NCBI RefSeq assembly: GCF_003336425.1
Contig: NZ_QEIO01000003.1
Span: forward strand, 1 to 64,000
Source of the DNA: Marinitenerispora sediminis
Lineage (GTDB): Bacteria > Actinomycetota > Actinomycetes > Streptosporangiales > Streptosporangiaceae
Length of the DNA stretch: 64,000 nucleotides
Direction of reading: 5' to 3'
Part shown: one piece after another, positions 1 through 64,000 of the stretch
Layout of the letters: every line of letters begins with the position of its first letter
Numbering within the stretch: the stretch's first letter is position 1
Translations under genes and position numbers: made by a program
The notes under the pieces: generated by a model
The model's input: the letters and a program-made list of their open reading frames with translations, nothing else
Databases searched by the model: none
Told to the model about the DNA's origin: nothing

Positions 1-2
1 CC

Positions 3-74
3 CCCGCCCCGGACGGCGACCGCGAACCCCCGGCCGTCCTCGCCGGGCTGCTCCTTGACGCCCCCGTGCCCTGA
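3..74 (+). CDS. C-terminal end of an upstream gene (partial)
   Basis: An open frame enters from the left edge and stops with TGA at 72-74, giving a 23-residue tail rich in Pro, Ala and Leu. It uses typical high-GC codons and lies about 105 bases before the small peptide gene, in the same direction, so it may belong to the same locus, for example as another maturation gene. The tail is too short to assign a family. Confidence 0.45.
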   Translation, partial: PAPDGDREPPAVLAGLLLDAPVP

Positions 75-178
75 CCCAGCGCGCGGGCCCGGCGAGAACC
101 GGCGACCAGAAACGGTCAACCGCCCCGGAGCCCCGCCCACGCGGGAATCCCACGGATCGAACAGAAAGGACATCCACC

Positions 179-301
179 ATGCAGCCGAGCCTCGATGACC
201 TGTTCACCGACCCCGAGACCCTGACCGTCCCGGACGACGCCGAGGAGTACACGAAGAAGAACGGCTCCTCCGACATCCCGACCAAGTACGACGAGATGTA
301 G
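179..301 (+). CDS. Small peptide, candidate RiPP precursor (40 aa)
   Basis: A 40-residue ORF starts at ATG 179 behind an AAAGGA ribosome binding site and stops at TAG 299-301. The N-terminal half is acidic (LDDLFTDPETLTVPDDAEE), as in many RiPP leaders. The C-terminal part reads YTKKNGSSDIPTKYDEM and offers Lys, Asp and Glu side chains for macrolactam formation. It lies 66 bases before an asparagine-synthetase-like gene, the enzyme class that forms isopeptide bonds in lasso-type peptides. The usual lasso leader motif (Tyr-x2-Pro-x-Leu) and a Thr two residues before an obvious core Gly are not clear, so lasso identity is not established. It could also be an unrelated small protein. Confidence 0.6.
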   Translation: MQPSLDDLFTDPETLTVPDDAEEYTKKNGSSDIPTKYDEM

Positions 302-367
302 CCACCCCTGCCGCTTCACCTGTGGGGCGGGCGTGTGAGCGTCCGCCCCGCCCCTCTCGGAGGTGCC

Positions 368-1963
368 GTGTTCCGCCTGCGTTCCACCCCGACTGACGAC
401 CCGCCCCACCTGCGCTGGGAGCCCACCGGCCGCTACCGGAGCGGCGCCTCCTGGATCGAGCCGTTCACCCACCCCGTCCTCGAACACGGCGCCATCGTCC
501 GCCGCTCCGACCAGCAGGCGGTCATCGTCAATCGGGAACGCCAGCGCGCCGTCCGCACCTGGTGCCACACCCCAGGACCGCACGTGGTGGATGACGCCGT
601 CTACGAGCAGCGGCTGGCCGAGGTGCGGTCCTGGCCCCTCGCCCACACCCTCGTCCACGTGGATCGCGGCGGCCTGCGTGTGGAGGCGAGCCGGTGGGGT
701 GCCGCCCCGATGCACCTGGCTGAGGTCGACGGTGAACTGCGCGGATCGTGGGACCTACTCGACCTCGCGCCGCTCATCGACACCTGCCGGCTGAACGAGC
801 TGGAAGTGGTGCGGTTCCTCACCTACGCCACGCACTACTCGGCCCAGACCCTGCTCGCCGACGTCATCACGGTGACCGAACGCGCCACCGCCGCCCACGA
901 CGCCCGTGGCCTGCGCATCACCTACCCCGCGCCGGGCCTGCACGCCCAGCCCCGCACGCTCAAGCCCGGCGCCGATCCGGTGGGCTTCTTCGAGCACGCG
1001 CTGGCCGAGGTGGTGCAGCGGTGGGACGTCGACCCTGATGCGGCGGTCGCCGACGTCTCCGGCGGTATGGACTCGGCGAACGTCGCCGTCACGCTCGCCC
1101 AGCTGCACCCCGGCCGCGTGGCCACCGGCGCGATGATGCTTGTCGGCCCCTACCGCGAGCAGCAGGCCCGCCGGCGCCGGGAACTCCTCGCCGACGGGTT
1201 CGCCGAGGATCACCGGTTGGAGATGATCGCGCAGCTGCCGTTCGCGCCGGGCGGGCCGCGCGACCGCGGCGAGCCGTTCGACCCGCAGGAGGGCCCCTAC
1301 GCCGAGGCCCGGAATCTGCTGCTGGACCGCTACGCCGCGGCCGGCAAGCGCGTGGTGTTCACTGGGCTGGGCGGCGACGAGATGATGAAGCTGCGCCGCG
1401 CCGAGGCCGCCGCCCTCGGCCTGGCCGCGCAGGCGCCGCCGCTGCGCGCCACCGAGGACGGGGTGCCGGTCTTCCTTGGGGAGCGGGGACGCGCTCTGCT
1501 GCCGCGCCGCTTCGACGGCCTGGCGCCGATCGGCCCTACCCTGTGGTCGATCCTGGACTGCTTCTCCGCGCTGTACCCGCACTACATGAAGCGCGGACTG
1601 TGGCCGATCAACCCGCTCGCGGCGCCGTCCATCGTGCGGCTGGCGGAGTCGCTGGCCGCGCCGTGGCGCGCCAAGAAGCACCTGCTGCGGGAACGGCTAC
1701 GCCACCGCGGATTCTCCACCGACGTCGTCCACCCGGAGCTGCCGGAGAACTTCCAGCACATCCTCGACCTGGCGATGCGCCGCCACGGCGCCGCACTCCT
1801 GGAACACCTGGTGGATGAGGGGGCGCGGCTGGTCGCCGACGGCTACCTGGACGAGACCGAACTGCGCCGCGCGGCCCGGACGTTCGCCGTGACGGGGCGG
1901 CGGACGTTCGACGTCTACCGGCCCCTCATGCTGGAGATGGCGTTGCGGTCCCTCACCCGCTGA
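368..1963 (+). CDS. Asparagine-synthetase-like amide-forming enzyme, candidate RiPP cyclase
   Basis: A protein of about 531 residues with a C-terminal asparagine synthetase fold. The PP-loop ATP-binding motif SGGMDS is near residue 231 and the conserved GLGGDE motif near residue 332. The enzyme should adenylate a carboxylate and join it to an amine. The N-terminal domain has no Cys at position 2, so glutaminase activity is unlikely; lasso peptide cyclases share this trait. GTG 368 is preferred over the in-frame GTG at 335 because GGAGG (359-363) sits correctly before it. The precursor-like gene just upstream suggests macrolactam formation on that peptide. No leader peptidase or transporter is visible in the window; these could lie to the left. 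Its 3' end overlaps the convergent acetyltransferase gene by 11 bases. Confidence 0.75.
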   Translation: MFRLRSTPTDDPPHLRWEPTGRYRSGASWIEPFTHPVLEHGAIVRRSDQQAVIVNRERQRAVRTWCHTPGPHVVDDAVYEQRLAEVRSWPLAHTLVHVDRGGLRVEASRWGAAPMHLAEVDGELRGSWDLLDLAPLIDTCRLNELEVVRFLTYATHYSAQTLLADVITVTERATAAHDARGLRITYPAPGLHAQPRTLKPGADPVGFFEHALAEVVQRWDVDPDAAVADVSGGMDSANVAVTLAQLHPGRVATGAMMLVGPYREQQARRRRELLADGFAEDHRLEMIAQLPFAPGGPRDRGEPFDPQEGPYAEARNLLLDRYAAAGKRVVFTGLGGDEMMKLRRAEAAALGLAAQAPPLRATEDGVPVFLGERGRALLPRRFDGLAPIGPTLWSILDCFSALYPHYMKRGLWPINPLAAPSIVRLAESLAAPWRAKKHLLRERLRHRGFSTDVVHPELPENFQHILDLAMRRHGAALLEHLVDEGARLVADGYLDETELRRAARTFAVTGRRTFDVYRPLMLEMALRSLTR

Positions 1964-2477
1964 CCGGCGCCACAACGGGCAGACCGGGCTGATACTGGGC
2001 GGGCCGGGTCATGATGTAGCCGGTCCGGCCGCGCCGCTCCACCTCACGCAGCAGCGTCCAGCCCTGCACCTCGCAGTAGTAGCGGGCCAGCCCCGCCTCG
2101 AACGCCCCCCGCCGCACCGCCGTCGCGCCGGTGCGCGCGGCGTGGTCCAACGCCCATCGCGCGATCACGTGCCCCAGCCGCCGGCCGTCGGTGGGAAGCG
2201 TCCAGGTCGAGGCGAGGAACAGCGCGGGCTGCGCCCGCTCGTGCTCGGTGAACGCCCACGCCGGGCTGTCCTCGAACACCGTCGTGCACCCCACGACGGT
2301 GCTGTCCTCCTCCAGCACCCACACCGGGAAGTCCGGATCACCCGCCTGCTCGGCGATGGTCTCCGCAGCGCCGTCGAAGACCCGCATCCCACGGCTACGC
2401 ATCCACCCAGCGCGGGCCTCCACCATCGCCGCGACACCGTCACGGTCACCGGCATCAGCCGGCCGCATCCGAAACAT
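1953..2477 (-). CDS. GNAT family N-acetyltransferase
   Basis: A 174-residue protein with the GNAT layout: an N-terminal strand beginning FRMRPADAGD, the central strand VWVLEEDSTVVGCTTVF, and the acetyl-CoA pyrophosphate loop RRLGHVIA at about residues 99-106. It should transfer an acetyl group from acetyl-CoA to an amine. It is convergent with and overlaps the asparagine-synthetase-like gene. Acetyltransferases occur in albusnodin-type lasso peptide loci, so peptide acetylation is possible, but the opposite orientation means it may be unrelated. The substrate is unknown. Confidence 0.7.
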   Translation of the reverse strand: MFRMRPADAGDRDGVAAMVEARAGWMRSRGMRVFDGAAETIAEQAGDPDFPVWVLEEDSTVVGCTTVFEDSPAWAFTEHERAQPALFLASTWTLPTDGRRLGHVIARWALDHAARTGATAVRRGAFEAGLARYYCEVQGWTLLREVERRGRTGYIMTRPAQYQPGLPVVAPVSG

Positions 2478-2546
2478 CAGCGCCTCCCAGCATGCACGGT
2501 GCCCACCCTATGACGGGCACGCCGACCCGGCCCGGTAATGACGAGA

Positions 2547-2582
2547 ACCGCCCCGCTCACCATCACGGCGAGCGGGGGCGGT
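2547..2582. terminator. GC-rich hairpin
   Basis: ACCGCCCCGCTC pairs with GAGCGGGGGCGGT across an 11-base loop, followed by GTTGTT. It lies between the acetyltransferase start and the remnant of a leftward gene, so it more likely terminated the latter. There is no long T tract. Confidence 0.5.
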
Positions 2583-2587
2583 GTTGT

Positions 2588-2674
2588 TCAGATGGGCATG
2601 CCGAGCAGCAGCCGGGTGGGAGCGCTCGAATCGTGGTCAAATAGCTCCGAATGTGGAGCGACGCATTCTTTGTC
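2588..2674 (-). pseudogene. C-terminal remnant of a peptidoglycan-binding protein gene
   Basis: Read leftward, this stretch ends in APTRLLLGMPI followed by TGA. The truncated peptidoglycan-binding gene at 3478 ends in APARLTLGMPI and TGA, and the DNA matches too (TCAGATGGGCATGCC against TCAGATCGGCATGCC). The frame is open for 28 codons and is blocked upstream by a stop at 2675-2677. It therefore looks like the surviving end of a second copy whose body has been lost. Function is not expected. Confidence 0.55.
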
Positions 2675-2812
2675 TCATCTGAGCGGTTTCCGACAATTTC
2701 CTGCAGCTGCTAACACAGATTGGCCACGGTCGGTCGTTCAGGGGTAACACCGACCACCCAGGAGAAGACCAGAAGAGACGGGAATTCTGGAGTAGCTACG
2801 GAGGTTGCCACA

Positions 2813-3331
2813 ATGGCGTCCAAGTCACCAGCGAAGACGACCAAGCGGATACTGACCACAGCGGCAGCACTCACCACGGTACTCGTGGTCACCCCAGGGA
2901 GCGCGCATGCCTCAGCAGCGCAGGACCCCGCTGGCGCTGGGTTTCGGCTACCCGGGTGTGCCGTGACCTATCTGCCGAATGCGGACAGTACCGCAGGAGC
3001 GGAGTGCCTACAGGCCGAATCTGCCCATGCCCGCGCAGCTTCAGCTGCCGGAGTGACGATCACCCTCTATGAGAACGGGCCATACGGATCGGATGCCATG
3101 CGCAGGGGTGAGGCCTGGAACCTGACGTATTCCGGGTGGTACAAGCTGCCTTTCTTCATGGACAATGAAGCGAGCGCATGGCGCTCTTACTGCACAGAAG
3201 GTCACTTCTTCGACGTCGATCCCTATTCGGGCGGGACCGCTCATTTCCCTGCCCGGTCCTCGGGCAACTTCCCCCGTGGCGGCGTCGGAAACGACCGGCT
3301 CTCGGGGGTCGCGCCCTTCCGGAGCTGCTGA
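2813..3331 (+). CDS. Secreted protein with beta-gamma-crystallin / I36-inhibitor-like pattern
   Basis: A 172-residue protein with a Sec signal peptide: basic N-terminus (KTTKR), a hydrophobic stretch and a likely cleavage after SAHA near residue 33. ATG 2813 is chosen because GGAGG stands 8 bases before it; an upstream in-frame start lacks this. The mature part has repeated blocks in which an aromatic/Gly strand is followed by an Asn/Ser/Trp turn (ITLYENGPYGS, DNEASAWRSYC, GNDRLSGVAPF). This resembles secreted crystallin-fold peptidase inhibitors of actinomycetes. Four Cys remain after the signal. It sits alone between the two LGMPI gene ends, with a strong terminator behind it. The fold is inferred from pattern only. 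Confidence 0.6.
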   Translation: MASKSPAKTTKRILTTAAALTTVLVVTPGSAHASAAQDPAGAGFRLPGCAVTYLPNADSTAGAECLQAESAHARAASAAGVTITLYENGPYGSDAMRRGEAWNLTYSGWYKLPFFMDNEASAWRSYCTEGHFFDVDPYSGGTAHFPARSSGNFPRGGVGNDRLSGVAPFRSC

Positions 3332-3353
3332 GGTCAGAGCGAATCACACGGGC

Positions 3354-3398
3354 GCCGCCGGACTCTTCGCCTGGAAGGGCAAAGTCCGGCGGCTCTTT
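3354..3398 (+). terminator. Rho-independent terminator of the secreted protein gene
   Basis: GCCGCCGGACT (3354-3364) pairs exactly with AGTCCGGCGGC (3383-3393), followed by TCTTT. It starts 23 bases after the stop codon of the secreted protein gene. Confidence 0.75.
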
Positions 3399-3477
3399 AA
3401 GCGCCGATACGTCATTCCAGACAGAGCCTCCCCGGCCCCATTCGGCTTCCTCACTGGGATGCAGTCAGTTAGCTGGT

Positions 3478-3900
3478 TCAGATCGGCATGCCCAGAGTGA
3501 GCCGGGCCGGGGCGGGCGGGGTGGGCGGTTCGGGCCCGGGGTCGATCCACGGGCCGTCGCTGACGGCGACGTGGGAGACGTACAGCGGCGGCCACCGTCG
3601 GCCGAGTTCGTAGTCCATGGCGGCGCGGGTCTCGGGGCCGGGGATGCCGTCCGCCGGTGACAGGCCGCGCGACGTCTGGAACGCGACGACCGCGTTGTAG
3701 GTGGCGTTGCCGAAATCCCCGTCCGCGCCCGCAGGACCCAGCGAGTACCCGAGGTCCAGCAGTTCCAGTTGGAGCGCTCGCACCTCGGCGCCCTGGTCGC
3801 CCCAGTACAGGGTCGGCCGGCGCCGGTACCGGTACCCGGTGAGTTCCACCGTGGCCCCGCCGAGTGCCGCGTTCGACCAGGTGAGGACGCGCGGATCCAC
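3478..3900 (-). CDS. Truncated peptidoglycan-binding domain protein
   Basis: About 140 residues are readable from GTG 3900. The centre is a PG_binding_1 repeat: LYWGDQGAEVRALQLELLD, then DGDFGNATYNAVVAFQ, then DGIPGPETRAAM. Such domains target secreted hydrolases or lysins to the cell wall. The C-terminus is proline-rich and ends LTLGMPI. Upstream of about 3890 the frame continues only as the antisense of an integrase fragment, so the natural N-terminus, probably with a signal peptide or catalytic domain, was lost at that junction. It has no visible promoter and is best read as a broken gene. Confidence 0.55.
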   Translation of the reverse strand: MDPRVLTWSNAALGGATVELTGYRYRRRPTLYWGDQGAEVRALQLELLDLGYSLGPAGADGDFGNATYNAVVAFQTSRGLSPADGIPGPETRAAMDYELGRRWPPLYVSHVAVSDGPWIDPGPEPPTPPAPARLTLGMPI

Positions 3901-4095
3901 GACCTGTGCCACACCGCGGCGACGATCCTGTACGAGGAGGGATCCGACCTGAAGGACATCCAGCCCGCGCTCCGGCACACCCGGTTGCAGACCACGGTGG
4001 AGGTGTACACCCACTTCACGAAGAAGACCCAGCTCCGCACGGCGAACGTGATGGACGGCGCGCTGTCGCGGATGAACCTGGTGGCGTCGAAGTAG
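3886..4095 (+). pseudogene. C-terminal fragment of a tyrosine integrase
   Basis: The last about 69 residues of a phage-type integrase are open to TAG 4093-4095. Catalytic landmarks are visible: HDLCHTAAT (normally HDLRHTAAT; the second Arg is Cys here), LRHTRLQTT (normally LGHxxxxTT) and VEVYTHFT with the Tyr nucleophile. The N-terminal DNA-binding part and first catalytic Arg are missing; the sequence to the left belongs to another gene. It lies 133 bases from the 3' end of tRNA-Arg, the usual place for the integrase of a tRNA-integrated element. It should be inactive. Confidence 0.85.
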
Positions 4096-4187
4096 GCCCC
4101 TCACAGGGACGTTCGGTCCCTCCCGGATCGCCTCGAACTCTCTCGGTTGCTACACCCGTCGCTACACCTGAGAGGGTAAATGACGAA

Positions 4188-4214
4188 GGCGCCTACCTCG
4201 CTGAGGTAAACGCC
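4188..4214. terminator. Imperfect hairpin after the integrase stub
   Basis: GGCGCCTACCTC and GAGGTAAACGCC flank a 3-base loop, with two mismatches. It lies between the integrase stop and tRNA-Arg and could end transcription from either side. Confidence 0.4.
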
Positions 4215-4228
4215 GTGGTCAGAGTGTG

Positions 4229-4301
<73 letters not shown>

Positions 4302-4359
4302 CGATCTTCGGTTGTGGCGCCCGGGAAGACCTTGGGTCTCCCTGGGAACGACTAAGACT

Positions 4360-4697
4360 CTACCACGCTCCCCGGAGCGGATTGCCCGCGTTGTGCGGCC
4401 CGCGGCGCAGTGTGTAGGTGGTTCCCGCGCGGGTCTGCAGTACGAGGGTGGTGGGCGGGGTGAGACGGCTCCGAGGGCGGGGGTCGGTTGGGGCGGTGAT
4501 CGTGAAGGGGGTGCGGAACAGCGGCACTGCGCAGGCGGAGGGTGCCGGTTGCGGGCGGTGTGCACCGTGATGGTCGTTGGTTGACACTCCGTCCAGGTGA
4601 TGTCCACGGTCAGGTCGCCGCGGGCGCGCAGGCCGGTGTCCCACAGGTGGTGGTGCGCATCGACGCGGTGGAGTGCCGCGGGCGGAGTTCCGGTCAT
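4360..4697 (-). pseudogene. Short unrecognised gene broken by a frameshift
   Basis: ATG 4697 has a nearly perfect ribosome binding site (GGAGGTGATCA). The first frame gives coherent residues such as LRARGDLTVDITWT and TECQPTTITVHT, then turns into proline/arginine noise that would run into the tRNA gene. A second frame takes over at about 4530 with VPLFRTPFTITAPT and TTLVLQTRAGTTYTLR and stops at 4360, just before tRNA-Arg. This implies one frameshift in an original protein of about 110 residues. I do not recognise the family. Sequencing error in a C-rich run is an alternative. Confidence 0.45.
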
Positions 4698-4701
4698 TGA
4701 T

Positions 4702-5654
4702 CACCTCCGGTTTTCGGATGTGCGGGCCGGGCGGGAGTGTCGGCGGCCGGGGGCGGACGGACGGCAACCGGCGTTTCCTGGTCGGCGAGGGGGAACGGGC
4801 CGGAGGCGGACGGGAACGGGGGCGGCCTGCGCGTCATCCGGCTCCTCGCGGAGGATCGGTACCGAGGGGGACCGGGAGCGGCGGGACGGGCCGGCCGCTC
4901 CGGGACGGTCGGGCGATCTGCTCGGCCCCTATCCCGCGGGTCGACCGACCACCAGACGCCCGGGTGACTCGCGGCTCGTCGGGGCTCGGTGGTCGGAGTG
5001 GGCAGAGTGGTCGGACCACGTCCGCCGGTCTTCGAGCGAGTGAAGTGGACGCCGCAGGCCGCGGCTCGCCGATCTTCCCATGCACCTGGGGCCACGCCGC
5101 CGCAGGCCGGGCGTGTCGCGGACCGCCGTCCAACGGAGCCCGGGCCACCCGACGAGGGACGTCCCCAGGCCGCTCGGTTTTCCACAGGCTGGGGATACCC
5201 CTTGGCGGAGACCGGTTGCGGCCGCGCCGCGGTCGCCGACCGGGCCGGCAGCCACCGCAGGGCGTACGGGACGGAGCACGTCGGCACCGGCGCGCCCGCG
5301 GTCCCCGTCCGGGCGGCCCCGGACCCGCTCCCCGGACACCGCAGCGGCCCGCGCTCCCCTGCGGCCCTTGACACGAGGCTGCCCGGAACGTACTAGTGGT
5401 CAGACCAATCCGTTCGGTAGCGGACCCCGCACCCCCTCCCTCGCTGCACCTCGATCCCGCGTCCGCGCACCCGAGACGACGTCCGTCCGGCCCACCACGG
5501 CGTGAAACGGCCCTGCCAGCCGAGGTGGTGAGAGATTCCGAGCGTCGGGCGGGCGGCGTGGGAGGAGCGGACGCGGGACCTGCCGCGGGCCCGGATCGTG
5601 TCCTCCCGGATAGTCGCGACCTCCGGCGGGCGGCAGCCGCCGCGAGCACCCGGG
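4702..5654. other. Long stretch without a convincing gene
   Basis: About 950 bases of very GC-rich sequence. Open frames exist on both strands, but they are Arg/Pro/Gly-rich, lack ribosome binding sites and overlap one another, which is normal for random GC-rich DNA. The only clear signal is the promoter/palindrome at 5368-5407. It may be eroded sequence next to the integration site. Confidence 0.5.
5368..5407 (+). promoter_or_regulatory. Sigma70-type promoter with GntR-like palindrome
   Basis: TTGACA (5368-5373), a 17-base spacer and TACTAG (5391-5396) form a plausible promoter. TGGTCAGACCA (5397-5407), an inverted repeat of the TGGTC/GACCA kind used by many GntR-family regulators, follows immediately. 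No intact rightward gene starts downstream, so the controlled gene may have been lost. Confidence 0.45.
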
Positions 5655-6545
5655 TCACCTGCGGCGGTCGCCGTGCGCGCGGGCCGTCAACTTGTCGGCG
5701 AGGAGTCGCGCGGTGACCTGGTCGAGGCGCCGGGCCGCGGAGGGCTCCAGTGTCTTCAGCCCCAGGGGCACCAGCCGAGCACGGTCCACCGCCGTGAGGG
5801 AGGCGGTGGGAGGTGATTCGATGAAGCCATGGATCGGCGCGATCGCTCGTTCCACCGGCTGAGCCGCGATCGCGGCAAGCACCTTGAGGGTGAATCGGGC
5901 CGGTGGGCTGACGTGCTCCCTCGCGGCGGCACCGCTTCGGGTGAACCCGGGATGGTAGAGCACGTACGGTACCTGGTCGCCGTGCCGTTCCGCCATGGCG
6001 ACCCCGAGCAGATCATTGGCCCGCCCCGCCTGGAGTTGTGCGGCCACGACGCGATACCGGTCGCGCAGTTGAAGGTCGTCCCAGTGGATCTGCCCGGCGG
6101 TCGCTCCGACGCCCGCGACGTTGACGATCACCGGTCCGGGGGCCTGCGACAGGAGGGGCATCAGCCCGTGGCCCAGGATGTACCGGCTGAGGTAGTACAG
6201 CGCGAACGTCGACTCGAAGCCGTCGACGGTCTCGACGCGTTTCGGAGACGGCCGGTTGGCCCCCAGCACCAGGGCGTCGATGCTTCCGTGCCGGCCGACG
6301 TGGTCGAGCACCGCCTGGTTCCCGGCGATCGTGCTGAGGTCGGCCCGCACGAACTCGATCCGACCCTCCAGGCCAAGCTCCGCGGCGTCGCTGAGGAGGC
6401 GGTCCCCTCTCGCCTGGCTGCTGCCGATGGCGATCGCGTGGTCACCTCGCGCTGCGCGTCCAAGCGCGAGGGCGCGGCCCATGCCGTCGCTGCCCCCGGT
6501 GATCACGACTGTCCGGCCGGTCCGGTCGGCATGCCGGTTGACCAT
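5655..6545 (-). CDS. Short-chain dehydrogenase/reductase with altered active site
   Basis: A 296-residue SDR-fold protein. The nucleotide-binding motif TGGSDGMG follows the first strand (VVITGGSDGMG), and FVRADLS marks the adenine-binding region. The catalytic Tyr-x3-Lys is not clear: the matching segment reads AAQLQAGRAND, with Gln and Arg in place of Tyr and Lys. It may be a non-classical reductase or a binding protein. ATG 6545 is used because AGGAGG sits 6 bases before it; an upstream in-frame ATG at 6584 has none. It is divergent from an HxlR regulator, and a palindromic region lies between them, so HxlR-controlled redox expression is likely. Confidence 0.75.
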   Translation of the reverse strand: MVNRHADRTGRTVVITGGSDGMGRALALGRAARGDHAIAIGSSQARGDRLLSDAAELGLEGRIEFVRADLSTIAGNQAVLDHVGRHGSIDALVLGANRPSPKRVETVDGFESTFALYYLSRYILGHGLMPLLSQAPGPVIVNVAGVGATAGQIHWDDLQLRDRYRVVAAQLQAGRANDLLGVAMAERHGDQVPYVLYHPGFTRSGAAAREHVSPPARFTLKVLAAIAAQPVERAIAPIHGFIESPPTASLTAVDRARLVPLGLKTLEPSAARRLDQVTARLLADKLTARAHGDRRR

Positions 6546-6556
6546 CAGGACCTCCT

Positions 6557-6592
6557 GGTTACCTTTGGTAAGTAGCACCATCATCGGTAACC
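6557..6592. promoter_or_regulatory. Palindromic operator region between SDR and HxlR genes
   Basis: GGTTACC (6557-6563) and GGTAACC (6586-6592) are inverted copies, and TACCTTTGGTA (6560-6570) is a second inverted repeat inside. The only regulator nearby is the divergent HxlR protein, so this is its most likely binding region. Confidence 0.5.
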
Positions 6593-6620
6593 GTCTGGAG
6601 TTCCGAAAGAAGGCAGTTTG

Positions 6621-7037
6621 ATGTCAGCAGCGAACACCGGTGTTCCCTCCCCACTCGACACCGCGCTGCCGAGTCCGGTGCCGAGTGAGGAGCACGAACG
6701 GTGTCCGGTGGCCGGCGTGCTGCGGCGCATCGGCGACAAGTGGACGGTGCTGGTGATCGTGTTGCTCGGCCAGCGGCCGCATCGATTCAATGAACTGCAC
6801 CGCGGCATCGAAGGGATCAGTCAGCGGATGCTGACACGCACCCTGCGCGGCCTCGAAGAGGACGGCCTGGTCAACCGGGAGGTGTTCGCGACGGTGCCGC
6901 CCAGCGTGCGGTACAGCCTCACCCCGCTGGGCCGCAGCCTCCTGAGTCCCCTGTCGGCGCTCGCCACCTGGGCCGTCGAGAACCAGTCGGCGATTGCCGC
7001 GAGCCGGCGCGCCGGTAGTGTCCGGGCCGGCGGCTAG
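6621..7037 (+). CDS. HxlR family transcriptional regulator
   Basis: A 138-residue winged-helix protein with HxlR hallmarks: CPVAGVLRRIGDKWTVLVI with the N-terminal Cys, RFNELHRGIEGISQRML in the recognition helix region, and LEEDGLVNREVFATVPPSVR with YSLTPLGRSL in the wing. These regulators bind as dimers and often sense electrophiles or redox changes through the Cys. ATG 6621 follows AAAGAAGG. It is divergent from the SDR gene, its likely target, and its stop overlaps the stop of the LysR gene by 3 bases. Confidence 0.85.
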   Translation: MSAANTGVPSPLDTALPSPVPSEEHERCPVAGVLRRIGDKWTVLVIVLLGQRPHRFNELHRGIEGISQRMLTRTLRGLEEDGLVNREVFATVPPSVRYSLTPLGRSLLSPLSALATWAVENQSAIAASRRAGSVRAGG

Positions 7038-7939
7038 CGGCTCCGCTCGGTCGGCCACCCGGCTGCCGCGAGGGTGCGGATCGTGTCCATGACCGTCCGG
7101 GCGGCCGGGGCCGTCCAGCGGTCGCGGTGCCGCACGAGCTGGACGGGCACGTCGGGCAGCCGCGGCTGCGGGATCACCCCGAGTCGGCCCGCCGCGATGT
7201 CCGGGGCGATGCTGACCTCCGGGAGCAGCCCCAGCCCCAACCCGGCGGCCACGCAGGCGCGCACCGACTCGATGCTGCCGAAGCGGGTGAGCCTGGGCCG
7301 GGCGTCCGGGATCCGCCGCAGCCGGTCGGCCAGGTCGTCGCAGTAGCCGCATCCCTCCTCCAGCAGCACGAAGGACTCCGCGGCCAGTTCGGGCCAGGTG
7401 GCCTCCCGGCCGACCAGCGGATGGCCGGGGGCGGCGACGAGGACCGGCCGCTCGTGCCCGATCGGCTCGGCGTGCACCCGGGGCGCGGCGACGTCGGCGT
7501 CGAGCAGCAGCGCGAGGTCGAGCTGTCCGGCGGTGATCCGGTCGAGCGCCTCGGACTTCCCGGACGCGACCAGCCGGATCTCGATGCCGGGGTGTGTCCG
7601 GCGCAGGGCCATGACGGCGCCGGGGAGCCGGTAGGCGCACAGCGACTCGGTCGCGCCCACGGTCACCAGCCCCGTCTCGGCGGAGTCGGCAGCGGCCTCG
7701 GCGCGCAGCCGGGCCTCCGCGGCGAGGACGCGGTCCGCGTGGTCGAGCAGCCGGCGGCCTGTCTCGGTGAGCACGGCGCCGGAGGGAACCCGGTCGAAGA
7801 GCCGGGCGCGCAGTTCCCGCTCCAGCGTCCGGATCTGCACGGTGACGGTGGACTGCGCGAGGTGCAGCTCGGCCGCCGCCGAGGTGAAGCCGCCAGTTCG
7901 GGCGAGCGTGACGAACGTGCGCAGCAGCCGGGTGTCCAT
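7034..7939 (-). CDS. LysR family transcriptional regulator
   Basis: A 301-residue LTTR. The N-terminal helix-turn-helix covers about residues 1-60 (LLRTFVTLARTGGFTSAAAE, then LHLAQSTVTVQIRTLERELR), and a substrate-binding effector domain follows from about residue 90. A GCGYCDDL segment near residue 200 carries two Cys that might take part in sensing; this is inference. It is divergent from the PhzF gene across 95 bases that contain an inverted repeat, the classical LysR arrangement, so it probably controls itself and that gene. The inducer is unknown. Confidence 0.88.
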   Translation of the reverse strand: MDTRLLRTFVTLARTGGFTSAAAELHLAQSTVTVQIRTLERELRARLFDRVPSGAVLTETGRRLLDHADRVLAAEARLRAEAAADSAETGLVTVGATESLCAYRLPGAVMALRRTHPGIEIRLVASGKSEALDRITAGQLDLALLLDADVAAPRVHAEPIGHERPVLVAAPGHPLVGREATWPELAAESFVLLEEGCGYCDDLADRLRRIPDARPRLTRFGSIESVRACVAAGLGLGLLPEVSIAPDIAAGRLGVIPQPRLPDVPVQLVRHRDRWTAPAARTVMDTIRTLAAAGWPTERSR

Positions 7940-7971
7940 AACCGCAGCATACGGGCACAGATCGAAGTAAT

Positions 7972-7996
7972 CGATGGCGCATATCGAAAGCCATCG
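7972..7996. promoter_or_regulatory. Candidate LysR operator
   Basis: CGATGGC (7972-7978) and GCCATCG (7990-7996) form an inverted repeat with an 11-base spacer, midway between the divergent LysR and PhzF genes. This size and position are normal for an LTTR site. Confidence 0.5.
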
Positions 7997-8034
7997 TTTG
8001 CTCTGATGTGCGCAGGTGCGGCACTCTCGACCAC

Positions 8035-8874
8035 ATGGACGTGCAGCGCTACAGCGCCTTCACCGACCACCCCGCAGGAGGCAACCCGGCCGGCGTCGTC
8101 CTCGACGCCGCGGGCCGCAGCGACGCCGAGATGCTCGCGGTCGCCGCCGATGTGGGGTACTCCGAGACCGCCTTCGTCACGAGCCGCGACGAGCGCAGCG
8201 GGGCCTACCGGCTGCGCTACTTCAGCCCGCTCGCCGAGGTCGCCTTCTGCGGGCACGCGACGGTGGCGACGGCCGTGGCACTGGCGGAGCGCGACGGCCC
8301 CGGCGACCTGCTCTTCGACACGCCCGCCGGAGAGATCGCGGTGCGGACGGCTACCGATGGGCCGGGCATCGTCGCCACGCTGACCAGCGTCGCCACCAGA
8401 TCCCGGCCCGCCGAGGACGCCGAAGTGGCCGACGCGCTGGCCGCCCTGCGCTGGACCCGTGCCGACTTGGACCCCGGGTTCCCCGCCCACGTCGCCTTCG
8501 CGGGCAACGACCACCTCGTGCTGGCCGCCGCCTCGCGCGCCCGGCTGGCCGACCTCGACTACGACTTCCCGGCGCTGCGGACCCTGATGGAGCGCGCCGG
8601 CTGGACCACCGTCCACCTGTTCTGGCGGGAGGGCCCGGCCGTCTTCCACGCCCGCGACCCGTTCCCGGTCGGCGGGGTGGTCGAGGACCCGGCGACCGGC
8701 GCCGCCGCGGCGGCCTTCGGCGGCTACCTCCGCGCGCTCGGCCTGGTCGAACGCCCCACGCGGATCACCGTCCACCAGGGCGAGGACATGGGTCGGCCGA
8801 GCCGGCTGACGGTGGACGTCGATCCCGCCGACTCCCGCATCCGGGTCACCGGGGGCGCGGTCCGCATCGCGTGA
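8035..8874 (+). CDS. PhzF family isomerase/epimerase-like protein
   Basis: A 279-residue protein, the usual PhzF length, with the diaminopimelate-epimerase-like double fold. Markers are HPAGGNPAGVVLD near the N-terminus, SETAFV with the catalytic Glu near residue 45, FCGHATVA, and EDPATGAAAAAFGGYL in the second half. PhzF enzymes shift double bonds or isomerise small metabolites; the substrate here is unknown and phenazine synthesis is not implied, because no phz genes are near. ATG 8035 has no clear ribosome binding site, so the mRNA may have a very short leader. The divergent LysR gene is the likely regulator. Confidence 0.85.
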   Translation: MDVQRYSAFTDHPAGGNPAGVVLDAAGRSDAEMLAVAADVGYSETAFVTSRDERSGAYRLRYFSPLAEVAFCGHATVATAVALAERDGPGDLLFDTPAGEIAVRTATDGPGIVATLTSVATRSRPAEDAEVADALAALRWTRADLDPGFPAHVAFAGNDHLVLAAASRARLADLDYDFPALRTLMERAGWTTVHLFWREGPAVFHARDPFPVGGVVEDPATGAAAAAFGGYLRALGLVERPTRITVHQGEDMGRPSRLTVDVDPADSRIRVTGGAVRIA

Positions 8875-9045
8875 TGCCGCTGCGGCCGCGCCCGCACCGG
8901 CAGAGAAGGAGGACGTGCGCGGGCGCCACACCCGCCGGTCCGGCACAGCGCCCGCCACGGGGAGGGCGGACGGACGTCCGCGCTGGCGCGGCACCGCCGC
9001 CGGAGCGCCGGACCGGGGCAGCCGCCGGGCACGACGCGAACGGCA

Positions 9046-9071
9046 GGCCGACCGCCACCCGGCGGTCGGCC
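9046..9071. terminator. Perfect hairpin between convergent genes
   Basis: GGCCGACCGCC and GGCGGTCGGCC are exact inverted copies around an ACCC loop. It lies between the convergent PhzF and aminotransferase genes and can serve both. There is no T tract, as usual in high-GC actinomycetes. Confidence 0.65.
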
Positions 9072-9093
9072 AGCCGTCAGCTTTCCGGCGGCG

Positions 9094-10359
9094 TCAGGAC
9101 GTCGCCTTGGCCACCGCCGAAGCCCAGATGTCCACAGCGGCGTCGATCTGCTCGGCCGTGACGATCAGCGGCGGGATCATCCGGACCACGTTGCCGTGCG
9201 GTCCGCAGGTGAGCAGCAGCAGGCCCTGCTCGGCGGCGATCTGGTGGGCCCGGGTGGCCGCCTCGGTGGCCGGGGACCCGTTCGACGCGGTGAACTCGCT
9301 GGCGAGCATCAGTCCGAGCCCGCGCACGTCGCCGATCGCCGGGTGCGCGGCCGCCACCTCGGCGAGGCCGGCGCGCAGCCGCTCGCCCATCCGGGCCGCG
9401 TTCTCGACCAGCCCCTCCTCCTGGATGACGTCCAGGGTGGCGAGCGCCGCGGCGCACGAGACCGCGTTGCCGCCGTACGTGCCGCCCTGCGACCCCGGCC
9501 ACGCCTTCTCCATGAGCGCGCTGGGCGCGGCGATCGCCGAGAGCGGGAAGCCGCTGGCCAGTCCCTTCGCCGTGATGACGATGTCCGGGGTGATCCCGGC
9601 GTGGTCGTGGCCCCAGAACCGGCCGGTGCGCCCGAAACCCGTCTGGACCTCGTCCAGGACCAGCAGGAAGCCGTGCTGGTCGGCGCGCTCGCGCAGTCCC
9701 GTGAGGAAGGCCGGGGGCGCCGGCACGTACCCGCCCTCGCCCAGTACGGGCTCGATGAAGACGGCCGCGGTGTCGCGTGGCGAGCTGACCGTGGCGAGCA
9801 GGTAGTCGAACTCGCGCAGCGCGAACTCCACCGCCTGGTCCTCGCTCATCCCGTACCGGTAGGCGTAGGGGAACGGCGCGATGGCCACTCCGGGCATGAG
9901 CGGCCCGATCCCGGCGCGGATCTTCACGCCGGAGGTGGTGAGCGACGCGGCCGCCATGGTCCGGCCGTGGAACGAGCCCTGGAAGACGATGGCGTTCTGC
10001 CGCCCGGTCGCCTGCCGCGCCAGCCGGAGCGCCGCCTCCACGGCCTCGCTGCCGGAGTTGACGTAGAACAGCCGGTCGATCCCCTCGGGGAGCACCGTGC
10101 CGAGGCGCTCGGTGAGTTGCAGCAGCGGCCGGTGCATCACGGTGGTGTACTGGCCGTGGATGAGGGTGCCGACCTGGCGCTGCGCCGCCTCGACCACCTT
10201 CGGGTGGCAGTGGCCGGTGCTGGTGACGCCGATGCCGGCGGTGAAGTCGAGGTAGCGGCGGTCGTCCTCGTCGTAGATGTAGACGCCTTCGCCGCGGGCG
10301 GCGAGAACCGGCGTCGCCTGCTTCAGTACCGGGGAGAGTGCGGCCGGCGGTTCAGCCAT
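9094..10359 (-). CDS. gabT: Class III aminotransferase, 4-aminobutyrate type
   Basis: A 421-residue PLP enzyme of class III. It shows the N-terminal DFTAGIGVTSTGHCHP, the cofactor loop NSGSEAVEAALRLAR, the FHGRTMAA segment, LVLDEVQTGFGRTG with the ring-binding Asp, and ITAKGLASGFPLSA with the Schiff-base Lys near residue 268. It should move an omega-amino group, as from 4-aminobutyrate or beta-alanine, to 2-oxoglutarate and yield a semialdehyde. It is divergent from an aldehyde dehydrogenase that would oxidise this product. The palindrome GATTGTTGACAATC lies 43 bases upstream of its start and links it to the operons at 28-35 kb. Precise substrate unproven. Confidence 0.85.
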   Translation of the reverse strand: MAEPPAALSPVLKQATPVLAARGEGVYIYDEDDRRYLDFTAGIGVTSTGHCHPKVVEAAQRQVGTLIHGQYTTVMHRPLLQLTERLGTVLPEGIDRLFYVNSGSEAVEAALRLARQATGRQNAIVFQGSFHGRTMAAASLTTSGVKIRAGIGPLMPGVAIAPFPYAYRYGMSEDQAVEFALREFDYLLATVSSPRDTAAVFIEPVLGEGGYVPAPPAFLTGLRERADQHGFLLVLDEVQTGFGRTGRFWGHDHAGITPDIVITAKGLASGFPLSAIAAPSALMEKAWPGSQGGTYGGNAVSCAAALATLDVIQEEGLVENAARMGERLRAGLAEVAAAHPAIGDVRGLGLMLASEFTASNGSPATEAATRAHQIAAEQGLLLLTCGPHGNVVRMIPPLIVTAEQIDAAVDIWASAVAKATS

Positions 10360-10401
10360 TCCCTGACCTCATTTCCTGGACGGCTTCCCGAGATTCCGTA
10401 G

Positions 10402-10415
10402 GATTGTTGACAATC
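10402..10415. promoter_or_regulatory. Regulon operator copy 1 (GATTGTTGACAATC)
   Basis: A perfect inverted repeat, GATTGT-TG-ACAATC, between the divergent aminotransferase and aldehyde dehydrogenase genes. Exactly the same 14 bases occur at 31168 and 32906. On the minus strand the site is followed by CCTACG, resembling the flank of the copy at 32906. It is attributed to the GntR/FCD regulator encoded at 27719-28426. Confidence 0.7.
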
Positions 10416-10606
10416 TAGCGGCGACAGAGCCATGCAATCATCCGTGCCGGGGTGGTGTCCAGGTTGACGGACCCGCCGCAGCCGACGTTCGCACCGGCCG
10501 TTAAGCACCGTGCCGGCGGGGGAAGGCGTAACCAGTGGGGCGTGTTCGGGGCGACGATCCCCGGCGCGCCCCGCGAGAATCGAACCCGGAAGGGGACGCG
10601 AGAACC

Positions 10607-12076
10607 ATGACCGCGGCAGACCGCGAGGCACAGGTCATCGACCAGGTCTCCAAGCAGCTGTTCATCGGCGGCCAGTGGCGCGACGCCGGTTCCGGCGCCA
10701 CGTTCAAGGTGGAGGACCCCGCCACGGGCGCGGTGCTGTGCGAAGTGGCCGACGCCGGAACGGACGACGCCTTCGCCGCGTTGGACGCGGCCTCGGCGGC
10801 CCAGCCGAGCTGGGCGAAGCACCCGCCGCGCGAACGCGGCGAGATCCTGCGCCGCGCCTACGAGCTCCTCATCGAGCGGCAGGACGACCTCGGCCTGCTC
10901 ATGACGCTGGAGATGGGCAAGCCGCTCGCCGAGGCGAAGGGCGAGATCGCCTACGCGGCGGAGTTCTTCCGCTGGTTCGCCGAGGAGGCGGTGCGGATCG
11001 AGGGCGGGTTCTCCATCTCGCCCAACGGCCAGGCCCGCTTCCTCATCATGCGCCAGCCCGTCGGCCCCACCATGCTCATCACCCCGTGGAACTTCCCCAT
11101 GGCCATGGGCACCCGCAAGATCGGCCCGGCGGTCGCCGCCGGCTGCACGATGGTGCTGAAGCCGGCTCACCAGACCCCGCTGTGCGCGCTCGCCCTCGCC
11201 GACATCCTCCGCGAGGCCGGCCTGCCTGACGGCGTGCTCAGCGTCCTGCCCACCACCGACCCGGGCGCCGTCACCGAGCCGCTGCTGCGCGACGGCCGGA
11301 TCCGCAAGGTGTCCTTCACCGGCTCCACGGCCGTGGGACGCACGCTGCTGGAGCAGAGTGCCGGCCAGGTGCTGCGCACCTCCATGGAGCTGGGCGGAAA
11401 CGCGCCGTTCCTGGTGTTCGACGACGCCGACCTCGACGCCGCCGTGGACGGCGCCATGCAGGCCAAGATGCGCAACATCGGCGAGGCGTGCACCGCCGCC
11501 AACCGGATGTACGTCCACGCGGGGGTGGCCGAGGAGTTCGCCCGCCGCCTCAGCGAGCGGATGGGGGCGCTGCGGATCGGCCGCGGCACCGAGGACGGCG
11601 TCCAGGTGGGGCCGCTCATCGACGACCGGGCCCGCCGCAAGGTGCAGGGACTCGTGGACGACGCGGTGGGCCGCGGCGCCAAGGTCCTGATCGGCGGGGA
11701 GCCGGGCGACGGCGCCGGCTACTTCTACCGGCCCACCGTGCTCGCCGACGTCCCGCAGAGCAGCGAGCTATCGCACACCGAGATCTTCGGCCCCGTCGCG
11801 CCGATCATTCCGTTCGAGACGGAGGAGGAGGCCATCGCGGAGGCCAACGACACCGAGTTCGGGCTGGTCAGCTACGTGTTCACCCAGAACCTCGGCCGGG
11901 CGTTCCGCGTCTCCGAGGCGCTGGAGACCGGCATGGTCGGGCTGAACCAGGGCATCGTCTCCAACCCGGCGGCGCCGTTCGGCGGCGTGAAGCACTCGGG
12001 CCTGGGCCGCGAGGGCGGCCGGGTCGGCATTGAGGAGTTCCTGGAGACGAAGTACGTGGGGATCGGCGGGGTGTGA
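10607..12076 (+). CDS. gabD: NAD(P)-dependent succinate-semialdehyde-type dehydrogenase
   Basis: A 489-residue aldehyde dehydrogenase of full length. Visible motifs: TPWNFPMAMGTRKIGPA with the catalytic Asn, VLKPAHQTP, SFTGSTAVGR, MELGGNAP with the general-base Glu, GEACTAANR with the nucleophilic Cys, and EIFGPVAPI near the C-terminus. It should oxidise a semialdehyde to a carboxylate. ATG 10607 follows GGAAGGGG. Its partner is the divergent aminotransferase, and the shared operator at 10402 suggests co-regulation. Succinate semialdehyde is the likeliest substrate by family; malonate semialdehyde is an alternative. Confidence 0.88.
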   Translation: MTAADREAQVIDQVSKQLFIGGQWRDAGSGATFKVEDPATGAVLCEVADAGTDDAFAALDAASAAQPSWAKHPPRERGEILRRAYELLIERQDDLGLLMTLEMGKPLAEAKGEIAYAAEFFRWFAEEAVRIEGGFSISPNGQARFLIMRQPVGPTMLITPWNFPMAMGTRKIGPAVAAGCTMVLKPAHQTPLCALALADILREAGLPDGVLSVLPTTDPGAVTEPLLRDGRIRKVSFTGSTAVGRTLLEQSAGQVLRTSMELGGNAPFLVFDDADLDAAVDGAMQAKMRNIGEACTAANRMYVHAGVAEEFARRLSERMGALRIGRGTEDGVQVGPLIDDRARRKVQGLVDDAVGRGAKVLIGGEPGDGAGYFYRPTVLADVPQSSELSHTEIFGPVAPIIPFETEEEAIAEANDTEFGLVSYVFTQNLGRAFRVSEALETGMVGLNQGIVSNPAAPFGGVKHSGLGREGGRVGIEEFLETKYVGIGGV

Positions 12077-12171
12077 CGGCCCGGCCCGTCGATCGGCCGT
12101 CGTGAGAGCGGGGCGGGCGGCCCGCGCCGTCCGCCGCCGCCGGCGGGACCGCCGCGTTCCGGCCCATGGTG

Positions 12172-13062
12172 TCAGGCGTTGTGGGCCGGTGTTCTGAGCA
12201 CCTCGGTCAGAGCCGAGACGCTGTGCTCGCCGTGACCCGCCGCGGCCGCTCGCTTCACCAGCTCGTGCAGGGGGGCGAGCCAGTCCGTGTCCACGTTCGT
12301 CTCCTCGGTCAGATCCTTGTCGTGGGCCATGCCCGAGAGGAAGAGGTTCACCGAGGAGGCGGCATCGGTGTAGTCGCCGCTGTCGATCTCCTTGGCATAG
12401 AGCGGCAGCAGGGACTTGATCATGTCCAGCCACTTGGCGGAGAACCGCACCATGCTGGTTGCCTCCAGCCCACGGGCCTGGACGGCCGCCGCCCCCTGGA
12501 AGAAGCCGACGAGCGTGGGCAGCAGCATGGCGCCTACGGCCATCTCGTACAGGGCGGCCAGATCGTGCTCGGCTCCCAGGTGGACGGTATCGCCGCCTAG
12601 GACCTTCAGTGTCGTCTCGTACTCGTCGAAGACCGTCCGGTCGCCGCTGTAGTACAGCAGGGTGTCCGGCGCGCCCACGGCCGCCGGCACGTTCTTGACC
12701 GCTCCGGCCAGAAACCGGGCGGCATGCCCGCTCGCCCACTCGGCCATGGCGCGGGCGCCGGCGGGCGAGCCACTGTTCAGCGTGACGAGGGCACGCCCGG
12801 ACAGCGCCGCCGCGGCCGGCTCCAGGGCGGAGCGGGTGTCCTCGAAGGTGGTCAGACAGGTGATGACCAGCGGGCTGGCCTCGACCGCGGCCCGCACATC
12901 CGTGGCATGGACGGCTCCCTTGGCCACCAGCGGAACGGCCTTGGTAGCAGTGCGGTTCCACACCGTCGTCAGGTGCCCGGCGTCGACGAACGCCTCGGCC
13001 AGCGCCCGGCCCATCGAGCCCAGCCCGACGACGGTCACGGGGGTGCGGTGGTCCTCGGTCAT
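12172..13062 (-). CDS. NAD(P)-binding imine reductase / beta-hydroxyacid dehydrogenase-like protein
   Basis: A 296-residue protein with an N-terminal Rossmann domain (VTVVGLGSMGRALAEAF; WNRTATKA after the second strand suggests NADP preference) and a helical C-terminal domain (YEMAVGAMLLPTLVGFFQGA). This matches the 6-phosphogluconate-dehydrogenase-like family including actinomycete imine reductases. The usual beta-hydroxyacid dehydrogenase catalytic Lys region is not conserved, which favours the imine reductase branch. It should reduce a C=N or C=O bond. It is divergent from an HxlR gene with a palindrome between them. The substrate is unknown. Confidence 0.75.
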   Translation of the reverse strand: MTEDHRTPVTVVGLGSMGRALAEAFVDAGHLTTVWNRTATKAVPLVAKGAVHATDVRAAVEASPLVITCLTTFEDTRSALEPAAAALSGRALVTLNSGSPAGARAMAEWASGHAARFLAGAVKNVPAAVGAPDTLLYYSGDRTVFDEYETTLKVLGGDTVHLGAEHDLAALYEMAVGAMLLPTLVGFFQGAAAVQARGLEATSMVRFSAKWLDMIKSLLPLYAKEIDSGDYTDAASSVNLFLSGMAHDKDLTEETNVDTDWLAPLHELVKRAAAAGHGEHSVSALTEVLRTPAHNA

Positions 13063-13171
13063 GCGTCACTCCAGTCAGTAGTCGGATTGCCGGCCACGAA
13101 AGCGCGGACGAGAGCATCCCGCGTGGCGCTCGTCCATCCTGGAGCGGCACACACATTTCATCAAGTACCTA

Positions 13172-13198
13172 CAATTCTGTCAGGTACCAACAGATTTG
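13172..13198. promoter_or_regulatory. Candidate HxlR operator
   Basis: CAATTCTGT (13172-13180) and ACAGATTTG (13190-13198) are inverted copies with one mismatch, between the divergent oxidoreductase and HxlR genes. The region is markedly more A/T-rich than its surroundings, as promoters here are. Confidence 0.5.
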
Positions 13199-13213
13199 TT
13201 AGTGGGAGTGCCG

Positions 13214-13543
13214 GTGGCCAAGCGGAGCTACACGTGCGGACTTGATGCCGCCATCGCCGTCATGGGCGGCAAGTGGAAGGGCCTGATCCTGTTCTCACTC
13301 GGTGAAGGGCCGGTGCGCTTCGGCGAGTTGAGACGGGCGGTGCCGGGTATCAGCGAGCGGATGCTGACCCTCCAGCTCCGGGAGATGGAGGCCAGCGGCC
13401 TGGTGCACCGCGAGGTCTACAACCAGGTCCCGCCCAAGGTGGAGTACTCGCTGACCGAGTTCGGCAGGTCCCTCAACACGGCACTCGCACCGCTCGGGGA
13501 GTGGGGCGAGAAGCATATGGAGCGCATCGAGGCCCTTCCCTGA
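13214..13543 (+). CDS. HxlR family transcriptional regulator
   Basis: A winged-helix protein of about 109 residues: SYTCGLDAAIAVMGGKWK with the conserved N-terminal Cys and GGKWK, then RFGELRRAVPGISERMLT and LVHREVYNQVPPKVEYSLT. GTG 13214 is preferred because GGGAG precedes it and the protein then begins VAKRSYTC, as usual in the family; in-frame starts at 13196 and 13208 are possible. It is divergent from the imine-reductase-like gene, its likely target, and is followed by a strong hairpin. Confidence 0.85.
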   Translation: MAKRSYTCGLDAAIAVMGGKWKGLILFSLGEGPVRFGELRRAVPGISERMLTLQLREMEASGLVHREVYNQVPPKVEYSLTEFGRSLNTALAPLGEWGEKHMERIEALP

Positions 13544-13556
13544 CCAGAGACCGCGT

Positions 13557-13583
13557 CCCTCCGGCGCGTGACCCGCCGGAGGG
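13557..13583 (+). terminator. Terminator of the HxlR gene
   Basis: CCCTCCGGCG (13557-13566) pairs exactly with CGCCGGAGGG (13574-13583) across a 7-base loop, starting 13 bases after the HxlR stop codon. Confidence 0.65.
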
Positions 13584-13665
13584 ATCGCCGTGGCACGCGC
13601 GGGGAGCGGACATCAGCCGTTGCCGCGTTTGACCTTGCGGTTACTGGAGGGGGGAACCTGGAGCC

Positions 13666-14508
13666 ATGCTCTCCATCAGCGACTTCAGCGAGATGTGCAA
13701 CCTGTCCCCGCAGACGCTGCGGTTCTACCACTCCGAAGGGCTGCTCGTCCCGGCCGAGGTCGATGAGCAGACCGGCTACCGCTTCTACACCTTCGACCAG
13801 GTCGAGCGGGCCGTGCTGGTCACCGCGCTGCGTGGCACGGGGATGAGCGTCAAGCTCGTCCGGCGCGCACTTGACGAACCGGACACGGCCGCCGACCTGC
13901 TGCGGCAGCACGTCAGCGAGGTGCGGCGCCAGCGGCAGGCCCAGGACGAGGCGATCAGGGATGCGCGCGAGCTCCTCGGCTCATGGCCGGAGGTGCGGCG
14001 GCGCCGCACACCCGCGATGACCGTGGTGTCCAAGCCCATGCCCGGCCCGGCGGCCGGGGGCGACCAGTACGACTGGGACGAGACCGATGCCGCCTTCACC
14101 GCCACCGTCCGGGAGATGGCCGCGGCCGTGGAAGCGTGCGGCGCCGTCGTGGCGGGGACCCCCTGGCGCACCTGGGCCACCGAGACGCCGGAGCAGAAGC
14201 GGCAGAGCCTCACCACCGAGGGACCGCACTGGCTGGTCAAGATCCCCGTCACGGCCGATGCGGGGGCGCTCGCCGCCCTGCCCGACGACGTCGAGGTGCA
14301 GGACTTCGAGGCGCGGGACGAACTGTCGATCTTCCTCCCGGGCCGGAGCTCGATGGCCAAGTACGGAACCGCGATCTCCCGCCTGGCCACGCACCCGCTC
14401 GATGCCGCCTTCGCCGACGTCTCCCGCATGCGCCAACTGCTGCACGAGGACGGCGTCGAGACGGCGATGGCGGTCTGCGAGCTCGGCGAGGCGGACGTGA
14501 CCGAATGA
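13666..14508 (+). CDS. MerR family regulator with C-terminal ligand-binding domain
   Basis: A 280-residue protein. Residues 1-70 form a MerR winged helix (ISDFSEMCNLSPQTLRFYHS, GYRFYTFDQVERA) and a coiled-coil helix spans about 70-115. The rest resembles a GyrI/SOUL-type effector domain (VEACGAVVAGTPWRTWAT; GPHWLVKIPVTADAG) of the BmrR kind that binds drug-like cations. GGAGGGGGGAACC stands before ATG 13666. No partner gene is divergent or directly downstream, so its targets may lie elsewhere or be itself. The effector domain call is tentative. Confidence 0.8.
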   Translation: MLSISDFSEMCNLSPQTLRFYHSEGLLVPAEVDEQTGYRFYTFDQVERAVLVTALRGTGMSVKLVRRALDEPDTAADLLRQHVSEVRRQRQAQDEAIRDARELLGSWPEVRRRRTPAMTVVSKPMPGPAAGGDQYDWDETDAAFTATVREMAAAVEACGAVVAGTPWRTWATETPEQKRQSLTTEGPHWLVKIPVTADAGALAALPDDVEVQDFEARDELSIFLPGRSSMAKYGTAISRLATHPLDAAFADVSRMRQLLHEDGVETAMAVCELGEADVTE

Positions 14509-14603
14509 CCCGGTGTGCGCCGGAGGTCCCCTGCGGCGGCCGTGGACGGCAGGGTGCGGTGTCCTGGACGGACACCGCACTCGTGCTTGGCGGCGGCCTG
14601 TGG

Positions 14604-14876
14604 TTACAGCTCGCCGCTCTTGGCGGCGGTGATGAAGGCGGACCACTCAGCGAGCGGGAGGGTGAGGTGGCCGGCCTCGGGGTGCTTGGAGTCGCGGAGG
14701 GCGATGGTAGTGGGGAGAGCGGCGTACTCGACGCAGTTCGAATCACGTCCGCTGTAGGAGGACTTTGACCAGACAGCACCGACGCACTCGACGCAGTCGG
14801 AGTCGCGGCCACTGTAAGAGCTCTTGAACCACTGCATAACCGGGTTCGTTACTGTCTGGACTCTGGGGGACGTCAT
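14604..14876 (-). CDS. DUF397 protein (duplicated DUF397 motif)
   Basis: A 90-residue protein with two consecutive DUF397 openings, WFKSSYSGRDSDCVECV and WSKSSYSGRDSNCVEYA, then IALRDSKHPEAGHLTLPLAEW. The near-identical 12-residue copies indicate a recent internal duplication. DUF397 proteins (WhiJ-associated) are small partners of XRE/DUF5753 regulators in actinomycetes and influence development or antibiotic production. Its start overlaps the end of the XRE gene by 4 bases (ATGA-type coupling), so the two are made from one transcript. Confidence 0.88.
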   Translation of the reverse strand: MTSPRVQTVTNPVMQWFKSSYSGRDSDCVECVGAVWSKSSYSGRDSNCVEYAALPTTIALRDSKHPEAGHLTLPLAEWSAFITAAKSGEL

Positions 14877-15700
14877 GCCGTTTCCAACTCCTTTGCGATG
14901 GAATTGACCAGATTCATAGAATTTTCGGCGCTCAGGGCGACGTCGCGCAACCTGTCGGCTTCTTTGCGGAAGAAGCTGATTTCGTGGTCAGCTTCCAGGA
15001 AGAGGCCAGTGATCTTGTGCTCGATGTGGACTACAGGCTTTTGTCCGGCGAAGTCCACCAGCGAGAACGAGCCGTCGAGCCCGCTGTATCCGCCGACGAA
15101 GCAAGGCACCACGCGCAGCGTGACGTTGGGCCGCTCCATGGCGTCCAAAAGGTGACGTAGTTGCCGCACCATGATGCGCGTGTTGCCCCAGATGCGGCGG
15201 AGTGCGCCCTCATCGACGATCGCTTCTAGCTTTGGTGCTTCGTCACGGCTCAGGACTGCTTGGCGCCCCATGCGGGCCGCCACCCGCACCTCCAAGTCAT
15301 GGGGTGGGAGGCCGCACGCCTTCATGAGCGCTCGGGCGTAGTCGGAGGTCTGCAACAGGCCAGGGATGAGAAGCGCCTGCCACGTCAGAATGCTCCGAGC
15401 TTCGGCTTCGAGCTGGATCATGGTGCGCGACTCTCGCGATAACCCGGTGGATTCCCAGAGTCCGCTCTGTCCTGTCTTCTCAGCGCGCGCGAGCAACCTC
15501 TCCCGATTTTGACCGGTGACGCCATAGATGACCAGTAGTGAGGCGACGTCTTGTGACTTCACCCCTTGCTGACCGTTCTCGATACGGGAGATCTTCGAGG
15601 ACTGCCACCCCAGTTGGTCGGCGACGTTCCGCATGCTCAGCTTCTTAGCTTCGCGTAGTGCGCGGAGTTCGCCACCCAGTCCGCGACTGGCGATGCCCAT
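14873..15700 (-). CDS. XRE family regulator with DUF5753 domain
   Basis: A 275-residue protein. Residues about 10-65 form an XRE helix-turn-helix (LRALREAKKLSMRNVADQL, WQSSKISRIENGQQG). From about residue 95 a DUF5753 domain follows (LLIPGLLQTSDYARALM, NVTLRVVPCFVGGYSG, SFFRKEADRLR). Such proteins repress or activate morphogenesis and secondary metabolism together with a DUF397 partner, here translationally coupled downstream. They stand divergent to a two-gene unit that includes an RsbW-like ATPase, a common actinomycete arrangement. Codon usage is less GC-rich than in neighbouring genes. Confidence 0.9.
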   Translation of the reverse strand: MGIASRGLGGELRALREAKKLSMRNVADQLGWQSSKISRIENGQQGVKSQDVASLLVIYGVTGQNRERLLARAEKTGQSGLWESTGLSRESRTMIQLEAEARSILTWQALLIPGLLQTSDYARALMKACGLPPHDLEVRVAARMGRQAVLSRDEAPKLEAIVDEGALRRIWGNTRIMVRQLRHLLDAMERPNVTLRVVPCFVGGYSGLDGSFSLVDFAGQKPVVHIEHKITGLFLEADHEISFFRKEADRLRDVALSAENSMNLVNSIAKELETA

Positions 15701-15886
15701 GAATCCTCCGAACGATCGAGAGACTGTACCGAGCCTAGCGAGAAGCTCATTTCGGCTTCTTACCTTCGGGATAGAGCAGCGTTGCTAGCTTCGTGAATGC
15801 TGTGGAAAGACTAGCAACGGAATCGCAGCGCTGCTTTTATGAAAGCAGCAATCGCAGCACTCTCATGCTCTGGAGGTGGCTTCCTT

Positions 15887-16267
15887 ATGTCCAGTAATGT
15901 CACTCTTTGTGTTGACGTAACAGCACATAGCAATAGTCGTCAGGTGATGTTGGCCCACCTCGCCGCCGAACTACGCAAGCGGGGCCGCCGGACGCTCATC
16001 GCCCTCTCGAACACCGACCACCCCGTCCTCTACACCGTCCTCGCCGACGGCCGCCGCGTCGCCGTCCTCGTCGCCGAGCACCACGGCACCTGGTGGTATG
16101 TCTGGGGCCGGGCGGGGCAGGCGTCCGCCGGCAGTCCAGAGCTGGCGGCCCGGATGATCGATCCGTCCGAGCAGGGGAACGTCACCGACCTGTCCCGCCA
16201 TCGGGCCCGCCTCGGCGCGCGGGTCCCGGCCGTCATCGCGGCCTCCGAGCTCACGGCGGTGGCGTGA
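15887..16267 (+). CDS. Small protein upstream of an RsbW-like ATPase
   Basis: A 126-residue cytoplasmic protein, chosen to start at ATG 15887 because GGAGG precedes it; an in-frame ATG at 15839 has none. It contains MLAHLAAELRKRGRRTLIAL and VLYTVLADGRRVAVLVAEHH, then a tryptophan-rich GTWWYVWGRAG, and no catalytic signature I recognise. The stop overlaps the ATG of the following ATPase gene (TGATG), so they are coupled. It probably belongs to the same regulatory module as the divergent XRE/DUF397 pair. Confidence 0.7.
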   Translation: MSSNVTLCVDVTAHSNSRQVMLAHLAAELRKRGRRTLIALSNTDHPVLYTVLADGRRVAVLVAEHHGTWWYVWGRAGQASAGSPELAARMIDPSEQGNVTDLSRHRARLGARVPAVIAASELTAVA

Positions 16268-16848
16268 TGCGCGGCGAGGACAGCATCTACACCCTCAAGC
16301 GGGCGCGGCTCTTCCCCGGGACTCGGGACCAGGTGCGCGAGGCGCGCTGGTGGGCGCGGACCCATACCCGGCCGTTCCCGGACGTGGTGGACCGGGTGGA
16401 ACTGGTGATCAGCGAGCTGTTCACCAACGCGGTGCGGCACACCGCATCGGGGGAGGACGGGGGGACCGTCCTCTGCACGCTCGTCGGCCTGGTCTATGGC
16501 ACCGTCCACCTGGAGGTGCTGGACCTCGGACCGCGCTCCGACCGGCCGAAGACCGTGGCGCGCATCATGATGCCCGATCCGGAGCGCCCGGGCGGCTGCG
16601 GGCTGTTCCTCACCGCCGCCCTCACCAAGGAGTGGGGCCGGATACCCGCTGAGGCCGGACCGGGCTACCTGGAGCGGGGCTACACGAGCGTCTTCGACGC
16701 CGAGCCGGCCTCCGCGCCCGCGCCTCCCTGGAGCGCCCCTGCCACCACCGGTGCGTCCGAGGGCGGCTCCGGCCGCGACGGTTACACGGGGCCCATGGTG
16801 ACCTGGGCCGTCTTCACGACCATGGCGACGCTACCCGCAACCGGCTGA
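16267..16848 (+). CDS. Anti-sigma-factor-like ATP-binding protein (HATPase_c, RsbW type)
   Basis: A 193-residue protein with a GHKL ATPase domain: ELFTNAVRHT forms the N-box, VLDLGPRSDRP stands at the G1 position and GGCGLFLTAALTKEWG at the G2 position. Single-domain proteins of this type act as kinases or binding partners of anti-sigma antagonists, or as regulators of development. The last about 45 residues are Pro/Ala/Gly-rich and probably disordered. ATG 16267 overlaps the preceding stop. Confidence 0.75.
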   Translation: MRGEDSIYTLKRARLFPGTRDQVREARWWARTHTRPFPDVVDRVELVISELFTNAVRHTASGEDGGTVLCTLVGLVYGTVHLEVLDLGPRSDRPKTVARIMMPDPERPGGCGLFLTAALTKEWGRIPAEAGPGYLERGYTSVFDAEPASAPAPPWSAPATTGASEGGSGRDGYTGPMVTWAVFTTMATLPATG

Positions 16849-17172
16849 CGGCCCGGGCAACCTCCCGGACCCGGCATCCCTGGGCGCGCGATTGTCCGCG
16901 CCCCTTCACTCCGCCGGCTCGGAGAACGTTCGACCCGCAGCGTTCGACCGAGTCCGACATCACGTCCAGCGGCTGTCACACCACGTTCGCCGTCACGCAC
17001 AGCCGCTTCCCCCAGCGCCCTCCCGGCGCCCGGTTCCCATGTCAGTGAAACCGTGAACGCGGCATGGGGGCAGCAGTACGGGAACCCGACCCGGCCCCGC
17101 CAGGTCAGAGGTTCCAACCCGGGCCCTCCGGCCCGTCCAGCCACACCCGATGCCGTCCGTCCTTCGTCACGG
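16849..17172. other. Intergenic, no gene seen
   Basis: A 324-base gap between convergent genes. Apart from the hairpin at 16882-16903 I see no ribosome binding site with a credible open frame; the short ORFs are antisense-type noise. Confidence 0.5.
16882..16903 (+). terminator. Hairpin after the ATPase gene
   Basis: GGGCGCG (16882-16888) pairs with CGCGCCC (16897-16903), followed by CTTC. It is 34 bases beyond the ATPase stop codon. Confidence 0.5.
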
Positions 17173-18231
17173 TCAGGCCTGCCGGTCCGACCCCGGGCGT
17201 CCGTGGTCGTGCCACTCCGCCAGCGCGACCTCGATCTCCGTCCAGAGTCGGCGCGGTCCGCCCTGGTCGATCCGCCATCCTCCGGCTTCGGGAACCACCC
17301 GGGCCCACGACGGTCCGTCAGTGGCTGACAGCCAGACCGTAAGCCCGTGCTCGCCCGGGCGCATCCCGTACCGCCAACGCGGAACGCGGACCGACAGCCC
17401 GAACGCCGCTGCCCCTTCGAACAGCACGCTGGTCGGGTCGTGCTCGACGTGTCGAGTCTCCTCGGCGTCTCGACCCAGATCGTGCGGCCGAACCATGGGC
17501 GGCCGTTGGGCACGCAGCCACATGAACGCCACTCCACCGAGGAACTCCCCGGTCGCGGTCCCGTCGCCGCCGATCCGCAACCGCGCCAGCACGCCGACAG
17601 GCCCGTCCATCGCCGCCCAGGGCGTGAGGATCACACCGCCCGGCGCGGTCTGTTCCCGCCAGGCCCGTGGAACGCATGAGACGGTGCAGGTCGCGATGAT
17701 GCGTGCGTACGGCGCTCGGGAGGGAAAACCGTCCTCGCCGTCGAAGACGTGCACGGTGGGCGCGTACCCGGACCGCGCCAGGGCACCTCGCGCGTGGTTG
17801 ATGACGGCTGGGTCAACGTCGACGCTGGTGACCCGGCCGGAGCCCAGGATCTCGGACAACAGCGCCGCGTTCCATCCGGTGCCGGTGCCGATCTCCAGTA
17901 CCGTCCCTGACGGCGGCAGGTCGATCAGGTCTGCGGCCTCCAGCATCCGCGCGACGACCCCGGGGGCGGAACACGACGACGAGGACATTCCCCGCCGGAC
18001 GGCCGGGTCGCCGTCGTCGGTCTGGGTGATGATCGGCTCGTCGGAGTAGACGGCAGCAAGCCACCCGGCGTGGTCGGTCGTGGCATCAAGCGGGGCACCG
18101 TTGTCGGTGCGCGCGCCGGTGAGCGGGACGAACCTTTCACGCGGTACCGCACGGAACGCGTCCGCGAGCGCGGGATGTCTCAGCCGACCGGAGTCGAGCA
18201 ATCGCGCGGCCAGCGCGTCAGGGGAGGTCAC
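17173..18231 (-). CDS. PCMT-type protein/peptide O-methyltransferase
   Basis: A 352-residue SAM-dependent methyltransferase related to protein-L-isoaspartate methyltransferase: FRAVPRERFVP near the N-terminus, AVYSDEPIITQ, then VLEIGTGTGWNAALL (SAM motif I, near residue 113) and VTSVDVDPAVINHARG. About 130 residues extend beyond the normal core. This N-terminal and C-terminal extension is typical of the PCMT homologues that methylate Asp in graspetides, lanthipeptides and related RiPPs, but no precursor, dehydratase or ATP-grasp gene is adjacent. GTG 18231 is the probable start. The gene upstream ends 13 bases away in the same direction. The role is uncertain. Confidence 0.75.
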   Translation of the reverse strand: MTSPDALAARLLDSGRLRHPALADAFRAVPRERFVPLTGARTDNGAPLDATTDHAGWLAAVYSDEPIITQTDDGDPAVRRGMSSSSCSAPGVVARMLEAADLIDLPPSGTVLEIGTGTGWNAALLSEILGSGRVTSVDVDPAVINHARGALARSGYAPTVHVFDGEDGFPSRAPYARIIATCTVSCVPRAWREQTAPGGVILTPWAAMDGPVGVLARLRIGGDGTATGEFLGGVAFMWLRAQRPPMVRPHDLGRDAEETRHVEHDPTSVLFEGAAAFGLSVRVPRWRYGMRPGEHGLTVWLSATDGPSWARVVPEAGGWRIDQGGPRRLWTEIEVALAEWHDHGRPGSDRQA

Positions 18232-18244
18232 AGCTTTTCACCGA

Positions 18245-18676
18245 TCACCATCGGATCGCCTCGGGAGCTGCCTTGCCAGTCGTCGGGCAGGGGTGGGCCT
18301 CCCACCTGTTCGGGCAGCAGACGACCGAAAGATGGATGTACGCCCCGCTCTGAAGCCACCGACCGCAGACGGCGTCGGCACCCTGGTTCAGGGAAGCGAG
18401 CCAGAACCCATGAGTGTCGGCCAGCGGCAGCCAGGTCGGTAGCGGGTGAAGGAGCCGGTCGAGCACGCTCATGTACTGCTCCCGCATCCATTGCGCGGCC
18501 TCTGTTGGATCATCCCAAGTGTGGGCGATGCGCTGTCGTGGTCGGCGGAGGTTCCAGCACATTCGTTCCGGCGGGAGGTCAGAAGACTCGAATCCAGGGC
18601 TGCCCAGTGTGCGCTCGATTCGCCGACTGTCCAACTCGGTACCAGCCCCGTGCCACTCATACCCGTGGTAGTGCAT
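18245..18676 (-). CDS. Unrecognised protein upstream of the methyltransferase
   Basis: A 143-residue, Trp- and His-rich protein: MHYHGYEWHGAGTELDSRRI, WNLRRPRQRIAHTWDDPTEA and LPLADTHGFWLASLNQGADA. ATG 18676 is preceded by CAGGG; an upstream in-frame ATG at 18694 is possible. No signal peptide or membrane segment is visible. It is transcribed together with the methyltransferase (13-base gap), which suggests a shared task. I do not recognise a family. Confidence 0.6.
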   Translation of the reverse strand: MHYHGYEWHGAGTELDSRRIERTLGSPGFESSDLPPERMCWNLRRPRQRIAHTWDDPTEAAQWMREQYMSVLDRLLHPLPTWLPLADTHGFWLASLNQGADAVCGRWLQSGAYIHLSVVCCPNRWEAHPCPTTGKAAPEAIRW

Positions 18677-18742
18677 ACCCTGCCCTGTCTTCACGTGAAG
18701 GCCCTGGCCACGCCCGTGGCCAGGGCCCGGTCATGGTCCTGG

Positions 18743-18970
18743 TCAACTGGTCAAGCGATGCTGGCGCGCGTAGCCGCGTACGAATGCCTGCACCTCAGCT
18801 CGGGTGAAGCGGAGTTCCGGCCGATCAGGGTGCTTGGTGTCGCGAATGGCGACGACATCGCCCTGCTCCGCAAACCAGACGCAGGTCTCGTTCTCTTCCT
18901 CTTCGTTGTTTCCGCCGCAGAAGGCGGTCCACGGGGAGGTGATTACAGTGTGGTAGATGTCGTTTTGCAT
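18743..18970 (-). CDS. DUF397 protein
   Basis: A 75-residue protein with the DUF397 C-terminal signature VAIRDTKHPDRPELRFTRAEV followed by VQAFVRGYARQ. The N-terminal part (WTAFCGGNNEEEENETCVWF) is diverged and unusually acidic. It stands first in a leftward unit with the unrecognised protein and the methyltransferase. No XRE/DUF5753 partner is adjacent, so it may work with another copy. GGGGTGAG precedes the ATG. Confidence 0.8.
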   Translation of the reverse strand: MQNDIYHTVITSPWTAFCGGNNEEEENETCVWFAEQGDVVAIRDTKHPDRPELRFTRAEVQAFVRGYARQHRLTS

Positions 18971-19392
18971 CTCACCCCTTATTTGTGGAGATTGGGGAGA
19001 AATGGACGGTGAGCGGGCGCATGTTGAGTGGGGAGTGGGAGCTGCCTGGCTTTCTGGGTGAATGAAACTAGAAGATGTCGGTCCCGTATCTCAACCGAGT
19101 TGCACGAAGTCGAACGGGCTCTATGGGCCCTAGTCGTATCGCGCCCTCCCGCGTTGAGACGGTTGCGCCTGTTGTACGAGCATCCGTTAGCGGGCTGGCC
19201 AGGTCAAGGGAATTGACCGAAGGTGGTCGTTGGTCGTTCGGATCTATTTTAATAAAAATGGATCCATGTGGTTTCTGGGAAGATTCTGATTAAAAGGTGC
19301 TCAGTACGGGCTCGTGCCGAAAGGGCGGTCCCGGGAAGGAGGGTGGTAGCGGCCGTAAACCGCCGCTACCACCCTCCCCGGCCGTCAGATTG
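18971..19392. other. Intergenic, A/T-richer, with a terminator at the right end
   Basis: About 420 bases without a credible gene. The middle part (about 19230-19290) is strikingly A/T-rich for this genome and could be a promoter region or old inserted DNA. The hairpin at 19338-19377 belongs to the leftward gene that ends at 19393. Confidence 0.5.
19338..19377 (-). terminator. Terminator of the nitroreductase-hemerythrin gene
   Basis: GGAGGGTGGTAGCGGC (19338-19353) pairs perfectly with GCCGCTACCACCCTCC (19362-19377) across 8 bases, 15 bases beyond the stop codon. Confidence 0.8.
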
Positions 19393-20322
19393 TCAGTGCT
19401 GCGGCACAACCGGCGGGAACGGGATCTCGGCGAGGATCGGGATCAGTGACCGCTCCTCGTAGTCGAGATGCGCCGTCAGCTCCTCCGCCATCCGGTCCAG
19501 TTCCGCGCGGAACCGCTCGGGGCTGGCGGTGCCGATGTCGGCGAGCAGGGCGAGCAGTTCGCCCTTGATGCGCTCGACGGTCCGGTGCTCCTCACGGAGC
19601 CGGTCGATGGCGTCGCGCAGGTGGGGGTGCTGCTCCGCGAGGGCGGGGAACATGCCCTTGTCCTCGGAGGTGTGGTGGAACTCCAGGGACTCGCAGAACG
19701 CCAGGCAGTGCTGGCGGATCTGCAGCCCGAGCCCGGGGCCCGGCGGGTCGCCCGGGCCCTGGTGGGAGGCGCGGGCGGCGAAGTAGGCGTCGGTCTCGGC
19801 GCGGACGTGCCGCAGCTGCGAGCGCAGCCAGCGGTGGATCTCCACGAGCTTCTCGGCGAGATTCGCGGCCGGGGGCAGCTCCGCCTCCGCCTCGGGCTGC
19901 GAGCGTTCCAGGACGACCACCGGGATCACCCGGCCGGTCTTGGCCTGGTAGTCGGCGTAGCCGGGGGCCGCGCGCACGACGTGCTCGAACAGGGCGTCAC
20001 GGCGCGCGCCCTCGGCGGGGACCGCGATGGCGCCGAACTCCTCGGTACCCACCTCCACCCGGACCATCGGGTGGGCCAGCAGGTTGTGGTACCAGGCGGG
20101 GTGGTGGTCGGCGCCGCCGGCCGAGCCGACGATGAGCAGGTCGTCGCCGTGCCGGACGTAGCCGAGCGGAACGGTGTGCTCGGCCCCCGATCGGGCGCCG
20201 GTGGTGGTCAGCAGCAGCAGGTCGGCGCCCTCGAAGGGGCCGCCGACCTTTCCGCCGTTGGCTCGGAACTCCTCGACGATCGACTGGTTGAAGGACGCGA
20301 AGGACGCGAAGGACGTGGACAT
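19393..20322 (-). CDS. Fusion of F420-type nitroreductase (DUF385) and hemerythrin HHE domain
   Basis: A 309-residue two-domain protein. Residues about 10-140 match the deazaflavin-dependent nitroreductase/DUF385 family (LLLLTTTGARSGAEHTVPL, HPAWYHNLLAHP, ARRDALFEHVVRAAPGYADY). Residues about 155-300 are a hemerythrin-like di-iron domain (LVEIHRWLRSQLRHVR, ESLEFHHTSEDKGMFP, LREEHRTVERI, HLDYEERSLIPIL) with the His/Glu/Asp ligands in place. Function may be sensing or detoxifying O2, NO or nitro compounds with F420H2; this is inference. ATG 20322 follows GGAGAG. The N-terminus encodes SFASFASF from a 9-base tandem repeat. It stands alone with its own terminator. Confidence 0.8.
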   Translation of the reverse strand: MSTSFASFASFNQSIVEEFRANGGKVGGPFEGADLLLLTTTGARSGAEHTVPLGYVRHGDDLLIVGSAGGADHHPAWYHNLLAHPMVRVEVGTEEFGAIAVPAEGARRDALFEHVVRAAPGYADYQAKTGRVIPVVVLERSQPEAEAELPPAANLAEKLVEIHRWLRSQLRHVRAETDAYFAARASHQGPGDPPGPGLGLQIRQHCLAFCESLEFHHTSEDKGMFPALAEQHPHLRDAIDRLREEHRTVERIKGELLALLADIGTASPERFRAELDRMAEELTAHLDYEERSLIPILAEIPFPPVVPQH

Positions 20323-20850
20323 GCGGTGTGGGCTCTCCAGGGCATAACGAGGGGCCGCGGTGGCCGCGGCCATGGCGGTGGGGTGCGCGGTGCGCGCACG
20401 GAACGTCGGCCGCACGTGAACCCTCGCCCCGGAACGGGACGCCGATCGGAGCACCGTGCCGCGCGGCCGCCGGGGACGGCGGCTGTCGACGGCCGGGCAT
20501 GTGACATCACGGGAGCGGTGCCGGGCACCGCGGGAGACGGGGAACGGGGGACGACGCGCGGGGCGCTGAGCGTCAGACGATGACGGAGTGCGGACTCATC
20601 AAGGCGTCGTCCCTTCGTGAATGGTGCCCGCTTGACCACCGGCCTGCCCACTGCTCTCGGCCGGCGTCACGCTGCACGCCGACCGTTATAACCGCGGTGT
20701 CGGTGGCGTGTCAACGCCGTGTCCGGACCGGAACGCCGTCCCGGGACTGACAGCAGATGTCAGGTAGCGGCTGCCAGGATCGGCTGCGCGACGCCGGAGA
20801 GGCGTCGTGATCTGCGGGAACACGCGCCAGCCGAAGGAGACGGGGAGCAA
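20323..20850. other. Divergent intergenic region, no gene seen
   Basis: A 528-base region between the leftward fusion gene and the rightward SDR gene. It must hold both promoters. I see no convincing -35/-10 pair with a matching operator; open frames in it are Arg/Pro-rich and without ribosome binding sites. Confidence 0.45.
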
Positions 20851-21765
20851 ATGACAGCACCGCTGAAGGACAGGGTCGCTCTGGTCGCGGGAGCCACGCG
20901 CGGCGCCGGGCGGGGGATCGCCGTCGAGCTCGGCGCGGCGGGGGCCACCGTCTACGTGACCGGCCGCACCACCCGCGAGCGGCGCTCGGAGTACGGCCGC
21001 CCCGAGACCATCGAGGACACCGCCGACCTCGTCACCGCCGCGGGCGGGCACGGCATCGCGGTACCGACCGACCACCTGGAGCCCGAGCAGGTCCGCGCCC
21101 TGGTCGAACGGATCGACGCCGAGCAGGGCCGCCTCGATGTCCTGGTCAACGACATCTGGGGCGGCGAGCTGCTGTTCGCGTGGGACGCACCCGTGTGGGA
21201 GCACGACCTCGACCGTGGGCTGCGGCTGCTCCGGCTCGCGGTGGACACCCACGCGATCACCAGCCACCATGCGCTCCCGCTGCTGCTGCGCCGCCCCGGC
21301 GGGCTGGTCGTGGAGATGACCGACGGCACCGCCGAGTACAACGCCGCCAACTACCGGGTGTCGTTCTTCTACGACCTCGCCAAGGCGTCCGTGCTGCGCA
21401 TGGCGTTCGCGCTCGGCCGCGAGCTCGGCCCGCGCGGCGCCACCGCGGTGGCCCTGACGCCCGGATGGATGCGCTCGGAGATCATGCTGGACCACTTCGG
21501 GGTCACGGAGGACACCTGGCGGGACGCCCTGGAGCGGGAGCCGCACTTCGCCATCTCCGAGACTCCCCGCTACGTCGGACGCGCGGTCGCCGCGCTCGCC
21601 GCCGATCCGCAGGCGGCCCGCTGGAACGGCGCGTCGCTGTCCAGCGGCCAGCTGGCGCGGGAGTACGGCTTCACCGACCTCGACGGCTCGCAGCCCGACA
21701 GCTGGCGGTACTTGGTAGAGGTGCAGGACGCCGGGAAGCCCGCCGACGTGACCGGGTACCGGTGA
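20851..21765 (+). CDS. Short-chain dehydrogenase/reductase
   Basis: A 304-residue classical-type SDR. AGATRGAGRGIA provides the Gly-rich cofactor loop, VTGRTTRERR after the second strand suggests NADP(H), and VSFFYDLAKAS holds the Tyr-x3-Lys pair. The NAG motif is replaced by NDIWGGE, and a longer C-terminus (about 50 residues beyond usual) ends in a Trp/Tyr-rich tail. ATG 20851 follows AAGGAGACGGGGAG. It is convergent with the GntR gene, 19 bases apart. Substrate unknown. Confidence 0.8.
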   Translation: MTAPLKDRVALVAGATRGAGRGIAVELGAAGATVYVTGRTTRERRSEYGRPETIEDTADLVTAAGGHGIAVPTDHLEPEQVRALVERIDAEQGRLDVLVNDIWGGELLFAWDAPVWEHDLDRGLRLLRLAVDTHAITSHHALPLLLRRPGGLVVEMTDGTAEYNAANYRVSFFYDLAKASVLRMAFALGRELGPRGATAVALTPGWMRSEIMLDHFGVTEDTWRDALEREPHFAISETPRYVGRAVAALAADPQAARWNGASLSSGQLAREYGFTDLDGSQPDSWRYLVEVQDAGKPADVTGYR

Positions 21766-21784
21766 CCAGGGCCGGGTCGGCCGG

Positions 21785-22459
21785 TCACCGGCCGGTCCGG
21801 CACCCCGACGTGTGGGACGCCGCCTCGCTGGCGGCCGCACCCGCGTCCCCGGCGCGGATCGCGTCGAGGAGCCGCGCGTGGTCCATGTACTCGTCCGGCC
21901 GGAGCCCGGCGCCGAAGTGGTCGCGCAGCGAGTCCCGGACCACCTCGCCCAGGTCCGCGTACAGCTCCGCCAGCACCTCGTTGCGGGAGGCGGCCACCAC
22001 CGCGAGGTGGAAGGCGGCGTCGGCGTCCACGAAGGCGTCGCGGTCACCGGCCTCCCAGGCCCGCTCGCGCCGCTCCAGCAGTCCGGTCAGCCGCTCCAGG
22101 TCCTCGGCCGTGCGCCGCCGGGCGGCGAGGCCGGCCGCGGTCGCCTCCAGGGAGCCGCGCAGTTCGACCACGTCGCGCTGGTCCGCGTCGGCGAAACGGC
22201 GCCGCATCACTCCGGCGAGTTCGCTGGTCGCCACCACGTAGGTGCCGGAGCCCTGGCGGATGTCGAGGAGGCCGTTGTGGGCGAGCGCCCGCACCGCCTC
22301 CCGGACGGTGTTGCGGGCCACCTGGAGCTGCTCCGCGAGTTCGGGTTCGGTGGGAATCCGCGTCCCGACCGGCCAGGCGCCGGAGGTGATCTGGTGGCGC
22401 AGCCGGACGATGACCTCGTCGGACAGTCCGGAGCGGCGGGGGACCGGAGGCAGATTCAT
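21785..22459 (-). CDS. GntR family regulator, FCD (FadR) subfamily
   Basis: A 224-residue protein with an N-terminal winged helix (IPTEPELAEQLQVARNTVRE; LDIRQGSGTYVV) and a helical FCD domain carrying metal/ligand residues such as DADAAFHLAVV and MDHARLLDAI. The start codon is only 23 bases from that of the divergent transporter gene, and both promoters overlap there. It should repress the transporter and itself until its effector, probably an organic acid, binds. The start has no leader: TAGAAT ends 6 bases before ATG. Confidence 0.85.
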   Translation of the reverse strand: MNLPPVPRRSGLSDEVIVRLRHQITSGAWPVGTRIPTEPELAEQLQVARNTVREAVRALAHNGLLDIRQGSGTYVVATSELAGVMRRRFADADQRDVVELRGSLEATAAGLAARRRTAEDLERLTGLLERRERAWEAGDRDAFVDADAAFHLAVVAASRNEVLAELYADLGEVVRDSLRDHFGAGLRPDEYMDHARLLDAIRAGDAGAAASEAASHTSGCRTGR

Positions 22460-22482
22460 TGGATGATTCTATGATGAGTCCC
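22460..22482. promoter_or_regulatory. Overlapping divergent promoters for leaderless transcripts
   Basis: On the minus strand TAGAAT (complement of 22466-22471) stands 6 bases before the ATG of the GntR gene. On the plus strand TATGAT (22470-22475) stands 7 bases before ATG 22483 of the transporter gene. Both -10 boxes share 2 bases, so one bound repressor could block both transcripts. Confidence 0.5.
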
Positions 22483-23727
22483 ATGCCCACGCCGAACGAG
22501 GAGACGGGCCGCTCGCGGCCGATGACGGCCCGCCGTGTCGGCTGGCGGGGCCCGCTCGCCGCCGCTGCGCTGCTGGTGGCCGCGGTCAACCTGCGCCCGG
22601 CGGTCACCAGCCTCGGGCCGGTGCTCGAAGAGGTGCGTGCCGACGTCGGCATGAGCGCCACCGCTGCCGGACTGCTCGCCTCCCTGCCGGCCGTGTGCTT
22701 CGCGGTGATCGGCGTCGCCGCGCCCCGGCTGGCCCGCCGGTACGGCGCGGCCGGTGTCGTCGCCCTGGCCATGGCGGCGATCGCGGTCGGGCTCGCGCTG
22801 CGCCCGCTCGCGGCAGGCGCGGCGCTGTTCGTCGCGGTGAGCGTCCTTCCGCTGGCCGGGATCGCGCTCGCCAACGTGCTGCTGCCGGTGGTCGTCAAGG
22901 AGCGCTTCCCGGGCCGGGTCGGCGGGATGACCGGCCTGTACTCCATGTCCCTCAACCTCGGCGCCTCGACCGCCGCGGCTGTCACCGTCCCGCTGACCGG
23001 CGCCTTCGGCGGCGACTGGCGCGCGGGGCTGGGCGCCTGGGCGGTGCTGGCCGCCGTCGCCGTGCCGCTGTGGGGCCTGCTGGCCCGGGACCGCTCGGGG
23101 ACCGCCGGCCGGGCGGCACGCCCGGCCGACCCCGGCCCGGTGGACCCGGCGCCCGGCCGCCGCCTCGCCCGCGACCCGGTGGCCTGGGCGCTCGCCGCCT
23201 ACTTCGGCCTCCAGGCCACCGCCGCCTACGTCGTGATCGGCTGGCTCCCGCAGATCTTCCGCGACGCCGGGCTGAGCGCGGAGGCGGCCGGCCTGCTGTT
23301 CGCCGTCACGTCGCTGCTCGGGGTGCCGCTCTCGTTCGCCCTGGGAGCCGTCGCCGGGCGGCTCCCGAACCAGAGCGGGCTCGCGGCGGCCCTGGGACTC
23401 TTCGGCCTCGCCGGCTACGCCGGCCTCTGGGCGGCTCCCGCCGCCGCGCCCTGGCTGTGGGCCGTACTGCTCGGGGTCGCCAACTGCTCGTTCCCGCTGG
23501 CCCTGACGATGATCGGCATGCGCGGCCGGGACGGCGCGACGGTCACCCGGCTCTCGGCCTTCGCGCAGAGCACCGGCTACCTGCTGTCGATCCCGGGCCC
23601 GGTTCTCGTCGGCGCGCTCTACCAGTACGGCGGCGACTGGCGGGCGCCGCTCGCGCTCATGGCCTCGCTCATGCTGCCGCAGATCGCGGCGGGCCTGCTC
23701 GCGGGCCGCGACCGCCAGGTCGGGTGA
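22483..23727 (+). CDS. MFS transporter, CynX/NimT family
   Basis: A protein of about 414 residues with 12 predicted hydrophobic segments. The opening VNLRPAVTSLGPVLEEVRAD is typical of the CynX/NimT branch (cyanate or 2-nitroimidazole type exporters). Other marks are RFPGRVGGMTGLYSMSLNLG in the central loop and SAFAQSTGYLLSIPGPVLVG in the second half. Start choices are ATG 22471, 22474 or 22483; 22483 is preferred because TATGAT lies 7 bases before it. Control by the divergent GntR regulator is likely. The transported compound is unknown. Confidence 0.85.
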   Translation: MPTPNEETGRSRPMTARRVGWRGPLAAAALLVAAVNLRPAVTSLGPVLEEVRADVGMSATAAGLLASLPAVCFAVIGVAAPRLARRYGAAGVVALAMAAIAVGLALRPLAAGAALFVAVSVLPLAGIALANVLLPVVVKERFPGRVGGMTGLYSMSLNLGASTAAAVTVPLTGAFGGDWRAGLGAWAVLAAVAVPLWGLLARDRSGTAGRAARPADPGPVDPAPGRRLARDPVAWALAAYFGLQATAAYVVIGWLPQIFRDAGLSAEAAGLLFAVTSLLGVPLSFALGAVAGRLPNQSGLAAALGLFGLAGYAGLWAAPAAAPWLWAVLLGVANCSFPLALTMIGMRGRDGATVTRLSAFAQSTGYLLSIPGPVLVGALYQYGGDWRAPLALMASLMLPQIAAGLLAGRDRQVG

Positions 23728-23784
23728 TCGCGGCCCGCGCCGGTGAAGGACGGGTAGGGCCGCGTACCCGCTGCGGAAGGAGCG

Positions 23785-24050
23785 GAGACGAAGGCGTCGC
23801 GGGTGTCGGTCCTGCCCTCGCCCCGGCAGGTGGCCCAGGCGCGGTGGGCGGCAAGGCCGGTCAGGTAGGTCACCGGCCGGCGCGGTCCAGGAGCGGGCCG
23901 ATGAGCAGGGCGGCGCGGCCGCCGCTGAACGTCGCGGATCAGGTTCAGGCGGTTCGGTCTCGCCGTTCGCGGTCGGCGGCCTGGTCTGCGACGACCACGC
24001 AGTGGTGGTGGGTCTTGCCGGTGTCGAGTCCGGCCCCTGTCCGGGGCTCG
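23785..24050 (-). pseudogene. Remnant of an IS110-family transposase gene
   Basis: Read leftward from about 24050, fragments of an IS110 DEDD transposase appear in order but in different frames. They are GLDTGKTHHHCVVVADQ (N-terminal catalytic Asp region), then GGRAALLIGPLLDRAGR, then GRPVTYLTGLAAHRAWA and CRGEGRTDTRDAFV. Part of the region between the first two is deleted, frames shift at about 23945 and 23893, and nothing after DTRDAFV matches the family. No terminal repeats are visible. It is dead. Confidence 0.75.
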
Positions 24051-24625
24051 GGCGCCTTCGCGGTTCGTCGGGTCGTGTCGGCCTCCCGGCGAACCACCGC
24101 GCCGCGTTGTCCTGTGCGGCGATCGCAATCGCGTCTCCCGGTCGGCGGTCAGGTCGTCACGGGACTCCGGGCGGCCACGTCGCCTACGCCGTCCAGCGTG
24201 ACCTGATGACGGCCATGCCCGAAGCTCCTGGGCCTACCGGCCCCGCGAATGACCGGTTCCGGCCTGAGAAGAAGGTAGGCGGTGATGGTCGCGAAGCGCG
24301 GCGGAGTGGTCGTCCACCGGCGGCCGCTGTGCACGTACCGCGACGAGCTGTACGTCAGCCCGCCGTTCCCCTCTGCGGCACATCCAGGTGGACGACCGAC
24401 GGGAGCTGGAGGCCGCCCGTCACCAGGTCCGGAAGGCGGCCGTGCATCGGTCAGGGCGGGAGCCGCCGCCGACGGTGCGGTCCGCGGCCCCGGGCCGACC
24501 GGCCACCGGGCGCCGCATCCGGCCGGGCGGTGGCCGGTTCCCGCCAACCCCGCGGAAAGTCTGCCGACATCGAGACACACCGCATAGCGTGAGTGCTCCG
24601 GCACCCGATCGGGAGGCGAGGTCAG
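24051..24625. other. Intergenic, probably eroded sequence
   Basis: About 575 bases with no convincing gene. Short coherent pieces occur around 24282-24440 in two plus-strand frames (VVVHRRPLCTYRDELYVSPP, then VDDRRELEAARHQVRKAAV), which may be a small frameshifted gene. I cannot name it. Confidence 0.4.
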
Positions 24626-25135
24626 ATGCCCGACGCGTCACGCCCCAGCGGGCGGGCCCCCACCCTCGACTCCGTCGCGGCGCGGGTCGTGGCCCAGGTC
24701 GCGCCGGAGGAGACCGCGCACTATCCGCAGGTCCGGGACGAGTACTTCGAACGGGGGCGGGCGAACCGGGCGGAGGACAACCCGCTCGGGTTCGGTGAGA
24801 TCGTCGTCGGTGCGATCACCGGCATCGTGCTGGGCGCGCTCCACGAACTGGCCGAAGGCACCCTCACCGACGTGCTGCGGCCCTGGTGGGACCGGGCGTG
24901 GCGCCGCCTCGCCGCGCGCCTGCGGATCCGGCGGGCGGAGCCGGTCGCGCCCGAGACCGCGCTTCCCGTGCTGGCCCCCGACCAGCTGCCCCACATCGCA
25001 GCGGCCCTCACCGCGTACTGCGTGCGGTCCGGTCTGCCACCAGAACAGGCGGCGGAACTGACGCGCGCCATCGTCGCCGAGCTCACCGCTCCCCGCGCCG
25101 TGGACGGCGGATCCGGTGCGGAATCCGGCGGCTGA
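24626..25135 (+). CDS. Small protein coupled to the M48 protease gene
   Basis: A 169-residue protein of unknown family starting at ATG 24626 behind GGGAGGCGAGG. A Gly/Ile-rich segment (EIVVGAITGIVLGALHELAEG) could be a short membrane or amphipathic helix. The C-terminal about 50 residues (APDQLPHIAAALTAYCVRS, PPEQAAELTRAIVAELTAP) look like a compact helical module. It overlaps the start of the protease gene by 20 bases, so the two are probably made together, and it may act as adaptor or regulator of the protease. That role is inference. Confidence 0.65.
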   Translation: MPDASRPSGRAPTLDSVAARVVAQVAPEETAHYPQVRDEYFERGRANRAEDNPLGFGEIVVGAITGIVLGALHELAEGTLTDVLRPWWDRAWRRLAARLRIRRAEPVAPETALPVLAPDQLPHIAAALTAYCVRSGLPPEQAAELTRAIVAELTAPRAVDGGSGAESGG

Positions 25136-27689
25136 GGCGGCCGCGCCGGAGGCGGCGACGCCCGGCCGGTACGACCCGTTCCTGCTGCCGTCCGCCACCA
25201 GCATCCGATTCTTCCTGCTGATCCTGGCCGCCGCCGTCAGCGCGATGTACGCCGGCATCTGGTATCTGCCGATGGTCAGCCTGGGTGGGGTGGACGTCAT
25301 GGCGACCTCCTCGGCGGGGTGCGTGGCGGCGGCCCGTGACGGTGCGGCAGTGCTCGGCGACCGTACGGTCCTCGACGGCTTCCTCGACTGCTACGCCCGG
25401 ATCGGGGGCGAGGTGCTCGTGGCGATGGTGGCCGCCGGGCCGGCGTGGGCGCTCCTGACCCTCGTCGGCTACGTCCTGTGGCCCGCCGTTCTCGATCGCC
25501 GACTGCACCCGGTCCGTGCCGCCGACGACGCGCGGGTTCGGGCGGCCCGCGCGGAGGTGGCGGCCGGACTGGCCGGCTCGCCCACCCGGGTGAGCCTGCT
25601 GGCCACCCGGGGCGGGGCCGGCGGGGCGCGTGTCTTCGGGGCCCTGGGCAGGTACCGGCTGGCGGTCGACTCCTCGATGCTCGCCGAGCGGACGGGCGGC
25701 GGGCTCGGCGAGCGGCCGCGTGCGGTGCTCCAGCACGAGATCGCCCATCTGAGTAACCGCGACGTGGACCTCACCTACCTGACGATGTCCGCGTGGTGGG
25801 GTTCCCTGCTCCTCATCGGGCCGCTGCTGGCCGGCTACGTGCTCCTGGCGCTCGCCACCCTGGCCACCGGGGAGTCGGCCGGATACCTGATGACCACCCT
25901 GGTCGCGCTGGTCACCGGAGTCCTCGCACTCGTGCTGCTCCAGACGGCCCGCGCCCGCGTACTGCGCACCCGCGAACACTACGCCGACGTGCGCGCGGCC
26001 GGAACAGCGGGCGGCGGCGCGCTGCGTGACATCCTGGCAACGCCGCGCCCGGTGGCCCACGCGGCGCCGTGGCGGCGCTGGTGGCGCGGAATCCGCGGCT
26101 ATCACCCCTCGGCGCGGTCCCGGCTCCGGGTGCTTGACGACCCGCGCCGGCTCGCCACGGCCAGTCCGGTCGACCTGGCGATCGCGGGCATCACCCTGGG
26201 CGCGGTCCAGTTGTACCTCGGCGACGTGGGCGAGGTCGCGGCCGTCGGCGGTGGGCTGGCCGTGGGACCGGTCGCGGTGGGTGTGCTGATCGGTGGAGCG
26301 GTGGGTGCGCTCGTCGCGGCGGTCGTGTGGAACGCGGTGTACGCGGCCCCGGGCGGCCCGCAGCGATGGGGTGCGGCGGCCGCGGCGCTGGCCGGCGGGA
26401 TCCTGGTCGGCTACTCGGTGCCGGATCTGCTCGGGGAGAGCTGGATCGCCCTCGTGCCGGCGTATCCGGTTCCGGCGCTGGTGTCGGCCCTGGTGCTGTG
26501 GGGGCTGTGCCTGGTGTTCCTGAGGTGGGCGGCTCTGTGCGCCCGGACCTGGCTGGCGGTCGCCCGGCGCGGACGGGCGGTGTGCGCGGTCGGGCTGGGC
26601 TGTGCGGCGGTCGTGTTCGGCTCCGTGTTCGCGCTGTGGCTGCTCTTCGACTCCGGCCTGCGCGCCGAGTCCGGCTGGGAGTGGAGTTACGTGCGCGGCT
26701 CCTTCCTGGCCACCCTCCTGTCCTGGCCCCTCCCCGTGGCGGTCGGCGTCGCGGTGGTGTTCGTCTTCGCCGGGCTGGCCCGGCGGAGGGACGGAGACGG
26801 GCCGGGCGCACAGCCCCTGGTGCCGGTGTTGGCCGGAGCCGCGTTCGCCGCCGGGCAGGCCGGGGCGCTCATGGCGTTGATCGCCAGCGGCTGGGTGGGC
26901 GGAGTGGGGGAGATGTTCTCCGTTCTGTTCGCGCTCCTCGGGGTCCTCTGCGTTCTCCTGATGGCGATGCTCGGCACCGTTCTGGGCGGATGGGCCGGTG
27001 GGCGGGGCCGGCTCGGCGACGCGCTGTGTACCACCGCCGTGTACGCGTTCACCGTGCTCGCGCTGCTGCCCGCCGTCATCCAGGTGCCCGTCCAAGGCAC
27101 GGCCTGCCTCGGTGCGGGGGCCACCCCCTCATGCTGGGCCACGGCCGGTGTGGCGGTGGCCGCGGCCTACGGCGACGGGGAGATCGTCCGGGTCGTGCTT
27201 CCGGTGTACCTCGGGGCGTGCTGGCTGGGGGCGGTCGTCGGCTCGCTGTCGCGTGCCGCCCTCACCAGGCGGCGGCCGACGGTCCCCGTCGGTCACGGGT
27301 TGCCAACGCCTCGGCGGGCGCGGCGCCGGGCCGTCGTCCTGGCAGCGGTCCTCGCCCCGGTGGTCGTCAGCGGACTGTGCGCTGTTGACGCACTCGCCGC
27401 CAACTCGGGGCTGCCTGCCGAACGGCGTGCGGAGATCGCGGCGCAGGTGGAGCCCGCATCGGTCGACCGTGCTTCGGCGTGCGAGACCGCCGCGACGAAC
27501 TGGGTCCCCAGCACCGCCACCTTCCGGGTCGACGCGATCGACCTGGAGGGCGGGGTTGTCGCGCTGGTCGCCAGCCACGAGCCTGTCCTCGCCGCCTTCG
27601 GGCGCGCCTACCTCGATGGCGCCGACATCAGCCACCAGGAGCTCTTCTACGCGGCCGACGCCTACTGCCGGTCGACCGGCGGCGGGTAG
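25116..27689 (+). CDS. Multi-pass membrane M48-type metalloprotease
   Basis: An 857-residue protein starting at GTG 25116 inside the end of the preceding gene. After two N-terminal membrane segments it carries HEIAHLSNRDVD (zinc HExxH, near residues 207-211). RTREHYADVRAAG (near 285-290), with the third zinc ligand Glu, follows; this is the complete M48 (HtpX/Ste24) site. It then has about ten further hydrophobic segments, far more than HtpX, and ends in an extracytoplasmic domain of about 110 residues with paired Cys (ACETAATNW, DAYCRS). Membrane-protein quality control or proteolytic signalling is possible. The fusion of protease core and long transporter-like membrane region is unusual. 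Confidence 0.8.
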   Translation: MRNPAAEAAAPEAATPGRYDPFLLPSATSIRFFLLILAAAVSAMYAGIWYLPMVSLGGVDVMATSSAGCVAAARDGAAVLGDRTVLDGFLDCYARIGGEVLVAMVAAGPAWALLTLVGYVLWPAVLDRRLHPVRAADDARVRAARAEVAAGLAGSPTRVSLLATRGGAGGARVFGALGRYRLAVDSSMLAERTGGGLGERPRAVLQHEIAHLSNRDVDLTYLTMSAWWGSLLLIGPLLAGYVLLALATLATGESAGYLMTTLVALVTGVLALVLLQTARARVLRTREHYADVRAAGTAGGGALRDILATPRPVAHAAPWRRWWRGIRGYHPSARSRLRVLDDPRRLATASPVDLAIAGITLGAVQLYLGDVGEVAAVGGGLAVGPVAVGVLIGGAVGALVAAVVWNAVYAAPGGPQRWGAAAAALAGGILVGYSVPDLLGESWIALVPAYPVPALVSALVLWGLCLVFLRWAALCARTWLAVARRGRAVCAVGLGCAAVVFGSVFALWLLFDSGLRAESGWEWSYVRGSFLATLLSWPLPVAVGVAVVFVFAGLARRRDGDGPGAQPLVPVLAGAAFAAGQAGALMALIASGWVGGVGEMFSVLFALLGVLCVLLMAMLGTVLGGWAGGRGRLGDALCTTAVYAFTVLALLPAVIQVPVQGTACLGAGATPSCWATAGVAVAAAYGDGEIVRVVLPVYLGACWLGAVVGSLSRAALTRRRPTVPVGHGLPTPRRARRRAVVLAAVLAPVVVSGLCAVDALAANSGLPAERRAEIAAQVEPASVDRASACETAATNWVPSTATFRVDAIDLEGGVVALVASHEPVLAAFGRAYLDGADISHQELFYAADAYCRSTGGG

Positions 27690-27718
27690 CCACGGCGGCC
27701 CGGTCCGGCGCCGCCGGA

Positions 27719-28426
27719 TCACCCGGTGACGGCGCGCGCCCCTCCCGGGTCGCTGCCGGACCGGTCGTCCACCTCGCTGATCCGTTCGACGGTGCCCATC
27801 ATGTGGTCCTCGATCAGCCGCAGCAGCAGCCGCTCGTCGCCGTCGGCGATGGCATCCACGAGCTTCTGGTGCTCGTCGACGAGCTCGGCCGGCTCGGGGT
27901 AGACGTCCTGCATCACCGTCAGGCACATCCGCGTCTCGACCAGCAGGGTTTCGGCCATCCGCTCCAGCCGGGAGTTGCCGGAGCAGCTGACGAGGGTCTG
28001 GTGGAACGCGTGGTCGGCGTTGCTCATCGCCGTGCGGTCCCCGGTCTCGGCGGCGGCGACCAGGGTGGTCAGCGCGGCCGTCAGGCGGGCCAGCGCCTCG
28101 CCGCGGTTCCCGCGCATGATCAGCTCGCAGGCGCAGCGCTCGATGGCGAGCCGCGCGGTGTAGACGTCGCGCACGTCCTCCGCCGTGAGGTCGATGACGA
28201 ACAGCCCGCGGTGGCGCTCGCTGCGGAGCAGTCCCTCCTGGACCAGGCGCTGCATCGCCTCCCGCAGCGGGCCCCGGCTCACGCCGAGACGGCCGGCGAG
28301 GTCGGTCTCGCCGAGCTGGTCCCCGGGGGCCAGGGTGCCGTGCATGATGGCCGCACGCAGCTGGTTGGCGATCAGGGCCGCCGTGGACTCCCGGGGAACG
28401 GGTTCGAGTTCGCCTGGAGCGCTCAT
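27719..28426 (-). CDS. GntR family regulator, FCD subfamily; probable master of the GATTGTTGACAATC regulon
   Basis: A 235-residue protein: winged helix with GDQLGETDLAGRLGVSRGPL and REAMQRLVQEGLL, and an FCD domain with the ligand set NADHAFHQTLV, DEHQKLVDAI and IEDHMM. It is the last gene of the leftward unit DUF3830 - racemase-like B - racemase-like A - regulator. The promoter of that unit carries GATTGTTGACAATC, so autoregulation is expected. FadR-type proteins bind short inverted repeats of this shape, and the same site lies at 10402 and 32906. The effector is probably the pathway substrate or an acid intermediate. Linking regulator and site is inference. Confidence 0.85.
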   Translation of the reverse strand: MSAPGELEPVPRESTAALIANQLRAAIMHGTLAPGDQLGETDLAGRLGVSRGPLREAMQRLVQEGLLRSERHRGLFVIDLTAEDVRDVYTARLAIERCACELIMRGNRGEALARLTAALTTLVAAAETGDRTAMSNADHAFHQTLVSCSGNSRLERMAETLLVETRMCLTVMQDVYPEPAELVDEHQKLVDAIADGDERLLLRLIEDHMMGTVERISEVDDRSGSDPGGARAVTG

Positions 28427-28536
28427 GACGTGGGGTGCGCCTCTCTTGAATTGGTCGAGCGGTGGGGGGTTACGACCCTAACCGCAACGGGCCGGCCGTC
28501 GGTCGGCGGCCGGCCCCGCGGGTGGTCGGTCCGGTG

Positions 28537-29271
28537 TCACGCCGCGACGCGGGAGCTCGTGCGGAAGAGCGTGCCGAGGCCCGAGCGCGCCGACGTCTCG
28601 CCGGCGAGCCGCAACCCCTCCCACACGCTCACCTGGTTGGCGGTCAGCACGGGCTTGCCGAGCCGCCGCTCCAGGTCGTCGAGGATTCCGGCGCTGTGCA
28701 GCGCGGTGTCGGGCACCAGGACGGCCTCGGCGTCGGGGTGGTCGTTGCGGGCCACGAAGTCGAGCACGTCCGCGGGCGGCAGTGTGCCGACCTCGGCGGC
28801 CGTGACGATGCCGCGGCTCGACATGGAGGCGACCTCGATGCCGCCGTCGCGCAGGAACTCCACGAAGCGCTGCGCGACGTCGTCCGGATAGGTCGCGGCG
28901 ACGGCCACCCGGCCCAGGCCGAGGTGCCGGACCGCGTTGACGAAGGCGAACGACGTGCTGGACGCGGGCACGCCCGCGACCTCGCGCACCCCGGCGACCT
29001 GCCGGGCGGCGCCCTCCCAGCCGAACACGAAACTGCCGCTGGTGCACGCCCAGACGATCGCGTCGATGCCCTGCTCCCGCAGGGTGCGCGCCCCCTCGGC
29101 CAGCACGTCCGGGCCGCCGACGTCCAGCAGGGCGTCGACCCGGTGCGCGTCCTCGCGCATCAGGGTGTGCACCAGCCGCAGCGTGACGTCGCCGCCGAGC
29201 AGCCGCTGGAACGCCGGGTAGTCGTCCTCGGCGCTGTACCCGGGGTACAGGAAACCGGCCGTGGCCCCCAT
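28537..29271 (-). CDS. Asp/Glu racemase superfamily protein A (maleate isomerase / arylmalonate decarboxylase type)
   Basis: A 244-residue protein of normal length for the family. GFLYPGYSAEDDYPAF opens the first domain and VWACTSGSFVFG carries the first catalytic Cys. The second-site segment VLVPDTALHSAGIL has Asp-Thr where two-Cys racemases and maleate isomerases have a Cys. The conserved LGKPVLTANQVSVWEGL follows. One-Cys members, such as arylmalonate decarboxylase, act by decarboxylation or one-sided proton transfer, so it probably does not racemise symmetrically. It lies 32 bases downstream of a two-Cys paralogue; the pair may form a complex or act on successive intermediates. Confidence 0.8.
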   Translation of the reverse strand: MGATAGFLYPGYSAEDDYPAFQRLLGGDVTLRLVHTLMREDAHRVDALLDVGGPDVLAEGARTLREQGIDAIVWACTSGSFVFGWEGAARQVAGVREVAGVPASSTSFAFVNAVRHLGLGRVAVAATYPDDVAQRFVEFLRDGGIEVASMSSRGIVTAAEVGTLPPADVLDFVARNDHPDAEAVLVPDTALHSAGILDDLERRLGKPVLTANQVSVWEGLRLAGETSARSGLGTLFRTSSRVAA

Positions 29272-29303
29272 GGGCCCTCCTTCAACTCTCGTGGTGGACG
29301 TGA

Positions 29304-30347
29304 TCAGGCCGCCGTGCGGCTGGTCGCGGACACCAGCCACTGGTCGTCGGCGACCGCGCTGCGGCCGATCGCCTGCAGCGCCGCCCACATGGTGACCTGG
29401 TTGGCCGCGAGCACCGGCTTGCCGAGCATGCGCTCCAGTGGCGCGATGATGTCGTAGGTGAGGACGTTGGTGCAGCTGATGAACACCGCCTCGGCGTCCG
29501 GACGGTCGACGTCGCGGACCGCCTCGACCACCTCCGAGTAGGTGACCTTCCAGATGTGGTTGAGCAGCCCCAGGCCGACGCTGGACACCGTCTCGATCCC
29601 GTGCTCGCCGAGGAAGCCGAGCAGCCGGTCGGTCACCGAGTCCACGTAGGGCGTGACGACGGCGATGCGGCGGGCGTCGAGGGCCTCCAGCGCCCGGATC
29701 AGCGCACCGGAGGTGGTGACCGCGGCGGGAGCGCCGGCGTCGAGGATGCTGGCGTGCAGCCGCTTCTCCCCGGCCGCGCCGTCCACGAAGCTGCCGGACG
29801 CGCAGGCGTACCCCACGACCAGCGGCTCGGGTGCGAGCAGGTCCTGGGTGGCGCGGCGCACCTTGTCGCCGTCGCTGAGCGCGGCGGCCATGTCCACCGT
29901 CACCGGGACGGGGACGTAGGGCAGGCGGGTCAGGTACAGCGAGACGTCGTCCGGGGCCCAGCGCCACAGCTCGCGGTCGAGCGCGAAGTCGAAGGGAGCG
30001 ACCAGGCCGATTCCGGACTGCCCGGGCGGCTGCGCGAACGCCGAGATCTCGATCACGTTGTCCTTGGCGGTCACGCTGACGCGCTCGTCGGCCGCCGGCA
30101 CCTCCATGGGCACAGCGGATCCGGAGCGCGCGGCGTCCGGCACGGGGACGGGCCCCACGGGGGTCGCCGAGGGCAACGGACCGCCCGGATCGGCCACGAA
30201 CTCGTCCGCGTGCCACGCGGTGCTGTCGGGTACGAGGGCCGCGGCGCCCACCCGCACGGCGCCCGGAGCCTCGGCGGCGTGCCGGTCGGCGCCCGGGGGC
30301 GTGTTCGTGTCCGCGCCGAACCGTATCGACGCCGAGTTCGTGGTCAT
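29304..30347 (-). CDS. Asp/Glu racemase superfamily protein B (two-Cys, maleate isomerase-like) with N-terminal extension
   Basis: A 347-residue protein. The last about 235 residues match the maleate isomerase/racemase family and keep both catalytic Cys: VVGYACASGSFVDG and AVFISCTNVLTYDII, followed by LGKPVLAANQVTMWAAL. Such enzymes isomerise maleate to fumarate or racemise amino acids and hydantoins. The first about 110 residues are Ala/Pro/Gly/Asp-rich, of low complexity, and absent from typical family members; part (SVTAKDNVIEISAF) could be a small folded element. ATG 30347 has GGGGGAGCGG before it. It is the second gene of the leftward operon. Confidence 0.8.
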   Translation of the reverse strand: MTTNSASIRFGADTNTPPGADRHAAEAPGAVRVGAAALVPDSTAWHADEFVADPGGPLPSATPVGPVPVPDAARSGSAVPMEVPAADERVSVTAKDNVIEISAFAQPPGQSGIGLVAPFDFALDRELWRWAPDDVSLYLTRLPYVPVPVTVDMAAALSDGDKVRRATQDLLAPEPLVVGYACASGSFVDGAAGEKRLHASILDAGAPAAVTTSGALIRALEALDARRIAVVTPYVDSVTDRLLGFLGEHGIETVSSVGLGLLNHIWKVTYSEVVEAVRDVDRPDAEAVFISCTNVLTYDIIAPLERMLGKPVLAANQVTMWAALQAIGRSAVADDQWLVSATSRTAA

Positions 30348-30486
30348 GACCCGCTCCCCCTGGTCCATGCCGCTCAGTGACGCACTGGCCGGCCGATCGG
30401 TCCGCATTGGTCACTCACCTCCTTCTCCGCTGTTCAGTCGACGCCCGCGAGGGGCCTTCTCTCCAGGGCAGCGCCGGACGGCGGCC

Positions 30487-30981
30487 CTACTCCGCACTCC
30501 GCCGGTACACCAGGCGCTCACCGATGCCGCCGGAACGCCACACGTCGTTGCACGCCTCCGCCATGCGGTCCAGGCCGTCGACGATCGTGGCGTAGACATT
30601 GCCGGGCACCCAGCCGACGTCGCCGTTGAGCAGCAGGTTGTTGCGCCCGTAGAAGATGGCGAGGTCGATCACGCCGGGCAGCTCGTGGATGCCCTTCTCC
30701 TCCTTGAACCGGCGGTCGAGCATGCCGCCGTGGAAGGAGAAGTACACGACGTCGCCGGGGATCGGGGTGACGGTCGGATTCTCCTGGCCCGGCTCCTCCT
30801 CGGCGAACCGAGGCACCATCGTGTAGACCTCGTTGCGGGCGTACTTGGCGTGGTAGATGTCGCCGCCCTGCGGCAGCGCGTTCCATACCGCGTCGCAGGT
30901 GCGCGGCGCGTCCTTGTCCAGCAGCTCCGCCACGCAGCTCACGCCGCGCTTTTCCAGGCTGATGGTCATGTACCTGGGCAT
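30487..30981 (-). CDS. DUF3830 protein (cyclophilin-like fold)
   Basis: A 164-residue protein resembling the DUF3830 family: a short cyclophilin-like barrel with CVAELLDKDAPRTCDAVWNA, GDIYHAKYARNEVYTMVP, PGDVVYFSFHGG and the Gly-rich end ATIVDGLDRMAEACNDVW. The family has no established activity as far as I know. ATG 30981 is preferred, with GAAAGGG before it. It is the first gene of the operon behind the promoter at 31201-31179. Its company of racemase-like proteins, and of amidase, transaminase and dehydrogenase genes under the same operator, suggests that it is an enzyme or binding protein of this pathway. Confidence 0.75.
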   Translation of the reverse strand: MPRYMTISLEKRGVSCVAELLDKDAPRTCDAVWNALPQGGDIYHAKYARNEVYTMVPRFAEEEPGQENPTVTPIPGDVVYFSFHGGMLDRRFKEEKGIHELPGVIDLAIFYGRNNLLLNGDVGWVPGNVYATIVDGLDRMAEACNDVWRSGGIGERLVYRRSAE

Positions 30982-31167
30982 TCTTGAACCGGCCCTTTCG
31001 TTCTCGGGCATGCGAAATCGGTGAGACACAGGGCGGCCGCAGAGGCCGTGAAGATCCGGAGCGCGGTTCGACGCACCGGGCCCGCCGGTGTGACCGGCCG
31101 GGAACCCGCCCAGACAGGCGGGACCAGGGAGAACACTCTCAACTTTGACCACGCCAGAGGAACCGTG

Positions 31168-31206
31168 GATTGTTGACAATCATACGATCGCGAATCGGGC
31201 TGTCAA
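31168..31206 (-). promoter_or_regulatory. Promoter of the DUF3830 operon with regulon operator copy 2
   Basis: On the minus strand TTGACA (complement of 31201-31206), a 16-base spacer and TATGAT (31184-31179) form a near-consensus promoter. GATTGTTGACAATC (31168-31181) overlaps the last three bases of the -10 box and the start-site region, an ideal position for repression. Confidence 0.75.
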
Positions 31207-31320
31207 TGGTCGCGGAATGCATTGCTGTTACATCTTCGTTACATGGGCGGTCCTGTGATGGTAACCCGGCGGCGGGTGCCCAGGTCGGCACGCGGGGGCG
31301 GCGGTTTCCGCTCGGGTATG

Positions 31321-31357
31321 CGACGGGCCGGTGAGCGTGCTGCTCACCGGCCCGTCG
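31321..31357 (-). terminator. Perfect long hairpin after the membrane protein gene
   Basis: CGACGGGCCGGTGAGC (31321-31336) and GCTCACCGGCCCGTCG (31342-31357) pair without mismatch around GTGCT. It lies 10 bases beyond the stop codon of the leftward membrane protein gene. Confidence 0.8.
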
Positions 31358-31367
31358 CGCGTCTCGG

Positions 31368-31877
31368 CTAGCCCGCTGACCCGGGCGCGGGTCCGCCCGG
31401 AGGCGCCGCCGGGCCGGGCGGCCGGTGCTGCGGGGCGCCGGGCGGCTGCTGCCGTACCCCCGGCGGCTGGTGCGGAGCGGCGGGGGGCCGGGCGCCCGGA
31501 TAGGCGGCCGGCGGCGTCGGTCCGGCCGCGGGGGTCCGCCGGCTGCCGCGGACGGCCGCCGCCAGGAGCAGGATGCCCGCTCCCACCAGAACCAGGGTGG
31601 ACACGATGCCCGGGACCGGGCCAAGCGCGGCGAGCAGGTCGAGGGACGGCTCCTGCCAGCTCGGACCGGGGTAGCTCGCCATGGCGCCCAGGACCGCTCG
31701 GCCCAGGGTGATGAGGGCGTCCACGAGCAGGAGGGCGCCGGCGAACCGGACGAGCCCGCGGCCCGCCGGGGCACGGCCGGCCCAGAGCAGCGCGAACCCG
31801 CCGAGGAAGAAGGAGACCAGAGTGGAGAACAGCCCGCTGATCAGGCCGTTCAGTAGGACGTGGAGGGTGTAGGACAT
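31368..31877 (-). CDS. Small membrane protein with proline-rich tail
   Basis: A 169-residue protein with about four hydrophobic segments in the first 110 residues (LNGLISGLFSTLVSFFLGGF, FAGALLLVDALITLGRAVL, IVSTLVLVGAGILLLAAAV). A cytoplasmic Pro/Ala/Gln-rich tail of about 55 residues follows (QPPGVRQQPPGAPQHRPPG). No family is recognised. It lies 24 bases downstream of a broken membrane gene with a similar layout, so the two may be paralogues from one operon. Confidence 0.65.
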   Translation of the reverse strand: MSYTLHVLLNGLISGLFSTLVSFFLGGFALLWAGRAPAGRGLVRFAGALLLVDALITLGRAVLGAMASYPGPSWQEPSLDLLAALGPVPGIVSTLVLVGAGILLLAAAVRGSRRTPAAGPTPPAAYPGARPPAAPHQPPGVRQQPPGAPQHRPPGPAAPPGGPAPGSAG

Positions 31878-31901
31878 GGGAGTCGGCTCCGTTACCGGGG
31901 G

Positions 31902-32764
31902 TCAGCCGGCGGTCGGCGGCGGGGTGGTCGGGTAGCCGCCGTAGGGCGGCCCGGGCGCCGGGCGCGGCGGGGCCGGCGTATGGCGGCGGGCGGCGGGCTT
32001 CCGGCACGCCGCGACGATGAGCAGCGCGAACGCCGCCCCCATCAGCAGGCTGAGCAGTATCCCGACCAGCGTGGACGGCAGGCCCTCCAGCCAGAGGTAG
32101 GGGACGAAGAAGAGACCCGTCCGGGCCAGGGCGAACACCAGGAGCAGCGCCATGGCGGTCGCGGTCAGGCCGCGCCGCTCCGGCGCGAGGCGGGGCAGCA
32201 GCAGGAAGCCCGCGACGGCGAGCACGATCAGCGGGATGTTGGAGATCAGACCGTAGAGCAACGCGACTCCGGCGGAAGAAGTGGAGAGGACACGGGACGT
32301 CCGCCGCTTGGACGCTGGCCGGACCGCTCCGGTTCCCCGAGGTCCCCGCCCGGACGAGGGCTCCTCCCGGTCCCGGACCAGCACCGCCGCGAAGAGCAGG
32401 ACCACCGCGCCACCGAGGACCGCCACGCTCTCGTAGGCGGGCAGGTAGGCCAGGTCGGCAAGGGGGCGGGGGCGGGTGGCCGTTCCGGCACCCCGGGACG
32501 GCGAGGGGCGCGAAGACGGCGGCCAGCAGCAGGCTCAGCGCCATGTCCAGCGGCATGCCGATCACCGGATAGGAGCCAGGGGCTCTGCCGCGAACACGCC
32601 GAGCACCAGGCGCAGCCCGGAGTGCGGTGCGAGCAGCCCCATGGCGAGCGCGGTGGGCGCGCACCGCTCGGCGGGGACCACGCGGGTGGGAGTGCCAGGC
32701 CGGTGCGGGCGATGGCGACGAAGGGCGCGTTGAGGACGAGGAAACGCCGGGGCTCCGGGGGCAT
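31902..32764 (-). pseudogene. Membrane protein gene broken by about three frameshifts
   Basis: From ATG 32764 a coherent protein can be followed only by changing frame. It runs MPPEPRRFLVLNAPFVAIAR, then after about 32690 CAPTALAMGLLAPHSGLRLV, then after about 32575 PVIGMPLDMALSLLLAAVF, then after about 32490 LADLAYLPAYESVAVLGG. The last frame stays open to 31902 as about 175 codons, with four hydrophobic segments (LISNIPLIVLAVAGFLLLP, VGILLSLLMGAAFALLIVAA) and a Pro-rich tail, and may still be translated from GTG 32426. The shifts sit in C- or G-runs, so sequencing errors cannot be excluded. No family recognised. Confidence 0.6.
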
Positions 32765-32905
32765 GGACTGTGCTGTGCGGGGGAGGGGAAGGGGGGTGCG
32801 GCACGTGCGAGATCTCTGGTGGTTCGACACTGTGTGAGGCGGCGTGCGATGACGAGATCCCGGTTCCCCGGCGCCCTCACGGGCCCTCCGCCCGGTCGCG
32901 GTCCG

Positions 32906-32939
32906 GATTGTTGACAATCCTACGAGCGCTCCCTAGCGT
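32906..32939 (+). promoter_or_regulatory. Promoter of the dehydrogenase-amidase operon with regulon operator copy 3
   Basis: GATTGTTGACAATC (32906-32919) contains TTGACA (32911-32916), which stands 17 bases before TAGCGT (32934-32939). The operator thus covers the -35 box of a rightward promoter whose first gene starts at 33077. The following bases (CTACGAGCG) resemble those after copy 2 (ATACGATCG). Confidence 0.75.
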
Positions 32940-33076
32940 GGCAATCGCTTCGGCCACCGGTGGCCGGGAGACGGCGCGGCAGCGGGAGATCCGGCCTCCC
33001 GGCGGGCATGATCACCGGAGCCGGAGGCGGGAGCCCTGGCCTCCGGCCGTACCCGTCGTGATTGGGAGCCGCACCC

Positions 33077-34108
33077 GTGAGCAACGAACCGCCGGACAGT
33101 GTGACGCTGGTCGTCCTGCACGGGGCCGACCTCCCACCCGGTCGGGAGCGCTTCGAGGGCGTCCCGGGTGTCGGCCCGGTCCGCTACGCCACCGCCGACG
33201 TGCTGGCGGACGCCCTCCCGGGCGCGCACGCGCTGTTCGTGTGGGACCTGTTCTCGGAGGCCGTCACCGCCGCGTGGTCCAAGGCCGACGCCCTGCGGTG
33301 GGTGCACGCGGCCACGGCCGGCGTGGACAACCTGATGTTCCCCGCCCTCGTCGGCAGCGACGTCGTCGTGACGAACTCGCGCGGCGTGTTCGACGAGCCC
33401 ATCGCCGAATACGTCCTGGGCGCCGTCCTCGCCTTCGCCAAGGACCTGCCCACCACCCTTGACCTCCAGCGCCGGCGGGTCTGGCGGCACCGGGAGACCG
33501 AGCGTGTCGGCGGGCGGCACGCGCTCGTCGTCGGCACCGGGCCGATCGGCCGCGCCATCGCGCGCCGGCTGGCGGCGGTCGGGATGAGCGTCGAGGGCGC
33601 CGGCCGCACCGCGCGGCGCGCCGACCCCGACTTCGGAACCGTGGTGGCCGCCGAACGCCTGCCCACCGGGCCGGCCACCGCCGAACCCGCCGCCGACTCG
33701 TTCGCCGCCGCCCTCGGCCGCGCCGACTACGTCGTCCTCGCCGCGCCGCTCACCGACGACACCCGCGGGCTCGCCGACGCCGCCCTGCTGGCCCGGATGC
33801 GTCCGACCGCCCGGCTGGTCAACGTCGGCCGCGGCCAGTTGGTGGTGGAGCGGGACCTGGTGGCGGCCCTGCGCGCCGGCCGCCTCGCGGGAGCCGCACT
33901 CGACGTCTTCGAGACCGAGCCGCTCGCGGAGGACTCCCCGCTGTGGGAGCTGCCGGGCGTGCTCGTCTCGCCGCACATGTCCGGTGACGTGGTCGGCTGG
34001 CGTGACGAGCTCGTGGAGCTGTTCGCCGACAACCTCCGCCGCTTCGCCGACGGGCGCGAGCTGCGCAACGTGGTCGACAAGCGGCGCGGGTACGTCTCGG
34101 GATCCTGA
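33077..34108 (+). CDS. D-isomer-specific 2-hydroxyacid dehydrogenase
   Basis: A 343-residue protein starting at GTG 33077. The NAD-binding domain begins near residue 150 with ALVVGTGPIGRAIARRL. Catalytic elements of the family are VNVGRGQLVVERDL (Arg), DVFETEPLAEDSPLWELP (Glu) and VLVSPHMSGD (His). It should interconvert a 2-oxoacid and a D-2-hydroxyacid with NAD(P)H. It is the first gene behind the operator-controlled promoter at 32906, 30 bases before the amidase gene, so both should act on the same compound. Substrate unknown. Confidence 0.88.
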   Translation: MSNEPPDSVTLVVLHGADLPPGRERFEGVPGVGPVRYATADVLADALPGAHALFVWDLFSEAVTAAWSKADALRWVHAATAGVDNLMFPALVGSDVVVTNSRGVFDEPIAEYVLGAVLAFAKDLPTTLDLQRRRVWRHRETERVGGRHALVVGTGPIGRAIARRLAAVGMSVEGAGRTARRADPDFGTVVAAERLPTGPATAEPAADSFAAALGRADYVVLAAPLTDDTRGLADAALLARMRPTARLVNVGRGQLVVERDLVAALRAGRLAGAALDVFETEPLAEDSPLWELPGVLVSPHMSGDVVGWRDELVELFADNLRRFADGRELRNVVDKRRGYVSGS

Positions 34109-34138
34109 CCACCGCGCCGAACGGAAGAGAGGACGCCA

Positions 34139-35614
34139 GTGAGCAGCAGGACGAAGCCCGGCGAACCGGACCACGGCGCCCACGCGGCCCGCACCGCCGC
34201 CCGGGCCGCGGACCCCGCCTCTCCCGCGGACCTGCCGGCGACCGAACTGCTCGCCCGCTACCGCGCCGGCGACCTGTCGCCGGTGGCGGCGACGGAGGCG
34301 GTCCTCGACCGCGTCGAGCGGATGAACCCCGTGCTCAACGCCTACTGCCTCGTGCGCCCCGAGGAGGCCCGCGCGGCCGCCCGGGAGTCCGAGCGGCGCT
34401 GGCGGCGGGGCGAGCCGCGGGGGCCGCTGGACGGTGTCCCGGCGGCGATCAAGGACATCCATCTCACCCGGGGCTGGCCCACGCTGCGCGGGTCCCGGAC
34501 CGTCGACCCCCACCAGCCGTGGCCGGAGGACTCGCCGGTGGTCGCCCGGCTGCGCGAGGCCGGAGCGGTGCTCGTGGGCAAGACCACCACCCCGGAGCTG
34601 GCCTGGAAGGGCGTCACGGACAGCCCGCTCACCGGGATCACCCGCAATCCCTGGGACCCGGCCCTGACGCCCGGCGGCTCCAGCGGCGGGGCCGCGGCCG
34701 CCGTGGCGACCGGCATGGCGCCGCTCGCCACCGGCACCGACGGCGGCGGATCGGTGCGCATCCCGGCCGCCTTCACCGGCACGTTCGCGCTCAAACCCAC
34801 CTACGGACTGGTGCCGCACTACCCGGCCAGCGCCTTCGGCACGTTGGCGCACACCGGGCCGATGACCCGCACCGTGGCTGACGCCGCCCTGATGATGGAC
34901 GTCATCACCCGGCCCGACCCGCGGGACTGGTCGGCGCTGGCGCCGCCCACCGCCGGGTTCACCGAGGCGCTGCGCCGGCCGGTGCGCGGTCTGCGCATCG
35001 CCTACAGCCCGACCCTCGGCTACGTGGACGTCAACCCGGAGGTGGCCGCCCTCGTCGCCGAGGCGGTGCGGGCGTTCGAGGAGCTGGGTGCGCACGTCGA
35101 GCTCGCCGACCCGGGGTTCGCCGACTGCGTCGAGGACTTCCACGTGCTGTGGTTCTCGGGAGCGGCCAAGGCGACCGAGAACGTCCCCGAGGACCGCCGC
35201 GCACTGTTCGACCCGGGCCTGCGCGAGGTCATCGACCAGGGGCTGCGCTACTCCGGCCAGGACTACCTCACCGCGATGGCCACCCGCATGGCGATGGGGG
35301 AGCGGATGGGCCGCTTCCACCAGCGCCACGACCTGCTGGTCACGCCGACGGTGCCCATCCCGCCCTTCGAGGCCGGGCGCGAGGTGCCCTCCGACTCCCC
35401 GCACCGGCGCTGGACCGGCTGGGCCGGGTTCAGCTACCCCTTCAACATGACCCAGCAGCCGGCGGCCAGCGTGCCGTGCGGCCGCACCCGCGCCGGCCTG
35501 CCGGTCGGCCTGCAGATCGTCGGACCCCGGCACGCCGACGCGCTCGTGCTCGCGGCCGCGCACGCCTTCGAGCAGGCCCGGCCATGGAGCGGCGAGCGCC
35601 CGCCGGCCCCCTGA
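34139..35614 (+). CDS. Amidase signature (AS) family amidohydrolase
   Basis: A 491-residue amidase. The Ser-Ser-Lys triad is visible: VPAAIKDIHLT with the Lys near residue 103, TPGGSSGGAAAAVATG with the cis-Ser near 180, and GTDGGGSVRIPAAF with the nucleophilic Ser near 204. It should hydrolyse a C-N amide bond and release ammonia or an amine. It is not a GatA, since no gatB/gatC genes are near. GTG 34139 follows AGAGAGG-type sequence. It is probably co-transcribed with the hydroxyacid dehydrogenase and shares the regulon of the racemase-like genes. Confidence 0.88.
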   Translation: MSSRTKPGEPDHGAHAARTAARAADPASPADLPATELLARYRAGDLSPVAATEAVLDRVERMNPVLNAYCLVRPEEARAAARESERRWRRGEPRGPLDGVPAAIKDIHLTRGWPTLRGSRTVDPHQPWPEDSPVVARLREAGAVLVGKTTTPELAWKGVTDSPLTGITRNPWDPALTPGGSSGGAAAAVATGMAPLATGTDGGGSVRIPAAFTGTFALKPTYGLVPHYPASAFGTLAHTGPMTRTVADAALMMDVITRPDPRDWSALAPPTAGFTEALRRPVRGLRIAYSPTLGYVDVNPEVAALVAEAVRAFEELGAHVELADPGFADCVEDFHVLWFSGAAKATENVPEDRRALFDPGLREVIDQGLRYSGQDYLTAMATRMAMGERMGRFHQRHDLLVTPTVPIPPFEAGREVPSDSPHRRWTGWAGFSYPFNMTQQPAASVPCGRTRAGLPVGLQIVGPRHADALVLAAAHAFEQARPWSGERPPAP

Positions 35615-35680
35615 CGGACCGGGCGAGCACGCACGGCGCGGCCCCCTGACGGCGCGGCCCTTGGCGGCGCGGTCGGCCGG

Positions 35681-36361
35681 TCAGCCGGTCAGCCGCGCCA
35701 GCAGTTCAGGGTGGTCCGCCAGGCCCTCCCGCAGCGCCGCCTCCCCGAAGGGCGCGAAGGCGGCGGTGTCCACCTCGCTCCAGTCGATGGGGCCCAGCGG
35801 CGGCTCGGGGTCGTACTCGATCACCAGCTGGGACAGGCGGGCCGCCTGCTCCCCGGCGAGCTCCCGCACGAGCTGCAGCGCCATGTCGATGCCGGCGGAC
35901 ACGCCGGCGGCGGTGAGGACGTCGCCGTCCCGGACCCAGCGCTCCGCCACGGCCACCGCGCCGAACTTCGGCAGCAGGTGCCGGAAGCCCCAGTGGGTGG
36001 TGGCCCGGCGGCCCTCCAGCAGCCCGGCGGCGCCCAGCACCAGGGAACCGGTGCAGACGGAGGCGGTCACCTCGGCCGCGGCGGAGGCGGTGCGCAGCCA
36101 CCGCAGCAGCTCCTCGTCGGCGCAGGCGGCGAAGGTTCCGGCCGTGCCCCCGGGGACGACGACCACATGAGGAGCGGTGACCTGGTCGAAGGTGGCGGTC
36201 GCGCCGAGGCGGACGGCGGCGTCGGTGTCCAGCGCCGCCAGGTCGCGGGCGACGACCACGGACTCGTATTCGCCGTCCAGGGCGGCCGTCACGGTGAGCG
36301 GGCCGATCAGGTCGAGGGCGGTGAGGCCGGGATAGAGCACGTAGGCGATGGTCTTCGTCAT
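35681..36361 (-). CDS. DJ-1/PfpI family protein (isonitrile-hydratase-like)
   Basis: A 226-residue single-domain DJ-1/PfpI protein. YVLYPGLTALDLIGPL near the N-terminus contains the conserved acidic Asp, VVVPGGTAGTF follows, and ASVCTGSLVLGAAGLLEGRR holds the nucleophilic Cys at about residue 105, with THWGFRHLLP after it. This pattern is close to cyclohexyl-isocyanide hydratases. It is divergent from a GlxA-type regulator that carries its own DJ-1 domain, the frequent arrangement for this pair. The 99-base gap probably contains both promoters. Substrate unproven. Confidence 0.8.
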   Translation of the reverse strand: MTKTIAYVLYPGLTALDLIGPLTVTAALDGEYESVVVARDLAALDTDAAVRLGATATFDQVTAPHVVVVPGGTAGTFAACADEELLRWLRTASAAAEVTASVCTGSLVLGAAGLLEGRRATTHWGFRHLLPKFGAVAVAERWVRDGDVLTAAGVSAGIDMALQLVRELAGEQAARLSQLVIEYDPEPPLGPIDWSEVDTAAFAPFGEAALREGLADHPELLARLTG

Positions 36362-36460
36362 GCGTCCACCCTCGGGGGCGGGGCCGCCGCCGGAGAAGCC
36401 CGCCCGGCAGGGTGGTCCGGATTCCTGGGAAGCACGTCCGCCGGACATAGACTCACGGTC

Positions 36461-37462
36461 ATGGCCGGACGTCGCGTGGTGGTCGTCGGATACGACGGGG
36501 CGGAGCTGCTGGAGATCGCGTCCATCACCACGGCCCTCGACGGCGCCAACCGCCTGGGGGTCGCGGTCCCCTACGACGTGGTGGTCGCCACTCCGGGCGG
36601 CCGCGCGATCACCTGCGTCTCGGGCCTGACCCTGCCCGGCCACCAGGCTTTGGAGCGGACCATCGGACCGCTCGACACGGTGATCGTCTCCGGCGGGTTC
36701 GGCTCCGACGACGCGGCGGCCGACCCGTCGATCACCGGGCACGTCCGCCGGCTGGCGCGGGAGAGCCGGCGGGTCGCCTCGGTGTGCACCGGAGCGAGCG
36801 TCCTGGCCGCCGCGGGTCTGCTCGACGGCCGGCGCGCCACCACCCACTGGATGTGGGCGGCCGAACTGGCGGCCCGCCATCCGCGGGTCGTCGTCGACCC
36901 GGCACCGATCTACATCCTGGACGGGAAGGTGGCCACCTCGGCCGGGGTCACCAGCGCCCTGGACCTCACGCTCGCCTTCATCGGTGACGATCACGGGGCC
37001 CGGACCGCCCGCGACGTGGCGCGCGCCCTGGTGACCTACCTGCAGCGTCCCGGCAACCAGACGCAGATGAGCATGTTCGTCGAGAGCCCGCCGCCGGGGG
37101 ACCGGACGGTCCGGCGCGTCGTCGACCACGTCACCGCGAACCTCGACGGCGACCTCGGCGCGGCCGCTCTGGCCGCGCACGCCGGGGTGAGCGAACGGCA
37201 CCTCACGCGGCTGTTCCTGCGCCACCTCGGCGAGCCGCCCGGCCGGTTCGTGCGCCGGGCCCGGACCGAGGCGGCCGCGCACCTGCTCGTCTCGACGCGG
37301 CTGCCCCTGGCGCGCGTGGCCGTCCGCTGCGGGTTCGGCTCGGCGGAGACCCTGCGCCAGGCGTTCGTGAGCCGCTACGGGGTCGCTCCGTCGCGCTACC
37401 GCGCGGCGCAGGAGGCGTGGGAGCGCGACGGCCCGGGGGCCGCTGTCACCGGCCGCGGCTAG
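36461..37462 (+). CDS. GlxA family regulator (DJ-1 domain plus AraC helix-turn-helix)
   Basis: A 333-residue protein: residues 1-190 form a DJ-1/PfpI-like sensor (VVVVGYDGAELLEIASI, RVASVCTGASVLAAAGLLDG, ATTHWMWAAEL) and residues about 220-325 an AraC/XylS double helix-turn-helix (AALAAHAGVSERHLTRLFLR, PLARVAVRCGFGSAETLRQA). It probably activates or represses the divergent DJ-1 enzyme gene in response to a small molecule. ATG 36461 has no clear ribosome binding site but follows TAGACT by 8 bases, so a leaderless transcript is possible. Confidence 0.88.
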   Translation: MAGRRVVVVGYDGAELLEIASITTALDGANRLGVAVPYDVVVATPGGRAITCVSGLTLPGHQALERTIGPLDTVIVSGGFGSDDAAADPSITGHVRRLARESRRVASVCTGASVLAAAGLLDGRRATTHWMWAAELAARHPRVVVDPAPIYILDGKVATSAGVTSALDLTLAFIGDDHGARTARDVARALVTYLQRPGNQTQMSMFVESPPPGDRTVRRVVDHVTANLDGDLGAAALAAHAGVSERHLTRLFLRHLGEPPGRFVRRARTEAAAHLLVSTRLPLARVAVRCGFGSAETLRQAFVSRYGVAPSRYRAAQEAWERDGPGAAVTGRG

Positions 37463-37471
37463 CGTCGCCGG

Positions 37472-38215
37472 GTGACCTCCTTCTACCGCCGCTATGTCAG
37501 CGGGCACCGAGAAGCCGTGTGGGCGGAACTGCGGGCGCACGGGCCACTGGGCCCCATGCACCCCGCCGACGCCGAGGACGTGGCCGCGGTCGCGCGCGAG
37601 ACCATGCGGCGGGCCGCACGGCACGTGGACCGGATCGCCGAGGCGCTGCCGTCGCTGGGGATCTCCGGACGGCCCGGCCTGCCGCCGCGGCGGCGGCCGG
37701 ACGCGGTGGAGCGCGCCGAGGTGGACGCCCTGGCGGCCGAGATCGGCGGGCTTCCGGCGGCACTGGAGGCGTGTCTGCGCGAGATCGGGCACACGTGGTT
37801 CGCCGGCGACTACTCGGCGCTGCGGATCGGCTGCCCGCACGGTGCCCCCGTCCAGGGCGGGCCGCCGGGACCGGCCTACCCCGACCCGCTGTGCCTGCCG
37901 GACGCCGCCCGTCTGCGCTGGGAGTGGGACCTGCGCACGGCGGACCCGGAGCGCCGCGCGGAGGAACAGGGGTTCGTGTTCGACTTCGCGCCGGACGAGT
38001 ACCACAAGGCCGGGGTCAGCGGGGCCGCCCACACCATCGTGCTGCCGGACCGGCGGGCCGATCCGGTGCTGCGCGGCGTGGCGGGCCGCCCGGGTGTCAC
38101 CCTGGTGGAGTACCTGCGTGCGTCCGTGGCCTGGGGAGGCTTCCCCGGCTGGGAGTTCGGCGCGGAGCCGGTACCGGACGCCCTGCGGGCGCTCCGGGCG
38201 GTCCCGGACTTCTGA
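37472..38215 (+). CDS. Unrecognised cytoplasmic protein
   Basis: A 247-residue protein starting at GTG 37472, 9 bases after the GlxA-type gene, so probably co-transcribed. It begins TSFYRRYVSGHREAVWAELR, has a helical first half (ARETMRRAARHVDRIAEALP) and a second half with LPDAARLRWEWDLRTADPER, FDFAPDEYHKAGVSGAAHT and VEYLRASVAWGGFPGWEFG. The Trp/Gly-rich end resembles immunity or SMI1-like proteins in general style only. No signal peptide or membrane helix. Function unknown. Confidence 0.7.
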   Translation: MTSFYRRYVSGHREAVWAELRAHGPLGPMHPADAEDVAAVARETMRRAARHVDRIAEALPSLGISGRPGLPPRRRPDAVERAEVDALAAEIGGLPAALEACLREIGHTWFAGDYSALRIGCPHGAPVQGGPPGPAYPDPLCLPDAARLRWEWDLRTADPERRAEEQGFVFDFAPDEYHKAGVSGAAHTIVLPDRRADPVLRGVAGRPGVTLVEYLRASVAWGGFPGWEFGAEPVPDALRALRAVPDF

Positions 38216-38223
38216 GCCCGGCA

Positions 38224-38239
38224 CGGCCTCGGGAGGCCG
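38224..38239 (+). terminator. Short hairpin after the unrecognised gene
   Basis: CGGCCT and AGGCCG pair around CGGG, 9 bases beyond the stop codon at 38215. It is short, with no T tract. Confidence 0.4.
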
Positions 38240-38345
38240 GGAGACCGCCTCTCGGCCGGGCGCCGGCCCGCGTTGTACGCGCACCCGACGCGGTCGGGTG
38301 AAATGTGACACGATGTCACTGCACGTCACGGCGGATGTCCGGATC

Positions 38346-38359
38346 GGGACCTTCGTCGC
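38346..38359. promoter_or_regulatory. DevR (DosR)-type box before devR
   Basis: GGGACCTTCGTCGC matches the mycobacterial DosR consensus (GGGACTTNNGKCCC) at nearly all informative positions and is preceded by ATC as in the second site at 49286. It lies 87 bases before the devR-like start codon, so autoregulation is likely. Confidence 0.55.
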
Positions 38360-38445
38360 TACGCAAGGAGTCGTTCGGCGTCACGGTCGCCGGGCGCGCG
38401 CGTTAACGTCGTTTCGAGGCGGACGACGCGACGTGGAGGCGACAC

Positions 38446-39108
38446 ATGGCGACGGCGGTCACGCCGGATCCGATCACGGTCTTTCTGGTGGACGACCACG
38501 AGGTGGTGCGGCGCGGAGTCGCCGCACTCCTGGAAGGCGAAGGGGACATGCGGGTCGTCGGCGAGGCGGGTACCGCCGAGCAGGCCACCAGCCGCATCCC
38601 CGCGGTTCGGCCGCGGGTGGCGATCCTGGACGTCCGGCTGCCGGACGGGTCCGGGGTCAGCGTCTGCCGTGAGATCCGGTCCGCGCGGCCCGAGATCGCC
38701 TGCCTGATGCTGACCTCGTTCGCTGACGACGAGGCGCTCTTCGACGCGGTCATGGCCGGCGCCGCCGGCTACGTCCTCAAGCAGATCCACGGCGCCGACC
38801 TGGTCGGCGCGGTCCGCGCGGTGGCGGCGGGCGGCTCCCTGCTGGACCCGCGCAGCACCGGCCGGATGCTCGAACGGCTGCGCGGCGACTCCGCCCAGCC
38901 CGATCCGCTCGCCGCCCTCACCACGCAGGAGCGGCAGATCCTCGACCTGATCGGGGAGGGCCTGACCAACCGGCAGATCGGCGAGCGGCTGTACCTGGCC
39001 GAGAAGACGGTCAAGAACTACGTGTCGAGCCTGCTCGCCAAGCTCGACCTGAAGCGCCGGACGCAGGCGGCGGTGCTGCTCGCCCGCCTCCGGCACAGGG
39101 GGAACTGA
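38446..39108 (+). CDS. devR: Response regulator of the DevR/DosR type (NarL/FixJ family)
   Basis: A 220-residue protein: receiver domain with VFLVDDHEVVRRGVAALL, the phospho-acceptor Asp in AILDVRLPDGSGVSVC, and GYVLKQIHGADL. A LuxR helix-turn-helix (LTTQERQILDLIGEGLTNRQ, AEKTVKNYVSSLLAKLDLKR) follows. The segments are very close to mycobacterial DevR, which turns on dormancy genes under hypoxia or NO. A DevR-type box stands before the gene. A PPOX-fold gene follows in the same direction and a DevS-like kinase is convergent beyond it. Function by homology. Confidence 0.88.
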   Translation: MATAVTPDPITVFLVDDHEVVRRGVAALLEGEGDMRVVGEAGTAEQATSRIPAVRPRVAILDVRLPDGSGVSVCREIRSARPEIACLMLTSFADDEALFDAVMAGAAGYVLKQIHGADLVGAVRAVAAGGSLLDPRSTGRMLERLRGDSAQPDPLAALTTQERQILDLIGEGLTNRQIGERLYLAEKTVKNYVSSLLAKLDLKRRTQAAVLLARLRHRGN

Positions 39109-39167
39109 ACCGACCCGGCGGCCGGCCAGCCCGCAGCGGCTGACCGGGGCGGGGGGAGCGCGGGAAG

Positions 39168-39587
39168 ATGAGGGGCCAGATGACCATCGACACAGCCGGA
39201 CTGGAGGTACTCGGCCGCCCGGAATGCCTGCGGCTGCTGGCCGCGGCGCCGATCGGGCGCATCGTGTTCAGCGACAGGGCGCTGCCGGCCGTGCAACCGG
39301 TGAACTTCGCGCTCTACGGCACGGACATCGTGGTGCGCACCGCACCGGAGTCGCGCCTGGCCAGGGCGACCCGGGACGCGGTGGTGGCGTTCGAGGTGGA
39401 CGATTTCGACGTGGCCGCGCGCACCGGCTGGTCGGTGATGGTCGTCGGCATCGCGCGCGCGGTCACCGATCCCGACGAGATCGCCGAGTTGGCGGTGCTG
39501 CCGCTCGACCCGTGGGCGCCCGGCCCCAAGCCGCATCTCATCCGGATCGAGACCGACATCGTGACCGGGCGGCGGATCCCCGCCTAG
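39168..39587 (+). CDS. Pyridoxamine 5'-phosphate oxidase fold (PPOX) protein
   Basis: A 139-residue FMN/F420-binding split-barrel protein: LEVLGRPECLRLLAAAPIGR and IVFSDRALPAVQPVNFALYG, then VAFEVDDFDVAARTGWSVMV with VGIARAVTDPDEIAEL. This short class binds flavin or deazaflavin and often lies in DevR regulons. GGGGGGAG precedes ATG 39168; ATG 39180 is a possible alternative start. It is 59 bases behind devR, so it is probably co-transcribed. The actual substrate or cofactor is unknown. Confidence 0.8.
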   Translation: MRGQMTIDTAGLEVLGRPECLRLLAAAPIGRIVFSDRALPAVQPVNFALYGTDIVVRTAPESRLARATRDAVVAFEVDDFDVAARTGWSVMVVGIARAVTDPDEIAELAVLPLDPWAPGPKPHLIRIETDIVTGRRIPA

Positions 39588-39654
39588 CGGAGTGCGCGGG
39601 TCTGAGGGACGCGTGTTCGTGGTGTGCGGCGCAGCCGCGCGACAGATGAGGACC

Positions 39655-39682
39655 CCGAACCGGCCCCGGACCAGCGGTTCGG
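39655..39682. terminator. Hairpin between convergent PPOX and kinase genes
   Basis: CCGAACCG (39655-39662) pairs with CGGTTCGG (39675-39682) across 12 bases. It lies between the two convergent stop codons and may serve both. Confidence 0.5.
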
Positions 39683-39760
39683 CTGTCCACGCGCCGCCGG
39701 CCTGCCGGAGCGCTCTGAATGGAGCGCTCCCAACGAACGGCGAGGGAGCTCGCCCGGCGG

Positions 39761-41452
39761 TCAGGGCAACGGCACCCGCCAAACCAGTACGGTGCCGCCG
39801 CCCTGCCGCTCCCGCGCCTCGAACTCGCCGCCCAGCGCGGTGGCGCGCTCGGCCATGTTGCGCAGCCCGCTGCGGCGCCCGCCCTCGGGGATGCCCACGC
39901 CGTTGTCCGCGACCTCCAGGGTGACGTGGGTGTCCACCGTCACCCGTAAGCGGACCTCGTCGGCGTGCGCGTGCCGCGCGACGTTGGACAGCGCCTCCCG
40001 GAGCACCGCCAGCATCTGCTCGCCGATGTCGTCCGGTACGGCGGCGTCCACCGGGCCGTCGAAGGCGAGCGTCGGCCGGCAGCCCAGCGCGTGGGTCGCG
40101 GTCTCGATGGCCGCCAGGAACCTGCCGCGCAGGGAGATGTCCTGCGGTGCGGGCGGATTCTGCAGGGCGAACACCGTCGAGCGGATCTCGCGGATCGTCT
40201 CGTCGAGGTCGTCGATGGTGCGCTGCACGCGGTCGCCCGCCTCGGCGTCGGGAATCAGCCGTATCGTGCTCATGAGCGTCATGGCCGAGGCGAACAGCCG
40301 CTGGATGACGGTGTCGTGCAGGTCCTTGGCGATGCGGTCGCGGTCCTCCAGGACCACCAGCCGCTCGGCGTCGCGGCGCGCGTCCGCGAGCTCCAGCGCC
40401 ACGGCAGCCTGCCCGGCGAAGGCGTTGAGCATGCGCCGGGTGGTCGGATCGAACGGCGCGCACACGCCGTGCTTGCCGAGCAGCAGCACGCCGCGGGTCC
40501 GCTCCGGCGTGCCGAGCGGGATCAGCAGCCCGGGCCGGAAACCGCGGTGGCTGAGCATGGGGCAGTTGGCGTAGCGCAGGTCGGCGATGCTGGCGGCCTC
40601 GCCGCTGCGGTAGACGTCGCCGCACTGCGTCTCGCCGATCAGGACCGGTGTGCCGCGGATCTCCGCGGCCATGGAACCGTCGACCAGCTCGGCGATCAGG
40701 TGCTTGTCCTCGTCGTCGGGCAGCAGCACCACGGCGACGTCGGCGCCCGACATCTCCCGCGCCTGCTGGGCCAGGTAGCCGAGCACGTCCGAGGTGGCGA
40801 CCCCGGACAGCAGGCGGGTGGTGATCTCGGTGGAGGCCGCGAGCCAGCGCTCCCGCAGCCGGGTCTCCTCGTACAGGCGGGCGTTCTTGATCGCGACGCC
40901 GGCGGCCGTGGCCAGCGCGGTCACGATGGCCTCGTCCTCCTGGTCGAACTCGCCGCCGTCGGCCTTGTCGCTCAGGTACAGGTTGCCGAAGACCTCGTCG
41001 CGCACTTGGACGGGCACGCCGAGGAACGAGTTCATGGTGGGATGGCCCGACGGGAAGCCCTCGAAGTCGGGGTGGTCGTGCAGTTCGCTCAGCCGCAGCG
41101 CGCGGCGTTCCCGCGACGGCACCGCGAGAATGCCCTTGCCGTGCGGGAAGCGCGCCACCTGCTGGGCTTGCTGCTCCGGGACGCCCACCGGGATGAATTC
41201 GGTGAACCGGCCGTCCTCGTCGACGACCCCGAGTCCCGCGTAGCGGGCGTTGACCAGGTGTGCGGCGGCCTCGGTGAGCCGGCGCAGCACGGTGGCGATG
41301 TCAAGGTCGCCGCCGATCGAGACGACGGCCTCCAGCAGGGAGTGCACGCGGTCGCGGGTCGTGAGCGCGGTCTCCAGGCGGGCGTGCAGTTCGGCGAGGA
41401 GCTCGTCGAGGCGCATGTGGGGGATCAGCGGGCGGTCAGGGGGCTCGGGCAT
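39761..41452 (-). CDS. devS: DevS/DosS-like GAF sensor histidine kinase
   Basis: A 563-residue kinase. GAF 1 (about 50-195) contains ARYAGLGVVDEDGRFTEFIP and FPSGHPTMNSFLGVPVQVRD. The His of GHPTMNSF corresponds to the region with the heme-ligand His in mycobacterial DevS, so heme sensing of O2, NO or CO is plausible. GAF 2 (about 215-360) follows. A HisKA_3 dimerisation helix carries the phospho-His in DRIAKDLHDTVIQRLF, and HATPase_c shows REALSNVARHA and DNGVGIPEGGRRSGLRNMAE. ATG 41452 is the likeliest start. It should phosphorylate the DevR-like regulator encoded at 38446, although the two are convergent rather than in one operon. Confidence 0.88.
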   Translation of the reverse strand: MPEPPDRPLIPHMRLDELLAELHARLETALTTRDRVHSLLEAVVSIGGDLDIATVLRRLTEAAAHLVNARYAGLGVVDEDGRFTEFIPVGVPEQQAQQVARFPHGKGILAVPSRERRALRLSELHDHPDFEGFPSGHPTMNSFLGVPVQVRDEVFGNLYLSDKADGGEFDQEDEAIVTALATAAGVAIKNARLYEETRLRERWLAASTEITTRLLSGVATSDVLGYLAQQAREMSGADVAVVLLPDDEDKHLIAELVDGSMAAEIRGTPVLIGETQCGDVYRSGEAASIADLRYANCPMLSHRGFRPGLLIPLGTPERTRGVLLLGKHGVCAPFDPTTRRMLNAFAGQAAVALELADARRDAERLVVLEDRDRIAKDLHDTVIQRLFASAMTLMSTIRLIPDAEAGDRVQRTIDDLDETIREIRSTVFALQNPPAPQDISLRGRFLAAIETATHALGCRPTLAFDGPVDAAVPDDIGEQMLAVLREALSNVARHAHADEVRLRVTVDTHVTLEVADNGVGIPEGGRRSGLRNMAERATALGGEFEARERQGGGTVLVWRVPLP

Positions 41453-42126
41453 GTGTCCATACCTCCGGGAACACGCTATCCCGTTACTCCCAGTATTGAG
41501 GAGCGAACCGCGCATCGGGCAGCCATCAGTGACAAATCTCTGCCCGGAACCGCTACACAGACGGGGAATCGGCGGACGAGACGGTGGAGTCCGATCACAA
41601 TCCGCGCGCCTGACCGGACTCCACCGATCTCCGAGGAAACGCGGGGCGGGATCGCCGCACACGATGGCCGGGCCAAGCCCGGCCACACCCGTTACCCCGC
41701 GAGTCCTCTGCGCCGTGCCCGGGAGGTCCCATCTCCTGGAGCGCGCTCCCAGTGCATCGCACTCCGGCCGGCCGCGGCAGCGTCCGAACGGCACCACATG
41801 GCAAGGGCTTTGGTCCCGAACCCGGGAAGAGCGGGTGAGTTGGGCGGCGGCCGTCACCGCGCCGCCGTTCACCGTGCGTAGTACCGGAACCCGGGCTCGG
41901 CACCGATCTCCGCGGACCGCGCCGGATGGGTGCGCTCGAATTGCTGATGTGTCGACATAAAACGGGCCAACCAGGTCGGGAGCTCGGAGAAACGGCCGCG
42001 GGACTGCCGAATCTCGCGGGACCGGGTTGCTTTCACGAGCGACCGTGCTACGGTCACGGTGAGTCGAAGCGGCGGAGCGCTCTGTGTCCGCGTCCGCCCG
42101 AATCCCGTACGCCGAGGGGTACTGCC
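41453..42126. other. Divergent intergenic region with a promoter
   Basis: About 670 bases between the kinase and the first secreted protein gene. Open frames here lack ribosome binding sites. TTGCTT (42027-42032), a 16-base spacer and TACGGT (42049-42054) form a plausible promoter for the gene at 42127. No DevR-type box is visible. Confidence 0.45.
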
Positions 42127-42963
42127 GTGCCGCGAGTCCGTCGAGAAGAGCGCGCCCGACGCGCTGCCTCGGCCGGACGTGTGGGCGGAACCGTGCTGCG
42201 CAGGGCGCTCGTGCTCGGCGGGTTCGCCGTCGCGGCGTGGCTGGTCGGCTCGGCGCCCGCGAACGCGGAGGCGCTCGGCGAGCAGGTCGGCCAGGTGGCC
42301 GGCACGGTGTCCGAAGCCGGCGCCGTCGCCGCCGATGCGGGCGGCGTCGGCACGGAAGCGGCCCAGGCGGCCGAGGCCGTCACGACGACGGTCCGCGATG
42401 CCGGGAGCGGGGCGGAGCCGACGGTTCCGGCGCCGCCCGGCAACTCACCGGACCCGTCCGATATCTCCGGTGTGGTCGAGCAGGCCCGTCAGCAGACCGA
42501 GAACGCCGTCGCCGCGGTGACCGGAACCGGCCACCTCGATTTCCCCGGCCCCGAGGCGGCGGCGTCCGGCGCCCCCGCCCCCGAGGAGCCGGAGACCCCG
42601 GCCCAGGAGGCGGCCGAGTCCGCCGATCGCGATCCCGCCGCCGACCGGGAGCCGATCCGGCGCGCGCCCGCCGCGTCGCCGGCCGCCGGCGCTCCGCGCG
42701 AGTTCCACGCGCCGCAGCGCGCGGCGGCTCCCGAGCGGCTCGGTGAGTTCGCGGACGCGACCGCGGTCGACTCCGACGCCCGCGGCACGATGGCCGTCGG
42801 CTCCGCCCAGCCGCAGTTCGGCGGTTCGGTCGCCATGTTCGCCGGCTATCTCGCCCGGCTCCCCGAGACGGCCCGGCCGCTCGCGTCATCGCCGGCCGGC
42901 CGGCACGCGCTCGCCATGGTTCCGCAGAACCCCGTGGACGAGCCCTCCTTCTCACCCGACTAG
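42127..42963 (+). CDS. Secreted low-complexity protein
   Basis: A 278-residue protein starting at GTG 42127. An Arg-rich n-region (PRVRREERARR) is followed by the hydrophobic core LRRALVLGGFAVAAWLVGSA and a cleavage site after ANA near residue 41. The mature part is dominated by Ala, Glu, Pro and Gly, with a heptad-like stretch (LGEQVGQVAGTVSEAGAVAA) and a disordered middle (APAPEEPETPAQEAAESAD). The C-terminal FGGSVAMFAGYLARLPETA is the only hydrophobic block. No Cys or catalytic motif. A cell-surface or matrix role is possible. It precedes another secreted Ala/Val/Leu-rich protein. Confidence 0.65.
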   Translation: MPRVRREERARRAASAGRVGGTVLRRALVLGGFAVAAWLVGSAPANAEALGEQVGQVAGTVSEAGAVAADAGGVGTEAAQAAEAVTTTVRDAGSGAEPTVPAPPGNSPDPSDISGVVEQARQQTENAVAAVTGTGHLDFPGPEAAASGAPAPEEPETPAQEAAESADRDPAADREPIRRAPAASPAAGAPREFHAPQRAAAPERLGEFADATAVDSDARGTMAVGSAQPQFGGSVAMFAGYLARLPETARPLASSPAGRHALAMVPQNPVDEPSFSPD

Positions 42964-43405
42964 CCCGGCTCCGGGACCGTCCGCGCCGGGTGCGCGACGG
43001 CACCGGCGACCGCGATGTCGCCCTGCCGCACCCCCTGCGGAGACACCGAGGCCCGTTCCGCGGCCGGTGGCCGGTCCCTCCTCGACGGCGACGCTCCCCC
43101 TACCCAGTTCCCCTACTGGGGGTTGACGCGAGCTTCGTGCCCCGACCCCGCTCGGTTCCACGAGGTTCACGTCAGCCGGAGGTCCGCCAGACCCCTCGGT
43201 TGACCCCGGTGCACGCCGGCGCGCTCCCCAGGCGCGCGGGTGGCGGCGCCGGAGCCCGCTCTCCGGAGCACGACGGCATCGGTGCGGCGCGGCACTCAGG
43301 CCAGAGCGCCGCCGCACGGCCCGCCTTCCGGCGGGCCGCCCCGAGACCGTCTCATCTCAGCGAAACCGCACGACCGTGAAACCGCGAACACAGCAAAGGA
43401 ATCCC
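42964..43405. other. Intergenic region between two secreted protein genes
   Basis: About 440 bases with no credible gene. The segment near 43090-43120 repeats CCCCTAC and GGGGGTTG in a hairpin-like way and could hold the promoter of the gene at 43406, but I cannot fix -35 and -10 boxes. Confidence 0.4.
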
Positions 43406-44098
43406 ATGTTCTCCTCCGCCCGCTCGTCCGCCAAGGCCGTCCTGCTCGCCGTCGGTGCCGCCGGCTTCGTCGCCCTCGGTTCCGGTGTCGCCTCCGCCGA
43501 CGTGCTCGGCGACACGACCCGAGTGCTGAACGGCACCGTCCCGGCCACCGGCGCGCTCGGTCAGATCACCGACCAGCTGCAGACCGCCCTGAGCGGCGAC
43601 ACCCCGGAGCTGGCCACCACGCTGCCGGCGCCCGCCGTCAGCAACCTCAACACGCCGCTCGGCGACGCCACCGGCCCGGTGACCGACGCCGGAACCCGGG
43701 TGACCGAGGTCCAGCAGCAGGTTGACGAGACCGTCCGCCGGCTCAAGGGCGGGCTCCCCGGCGGCACCTCGGTGCCGGAGGCCGGCGGCGCCACCACGCT
43801 GCCCGCGACCGTGGAGGTGCCCAGCACCGAGTCGCTGCCCGACGCCCGTGACGTCCAGGTCGGCATCGAGGACGTCCGGTCCCAGGTCGAGGGCCGGCTG
43901 CCCGAGACCTCGGCGAGCATCGGCGCCGTCGAGCTGCCGGCCGACCAGGTCACCTCGCTGGTCGAGGGCACGCTGCCCGCCGCCGGCGACGTCGCCGACC
44001 CCGCGGCGATCGTCGGCCAGACCGGTGCGGTCGAGACCGTCGAGTCCGTCGACCTCGGCCTCTCCGAGCTGCCGGTGCGGGACCTGACCGCGCGGTAA
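43406..44098 (+). CDS. Secreted Val/Leu/Thr-rich protein
   Basis: A 230-residue protein with a clear signal peptide (SSARSSAKAVLLAVGAAGFV, cleavage after ASA near residue 31). ATG 43406 follows AAAGGA. The mature part opens with DVLGDTTRVLNGTVPATGAL, a pattern of hydrophobic residues every three to four positions shared with the N-terminus of the preceding secreted protein. Later segments repeat the theme (LPDARDVQVGIEDVRSQVEG, LPADQVTSLVEGTLPAAGDV). It lacks Cys and enzyme motifs. A self-assembling or wall-associated surface protein is possible; I do not recognise a family. Confidence 0.65.
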   Translation: MFSSARSSAKAVLLAVGAAGFVALGSGVASADVLGDTTRVLNGTVPATGALGQITDQLQTALSGDTPELATTLPAPAVSNLNTPLGDATGPVTDAGTRVTEVQQQVDETVRRLKGGLPGGTSVPEAGGATTLPATVEVPSTESLPDARDVQVGIEDVRSQVEGRLPETSASIGAVELPADQVTSLVEGTLPAAGDVADPAAIVGQTGAVETVESVDLGLSELPVRDLTAR

Positions 44099-44230
44099 CC
44101 CACCGGGCCCGCTTCCGGTCCGACCCCGCTGATGCCCGGTCCGGTGGCCCCGGCCGCCGGACCGGGTGCGCGGGACCCGGCCTCCCCCGCGGCCCCCGAC
44201 GTTGCGCAACCGCCCCCGGCCTGCCCGAGG

Positions 44231-45130
44231 TCACGGCTCGCGGATCTCGGAGCCCGCCTCCCTCGACGCGCCGGTCCGCCGCAGCAGCGCGGCGACGTCC
44301 ACCAGGGCACGGCAGCGGGCGAACTCCACCGGACCGAACGGCACGCCCGCCCGGCGAAGGACCAGGACCCCGCCGCCGGGGGCGGCCAGGCACATGACCG
44401 GCCCGGAGACCTCGTCGGCGGCCAGCCCCTCGGGCGGGCGGCTCAGCCGGGCGACGGTGTCGGCCCCGGTGAGGCTGAGCAGAGCGGCGGAGAGCGTGCC
44501 CGGCTCGGTCACCAGTTCGGCGACCAGCGCCAGCGTCCGGCTGGTGGTGTCGATCAACTCGTGCGCGTCGGCCGGCTCGATGACCGGGTCCCGGCCCCCG
44601 GCCCGCACCACCGCATCGGCCAGCCGCTCTCGGGCCACGTGGCGCGGGACGCTCGCCAGGAACTCGTCGACGGCGTCCACGTACCCCGGCAGCACCTGCA
44701 TCAGCCGGATGTTCACGCCGAGCCGCGCCAGCTGGGTCGTGAGGGTGGCCAGCCCGCCGGGCACGTCGGCGACGCCGACCCGGATCCGCCACAGCGTCTC
44801 CGCGCCCTCTTCGGCCATGGGGTCGCGCGGCCACGGCAGCGGTGCGGGCGCGGCCGGGCGGGGGGTGAGAGCACGCCGGTGCGTCCGCCAGCGGTGCAGG
44901 AATCCCACCAGGATGAAGCCGGCCCCCGCCGTGACGAGCAGCGGCGGGCCGTGGCCGTGGTGGCCGAGTGTGAGTACCAGCAGGTGCGCCGCACCCGCGG
45001 TGAGCAGCAGCGCCCCGATCTCCAGGAGCTCCCGGCCGACGAAGTCCCGGCGCGGGGCGTGCTCCCCGCCCTGGCCGGTGCCCGGCCGGTCGCGTGTGCG
45101 GTCGTTGCGGTCGCGTCCGCGTTGGTCCAT
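44231..45130 (-). CDS. Membrane protein with ACT domain
   Basis: A 299-residue protein. After a charged N-terminus (RGRDRNDRTRDRPG) two hydrophobic helices follow (LLEIGALLLTAGAAHLLVL, LLVTAGAGFILVGFL). From about residue 110 an ACT-like regulatory domain appears (WRIRVGVADVPGGLATLTTQ, LARLGVNIRLMQVLPGYVD). The C-terminal part (VMCLAAPGGGVLVLRRAGVP) may form another ligand-binding unit. ACT domains sense amino acids; joining one to a membrane anchor is uncommon. No operon partner; TenA lies upstream on the same strand, 78 bases away. Confidence 0.65.
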   Translation of the reverse strand: MDQRGRDRNDRTRDRPGTGQGGEHAPRRDFVGRELLEIGALLLTAGAAHLLVLTLGHHGHGPPLLVTAGAGFILVGFLHRWRTHRRALTPRPAAPAPLPWPRDPMAEEGAETLWRIRVGVADVPGGLATLTTQLARLGVNIRLMQVLPGYVDAVDEFLASVPRHVARERLADAVVRAGGRDPVIEPADAHELIDTTSRTLALVAELVTEPGTLSAALLSLTGADTVARLSRPPEGLAADEVSGPVMCLAAPGGGVLVLRRAGVPFGPVEFARCRALVDVAALLRRTGASREAGSEIREP

Positions 45131-45208
45131 GGCGGCTACGATGCCGTGGCCACGTTGCGTCAGCTTGACGCAGCGTGACGGGATCGTAACTTCTCAGGGT
45201 GACTCGGG

Positions 45209-45922
45209 TCACTCCGCAGGTGGGGACGGCGGCGACCAGTCCTCCAGCGTCCACGCCATCTGCCAGAAGCGCACCTCGTGGTGGCAGCTGTCCCGGAAGG
45301 CCCGGTGCATCCGCTCCCGCTCGGCGCCGCCGGCGTCGGCGGCGAGGCCGTCGAGGAGCCCGCGCAGCCGGGTCGTGACCGCGACGCATTCCGGGTCGGC
45401 GTAGAAACGCCACCAGCCGGCGAAGGGGTGCCGCGGCCCCGGCGCCTCCTCCTCGACGAACCGCCGGGCCGCCCAGGTGTAGGTCCACGGGCACGGCAGC
45501 AGCGCGGCCAGCAGCACACCGAGGGTGTCCCGGCCCGCGGCCATCATGTGGTCGACGTAGCCCTGCGCACTCGGGGCGAGCCGGTCGACCTGGGCCTCGG
45601 CATAGCCGGTGCCGGTGTAGTCGCACAGCACGTGGTGCGGGTGCGCCTCCTCGTCCAGGACGAACGCCACGCTGTCGTGGAAGTACCGCATCCAGGCACG
45701 GTCCGGTGAGAGGGCCAGCCCCAGGCCGTAGCAGCGGACGTAGGCGCTGAGGTACTGGTGGTCCTGGCCGACGTAGTGCAGGACGCGCTCCCGGGCCAGC
45801 GTGCCGTCCCGCAGGCCGGCGACGAAGGGATGGCGGTAGAAGGTCTCGAAGAGGTCCGCGTTCCGCCGTCCGAGATCGGCCGTGAATCCGGACTCGCGGT
45901 TGTCGACGACGGGGTGTTCCAC
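45209..45922 (-). CDS. tenA: TenA family aminopyrimidine aminohydrolase / thiaminase II-like protein
   Basis: A 237-residue all-helical protein with TenA features: YRHPFVAGLRDGTLARERVL, YVGQDHQYLSAYVRCYGL, the catalytic Cys in LLPCPWTYTWAARRF, and the C-terminal Glu in HHEVRFWQMAWTLEDW. TenA hydrolyses aminopyrimidines for thiamin salvage. GTG 45922 follows CGGAGGAACC. I see no TPP riboswitch upstream and no other thiamin genes nearby, so a non-thiamin TenA variant is possible. Confidence 0.85.
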   Translation of the reverse strand: MEHPVVDNRESGFTADLGRRNADLFETFYRHPFVAGLRDGTLARERVLHYVGQDHQYLSAYVRCYGLGLALSPDRAWMRYFHDSVAFVLDEEAHPHHVLCDYTGTGYAEAQVDRLAPSAQGYVDHMMAAGRDTLGVLLAALLPCPWTYTWAARRFVEEEAPGPRHPFAGWWRFYADPECVAVTTRLRGLLDGLAADAGGAERERMHRAFRDSCHHEVRFWQMAWTLEDWSPPSPPAE

Positions 45923-46131
45923 GGTTCCTCCGCTCGGTTCTGACCGATCGTGCGGCAACCACGGCCGGTGTGGAGACCTGCTGCCGCCACGTTAACCGGT
46001 GCCCGCAGGCGCCCGTCGTCCGCGTCCGGAGCCGGTCGGCCACCCGGGAAACGACCGGGAAGCCGGGCGCACGGGGCGCGACCGCAGCGCCCATCTGGAC
46101 CGCCGCCGCGGTAGCGGGCGCCGGGGACGCG

Positions 46132-46168
46132 GACGGCCCCGCGCCCGGTGACCGGGTGCGGGGCCGTC
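46132..46168 (-). terminator. Terminator of the LCP family gene
   Basis: GACGGCCCCGC (46132-46142) pairs exactly with GCGGGGCCGTC (46158-46168); the loop itself contains CCCGGT/ACCGGG. It begins 22 bases beyond the stop codon. Confidence 0.75.
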
Positions 46169-46190
46169 GCCGGGTGCGCGGCGCGCGGGC

Positions 46191-47411
46191 TCACTCCTCC
46201 TCGGTGCCCTCACCGAGGCCGTTCACGCACGGGTTGGAGGTGGCGTCGCGCCCCTCGATGGCCTCGGCCTGGTCCGCCGCGGCGTCCACCGGCTCGGTGG
46301 ACGGCTCGGCCGGGTAGGACGGCGACGGCTGCGCCGACGGCGACGGGCTCGCCCCGGGGGCGCTGGGAGCGCCCGTCTCCAGGGCGGCGTCGTCCAGGCG
46401 CCGGTCGTTGTTGATCGCCTGGAACAGCTCGGCGGCGCGCTCCTCGTCCCACACCACCCGGTTCGGGTCGAGCGGCGCCGGCCACCAGGGCACGGTGTAG
46501 AAGGTGATGTCGTGCAGGTCGACGTCGGCCAGGGTGGAGCCGATGGAGATCATCTGGTCCAGTGAGAGGTCCTGGTCGGTCGCGGTGTGCTCGGAGACCG
46601 CCTGCAGCAGCGACGTCGTCCGGCTCGGGCTGGTGAGGACGTCGCTGCTGGTCACCTGCTCGGCGAGCGCGCCGAGGAACATCTGCTGGCGGTCGATGCG
46701 GCCGATGTCGCCCCCGTCGCCGATCTCGTAGCGGGCGCGAACGAAGGCCAGCGCCTGCTCACCGTCCAGCACCTGCTGGCCGGCCTCCAGGTCGAGCTTG
46801 GAGCGCTCGTCCCGCATCGGTTCCGGGATGCACATCTCCACGCCCCCGATGGCGTCGACCATGTCGCGGAACCCGACGAAGCTCAGGTGGACGAAGTGGT
46901 CGATGCGGATGTCGGTCAGGGTCTCGATGGTCTTGACCGCGCACGGCGGGCCGCCGTGGTACAGCGCGGCGTTGATCATGCCGTAGTAGCCGTAGGTGCC
47001 CTCCGTCCCCTCGTAGGGCTGGCACTCCGGCAGCTGGACGAGGGAGTCGCGGGGGAAGTTCACCATCGTCACGCCGTTGTCCGGCGAGATGTGCGCCAGC
47101 ATCAGCGAGTCGGAGCGCTCGCCGACGAAGTCGCGGCCTCCGTAGGCGGAGTTGCCGCCCTCACGCCCGTCGGACCCGATGAAGAGGATGTTGATGTCCT
47201 CGCCGATCTTCGGCGGGCGCTCCTCCTCGTCCAGGGCCGAGGACAGGTCGTGCTGCACCATGTTGCCGCGCAGCACGCGGTAGTAGGCGTAGGCCGTCCC
47301 GACCCCGGCGACCAGCACCACCGCCAGCGCCGCGGAGGTCCACACGAACAGGCGTTTCCACCGGCGGCGGGGGGCGGCGTCGGAGGGAGCTGCGGGGGCG
47401 TCATCGGACAT
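46191..47411 (-). CDS. LytR-CpsA-Psr (LCP) family wall-polymer ligase
   Basis: A 406-residue protein with a single N-terminal membrane anchor (LFVWTSAALAVVLVAGVGTA). The extracellular LCP domain shows NILFIGSDGREGG, RSDSLMLAHISPDNGVTMV and NFPRDSLVQLP, then VDAIGGVEMCIPEPM, and FVRARYEIGDGGDIGRIDRQ with the conserved Arg/Asp. LCP enzymes attach teichoic acid, arabinogalactan or capsule chains to peptidoglycan. The last about 70 residues are a Ser/Pro/Ala-rich tail. Transcribed alone, with a strong terminator. Confidence 0.9.
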   Translation of the reverse strand: MSDDAPAAPSDAAPRRRWKRLFVWTSAALAVVLVAGVGTAYAYYRVLRGNMVQHDLSSALDEEERPPKIGEDINILFIGSDGREGGNSAYGGRDFVGERSDSLMLAHISPDNGVTMVNFPRDSLVQLPECQPYEGTEGTYGYYGMINAALYHGGPPCAVKTIETLTDIRIDHFVHLSFVGFRDMVDAIGGVEMCIPEPMRDERSKLDLEAGQQVLDGEQALAFVRARYEIGDGGDIGRIDRQQMFLGALAEQVTSSDVLTSPSRTTSLLQAVSEHTATDQDLSLDQMISIGSTLADVDLHDITFYTVPWWPAPLDPNRVVWDEERAAELFQAINNDRRLDDAALETGAPSAPGASPSPSAQPSPSYPAEPSTEPVDAAADQAEAIEGRDATSNPCVNGLGEGTEEE

Positions 47412-48011
47412 GAGGCGGCGCGCCTTCTATCGGCTGGAGGGAGGAGAGCAGGGCGAGAGGGCTTCCCGACCAGGGGTCCGAACGAGGGGCAGAGCGCCGC
47501 GGGGGATGAGGACCCGGCTGGTGTGAAGCCGATCTTAGGGGAGAACGCGGGGGAGTGCGCGGGTGTAATGTCCCGCATTCGCCTGTCATGTCGGGAAAAC
47601 ATGGGGTAATACGTGGCGAGATCGGGGGTTCGGCGCGAATCGCGGCCGTGCCGGGGACACGCCCGCCGCCGGCGGTCGCGGGGCGGGTGGGCCGGACCCG
47701 GGGTGGCGGACGCCGGGGGCGCGCATGCGGCGCGGGCCGTACTCGTCGAGGGGCATGTGCTGCTTTCCGGGAGTCGGCGACCGCCATGGAGGGTCCGGTG
47801 GTCGCGGTGGGTGACCGGAATCGGGAGTATCGGCACGGAGCGTGGCGGGGTCGCTACGAATGTCCGGGACCTCCCACTAGGGGACGCGTGAGCGCGTGTA
47901 AGGTTTACCCATGATCGCGAGGAATCGTGTGGTTTATCCCCGTCCTCGTGTTCCCCCCCCGTCGCCCGGAAGCGACGTCCCCTGACTGGCCCCATGTGAA
48001 GCGGAGCCTTG
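47412..48011. other. Divergent intergenic region, no gene seen
   Basis: A 600-base region between the LCP gene and the gene at 48012. Open frames are Arg/Gly-rich without ribosome binding sites. An A/T-richer pocket near 47555-47620 and another near 47895-47935 (GTAAGGTTTACC is imperfectly palindromic) probably hold the promoters. Confidence 0.4.
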
Positions 48012-48434
48012 ATGTCGATCCCGCCGCCCCCGGCCGACAGCCCGCAGCCGGTCCGGCTGTCCTACGTCCGCCTGGGTGAGACGCAACCGGAACTCGTCGA
48101 CCGCCTCGCCGGGGAGCTCCGCGCCCACGGGCGGGTGATCATCGGCGCGCTCACCGACCGTGACCGGCAGCGCATCACGTCCGGCGCCCGGGTCGCCGGG
48201 AAGCGGCTGAAGCGCACGGTCCGGGTCACCGACACCCCCAACGGCATGGTGATCGAGTTCTACGACCTCTCCGCCCCCTCCGGGGACGACGGCGCCCAGG
48301 CGCCGCGTCCGCCGGGTGCGCACCGCGCCCCAGCGCCGGACGCGCCGGCGGGCGGCATCGCGGGCGAGTCGTTCCACCGGGCGCCCGACCCGGGTGCGCC
48401 CCCGCCGCGGCACGCCACCGGAGGCGACTCCTGA
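48012..48434 (+). CDS. Unrecognised protein with proline-rich tail
   Basis: A 140-residue protein. The first about 85 residues look folded (VRLSYVRLGETQPELVDRLA, HGRVIIGALTDRDRQRITSG, VTDTPNGMVIEFYDLSAPSG) and contain repeated Arg/Asp pairs. The rest is a Pro/Ala/Gly-rich disordered tail. ATG 48012 has GCGGAG before it. No signal peptide. I do not recognise the family. The following small gene is on the same strand, about 170 bases away. Confidence 0.6.
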   Translation: MSIPPPPADSPQPVRLSYVRLGETQPELVDRLAGELRAHGRVIIGALTDRDRQRITSGARVAGKRLKRTVRVTDTPNGMVIEFYDLSAPSGDDGAQAPRPPGAHRAPAPDAPAGGIAGESFHRAPDPGAPPPRHATGGDS

Positions 48435-48607
48435 GCGGAGCTCCCCGAGGGCCACGTGACGCAGCTCATGGTCAAGAGGGCGCAAGGCGGGTGTGATCGA
48501 CCGCCGCGCGTTGTTGTGCCAGGTGGGACCGCATGGCGGGTGAATGGTCGGCCGCGACGCCGTTCGGTCCGCGCACCAGGTCGCACGGCACGGAGGGAAC
48601 GACCATC

Positions 48608-48883
48608 GTGGGCAACACCGCGCTCGCCCGGGGCATCGCCGAACGAGTACTCCGCTGCCCCGAGGTCCTCGGACTGTCGCCGCTGCCCGGCCGCGGCGAC
48701 GACCCCCCGACGGGGGTGGTGGTGACCCGTGACTCGGTGGAGATCCGCGTCCGGGCCCGCCGCGACCGCCCCCTGCCCCTGGTCGCCGCCCAGATCCAGG
48801 CCGCCATCGGCCAGCTCGTCTCCGGCCACTCCGTGCGGCTCTACATCGACGGCGCTGACACCACCCGCGACGTGCCGTTCTGA
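48608..48883 (+). CDS. Small protein, possibly Asp23/Gls24-like
   Basis: A protein of about 91 residues from GTG 48608, which has GGAGGGAACG before it; an in-frame ATG at 48533 would add 25 residues. It reads NTALARGIAERVLRCPEVLG, GVVVTRDSVEIRVRARRDRP and LVAAQIQAAIGQLVSGHSVR. This alternation of a helix, two strands and a helix resembles Asp23/Gls24-type small envelope-stress proteins. It is convergent with a YeaQ/GlsB-type membrane protein, 13 bases away, whose relatives often sit beside Asp23 proteins. Tentative. Confidence 0.6.
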   Translation: MGNTALARGIAERVLRCPEVLGLSPLPGRGDDPPTGVVVTRDSVEIRVRARRDRPLPLVAAQIQAAIGQLVSGHSVRLYIDGADTTRDVPF

Positions 48884-48896
48884 GCGTCCGCCCAGC

Positions 48897-49151
48897 TCAC
48901 GCCGGGCCCCGGGCCCGGGAGCCGGCGAGGAGGTAGACCGCCAGGATCGCCAGCAGCGCCTGGACGACCAGCGTCAGGAACGTCCCCACCTCCAGCGCCG
49001 CCCCGATCGCCGTCCCGGCCAGCGCGGCGGCGATCCCGATGCCGACGGTCACCCAGAGCGGCATCCGCCTCTGGCGCGGCAGCAGCGGGCGCGCGAGCGC
49101 CCCGATCACGAGTCCGACGACGAACGCGCTGATGATCCCGGTGCCGGCCAC
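48897..49151 (-). CDS. GlsB/YeaQ/YmgE family stress membrane protein
   Basis: An 84-residue protein with three hydrophobic segments and Gly pairs: GIISAFVVGLVIGALARPLL, MPLWVTVGIGIAAALAGTAI and LTLVVQALLAILAVYLLAGS. This is the typical length and pattern of transglycosylase-associated (YeaQ) proteins linked to envelope stress. GTG 49151 is chosen because GGGGAGGG precedes it at proper distance. A DevR-type box lies about 135 bases upstream. Confidence 0.8.
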   Translation of the reverse strand: MAGTGIISAFVVGLVIGALARPLLPRQRRMPLWVTVGIGIAAALAGTAIGAALEVGTFLTLVVQALLAILAVYLLAGSRARGPA

Positions 49152-49285
49152 GGCTGTCCCTCCCCGCCGGTCGCGTTGCAGGTCCTCCTTCCCAGCTGCC
49201 CGGAAACCGCAGGGGGAACCGCCGCGGACCACGGCGGCGGGCTCGCAGCGCTGTGGTCCCGGACCGCCGGCCGTCTGGGCGTATC

Positions 49286-49299
49286 GGGACCTTGGTCCC
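49286..49299. promoter_or_regulatory. DevR (DosR)-type box, near-perfect
   Basis: GGGACCTTGGTCCC is an almost perfect inverted repeat matching the DosR consensus and is flanked by ATC and TTG. It shares ATCGGGACCTT with the site before devR. It lies between the divergent YeaQ-type gene (start 49151) and the GH16 gene (start 49486), so either or both may respond to the DevR-like regulator. Confidence 0.6.
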
Positions 49300-49485
49300 T
49301 TGGAAGGTGCGCGGGGAGGGACTAGATTGCGACTCGCTACCAACGGTGATCAGGTGGACGCGCTGCGTTGGAGGCATCGCGGTGTATCCACGACTCGCCG
49401 ACCATCCCCCTGTCGCGAGTGACGGTTCGTTCGAAGGACGCGGCGCGACGTCCTTCCCTCGCGACGTCGCGAGAAGAGGACAACG

Positions 49486-50775
49486 ATGAACGGACGCGGA
49501 TCGCGTCGAACGTCCGGTAGGTTCCGCCCCTTCCCCCTCGTCGCCGCCGCCACGGCGGTGCTGCTCGCCGCCGGCCTGCTCGGGACGGGGTCAGCCGAGA
49601 TCGAGGCCGCCTCCGCGGAGACGGTGGCCGCCGAGGCGCCGGCCGCACCGCAGGCGGCGCAGCTCGTGTGGTCCGACGAGTTCAACGGAGCGGCCGGCAC
49701 CCGGCCCGACCCCAACAAGTGGACCCACGAGACCGGTGCCCACGGGTGGGGCAACAACGAGCTGCAGAACTACACGACCAGCACCGCCAACTCCGCGCAC
49801 GACGGGCAGGGCAACCTGGTGATCACCGCCCGGCGGGAGGCCGACGGGGGCTACACCTCCGCCCGGCTGATCACCAAGAACACGTTCACCCGGCAGTACG
49901 GGCGGTTCGAGGCGCGGATCAGGGTGCCGCGCGGCCAGGGCATCTGGCCGGCCTTCTGGATGCTCGGCTCCGACTTCGACCAGGTCGGCTGGCCGAACTC
50001 CGGTGAGATCGACATCATGGAGAACATCGGCCGCGAGCCGAGCACCGTGCACGGCAGCCTGCACGGTCCGGGCTACTCCGGCGGCAACCCGCTGACCGGC
50101 AGCTACACGCTGCCCGGCGGACGCGCGCTGGCCGACGACTTCCACACCTTCGCGGTCGAGTGGCGGCCCGACTCCATCTCCTGGTTCATCGACGACGTGC
50201 GCTACCAGACCCGGACCCCCGCGGACGCGGGCGGCAACCGCTGGGTCTTCGACCACCCGTTCTTCATGCTGCTCAACGTGGCCGTGGGCGGGAACTGGCC
50301 CGGCTACCCCGACGGCACCACCACCTTCCCGCAGACGATGACGGTCGACTACGTGCGGGTCTACGCGCTCGACGGCGGCGGGAGCACCGGCCCGACGGGC
50401 GCGATCACCGGTATCGGCGGGATGTGCGTGGACGTGGCCGGCGCGAACACCGCCAATGGCACCGGCATCCAGCTGCACCCCTGCACCGGCCACGCCGCGC
50501 AGACCTGGACCATGGCGGCCGACGGCACGGTCCGGGCCTTCGGCAAGTGCCTCGACGTGGCGTCCGGTGGCACCGCGGACGGCACGCGCGTGCAGTTGTG
50601 GGACTGCAACGGCACCCCCGCGCAGCAGTGGGTGTACTCATCCGGGCGCGACCTCGTGAACCCGCAGGCGAACAAGTGCCTGGACGCCACCGGCAACAGT
50701 TCCGCCGACGGCACCCCGCTGCAGATCTGGACCTGCGCGGGCACCCCCAACCAGAAGTGGAACGTGCCGGCGTAG
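49486..50775 (+). CDS. Secreted GH16 beta-glucanase with ricin-type (CBM13) lectin domain
   Basis: A 429-residue exoenzyme. The signal peptide (PFPLVAAATAVLLAAGLLGT) is followed by a GH16 domain at about 60-295: LVWSDEFNGAAGTRPDPNKW, the catalytic motif GEIDIMENIG (two Glu and the assisting Asp), and GTYPDGTTTFPQ-like end strands near LLNVAVGGNWPG. From about residue 305 a ricin B trefoil follows with three repeats (CVDVAGANTANGT, CLDVASGGTADGT, CLDATGNSSADGT), each ending in a QxW motif. It should hydrolyse beta-1,3-glucan (laminarin, fungal wall) and bind sugars. A perfect terminator follows. Confidence 0.93.
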   Translation: MNGRGSRRTSGRFRPFPLVAAATAVLLAAGLLGTGSAEIEAASAETVAAEAPAAPQAAQLVWSDEFNGAAGTRPDPNKWTHETGAHGWGNNELQNYTTSTANSAHDGQGNLVITARREADGGYTSARLITKNTFTRQYGRFEARIRVPRGQGIWPAFWMLGSDFDQVGWPNSGEIDIMENIGREPSTVHGSLHGPGYSGGNPLTGSYTLPGGRALADDFHTFAVEWRPDSISWFIDDVRYQTRTPADAGGNRWVFDHPFFMLLNVAVGGNWPGYPDGTTTFPQTMTVDYVRVYALDGGGSTGPTGAITGIGGMCVDVAGANTANGTGIQLHPCTGHAAQTWTMAADGTVRAFGKCLDVASGGTADGTRVQLWDCNGTPAQQWVYSSGRDLVNPQANKCLDATGNSSADGTPLQIWTCAGTPNQKWNVPA

Positions 50776-50794
50776 ACCGCACGACCTCCGGCAC

Positions 50795-50828
50795 CGGCGC
50801 CGGGCGGGCCCCAGCCCGCCCGGCGCCG
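50795..50828 (+). terminator. Terminator of the GH16 gene
   Basis: CGGCGCCGGGCGGGC (50795-50809) pairs perfectly with GCCCGCCCGGCGCCG (50814-50828) around CCCA, 19 bases beyond the stop codon. Confidence 0.8.
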
Positions 50829-51010
50829 CCGTGTGCGGGGCCCGCCCCCACTCGCGTCGCACGGCGCAGGGCAATCGGGTCCCCGCCGGGGACCGCGGGC
50901 GAGGCTCCGGGGGGCCGCCCCTGGCGGCGTCGGCCCCCGGTCGGGGGCTCTGGGCCGACGGCCGTGCTGACCCGCGTTTCCGCAGGTTGACCACTGTGTG
51001 ACCTGGATCA

Positions 51011-51024
51011 TGCTCATATGAGCA
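51011..51024. promoter_or_regulatory. Candidate SorC operator of the sugar operon
   Basis: TGCTCATATGAGCA is a perfect 14-base palindrome 76 bases before the first gene of the transporter operon. TTGACC at about 50987 could be a -35 box. The SorC-type regulator encoded inside the operon is the natural candidate to bind here. Confidence 0.55.
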
Positions 51025-51100
51025 AAAACCAACTCAGATGTTGCCTCCGTGTGAACTGCGGATCTATGGTCCGTTACCAGGATCACACCTGGAGGCCCAT

Positions 51101-52093
51101 ATGCGTGGAATGCGGGTTTTTGTCGTGCCAGCCGTGCTGGGACTGGCCGTAGCCGCGTCGGCGTGCTCGGTGTCCACCACGCCCGGCGGCGAGAGCGGCG
51201 GGAACGGCGGGAACGGCGACGGCACGGTCACCATCGGTTTCAGCCAGGCGACCCAGCAGTCGCCGTTCTACGTGCAGCTGCGCGAGGGCGCCGAGCAGGC
51301 CGCCCAGGACGCCGGCGCCGAGCTGTACTTCGCCGACGCCGGGGGCGACGTCACCAAGCAGAACGACGACATCCAGGACCTGCTCACCCGGCAGGTCGAT
51401 GTCCTCCTGATCAACCCGGTCGACCCCGAGGGCGTCCGCGCCGGGCTCGCCGCCGCCGAGGCCGCCGGGGTGCCCGTCGTCACCGTCGACCGCCCGGTGC
51501 CCGAGGGGGCCGTCTCCCATGTCGGCCGGGACAACGAGGAGATGGGCCGGCTCGTCGGCGAGCAGCTCGCCGAGCGGCTCGGCGACGAGGGCGGCGTCGT
51601 CATCGAGATCCAGGGCGACGCCGGCGGTGCCGTCGCGCGCGACCGCAGCGCCGGGTTCCACGCCGCGGTGGAGGGCGACTCCCGGATCGAGATCGTCGAG
51701 GGCCCCTACTGCGACTACATCCGGTCCAAGGCGGTGACCGCCATGCAGGACCTCATCCAGACCAACCCCGACGTCCGCGCCGTCTACGCGCACAACGACG
51801 ACATGGCCCTCGGCGCGCTCCAGGTCCTCCAAGAGAACGGCCGCGACGACGTGCTCGTCGCCGGTGTCGACGGACTGATGGAGGCGGTCGACGCCATCGC
51901 CGCCGACGGCCCCTACACCGCCACCGCGCTCAACGACCCCATCTCGCTCGGCACCACCGCGGTCGAGACCGCTCTGGGCGCGGCCGGTGGCGAGGACGTC
52001 GCCGAGCAGGTCGACGCCGGCACCGCGCTGATCGACACCTCCAACGCCGCGGACTACACCGGCGACACCGTGTTCGCCGGCGCCCGGGAGTAG
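51101..52093 (+). CDS. Sugar ABC transporter substrate-binding lipoprotein (ribose type)
   Basis: A 330-residue periplasmic-binding protein of the RbsB class. The signal peptide ends in the lipobox AASAC (Cys at about 22), so it is anchored to the membrane. The fold begins VTIGFSQATQQSPFYVQLRE and shows QNDDIQDLLTRQVDVLLINP, VPVVTVDRPVPEGAVSHVGR, and DVRAVYAHNDDMALGALQVL. GGAGG precedes ATG 51101. It is the first gene of an operon for uptake and breakdown of a sugar; the ligand is likely a pentose, deoxy sugar or alditol. Confidence 0.9.
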   Translation: MRGMRVFVVPAVLGLAVAASACSVSTTPGGESGGNGGNGDGTVTIGFSQATQQSPFYVQLREGAEQAAQDAGAELYFADAGGDVTKQNDDIQDLLTRQVDVLLINPVDPEGVRAGLAAAEAAGVPVVTVDRPVPEGAVSHVGRDNEEMGRLVGEQLAERLGDEGGVVIEIQGDAGGAVARDRSAGFHAAVEGDSRIEIVEGPYCDYIRSKAVTAMQDLIQTNPDVRAVYAHNDDMALGALQVLQENGRDDVLVAGVDGLMEAVDAIAADGPYTATALNDPISLGTTAVETALGAAGGEDVAEQVDAGTALIDTSNAADYTGDTVFAGARE

Positions 52094-52147
52094 CACCCGG
52101 CCGGTACCCGCCACCGCCACCCGAGTGAAGGAAAGAGACCGAGAACC

Positions 52148-53203
52148 ATGCCGGACACCATGCGGGCCGCCGTACTGCACGCCCCCGGAGACATCCGCGT
52201 CGAGGAGGTGCCCGTCCCGGAACCCGGGCCGAACGACGCGCTGGTGCGCGTCGCCGCCTGCGGGGTCTGCGGGTCGGACATCCCGCGGATGCTGCGCCCC
52301 GGCGGCTCCTACCACCTGCCGCTCATCTGCGGCCACGAGTTCTCCGGTCACGTGGTCGCGCTCGGCGACGAGCTCGCCGCCGCCGGGACCGTCCAGGTCG
52401 GCGACCTCGTGACCGTGCCTCCGCTCATCCCGTGCGAGAAGTGCGGGCCCTGCCAGCAGGGCAACTTCAGCCTGTGCGAGGACTACGACTACTTCGGCAG
52501 CCGCCGCCCCGGCGCCTACGCCCAGTACGCCACCGTCCCCGCGCGCAACCTCATGGTGCTGCCCGCCGACCTCGACCCCCGGGCCGCCGCGATGCTCGAC
52601 CCCGCCGCCATCGCGCTGCACGCGGTCTGGCGGACCCGACTGCGCAGCGGCCACCGCGTCGCCGTCGTCGGCGCCGGCCCCATCGGGCTGTTCGCCGTGC
52701 AGTGGGCCCGCATCGCCGGCGCCGCCGAGGTCCTGGCGATCGACCTCAACGAGCAGAAGACCGCCATGGCCCGCGAGGCCGGTGCCACCCACACCGCGGC
52801 CAGCCCGGAGGAGGCCCGCGAGCTCGCCGGAGCGGGGTACGACGTCATCATCGAGTCGGCCGGCGTGCCGCCCACCATCGAGCAGGCCGTGACGCTGACC
52901 GCCCGGCACGGCGAGGCGGTGTTCATCGGCATCCCGCACGACCCCGTGGTGCTGCCGAAGTCCGCCTTCGGCCACTTCCTGCGCCGCGAGGTCACCCTGC
53001 ACGGTGCGTGGAACTCCTTCTCCGCGCCGTTCCCCGGCGACGAGTGGCGGACGGCGGCGCGCGCCATGGCGTCGGGCGCCCTGGCCTGGAAGTTCATGAT
53101 CACCCACGAGCTGGGCCTCGACGCGCTCCCCGGCACCATGCACCAGCTGGGCGACCGGTCGGTCTTCAGCTCCAAGGTGCTGTTCCTGCCGAACGAGGAC
53201 TGA
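52148..53203 (+). CDS. Zinc-dependent alcohol/alditol dehydrogenase (MDR superfamily)
   Basis: A 351-residue medium-chain dehydrogenase. The catalytic zinc ligands are in AACGVCGSDIPRM (Cys) and ICGHEFSGH (His-Glu). The structural zinc site is CEKCGPCQQGNFSLC, and the NAD loop is VAVVGAGPIGLFAVQWA. It resembles galactitol-1-phosphate and sorbitol dehydrogenases, so it probably oxidises a sugar alcohol or its phosphate. It lies 54 bases after the binding-protein gene and 2 bases before the kinase gene. Confidence 0.88.
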   Translation: MPDTMRAAVLHAPGDIRVEEVPVPEPGPNDALVRVAACGVCGSDIPRMLRPGGSYHLPLICGHEFSGHVVALGDELAAAGTVQVGDLVTVPPLIPCEKCGPCQQGNFSLCEDYDYFGSRRPGAYAQYATVPARNLMVLPADLDPRAAAMLDPAAIALHAVWRTRLRSGHRVAVVGAGPIGLFAVQWARIAGAAEVLAIDLNEQKTAMAREAGATHTAASPEEARELAGAGYDVIIESAGVPPTIEQAVTLTARHGEAVFIGIPHDPVVLPKSAFGHFLRREVTLHGAWNSFSAPFPGDEWRTAARAMASGALAWKFMITHELGLDALPGTMHQLGDRSVFSSKVLFLPNED

Positions 53204-53205
53204 GC

Positions 53206-54720
53206 ATGAGCGCACTGCTGGCGATCGACCTGGGGACGGAGAGCGCCCGCGTCGCCGTGTACACCGACGACGGGCGCCGGCTCGGCCAGGGCGAGAGCGG
53301 CTACCCCACCGACTTCCCGCGGCCCGGCTGGGCGGAGCAGAACCCCGAGGACTGGTGGCGCGCGGTGGTGGCCGCCACCCGCACCGCCCTCGACGAGGCC
53401 GGGCGGCCGGACGTCGACGGGGTCGCCGTCGCCACCACCGCCTCCACGGTCACCGTGCTGGACCGGGCCGGCCGTCCGCTCCGTCCCGCGCTGCTGTGGA
53501 TGGACAGCCGGGCCGACGCGGAGTCGGCGCGCACCGCCGAGGTCGACCACCCGGTACTGCGCTACGCCGGCGGCTCCGACGCCGTGGAGTGGCTGGTCCC
53601 CAAGGCCATGTGGCTGGCCGGCCGCGAACCCGCCGTCTACCGGGCCGCCGCGCGTATCACCGAGGCGGTCGACTACCTCGTGTGGCGGCTCACCGGCGAG
53701 TGGACCGGCTCCCGGATGAACGCCGTGTGCAAGTGGAACTACGACCCGCGGGGCGGCGGCTTCCCCGAGGACCTGTACGCCGAACTGGGCGTGCCCGACC
53801 TCCGGGACAAGCTGCCCGACCGGGTCGCGCCGGTCGGCGCGCCGGTGGCCACCATGCACGCCGCCGCCCGCGCCGAGCTGGGCGTCACCGGCACCGCGGT
53901 GGTCTCCTCCGGCGGGATCGACGCCCACCTGTCCCTCCTGGCGGTGGGCGGCGCCGGGGAGGGACGGGTGTCGATCGTCTGCGGTACCTCCAACGCGTTC
54001 GTCACCGAGATGGCCGAACCGGTGTTCCCGCCGACGGTCTGGGGGCCCTACCCGGACGCCCTCAACGAGGGCCGGTGGCTGGTCGAGGGCGGGCAGGTGG
54101 CGTCCGGATCGGTGCTGAAGTGGGCCGGCGAGCGGCTGCTCGGCCGGCCGCGCGCCGACCTGCCCGGACTCATCGCCGCCGCGACCGCGGTCCCGGCGGC
54201 CGGGCACGGCCTCCTGGTGCTCGACTACTTCATGGGCAACCGGACCCCGCTGCGCGACCCGCGGCTGCGCGGCGCCGTGCTCGGCCTCACCGTGGGCAGC
54301 ACACCCGAGCAGGTGTACCGCGCCGCGGTGGAGGGGGTCGCCTACGGGACCCGCCAGGTGCTCGACTCCTTCGTCGCGGGCGGCGTGCCCGTGGAGGAGG
54401 TGTTCGTGTCCGGCGGCATCCGGCACAACCCGCTCTGGCTGCGGACCACCGCCGACGTCCTCGGCCGGCCGCTGCGCCTGGTGGCGGGCGACAACCTGTC
54501 GCTGCGGGCCTGCTCGGTGATCGCCGCGGTGGGTGCCGGGCACTACCCGTCGCTCGGCGCCGCCGCGGCCGACTTCGCGCCGGAGACCCGCACCGTCGAG
54601 CCCGACGCCGCCCTGAAGGACGCGTACGAGGCCGGCTACGCCGACTACCGCGCGGCGACCACCGCCACCCGCGACGTCTCGCACCGGCTGAGCGCCCCCG
54701 CCGCGGAGCGCACGCCATGA
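53206..54720 (+). CDS. FGGY family carbohydrate kinase
   Basis: A 504-residue sugar kinase with the actin-like ATPase fold. LLAIDLGTESARVAVYTDDG contains phosphate motif 1, and GWAEQNPEDWWRAVVAATR is typical of the N-terminal domain. SSGGIDAHLSLLAVGGAGEG with the catalytic Asp follows, and FVSGGIRHNPLWLRTTADVL is the FGGY C-terminal signature. It should phosphorylate a keto- or aldo-pentose or related sugar before aldol cleavage by the DeoC enzyme. Its stop overlaps the regulator start (ATGA). Confidence 0.9.
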   Translation: MSALLAIDLGTESARVAVYTDDGRRLGQGESGYPTDFPRPGWAEQNPEDWWRAVVAATRTALDEAGRPDVDGVAVATTASTVTVLDRAGRPLRPALLWMDSRADAESARTAEVDHPVLRYAGGSDAVEWLVPKAMWLAGREPAVYRAAARITEAVDYLVWRLTGEWTGSRMNAVCKWNYDPRGGGFPEDLYAELGVPDLRDKLPDRVAPVGAPVATMHAAARAELGVTGTAVVSSGGIDAHLSLLAVGGAGEGRVSIVCGTSNAFVTEMAEPVFPPTVWGPYPDALNEGRWLVEGGQVASGSVLKWAGERLLGRPRADLPGLIAAATAVPAAGHGLLVLDYFMGNRTPLRDPRLRGAVLGLTVGSTPEQVYRAAVEGVAYGTRQVLDSFVAGGVPVEEVFVSGGIRHNPLWLRTTADVLGRPLRLVAGDNLSLRACSVIAAVGAGHYPSLGAAAADFAPETRTVEPDAALKDAYEAGYADYRAATTATRDVSHRLSAPAAERTP

Positions 54721-55691
54721 CCGACCCGGGCTACGAGGAGATGCTGTACCGGGTCGCCACCCTGTACTACGAGCAGAACCGCACGCAGGAGCAGATCGGC
54801 CGCGAACTGCACTTCACCCGCTGGAAGGTCGGCCGGATGCTCGTGGAGGCCCGCGAGGCCGGGATCGTCCGGATCGAGGTGGTGCACCCGCAGTCCCGGG
54901 TGCGCTCCCTGGAGCTCCGGCTGCGCGAGCGGTTCGGGCTGCGCGACGCCGTCGTGGTGTCCGCGCGGTCCGCCGCCGACGACGAGGAGGTCCGCGAACT
55001 GGTCGCCACTGCCGCCGCCGAGCACCTCGCCTCGCTGCGGCCGGCGCCCGGCCTGCTCGGGGTCTCGTGGGGGCGCACCCTCGACCTGGTGGCGCGCGCG
55101 GTGCAGCCCGGGTGGGCGCGCGGTGTCGACGTCGTGCAGATCAACGGCGGGCTGAGCCGGTCGCGGCGGCCCACCTCCGCCCACGACATGGCCAGCCGGC
55201 TCGCCCACCACGGTGGTGGCACGGTGACGCTGCTCCCCGCGCCGGCCATCGTCGAGGAGGAGAGCACCCGGCGCGTCCTGGAGCGGGACAGCGCGGTGGC
55301 CGACGTCCTGGCGCTGGCCGGCCGCGCCGACGTGCTGCTGTTCAGCCCCGGCGGCATCGAGCGCGACTCCGTGCTGGTGGAGTCCGGGCACATCGACGCG
55401 GCGGACGTCGCCCGGCTCGCCGCGGCCGGCGCGGTCGGCGACGTCGTGGGCAGGTTCATCGACGCCGAGGGGCGGATCGTGGATCCGGACCTGGACGCCC
55501 GCACCCTCGGCCTCACCGTGGACGCGGTGCGGGACGGTGCCCGGGCAGCGACCTCCATCGCGGTCGTCTCCGGCGCCGCGAAGCACGACGTGTGCCGGGC
55601 GATCGTGGTCGGGGGCGTGTGCAACGTGCTCGTCACGGACGACCGCGCCGCGTCCGCCCTGCTGGCCTCCGGCGAAAGCGAGACGGCATGA
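54717..55691 (+). CDS. SorC/DeoR family sugar-responsive regulator
   Basis: A 324-residue protein. An N-terminal helix-turn-helix (VATLYYEQNRTQEQIGRELH, FTRWKVGRMLVEAREAGIVR) is followed by the SorC sugar-phosphate-binding domain (GLLGVSWGRTLDLVARAVQP, DVLLFSPGGIERDSVLVESG, DVVGRFIDAEGRIVDPDLD, IAVVSGAAKHDVCRAIVVGG). It overlaps both neighbours by 4 bases and is therefore made with the operon it probably controls through the palindrome at 51011. The effector is likely a phosphorylated intermediate. Confidence 0.9.
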   Translation: MTDPGYEEMLYRVATLYYEQNRTQEQIGRELHFTRWKVGRMLVEAREAGIVRIEVVHPQSRVRSLELRLRERFGLRDAVVVSARSAADDEEVRELVATAAAEHLASLRPAPGLLGVSWGRTLDLVARAVQPGWARGVDVVQINGGLSRSRRPTSAHDMASRLAHHGGGTVTLLPAPAIVEEESTRRVLERDSAVADVLALAGRADVLLFSPGGIERDSVLVESGHIDAADVARLAAAGAVGDVVGRFIDAEGRIVDPDLDARTLGLTVDAVRDGARAATSIAVVSGAAKHDVCRAIVVGGVCNVLVTDDRAASALLASGESETA

Positions 55692-57214
55692 CGCAGCACC
55701 CTGTGAACGGGCCGGACGGGCCGACCGCGGTCCCCCGGCTGCGGATGCGCGGCATCGTGAAGAGGTTCCCCGGCACGGTGGCCAGCGACGGCACCGAGCT
55801 CACCGTGCTCCCGGGCGAGGTGCACTGCCTGCTCGGCCAGAACGGCGCCGGCAAGAGCACCCTCATGAAGATCCTCGCCGGCTCCTACCAGCCCGACGAG
55901 GGCGAGATCCTGCTCGACGGCGAGCCGGTCCGGCTGTCCGGACCGCAGGCCGGGATGGCGGCCGGCATCGCCGTCATCTACCAGGAACTCGACCTCGTCC
56001 CCGACCAGACGGTCGCGCAGAACCTGCTGCTCGGGCGCGCCCCGGCGGCCGGGCCGTTCGTCCGCGACCGCCGCCGCCGGGAACTGGCGCGGGCCGCGAT
56101 CGAACGGGTCGGCGGGACGTTCCCGGTGACGGCGACGGTGCGCGACCTGCCCATCGCCGCGCAGCAGCTCACCGCCATCGCGCGGGCGCTGACCGCCGAC
56201 GCCCGCGTGATCGTCATGGACGAGCCCTCCGCCACGCTCGGCGAGGCCGACCTGGAGGCGGTGTTCGCGGTCATCCGGTCGCTCACCGCCGAAGGGCGCT
56301 CCGTCATCTACATCTCGCACCGCATGGACGAGGTGATGGAGATCGGCGACCGGGCGACGGTACTGCGCGACGGCCGCACCGTGGGGGTGTTCGACATCGC
56401 CCGCACCAGCAAGGAGGAGCTGGTCGCCGCCATGATCGGCGACTCCACCGAACTCGTGCACCCCGCCGACCGGCCAGCGCCGACCGGCGAGCCGCTGCTG
56501 GAGATCGACCACGTGCGCTTCCCCGGGCTGCTCGACGTCTCGGGCATCTCCGTGCGCCCCGGCGAGATCGTCGGGCTGGCCGGACTCGGCGGCGCCGGCC
56601 GGACCACGCTGCTCAGGGCGCTGTTCGGGGATGCACGCGGCGACGTCGCGGTCCGCCTCGCCGGCCGGCCGGTGCGGCTCAGCGGCCCCGCGGCCGCGGT
56701 GCGCGCCGGGTTCGCGCTGGTGCCGGAGAGCCGCAAGGAGCAGGGGCTGCTGCTCGGGCTGTCGGTCGGCCGCAACGCGGCCGTCGCCGCCCTGGGCCGG
56801 CCGCCCTGGCTGCTCCCGCGCCGCACCGGCGCCCGCCGCGCGGCCCCGGTCCTCGCCGGCCTCGGGGTGCGGCACGCCTCGGCCGGGCAGCCGGTCGGCG
56901 AGCTGTCCGGCGGCAACCAGCAGAAGGTCGTGCTCGCCAAGTGGATCACCCGGGGCGGGCTCCGGGTGCTGCTGCTCGACGAGCCCACCCGCGGCCTCGA
57001 CGTCGGCGCCAAGGCCGACCTGTTCCGCGAGGTGCGCCGGCTGGCCGATTCGGGGGTGGCGGTGCTGCTGGCCAGCAGCGAGCTGACCGAGCTCACCGCC
57101 AACGCCGACACCGTCTGGGTGCTGCACGAGGGCCGCAACGTCGGCCGCTTCGACCCCCGGACCACACCCGAGAACACCATCGCGCACACCGTCATCACAG
57201 GAGTGACGCCATGA
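55688..57214 (+). CDS. Sugar ABC transporter double ATPase (RbsA type)
   Basis: A 508-residue protein with two ABC domains. The first has Walker A GQNGAGKSTLMKILAG and Walker B VIVMDEPSATLGE, but its signature region is degenerate (LPIAAQQLTAIARAL). The second has a weak Walker A (GLGGAGRTTLLRALFG), a good signature LSGGNQQKVVLAKW and Walker B VLLLDEPTRGLDVGA. This asymmetry is normal for RbsA/MglA. It drives import with the permease encoded next. ATGA overlaps at both ends show tight coupling. Confidence 0.92.
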   Translation: MTQHPVNGPDGPTAVPRLRMRGIVKRFPGTVASDGTELTVLPGEVHCLLGQNGAGKSTLMKILAGSYQPDEGEILLDGEPVRLSGPQAGMAAGIAVIYQELDLVPDQTVAQNLLLGRAPAAGPFVRDRRRRELARAAIERVGGTFPVTATVRDLPIAAQQLTAIARALTADARVIVMDEPSATLGEADLEAVFAVIRSLTAEGRSVIYISHRMDEVMEIGDRATVLRDGRTVGVFDIARTSKEELVAAMIGDSTELVHPADRPAPTGEPLLEIDHVRFPGLLDVSGISVRPGEIVGLAGLGGAGRTTLLRALFGDARGDVAVRLAGRPVRLSGPAAAVRAGFALVPESRKEQGLLLGLSVGRNAAVAALGRPPWLLPRRTGARRAAPVLAGLGVRHASAGQPVGELSGGNQQKVVLAKWITRGGLRVLLLDEPTRGLDVGAKADLFREVRRLADSGVAVLLASSELTELTANADTVWVLHEGRNVGRFDPRTTPENTIAHTVITGVTP

Positions 57215-58224
57215 CCGCAACCACCAGTGTCGACGCGGCCGCGCCCGGTCGGGGGCCCTCGCGGCCCGGGCCGGGGCGGCGGCGCGGCGCCGACCTCATC
57301 GTCAGGTCCAACCTGCTGCTCGTCTTCCTGGCGCTGTGCGTCGTGGCGAGCCTGCTGGCGCCGGAGTTCCTCACCACCCGCAACATGGCCAACCTGCTGC
57401 AGCAGTCGGCGCTCACCGGCATCGTCGCCATCGGGATGACCATGGTGATCCTGACGGCGGGGATCGACCTCTCCGTGGGCAGCACGGCCGCGTTCGGCGG
57501 CATGGTGGTGGCGCTGCTGATCGACCGGGACATGAACTTCGTCCTGGCCATCCTCGTCAGCCTGGCCTGCGGGGCGGCGTTCGGCGCGCTCATGGGCGGG
57601 CTGTCCGCCTACCTGTCGCTGCCGGCGTTCATGACCACGCTGGCCGGTCTCACCGCCATCCGCGGGCTCACGTACCTGCTCACCGACGGCGAGCCGGCCG
57701 GCGGGGACATCCCCGAGGTGTTCCAGCTCCTCGGCGGCGGCTTCGTCGGATACGTGCCGATCGTCGGCATCATCTTCGTCGCCGTCACGGTGCTCGCCGC
57801 CCTCGTCCTGCGGTGCACCACCTTCGGCGAGTACGTCTACGCGGTCGGCAGCAACCGGGAGGCCGCCCGGCTGTCCGGTCTGCCGGTGCGCGCGGTCATC
57901 ACCGCGGTGTTCGCGATCTCCGGCGCGCTGTCGGCGCTGGCCGGGGTGCTGCTCACCTCCCGGCTCACCATCGGGCAGCCCACCGCGTTCAACGGGCTGG
58001 AGCTCGACGCCATCGCCGCCGTGGTGCTCGGCGGGACCAACCTGTTCGGCGGGCGCGGCGGAGTTTTCGGTACCTTCGTCGCGGTGCTGCTCCTTTCCGT
58101 TCTGCGCAACCTGTGCAACCTGCTCGGACTGGGGTCGTTCTTCCAGATGGTGGTGACCGGTCTGATCCTGGTGGCCGCCCTCATCCTCAACATGGCCATA
58201 GAGAAGCGAGGTGCTCGTGCCTGA
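57211..58224 (+). CDS. Sugar ABC transporter permease (RbsC type)
   Basis: A 337-residue membrane protein with about 8-10 helices. FLTTRNMANLLQQSALTGIV and IGMTMVILTAGIDLSVGSTA are the family signature, and AIAAVVLGGTNLFGGRGGVF is the conserved loop near the C-terminus. A cytoplasmic N-terminus of about 30 Gly/Pro/Arg residues precedes the first helix. CAGGAG precedes the ATG, which overlaps the ATPase stop. No second permease gene is present, so it acts as a homodimer. Confidence 0.92.
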   Translation: MTATTSVDAAAPGRGPSRPGPGRRRGADLIVRSNLLLVFLALCVVASLLAPEFLTTRNMANLLQQSALTGIVAIGMTMVILTAGIDLSVGSTAAFGGMVVALLIDRDMNFVLAILVSLACGAAFGALMGGLSAYLSLPAFMTTLAGLTAIRGLTYLLTDGEPAGGDIPEVFQLLGGGFVGYVPIVGIIFVAVTVLAALVLRCTTFGEYVYAVGSNREAARLSGLPVRAVITAVFAISGALSALAGVLLTSRLTIGQPTAFNGLELDAIAAVVLGGTNLFGGRGGVFGTFVAVLLLSVLRNLCNLLGLGSFFQMVVTGLILVAALILNMAIEKRGARA

Positions 58225-59170
58225 CACAGCAGTAGCAGCACTCGCGCCCGACATCGCGGCGTCGAACACGTCGCTGCGGGCGTACCTGCACGGACTCCCC
58301 GGGGTCGACGAGGTCGGGGCGCGGGCGCGCGCCGCCGACCTGGCGACCCGGTCGATCAAGACCACCGCCAAGCGGGCGGCCATCGACCTGGCGATCCGGA
58401 TGGTCGACCTCACCACGTTGGAGGGCGCAGACACGCCCGGCAAGGTGCGCGCGCTGTGCGCGAAGGCCGCGCTGCCCGACCCGCAGGACCGCTCCGTGCC
58501 GCGCGTCGCCGCGGTGTGCGTCTACCCGGACCTGGTGGCGACGGCCGTGTCCGCGCTGGCCGGCACCGGCGTGGGCGTGGCGTCGGTGGCCACCGCGTTC
58601 CCGTCCGGCCGGGCGCCGCTGGACGCCAAACTGTCCGACACCCGCCGCGCGGTCGTCGACGGCGCGACCGAGATCGACATGGTCATCGACCGGGGTGCCT
58701 TCCTCTCCGGTGACTACCGCAAGGTGTACGAGGAGATCATCGCGGTCAAGGACGCCTGCGGTGCCGCGCACCTCAAGGTCATCCTGGAGACCGGCGAACT
58801 CGTCACCTACGACAACGTGCGGCGCGCCTCCTGGCTGGCCATGCACGCCGGCGCCGACTTCATCAAGACCTCCACCGGCAAGGTCTCCCCGGCGGCGACC
58901 CTGCCGGTCACCCTGGTCATGCTGGAGGCGGTGCGCGACTTCCGCGCCGCGACCGGCCGCCAGGTCGGGGTGAAGCCGGCGGGCGGTATCCGCGCCACCA
59001 AGGACGCCGTCCGCTACCTGGTCCTGGTGAACGAGACGGCCGGCCCCGACTGGCTGGACCCGGTGTGGTTCCGGCTCGGCGCGTCCAGCCTGCTCAACGA
59101 CCTGCTGATGCAGCGCACCAAGCTCACCACCGGCGCCTACCAGGGCCCCGACTACTACACCCTCGACTAG
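58217..59170 (+). CDS. deoC: Deoxyribose-phosphate aldolase
   Basis: A 317-residue class I aldolase. The Schiff-base Lys is in GADFIKTSTGKVSPAA, GVKPAGGIRATKDAVRYL forms the phosphate/second Lys region, and VAAVCVYPDLVATAVSAL is the early barrel strand. It splits 2-deoxyribose 5-phosphate, or a relative, into glyceraldehyde 3-phosphate and acetaldehyde. GTG 58217 with GCGAGG before it is preferred over GTG 58211. It overlaps the permease gene by 8 bases. The two aldehyde dehydrogenase genes that follow fit disposal of the acetaldehyde. Confidence 0.92.
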   Translation: MPDTAVAALAPDIAASNTSLRAYLHGLPGVDEVGARARAADLATRSIKTTAKRAAIDLAIRMVDLTTLEGADTPGKVRALCAKAALPDPQDRSVPRVAAVCVYPDLVATAVSALAGTGVGVASVATAFPSGRAPLDAKLSDTRRAVVDGATEIDMVIDRGAFLSGDYRKVYEEIIAVKDACGAAHLKVILETGELVTYDNVRRASWLAMHAGADFIKTSTGKVSPAATLPVTLVMLEAVRDFRAATGRQVGVKPAGGIRATKDAVRYLVLVNETAGPDWLDPVWFRLGASSLLNDLLMQRTKLTTGAYQGPDYYTLD

Positions 59171-59181
59171 GAGGACGCGCT

Positions 59182-60624
59182 GTGGCAGACCAGATCTTCG
59201 AGTACGCACCGGCGCCGGAGTCGCGCTCGGTCGTCTCGATCGACCCCTCCTACGAGCTGTTCATCGACGGCGCCTTCACCCCCGCATCCGGCGACGAGCG
59301 GATCACCACGCTGAACCCGGCCGACGAGGAGCCGCTGGCCGAGGTCGCGGTCGCGACCTCAGCCGACGTGGACCGCGCCGTGGCGGCGGCCCGCCGCGCC
59401 TTCGACGAGGTGTGGGGCCCGATGCCCGGCGCCGAGCGGGGCAAGTACCTGTTCCGGATCGCCCGTATCATCCAGGAGCGCTCGCGCGAACTCGCCGTCC
59501 TGGAGTCGCTGGACAACGGCAAGCCGATCAAGGAGACCCGCGACGTCGACCTGCCGCTGGCGGCGGCGCACTTCTTCTACTACGCGGGCTGGGCGGACAA
59601 GCTCCCGCACGCCGGGCTCGGGCCCGACCCGCGTCCGCTGGGCGTCGCGGCGCAGGTCATCCCGTGGAACTTCCCGCTGCTGATGCTGGCGTGGAAGATC
59701 GCGCCGGCGCTGGCCACCGGTAACACGGTGGTGCTCAAGCCGGCCGAGACCACACCGCTGACCGCGCTGGCCTTCGCCCGGATCTGCCAGGAGGCCGAGC
59801 TCCCGCCCGGTGTCGTCAACATCCTCACCGGGGCCGGTGCGACCGGCCGCGCGCTCGTCGCGCACCCCGGTACGGACAAGGTCGCCTTCACCGGCTCCAC
59901 CGAGGTGGGCCGCGAGATCGCGCGCGCCGTGGCGGGGACCGGCCGGCGGCTCACCCTGGAGCTGGGCGGCAAGGGCGCGAACATCGTCTTCGACGACGCG
60001 GCGATCGACCAGGCGGTCGAGGGCATCGTCACCGGCATCTTCTTCAACCAGGGGCACGTGTGCTGCGCCGGGTCGCGGCTGCTGGTGCAGGAGTCGATCG
60101 CCGACGAGCTGCTGGAGCGGCTGAAGGCCCGCGTCGAGCGGCTGCGGCTGGGCGACCCGCTGGACAAGAACACCGACATCGGTGCGATCAACTCCGCCGC
60201 CCAGCTGGCCCGCATCCGCGACCTCGCCCGGGCCGGCGCGGAGGAGCAGGCCGTGGGCTGGTCGCCCGCCTGCGAGCTGCCGGAGCGGGGGTACTGGTTC
60301 CCGCCGACCGTCTTTACCGGGGTGTCGCAGGCGCACCGCATCGCCCGCGAGGAGATCTTCGGACCGGTGCTGTCGGTGCTGACGTTCCGCACGCCGGACG
60401 AGGCGATCGCCAAGGCCAACAACACGCCGTACGGCCTGTCGGCGGGCGTGTGGACCGAGAAGGGCTCGCGGATGCTGTGGGCGGCGAACCGGCTGCGTGC
60501 CGGGGTCATCTGGTCCAACACCTTCAACAAGTTCGACCCCGCCAGCCCGTTCGGGGGGTACAAGGAATCCGGCTACGGCCGCGAGGGCGGCCGGCACGGA
60601 CTGGAGGCGTACGTCAATGCCTAG
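59182..60624 (+). CDS. Aldehyde dehydrogenase (catalytically complete)
   Basis: A 480-residue aldehyde dehydrogenase from GTG 59182 with AGGAGG before it. All catalytic parts are present: VIPWNFPLLMLAWKIAPAL (Asn), VAFTGSTEVGREIARAV, LELGGKGANIVFDDA (Glu), FFNQGHVCCAGSRLLVQES (Cys) and EEIFGPVLSVLTF. It should oxidise acetaldehyde, or another product of the aldolase, to the acid. It starts 11 bases after the deoC stop. Its last 8 bases overlap a second, incomplete family member. Confidence 0.9.
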   Translation: MADQIFEYAPAPESRSVVSIDPSYELFIDGAFTPASGDERITTLNPADEEPLAEVAVATSADVDRAVAAARRAFDEVWGPMPGAERGKYLFRIARIIQERSRELAVLESLDNGKPIKETRDVDLPLAAAHFFYYAGWADKLPHAGLGPDPRPLGVAAQVIPWNFPLLMLAWKIAPALATGNTVVLKPAETTPLTALAFARICQEAELPPGVVNILTGAGATGRALVAHPGTDKVAFTGSTEVGREIARAVAGTGRRLTLELGGKGANIVFDDAAIDQAVEGIVTGIFFNQGHVCCAGSRLLVQESIADELLERLKARVERLRLGDPLDKNTDIGAINSAAQLARIRDLARAGAEEQAVGWSPACELPERGYWFPPTVFTGVSQAHRIAREEIFGPVLSVLTFRTPDEAIAKANNTPYGLSAGVWTEKGSRMLWAANRLRAGVIWSNTFNKFDPASPFGGYKESGYGREGGRHGLEAYVNA

Positions 60625-61516
60625 GCTGCGGAAGACCACCGAGCGCGCCCCGGCCGCGCCGGGCCGCCTCGCGGTGCGCAAGACCTACAAGCTCTACGTC
60701 AACGGCGCGTTCCCGCGTTCGGAATCGGGCAGGAGCTACCCCGTGACCTCAGCAGACGGCCGGCATCTGGCCAACGCCGCCCTGGCCTCGCGCAAGGACG
60801 CCCGCGACGCCGTGGTGGCCGCCCGCAAGGCGTTCGGCGGCTGGTCCGGGCGGACCGCCTACAACCGCGGCCAGATCCTGTACCGGGTCGCCGAGATGCT
60901 GGAGGGGCGCGCGGCGCAGTTCGCGGACGAGCTGCTGGCCGCCGAGGGCGGCACCCGCGCGAAGGCCGAGGAGCTGGTGGCCGCCGCGATCGACCGCTGG
61001 GTCTACTACGCGGGCTGGACCGACAAGATCGTCCAGGTGGTGGGCAACGCGAACCCGGTCTCCGGCCCGTACTTCAACCAGTCCACCCCGGAGCCGACCG
61101 GCGTGGTGGCGGTGTTCGCGCCGCAGGACGCGCCGCTGCTCGGCCTGGTCTCCGTCATCGCCCCGGTGATCGCCGCGGGCAGCACCGCCGTCGTGGTGAC
61201 GAGCGAGCGGGCCCCGCTCCCGGCCGTCACCCTCGCCGAGGTGCTCGCCACCTCCGACCTGCCTGGCGGAGTGGTCAACATCCTCACCGGCCGGGTCCCG
61301 GAGCTGGCCCCCCACCTCGCGGCGCACGCCGACGTCAACGCCCTCGACCTGACCGGGACCGGTGACCTGGCGCGGGAACTGGAGGAGACGGCGGCGGCCA
61401 CCCTCAAGCGCGTGCTCCGCCCGCGTGAGGACGAGGACTGGACCGCGGACCCGGGGCTGAGCCGCATCACCCCGTTCCTGGAGACCAAGACGGTGTGGCA
61501 CCCGGTCGGAGTCTGA
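60617..61516 (+). CDS. Aldehyde dehydrogenase-like protein without catalytic residues
   Basis: A 299-residue protein equal to the first about 60 percent of an aldehyde dehydrogenase. The opening TYKLYVNGAFPRSESGRSYP and the NAD-fold strands (TGVVAVFAPQDAPLLGLVSV, IAAGSTAVVVTSERAPLPAV, DLPGGVVNILTGRVPELAP) are kept. The active-site Asn motif reads FAPQDAP instead of PWNFP, there is no ELGG Glu and no nucleophilic Cys domain, and it ends in TPFLETKTVWHPVGV. The clean end and the 8-base overlap with the active enzyme argue that this is a stable form, possibly a structural or regulatory partner, rather than a broken gene. A strong terminator follows. Confidence 0.85.
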   Translation: MPRLRKTTERAPAAPGRLAVRKTYKLYVNGAFPRSESGRSYPVTSADGRHLANAALASRKDARDAVVAARKAFGGWSGRTAYNRGQILYRVAEMLEGRAAQFADELLAAEGGTRAKAEELVAAAIDRWVYYAGWTDKIVQVVGNANPVSGPYFNQSTPEPTGVVAVFAPQDAPLLGLVSVIAPVIAAGSTAVVVTSERAPLPAVTLAEVLATSDLPGGVVNILTGRVPELAPHLAAHADVNALDLTGTGDLARELEETAAATLKRVLRPREDEDWTADPGLSRITPFLETKTVWHPVGV

Positions 61517-61937
61517 TCCGGGCCACCGGGCCGGGTGCGGGCGGACGGCGGGCCGCCCGCACCCGGCTGTCGGCGGAGGCGGCGCGGCTCGCACACCGGT
61601 ATGTCCATCGCTTCTGGCGGCATTCCAAGAAGGATCACGGAACGTGCTGGCGGCTGGCGCCGCTGGCGTGCAGCTCCTTCGATCGCGAGCCGGGGGTGAG
61701 GAAGCGACGGCGCCCGCTTGCAGGTGCGCGCGCACATGCCCCTGGCATTGCTCCAGAGACCGCTGACCGTGGAATTGGATCGCGTTGGCGCAGGTCCTGA
61801 TGAGCGGCGTCCGCGGACCAACCTCTGAGCGATCGTCGAAGAACGATGCTCGTAGAGGCGGCCTCTGGACTGCTGGAGGACGAACGTGGACAGGTAAGAT
61901 CCCACGTTAAAACGAAGTGGGGTGTCCAAAAGTGGAG
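61517..61937. other. Intergenic region with operon terminator
   Basis: About 420 bases. The hairpin at 61531-61566 ends the sugar operon. The remainder is less GC-rich, has no credible gene and must hold the promoter of the HAD-like gene (ACGTTAAAACGAAG just before 61917 is unusually A-rich). Confidence 0.5.
61531..61566 (+). terminator. Terminator of the sugar operon
   Basis: CCGGGTGCGGGCGG (61531-61544) pairs perfectly with CCGCCCGCACCCGG (61553-61566) around 8 bases, 14 bases beyond the last stop codon. Confidence 0.8.
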
Positions 61938-63170
61938 ATGCGGACCCGTGAGGAATTCCTGAGCCGGTTTCCGAAGGTCCCAGTGGATGCAGCTTTCTCC
62001 GGCCCTCGAGACCTGGCAGGCGTTTACGGACTGAATCCTTCTGGGGTGGGTGCCGTACGTGACGCCTATGGAGTCGGTCGCCACCGTTTGGGGCCGTTCT
62101 ATACGTGGATCACCGCAAGTATGCTGAAGGACTTTCGTGCTCAAGTCCAGAGTGAACCGAATCGAAAATTCGCATTCGTTGCGCGAGACGGCCATGTTTT
62201 GGCGGCCGCTGTCCGCGGCCTCGACCCGGATTTCTTCCAGCGTTACTGCGTCGAGGTTGTGCTATCTCGCCGCATAGCTGAGCAGGCTATGGTGAGTTGG
62301 GAGCGTCGGACGCAGAAGCCTTTTCCTATTGGAAGCTCTCTCCGGACACATTATGTCAAAGACATGACATTGGAATATTTGACGTCGTATCTGCGGCGAA
62401 CGGGTTTGCCGGTCGGGGAGCCGCGCAGTGCGATCACCCTGGTCGATAACGGTTTTCGGGGTACTACGCAGGAAGTGCTCACTCGCTTGTACCCTCAGAC
62501 CGATTTCCGTGGCGCATATGCTTTTTACGGTGCAAGTCCCCAGGATAAGAATGTAGACCGGAAGAAAGGGTACGTCCTTCACCTGGGGGTTGAGCATTGG
62601 AGGGGCGGCCCTGTTGAATTCTTGCCGGATCGTGAGGATCTCACCTTTCTTTGCAATTCTGCGCTATGGATTCTCGAAGACCTTTGCCCAGGGCCGAAGA
62701 ATACGGCAATGAGGATTACTGAGGAGGGGCCGGATCAGTCGGAAGAGGAAGTGTGGGAATGGTGGAACCAGCCGGTCCGGATTGCGCCGCAATACCGAGA
62801 CTCGTTGGTTCGGGAGGCTATGCTGAGCGCGGTCCTGTTGGGAGTCGCACATTATGCGCGCGGGGTGGATTCGGACGCGCCGAAGGTGCGGGCCGGATTC
62901 GATGACTTCACTCGGCAGATCCGTTACTGGATCACCAAGGATCGTCGGGTCGACCCCTGGCTGGCAACGTTCTTCAACAGTTTCACAGGTCGTCGCCGTT
63001 GTCCGCCGGAGCCACTGGCACTAGACGGGGTTTCGCTCCGGAAGGTCCTCGGCCCGCGCGTGGCGGGAAGGGGCAATCTCCAGGAGACGGGCCGACCGCC
63101 GCTGCCGCGCATCGAATCCGAATGGCGATGGCCGCAGCATAGAGGCGCCGTCCGATCCACCAGAAAGTGA
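61938..63170 (+). CDS. HAD-like protein of unknown function, atypical codon usage
   Basis: A protein of about 410 residues. KFAFVARDGHVLAAAVRGL followed by VEVVLSRRIAEQAMVSWER and later ITLVDNGFRGTTQEVLTRLY form a pattern seen in HAD-like domains of surface-polysaccharide proteins (ARDG with Asp, a strand-SRR, DxGxxGT). No transmembrane segment. Third positions are clearly richer in A/T than in every neighbouring operon, suggesting recent acquisition. Starts at GTG 61917, GTG 61932 or ATG 61938 are possible; ATG 61938 has AGTGGAG before it. It stands alone. Function unknown. Confidence 0.65.
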   Translation: MRTREEFLSRFPKVPVDAAFSGPRDLAGVYGLNPSGVGAVRDAYGVGRHRLGPFYTWITASMLKDFRAQVQSEPNRKFAFVARDGHVLAAAVRGLDPDFFQRYCVEVVLSRRIAEQAMVSWERRTQKPFPIGSSLRTHYVKDMTLEYLTSYLRRTGLPVGEPRSAITLVDNGFRGTTQEVLTRLYPQTDFRGAYAFYGASPQDKNVDRKKGYVLHLGVEHWRGGPVEFLPDREDLTFLCNSALWILEDLCPGPKNTAMRITEEGPDQSEEEVWEWWNQPVRIAPQYRDSLVREAMLSAVLLGVAHYARGVDSDAPKVRAGFDDFTRQIRYWITKDRRVDPWLATFFNSFTGRRRCPPEPLALDGVSLRKVLGPRVAGRGNLQETGRPPLPRIESEWRWPQHRGAVRSTRK

Positions 63171-63602
63171 CGGGGCATCGGCGGCTCCCGGCATGCGTGG
63201 CCGCCGGCCGGCCGTGCCACCCCGGTCAGGTCTCGTCCAGTGTTCGCCCGGTCGGCCTCCGTCAGACCATTAACCCAATGGAGGTCCGGCCAGAGGGAAG
63301 GGCGTGGGCTGACCCAGCATCCAGGAGACCGGCCCGGTACCCCGAGCGGAACGGCGGTCCCGAGAACGAGTTCGGGCCTCGGGATGTTCCAACATGCAGG
63401 CGGAGCCGGCCGGTGAGGGAGACACGGGGATCCTTCCGGTGGGCGGACGTCGGGCGTGCAGTCGGACGTCCGCCCCTTGGTGGGTTCCTCCGGAGCAGTG
63501 GACTCGCCGGTGCGTCGCGCGTCTACCCCGGCGAGTGTCGGCCGATCGGCACCCCGGGCCGCTTCCCGGATCCGGCGCCCGTGGCCGGGTCGCCCGGCCG
63601 CC
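63171..63602. other. Intergenic, no gene seen
   Basis: About 430 bases after the HAD-like gene. Frames on both strands are Arg/Pro/Gly-rich and have no ribosome binding site. It continues into the leftward TetR remnant. Confidence 0.4.
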
Positions 63603-63890
63603 GGGGGCTGCGGCCGCAGGCCGTTCAGGGCCGCCTCGACCACGGCGTCGGCGAACTCGGCGGCGAGCGGGCCTTCCCGGTACAGCCAGCGATTCCGCAG
63701 TGGCCCCCAGATCAGTTCCACGGCGAGGTCGATGTCGGCGTCGGGGCCAGCTGCCCGGCGGCCTGAGCCGCGCGCAGCCGTCGGAGCTTGAGGTCCTTCA
63801 CCGGCCGGTCCAGGCGTCGGTGTAGTCGGCGGCGAGGGTCGGGTCGATCAGCATCTCGACGGCGAGCGCGCGCATCGGCTCGCTGATGAG
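63603..63890 (-). pseudogene. C-terminal remnant of a TetR family regulator gene
   Basis: Read leftward, three frames give consecutive pieces of a TetR C-terminal domain: SEPMRALAVEMLIDPTLAAD with YTDAWTGR, then VKDLKLRRLRAAQAAGQL, then DIDLAVELIWGPLRNRWLYR with FADAVVEAALNGLRP. Single-base shifts lie near 63800 and 63755. The N-terminal helix-turn-helix is absent; where it should lie there are operator-like repeats and a rightward promoter region. The protein cannot bind DNA. Confidence 0.7.
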
Positions 63891-63899
63891 GTCAAGACG

Positions 63900-64000
63900 A
63901 GACGGACCGTCTTGCAACTTGGCGCGGGAGGCCGTACAGTTGCCGACATTGCCGAGACGAGCCGTCTCGTTTCAGTCGAGAGTTGATCGGGAGGCACATT
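63900..64000 (+). promoter_or_regulatory. Twin TetR-type operators and ribosome binding site of a gene beyond the window
   Basis: AGACGGACCGTCT (63900-63912) and CGAGACGAGCCGTCTCG (63953-63969) are perfect inverted repeats with the same half site AGACG, about 53 bases apart. GGGAGG at 63989-63994 then stands where a ribosome binding site would be for a rightward gene starting just beyond base 64000. The half site AGACGG is common for TetR-regulated promoters. Confidence 0.6.

Follow-up and report, generated by a model that had tools for sequence, protein, structure and literature searches.

We found, near the start of a 64,000-nucleotide stretch of Marinitenerispora sediminis DNA (the window), a gene for a 40-residue peptide next to genes for an asparagine-synthetase-like enzyme and a GNAT acetyltransferase. 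Judging from sequence conservation, the peptide-enzyme family is very likely a family of RiPPs. We lean towards the reading that the cassette is not a lasso system but works in a similar way, the enzyme closing a macrolactam between Lys26 and Asp32 of the peptide and the GNAT tailoring the product; the Lys-Asp ring itself is likely. The peptide family is widespread and apparently undescribed, as our literature search, which covered mainly openly accessible papers, returned no description of it. More tentatively, and with a confidence that falls a little short of even, we propose that it represents a new RiPP class. In this class an asparagine-synthetase-like enzyme acting alone, without RRE or leader peptidase, would join the side chains of an invariant Lys and an invariant Asp six residues apart. 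The class would extend from actinomycetes to rhizobial symbiosis plasmids, with tailoring by GNAT, methyltransferase or phosphotransferase depending on the lineage.

Table 1. Features of the cassette, with positions in the window.
Feature	Position	Strand	Basis
AAAGGA ribosome-binding site of the peptide gene	165..170	+	sequence; inferred from its distance to ATG 179
Precursor peptide gene, 40 aa	179..301	+	ORF; related enzymes preceded by related peptides
LF motif of the leader (Leu8-Phe9), conserved; candidate for recognition by the enzyme	200..205	+	alignment
Putative core K26-M40, KKNGSSDIPTKYDEM	254..298	+	conservation; exact boundary inferred
Invariant Lys26, proposed amine donor	254..256	+	K-x5-D in 14/14 lineage representatives
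Invariant Asp32, proposed carboxylate activated as acyl-adenylate	272..274	+	K-x5-D in 14/14 lineage representatives
Intergenic hairpin of 13 bp; probably an attenuator or a site of RNA processing	322..351	+	hairpin analysis
GGAGG ribosome-binding site of the enzyme gene	359..363	+	sequence
Asparagine-synthetase-like enzyme, 531 aa, no glutaminase Cys	368..1963	+	ORF, profile scores, relatives' starts, fold model
PP-loop SGGMDS, residues 231-236, ATP-pyrophosphatase signature	1058..1075	+	alignment
GLGGDE, residues 333-338, second active-site motif	1364..1381	+	alignment
GNAT acetyltransferase, convergent, overlapping the last 11 bases of the enzyme gene	1953..2477	-	ORF, predicted fold, neighbourhood survey

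The 40-codon gene and the GNAT gene overlapping the end of the enzyme gene were present as the original prediction had described them (Table 1); the former has an AAAGGA ribosome-binding site, and the overlap is 11 bases. The translation of the small gene is MQPSLDDLFTDPETLTVPDDAEEYTKKNGSSDIPTKYDEM. The peptide is covered by no Pfam or NCBIfam model, and several database records annotate it as a CDS. Its nonsynonymous to synonymous ratio (dN/dS) was only moderately below 1, a noisy estimate that tells little. The Phe of the LF motif was invariant in 22 aligned actinobacterial peptides, and the LF pair was near-universal in actinomycetes. The actinomycete core followed a consensus of roughly Y-x-K-x-x-G-[SDG]-[SAG]-D-x4-[YK]-D and was strongly conserved within groups, for example as GSSDGAKTYDT or KMPGGGDNNGDHCS, while the C-terminal residue varied (M, I, V, R, T, K or D). 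An encoded precursor, conserved leader and core motifs and an adjoining class enzyme together give, at the level of sequence, what is generally expected of a RiPP. In one locus (L068, 5634-5902, oriented) two consecutive precursor peptides preceded a single enzyme.

We scanned all residue pairs and spacings in 14 lineage representatives. Lys and Asp at a spacing of six ranked first, in 14/14, a count that is not wholly blind because the actinobacterial peptides had been located partly with motifs containing K and D. Over all lineages this was the sole feature that persisted, and in the window it corresponds to K26 and D32. In 2000 shuffled sets no combination of residue pair and spacing scored above 10, and K-D at spacing six never scored above 8 (mean 2.8). 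The blind evidence comes mainly from annotated plasmid genes of rhizobia, Xanthomonas and Streptomyces, all of which carry K-x5-D. The proteobacterial ones among them, which were picked out solely by where they lie, read KGGKPGD in Rhizobium, KPYLGDD in Xanthomonas and KRRLPGD in Mesorhizobium; a Streptomyces peptide reads KMPGGGD. Both residues were still invariant in Rhizobium and in three loci that lack the GNAT (L082, L084, L086). Its invariance where the GNAT is absent links the Lys to the enzyme and not to acetylation. The expectation of a new RiPP that is a variant rather than a lasso peptide holds, by conservation and by the tree described below, but the residues proposed for its cross-link change: the C-terminal Lys that had been suggested, K36, is Thr in many relatives, and it is K26 and D32 that never vary.

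The enzyme more likely starts at GTG 368 than at GTG 335, because its relatives begin at the equivalent codon and a GGAGG sits at 359-363. Residue 2 is then Phe (MFRL...), and no member start that we examined has Cys at this position, so that the nucleophile of an Ntn glutaminase is missing. With its PP-loop intact, the protein is the asparagine-synthetase-like partner without glutaminase Cys that had been foreseen. Enzymes of the Asn_synthase superfamily activate a carboxylate as an acyl-adenylate, and the window enzyme has the marks of this superfamily, namely a PP-loop of the form SGGxDS (TGG for SGG in some family members), a GxGGDE motif and a predicted asparagine-synthetase fold. It scored 19.5 against PF00733 (Asn_synthase, cut-off 21), 28.2 bits against NF033561 (albusnodin/ikarugamycin macrolactam cyclase, cut-off 300 bits) and 11.6 bits against TIGR01536 (asparagine synthase B, cut-off 267). 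As the PF00733 and NF033561 scores fall under their cut-offs, no curated model claims it. NF033561 was weakly matched by 24/34 members (best E 1.3e-12), and we rejected assignment to the albusnodin family, to which the similarity is only weak. The fold model, built from 34 members, was confident (pLDDT 92.9). Its top PDB match was beta-lactam synthetase (1mc1, E 8.3e-15), followed among the closest solved folds by a hydroxyamidotransferase, carbapenam synthetase (1q15) and AsnB.

We then placed the enzymes in a tree of 34 actinobacterial and 6 proteobacterial family rows together with lasso cyclases and asparagine-synthetase types, mostly of the same genomes. The family formed one side of a long branch (SH-aLRT 100), and the lasso cyclases (99) and AsnB types (98) grouped separately. 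The enzymes are one clade apart from both, so that a grouping with ordinary asparagine synthetases, which would have spoken against the original prediction, was not found. An ordinary asparagine synthetase was also rejected on the missing Cys and the model scores. One loop position of the active site holds Lys in almost every lasso cyclase and AsnB type sampled, but Arg, Pro, Ser or Thr in the family's actinobacterial enzymes (Pro in the window). The Lys is retained in the members from Mesorhizobium, Bradyrhizobium and Xanthomonas, and an invariant Glu and Phe come after this position. Because the loop Lys is replaced, catalysis in the actinobacterial members must differ in detail, a point against the proposed ring closure.

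Searching genome contigs with the enzyme returned five relatives of about 60-70% identity, four from Actinomadura and one from Nocardiopsis, each with an upstream peptide ending in [ED]YTK..G.SD.P.KYDE. Enzyme relatives were present in 29/299 genomes of the same family, 12/395 of the class and 2/397 across the phylum. They also occurred in 33/296 genomes of what is probably the genus Streptomyces, which belongs to another family, and most loci there had the peptide upstream. Among 40 non-redundant loci whose flanks were examined, 37 had the peptide upstream of the enzyme, which bears out the prediction that it is conserved beside homologous enzymes; of the remaining three, one had a masked upstream region and two were broken or truncated. 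The GNAT adjoined the enzyme, in either orientation, in 37/40. Since the same order recurs in dozens of genomes, the arrangement of peptide, enzyme and GNAT is more than chance. Beyond these three genes, we found none at a fixed recurrent place in the loci; XRE/TPR or XRE/DUF5753 regulators and one methyltransferase group occurred at varying positions and are not part of the cassette. In a Streptomyces-type subgroup (L127-L144, L086, L158) the core DKMPGGGDNNGDHCS is nearly identical in many species, which is very strong for a RiPP, and a methyltransferase followed the enzyme in both loci with flanks read (L086, L158).

Relatives were present on rhizobial, Streptomyces and Xanthomonas plasmids. 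By tblastn, plasmid members of 26-32% identity were found in Rhizobium, Bradyrhizobium, Mesorhizobium, Aminobacter and Xanthomonas. The proteobacterial loci had small genes just upstream, ending in ...IKGGKPGDMDKLDV in Rhizobium and ...EMKPYLGDDSRWYSTQPGG in Xanthomonas and containing ...LPKRRLPGDSATL... in Mesorhizobium; in Bradyrhizobium the upstream ORF was unannotated (...PKGPFPSDSANEGYL). In Rhizobium johnstonii 3841 the pair lies beside nifHDK on pRL10, where the enzyme annotation is shorter than in others. On Rhizobium sym plasmids (L152, 3783-6512; L154; L162-L164) a gene of the autoinducer-synthase family stood directly before peptide and enzyme, near rhiA or nifHDK. The acyltransferase that it encodes may act in tailoring or, alternatively, in quorum sensing. 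In a Mesorhizobium locus (L156, 4768-7911) an APH-type phosphotransferase and a different GNAT came after the enzyme.

The window begins at the first base of its contig (C113). Just to the right of the GNAT it encodes a protein (2720-3331) that contains Cys, begins like a signal peptide and matches nothing in Pfam. Further on, the C-terminal part of a broken tyrosine recombinase gene (PF00589, E 2.9e-9) adjoins a tRNA-Arg gene (4228-4301, minus strand), the two spanning 3769-4301. The fragment is probably what is left of an element that had inserted at this tRNA gene, and the cassette may therefore have arrived on that element. A phage origin was rejected: one family member, searched against a phage collection, had no match.

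Most relatives likewise had a strong hairpin in the gap separating the two genes, with a sequence unrelated to that of the others; Bradyrhizobium (z about -7), Rhizobium and Xanthomonas are among them. It was missing from a few loci in which the gap is short. Such a placement would be compatible with a precursor made in excess of the enzyme. The GNAT model showed an ordinary GNAT fold (pLDDT 95.5), nearest to 2oh1 and SbzI. By analogy with albusnodin, a lasso system that has a GNAT and whose peptide is acetylated (PMC9266682), it could possibly acetylate the peptide; self-protection is the other candidate role. Of the loci without the GNAT, two had an ABC transporter gene on the downstream side; a third had a methyltransferase gene and represents a type often seen in the Streptomyces-like genus. 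A class enzyme with variable tailoring genes is the usual RiPP pattern.

To our knowledge, macrolactam formation in RiPPs by relatives of asparagine synthetase is essentially confined to the lasso system (A, B1, B2 and C), where the cyclase is ordinarily accompanied by a leader peptidase and an RRE. The present family resembles it in having a short, leader-bearing precursor beside an asparagine-synthetase-like enzyme without glutaminase Cys, although that enzyme belongs to a separate clade, and in an Asp carboxylate as the presumed electrophile. The main alternative to our reading is therefore a true lasso-type peptide in which K26 would be position 1, the N-terminal amine would form a seven-residue ring with Asp7, an unlinked or housekeeping protease would cut the leader and the tail would be threaded. 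The core length of 13-16 residues and the homology of the enzyme to lasso C proteins fit this alternative. So do two points cited in PMC13352647: seven residues, the size of K1-x5-D7, is the smallest known lasso ring (xanthomonins), and, by the title of a paper listed there, one lasso peptide can be produced in vivo with neither a leader nor its peptidase. We nevertheless consider it unlikely. B2 (PF13471) was never adjacent to the loci and, in genome-wide searches, was absent from 8/29 carrier genomes; B1, the PqqD-like RRE (PF05402), was likewise never adjacent and had no match in 7/23. Three carriers (G176, G202, G449) had no match to either anywhere in the genome. On these searches and the relatives with full flanks we also rejected an ordinary lasso cluster whose B genes lie beyond the contig end. 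We know of no fixed Lys at position 1 of lasso peptides, whereas here Lys is invariant at D-6, and the enzymes lie outside the lasso clade and, in the window, far under the NF033561 cut-off. The family leaders have neither the YxxP motif nor the Thr(-2) that mark lasso leaders (PMC10368454). A separate, ordinary lasso cluster with cyclase, PqqD and transglutaminase-like B2 is present elsewhere in the window's genome (contig C396; L004, L096).

Other known systems resemble the family in part. Beta-lactam synthetase is an ATP-dependent lactam-forming enzyme, and it and carbapenam synthetase provide the closest solved folds and form an amide intramolecularly with ATP and without Gln. Their substrate, however, is a free amino acid and not a peptide, identity is 14-19%, and most enzymes of the present family have another residue in place of the loop Lys. 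Graspetides (microviridins) contain Lys-to-acid side-chain macrolactams, the product type proposed here, but these are made by ATP-grasp ligases, and our neighbourhood survey found no recurrent ATP-grasp ligase gene at the family loci. TsrC, ScdTA and PesC are asparagine-synthetase-like enzymes that do work on ribosomal peptides (PMC13060819). They are the precedent for a second alternative, that the enzyme amidates a carboxylate on the peptide or conjugates it with ammonia or a small amine, the Lys being conserved for binding only: TsrC and ScdTA amidate and PesC forms a nitrile, and Asp side-chain amidation is the reaction of the superfamily. We regard this as distinctly improbable. The characterised enzymes act on the C-terminal carboxylate, and PesC takes its nitrogen from Gln or ammonia. 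The present family lacks the glutaminase Cys, so that ammonia cannot come from Gln, its C-terminal residues are not conserved, unlike what a C-terminal modification would imply, and its Lys is as invariant as its Asp. C-terminal amidation or PEARL-type extension was rejected on the variable C-terminus.

It is very improbable that the peptide is a carrier or scaffold for building a small molecule, as is known from PEARL pathways and amino-group carrier proteins, with the GNAT-enzyme pair modifying the cargo. The unusual conservation of the core within groups would suit such a role, and one of the top structural matches to the GNAT is SbzI, which acts on a carrier-bound substrate; against it, the C-terminus is variable and neither PEARL nor amino-acid-forming genes recur near the loci. 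That the small ORF is not a substrate at all but, for instance, a regulatory leader ORF, with the enzyme acting on a free metabolite, we hardly credit: the intergenic hairpin could belong to an ORF-controlled attenuator and the link between peptide and enzyme comes from sequence, not biochemistry, but the C-terminal and LF motifs are conserved as amino acids across enzymes only about 30% identical, K-x5-D is also found in Proteobacteria, the hairpin sequences are not conserved, and records annotate the peptide as CDS.

Under the preferred reading, a Lys26-Asp32 macrolactam, the enzyme would read the leader of the 40-residue precursor through the LF motif and adenylate the beta-carboxylate of Asp32 at the expense of ATP. 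An amine of Lys26 would then attack the activated Asp32, closing a seven-residue macrolactam between the two and leaving IPTKYDEM as a short acidic tail. The GNAT might subsequently acetylate the peptide, on another Lys or a new N-terminus, or protect the host, and the hairpin would permit an excess of precursor over enzyme. We infer in this scheme the substrate relationship, the bond and its chemistry, the amine, any threading, the order of the steps, the role of the GNAT, the final processing and the biological function. With no source of ammonia, a peptide amine would be the natural nucleophile, and the only one that is invariant belongs to Lys26. The Lys side chain is more likely to be the attacking amine, since the cassette encodes neither a leader peptidase nor an RRE and since the identity of the Lys, not just a position 1, is invariant; cyclisation therefore need not await removal of the leader. 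The epsilon-amine and an N-terminal amine are nonetheless indistinguishable from sequence, and a housekeeping protease could free the N-terminus.

In a PF00733 network published in 2026, some 300 enzymes associated with RiPPs stayed uncharacterised (PMC13060819). The present family may partly escape such surveys, because the window enzyme scores under the Pfam cut-off. If the enzyme is self-sufficient on its 40-residue substrate, enzyme and peptide would make up a simple macrocyclase system of two components, which could serve as a tool and shed light on the evolution of lasso cyclases. Its presence on the sym plasmids of legume symbionts, by the nif genes in R. johnstonii 3841, makes its role directly testable in a model strain.
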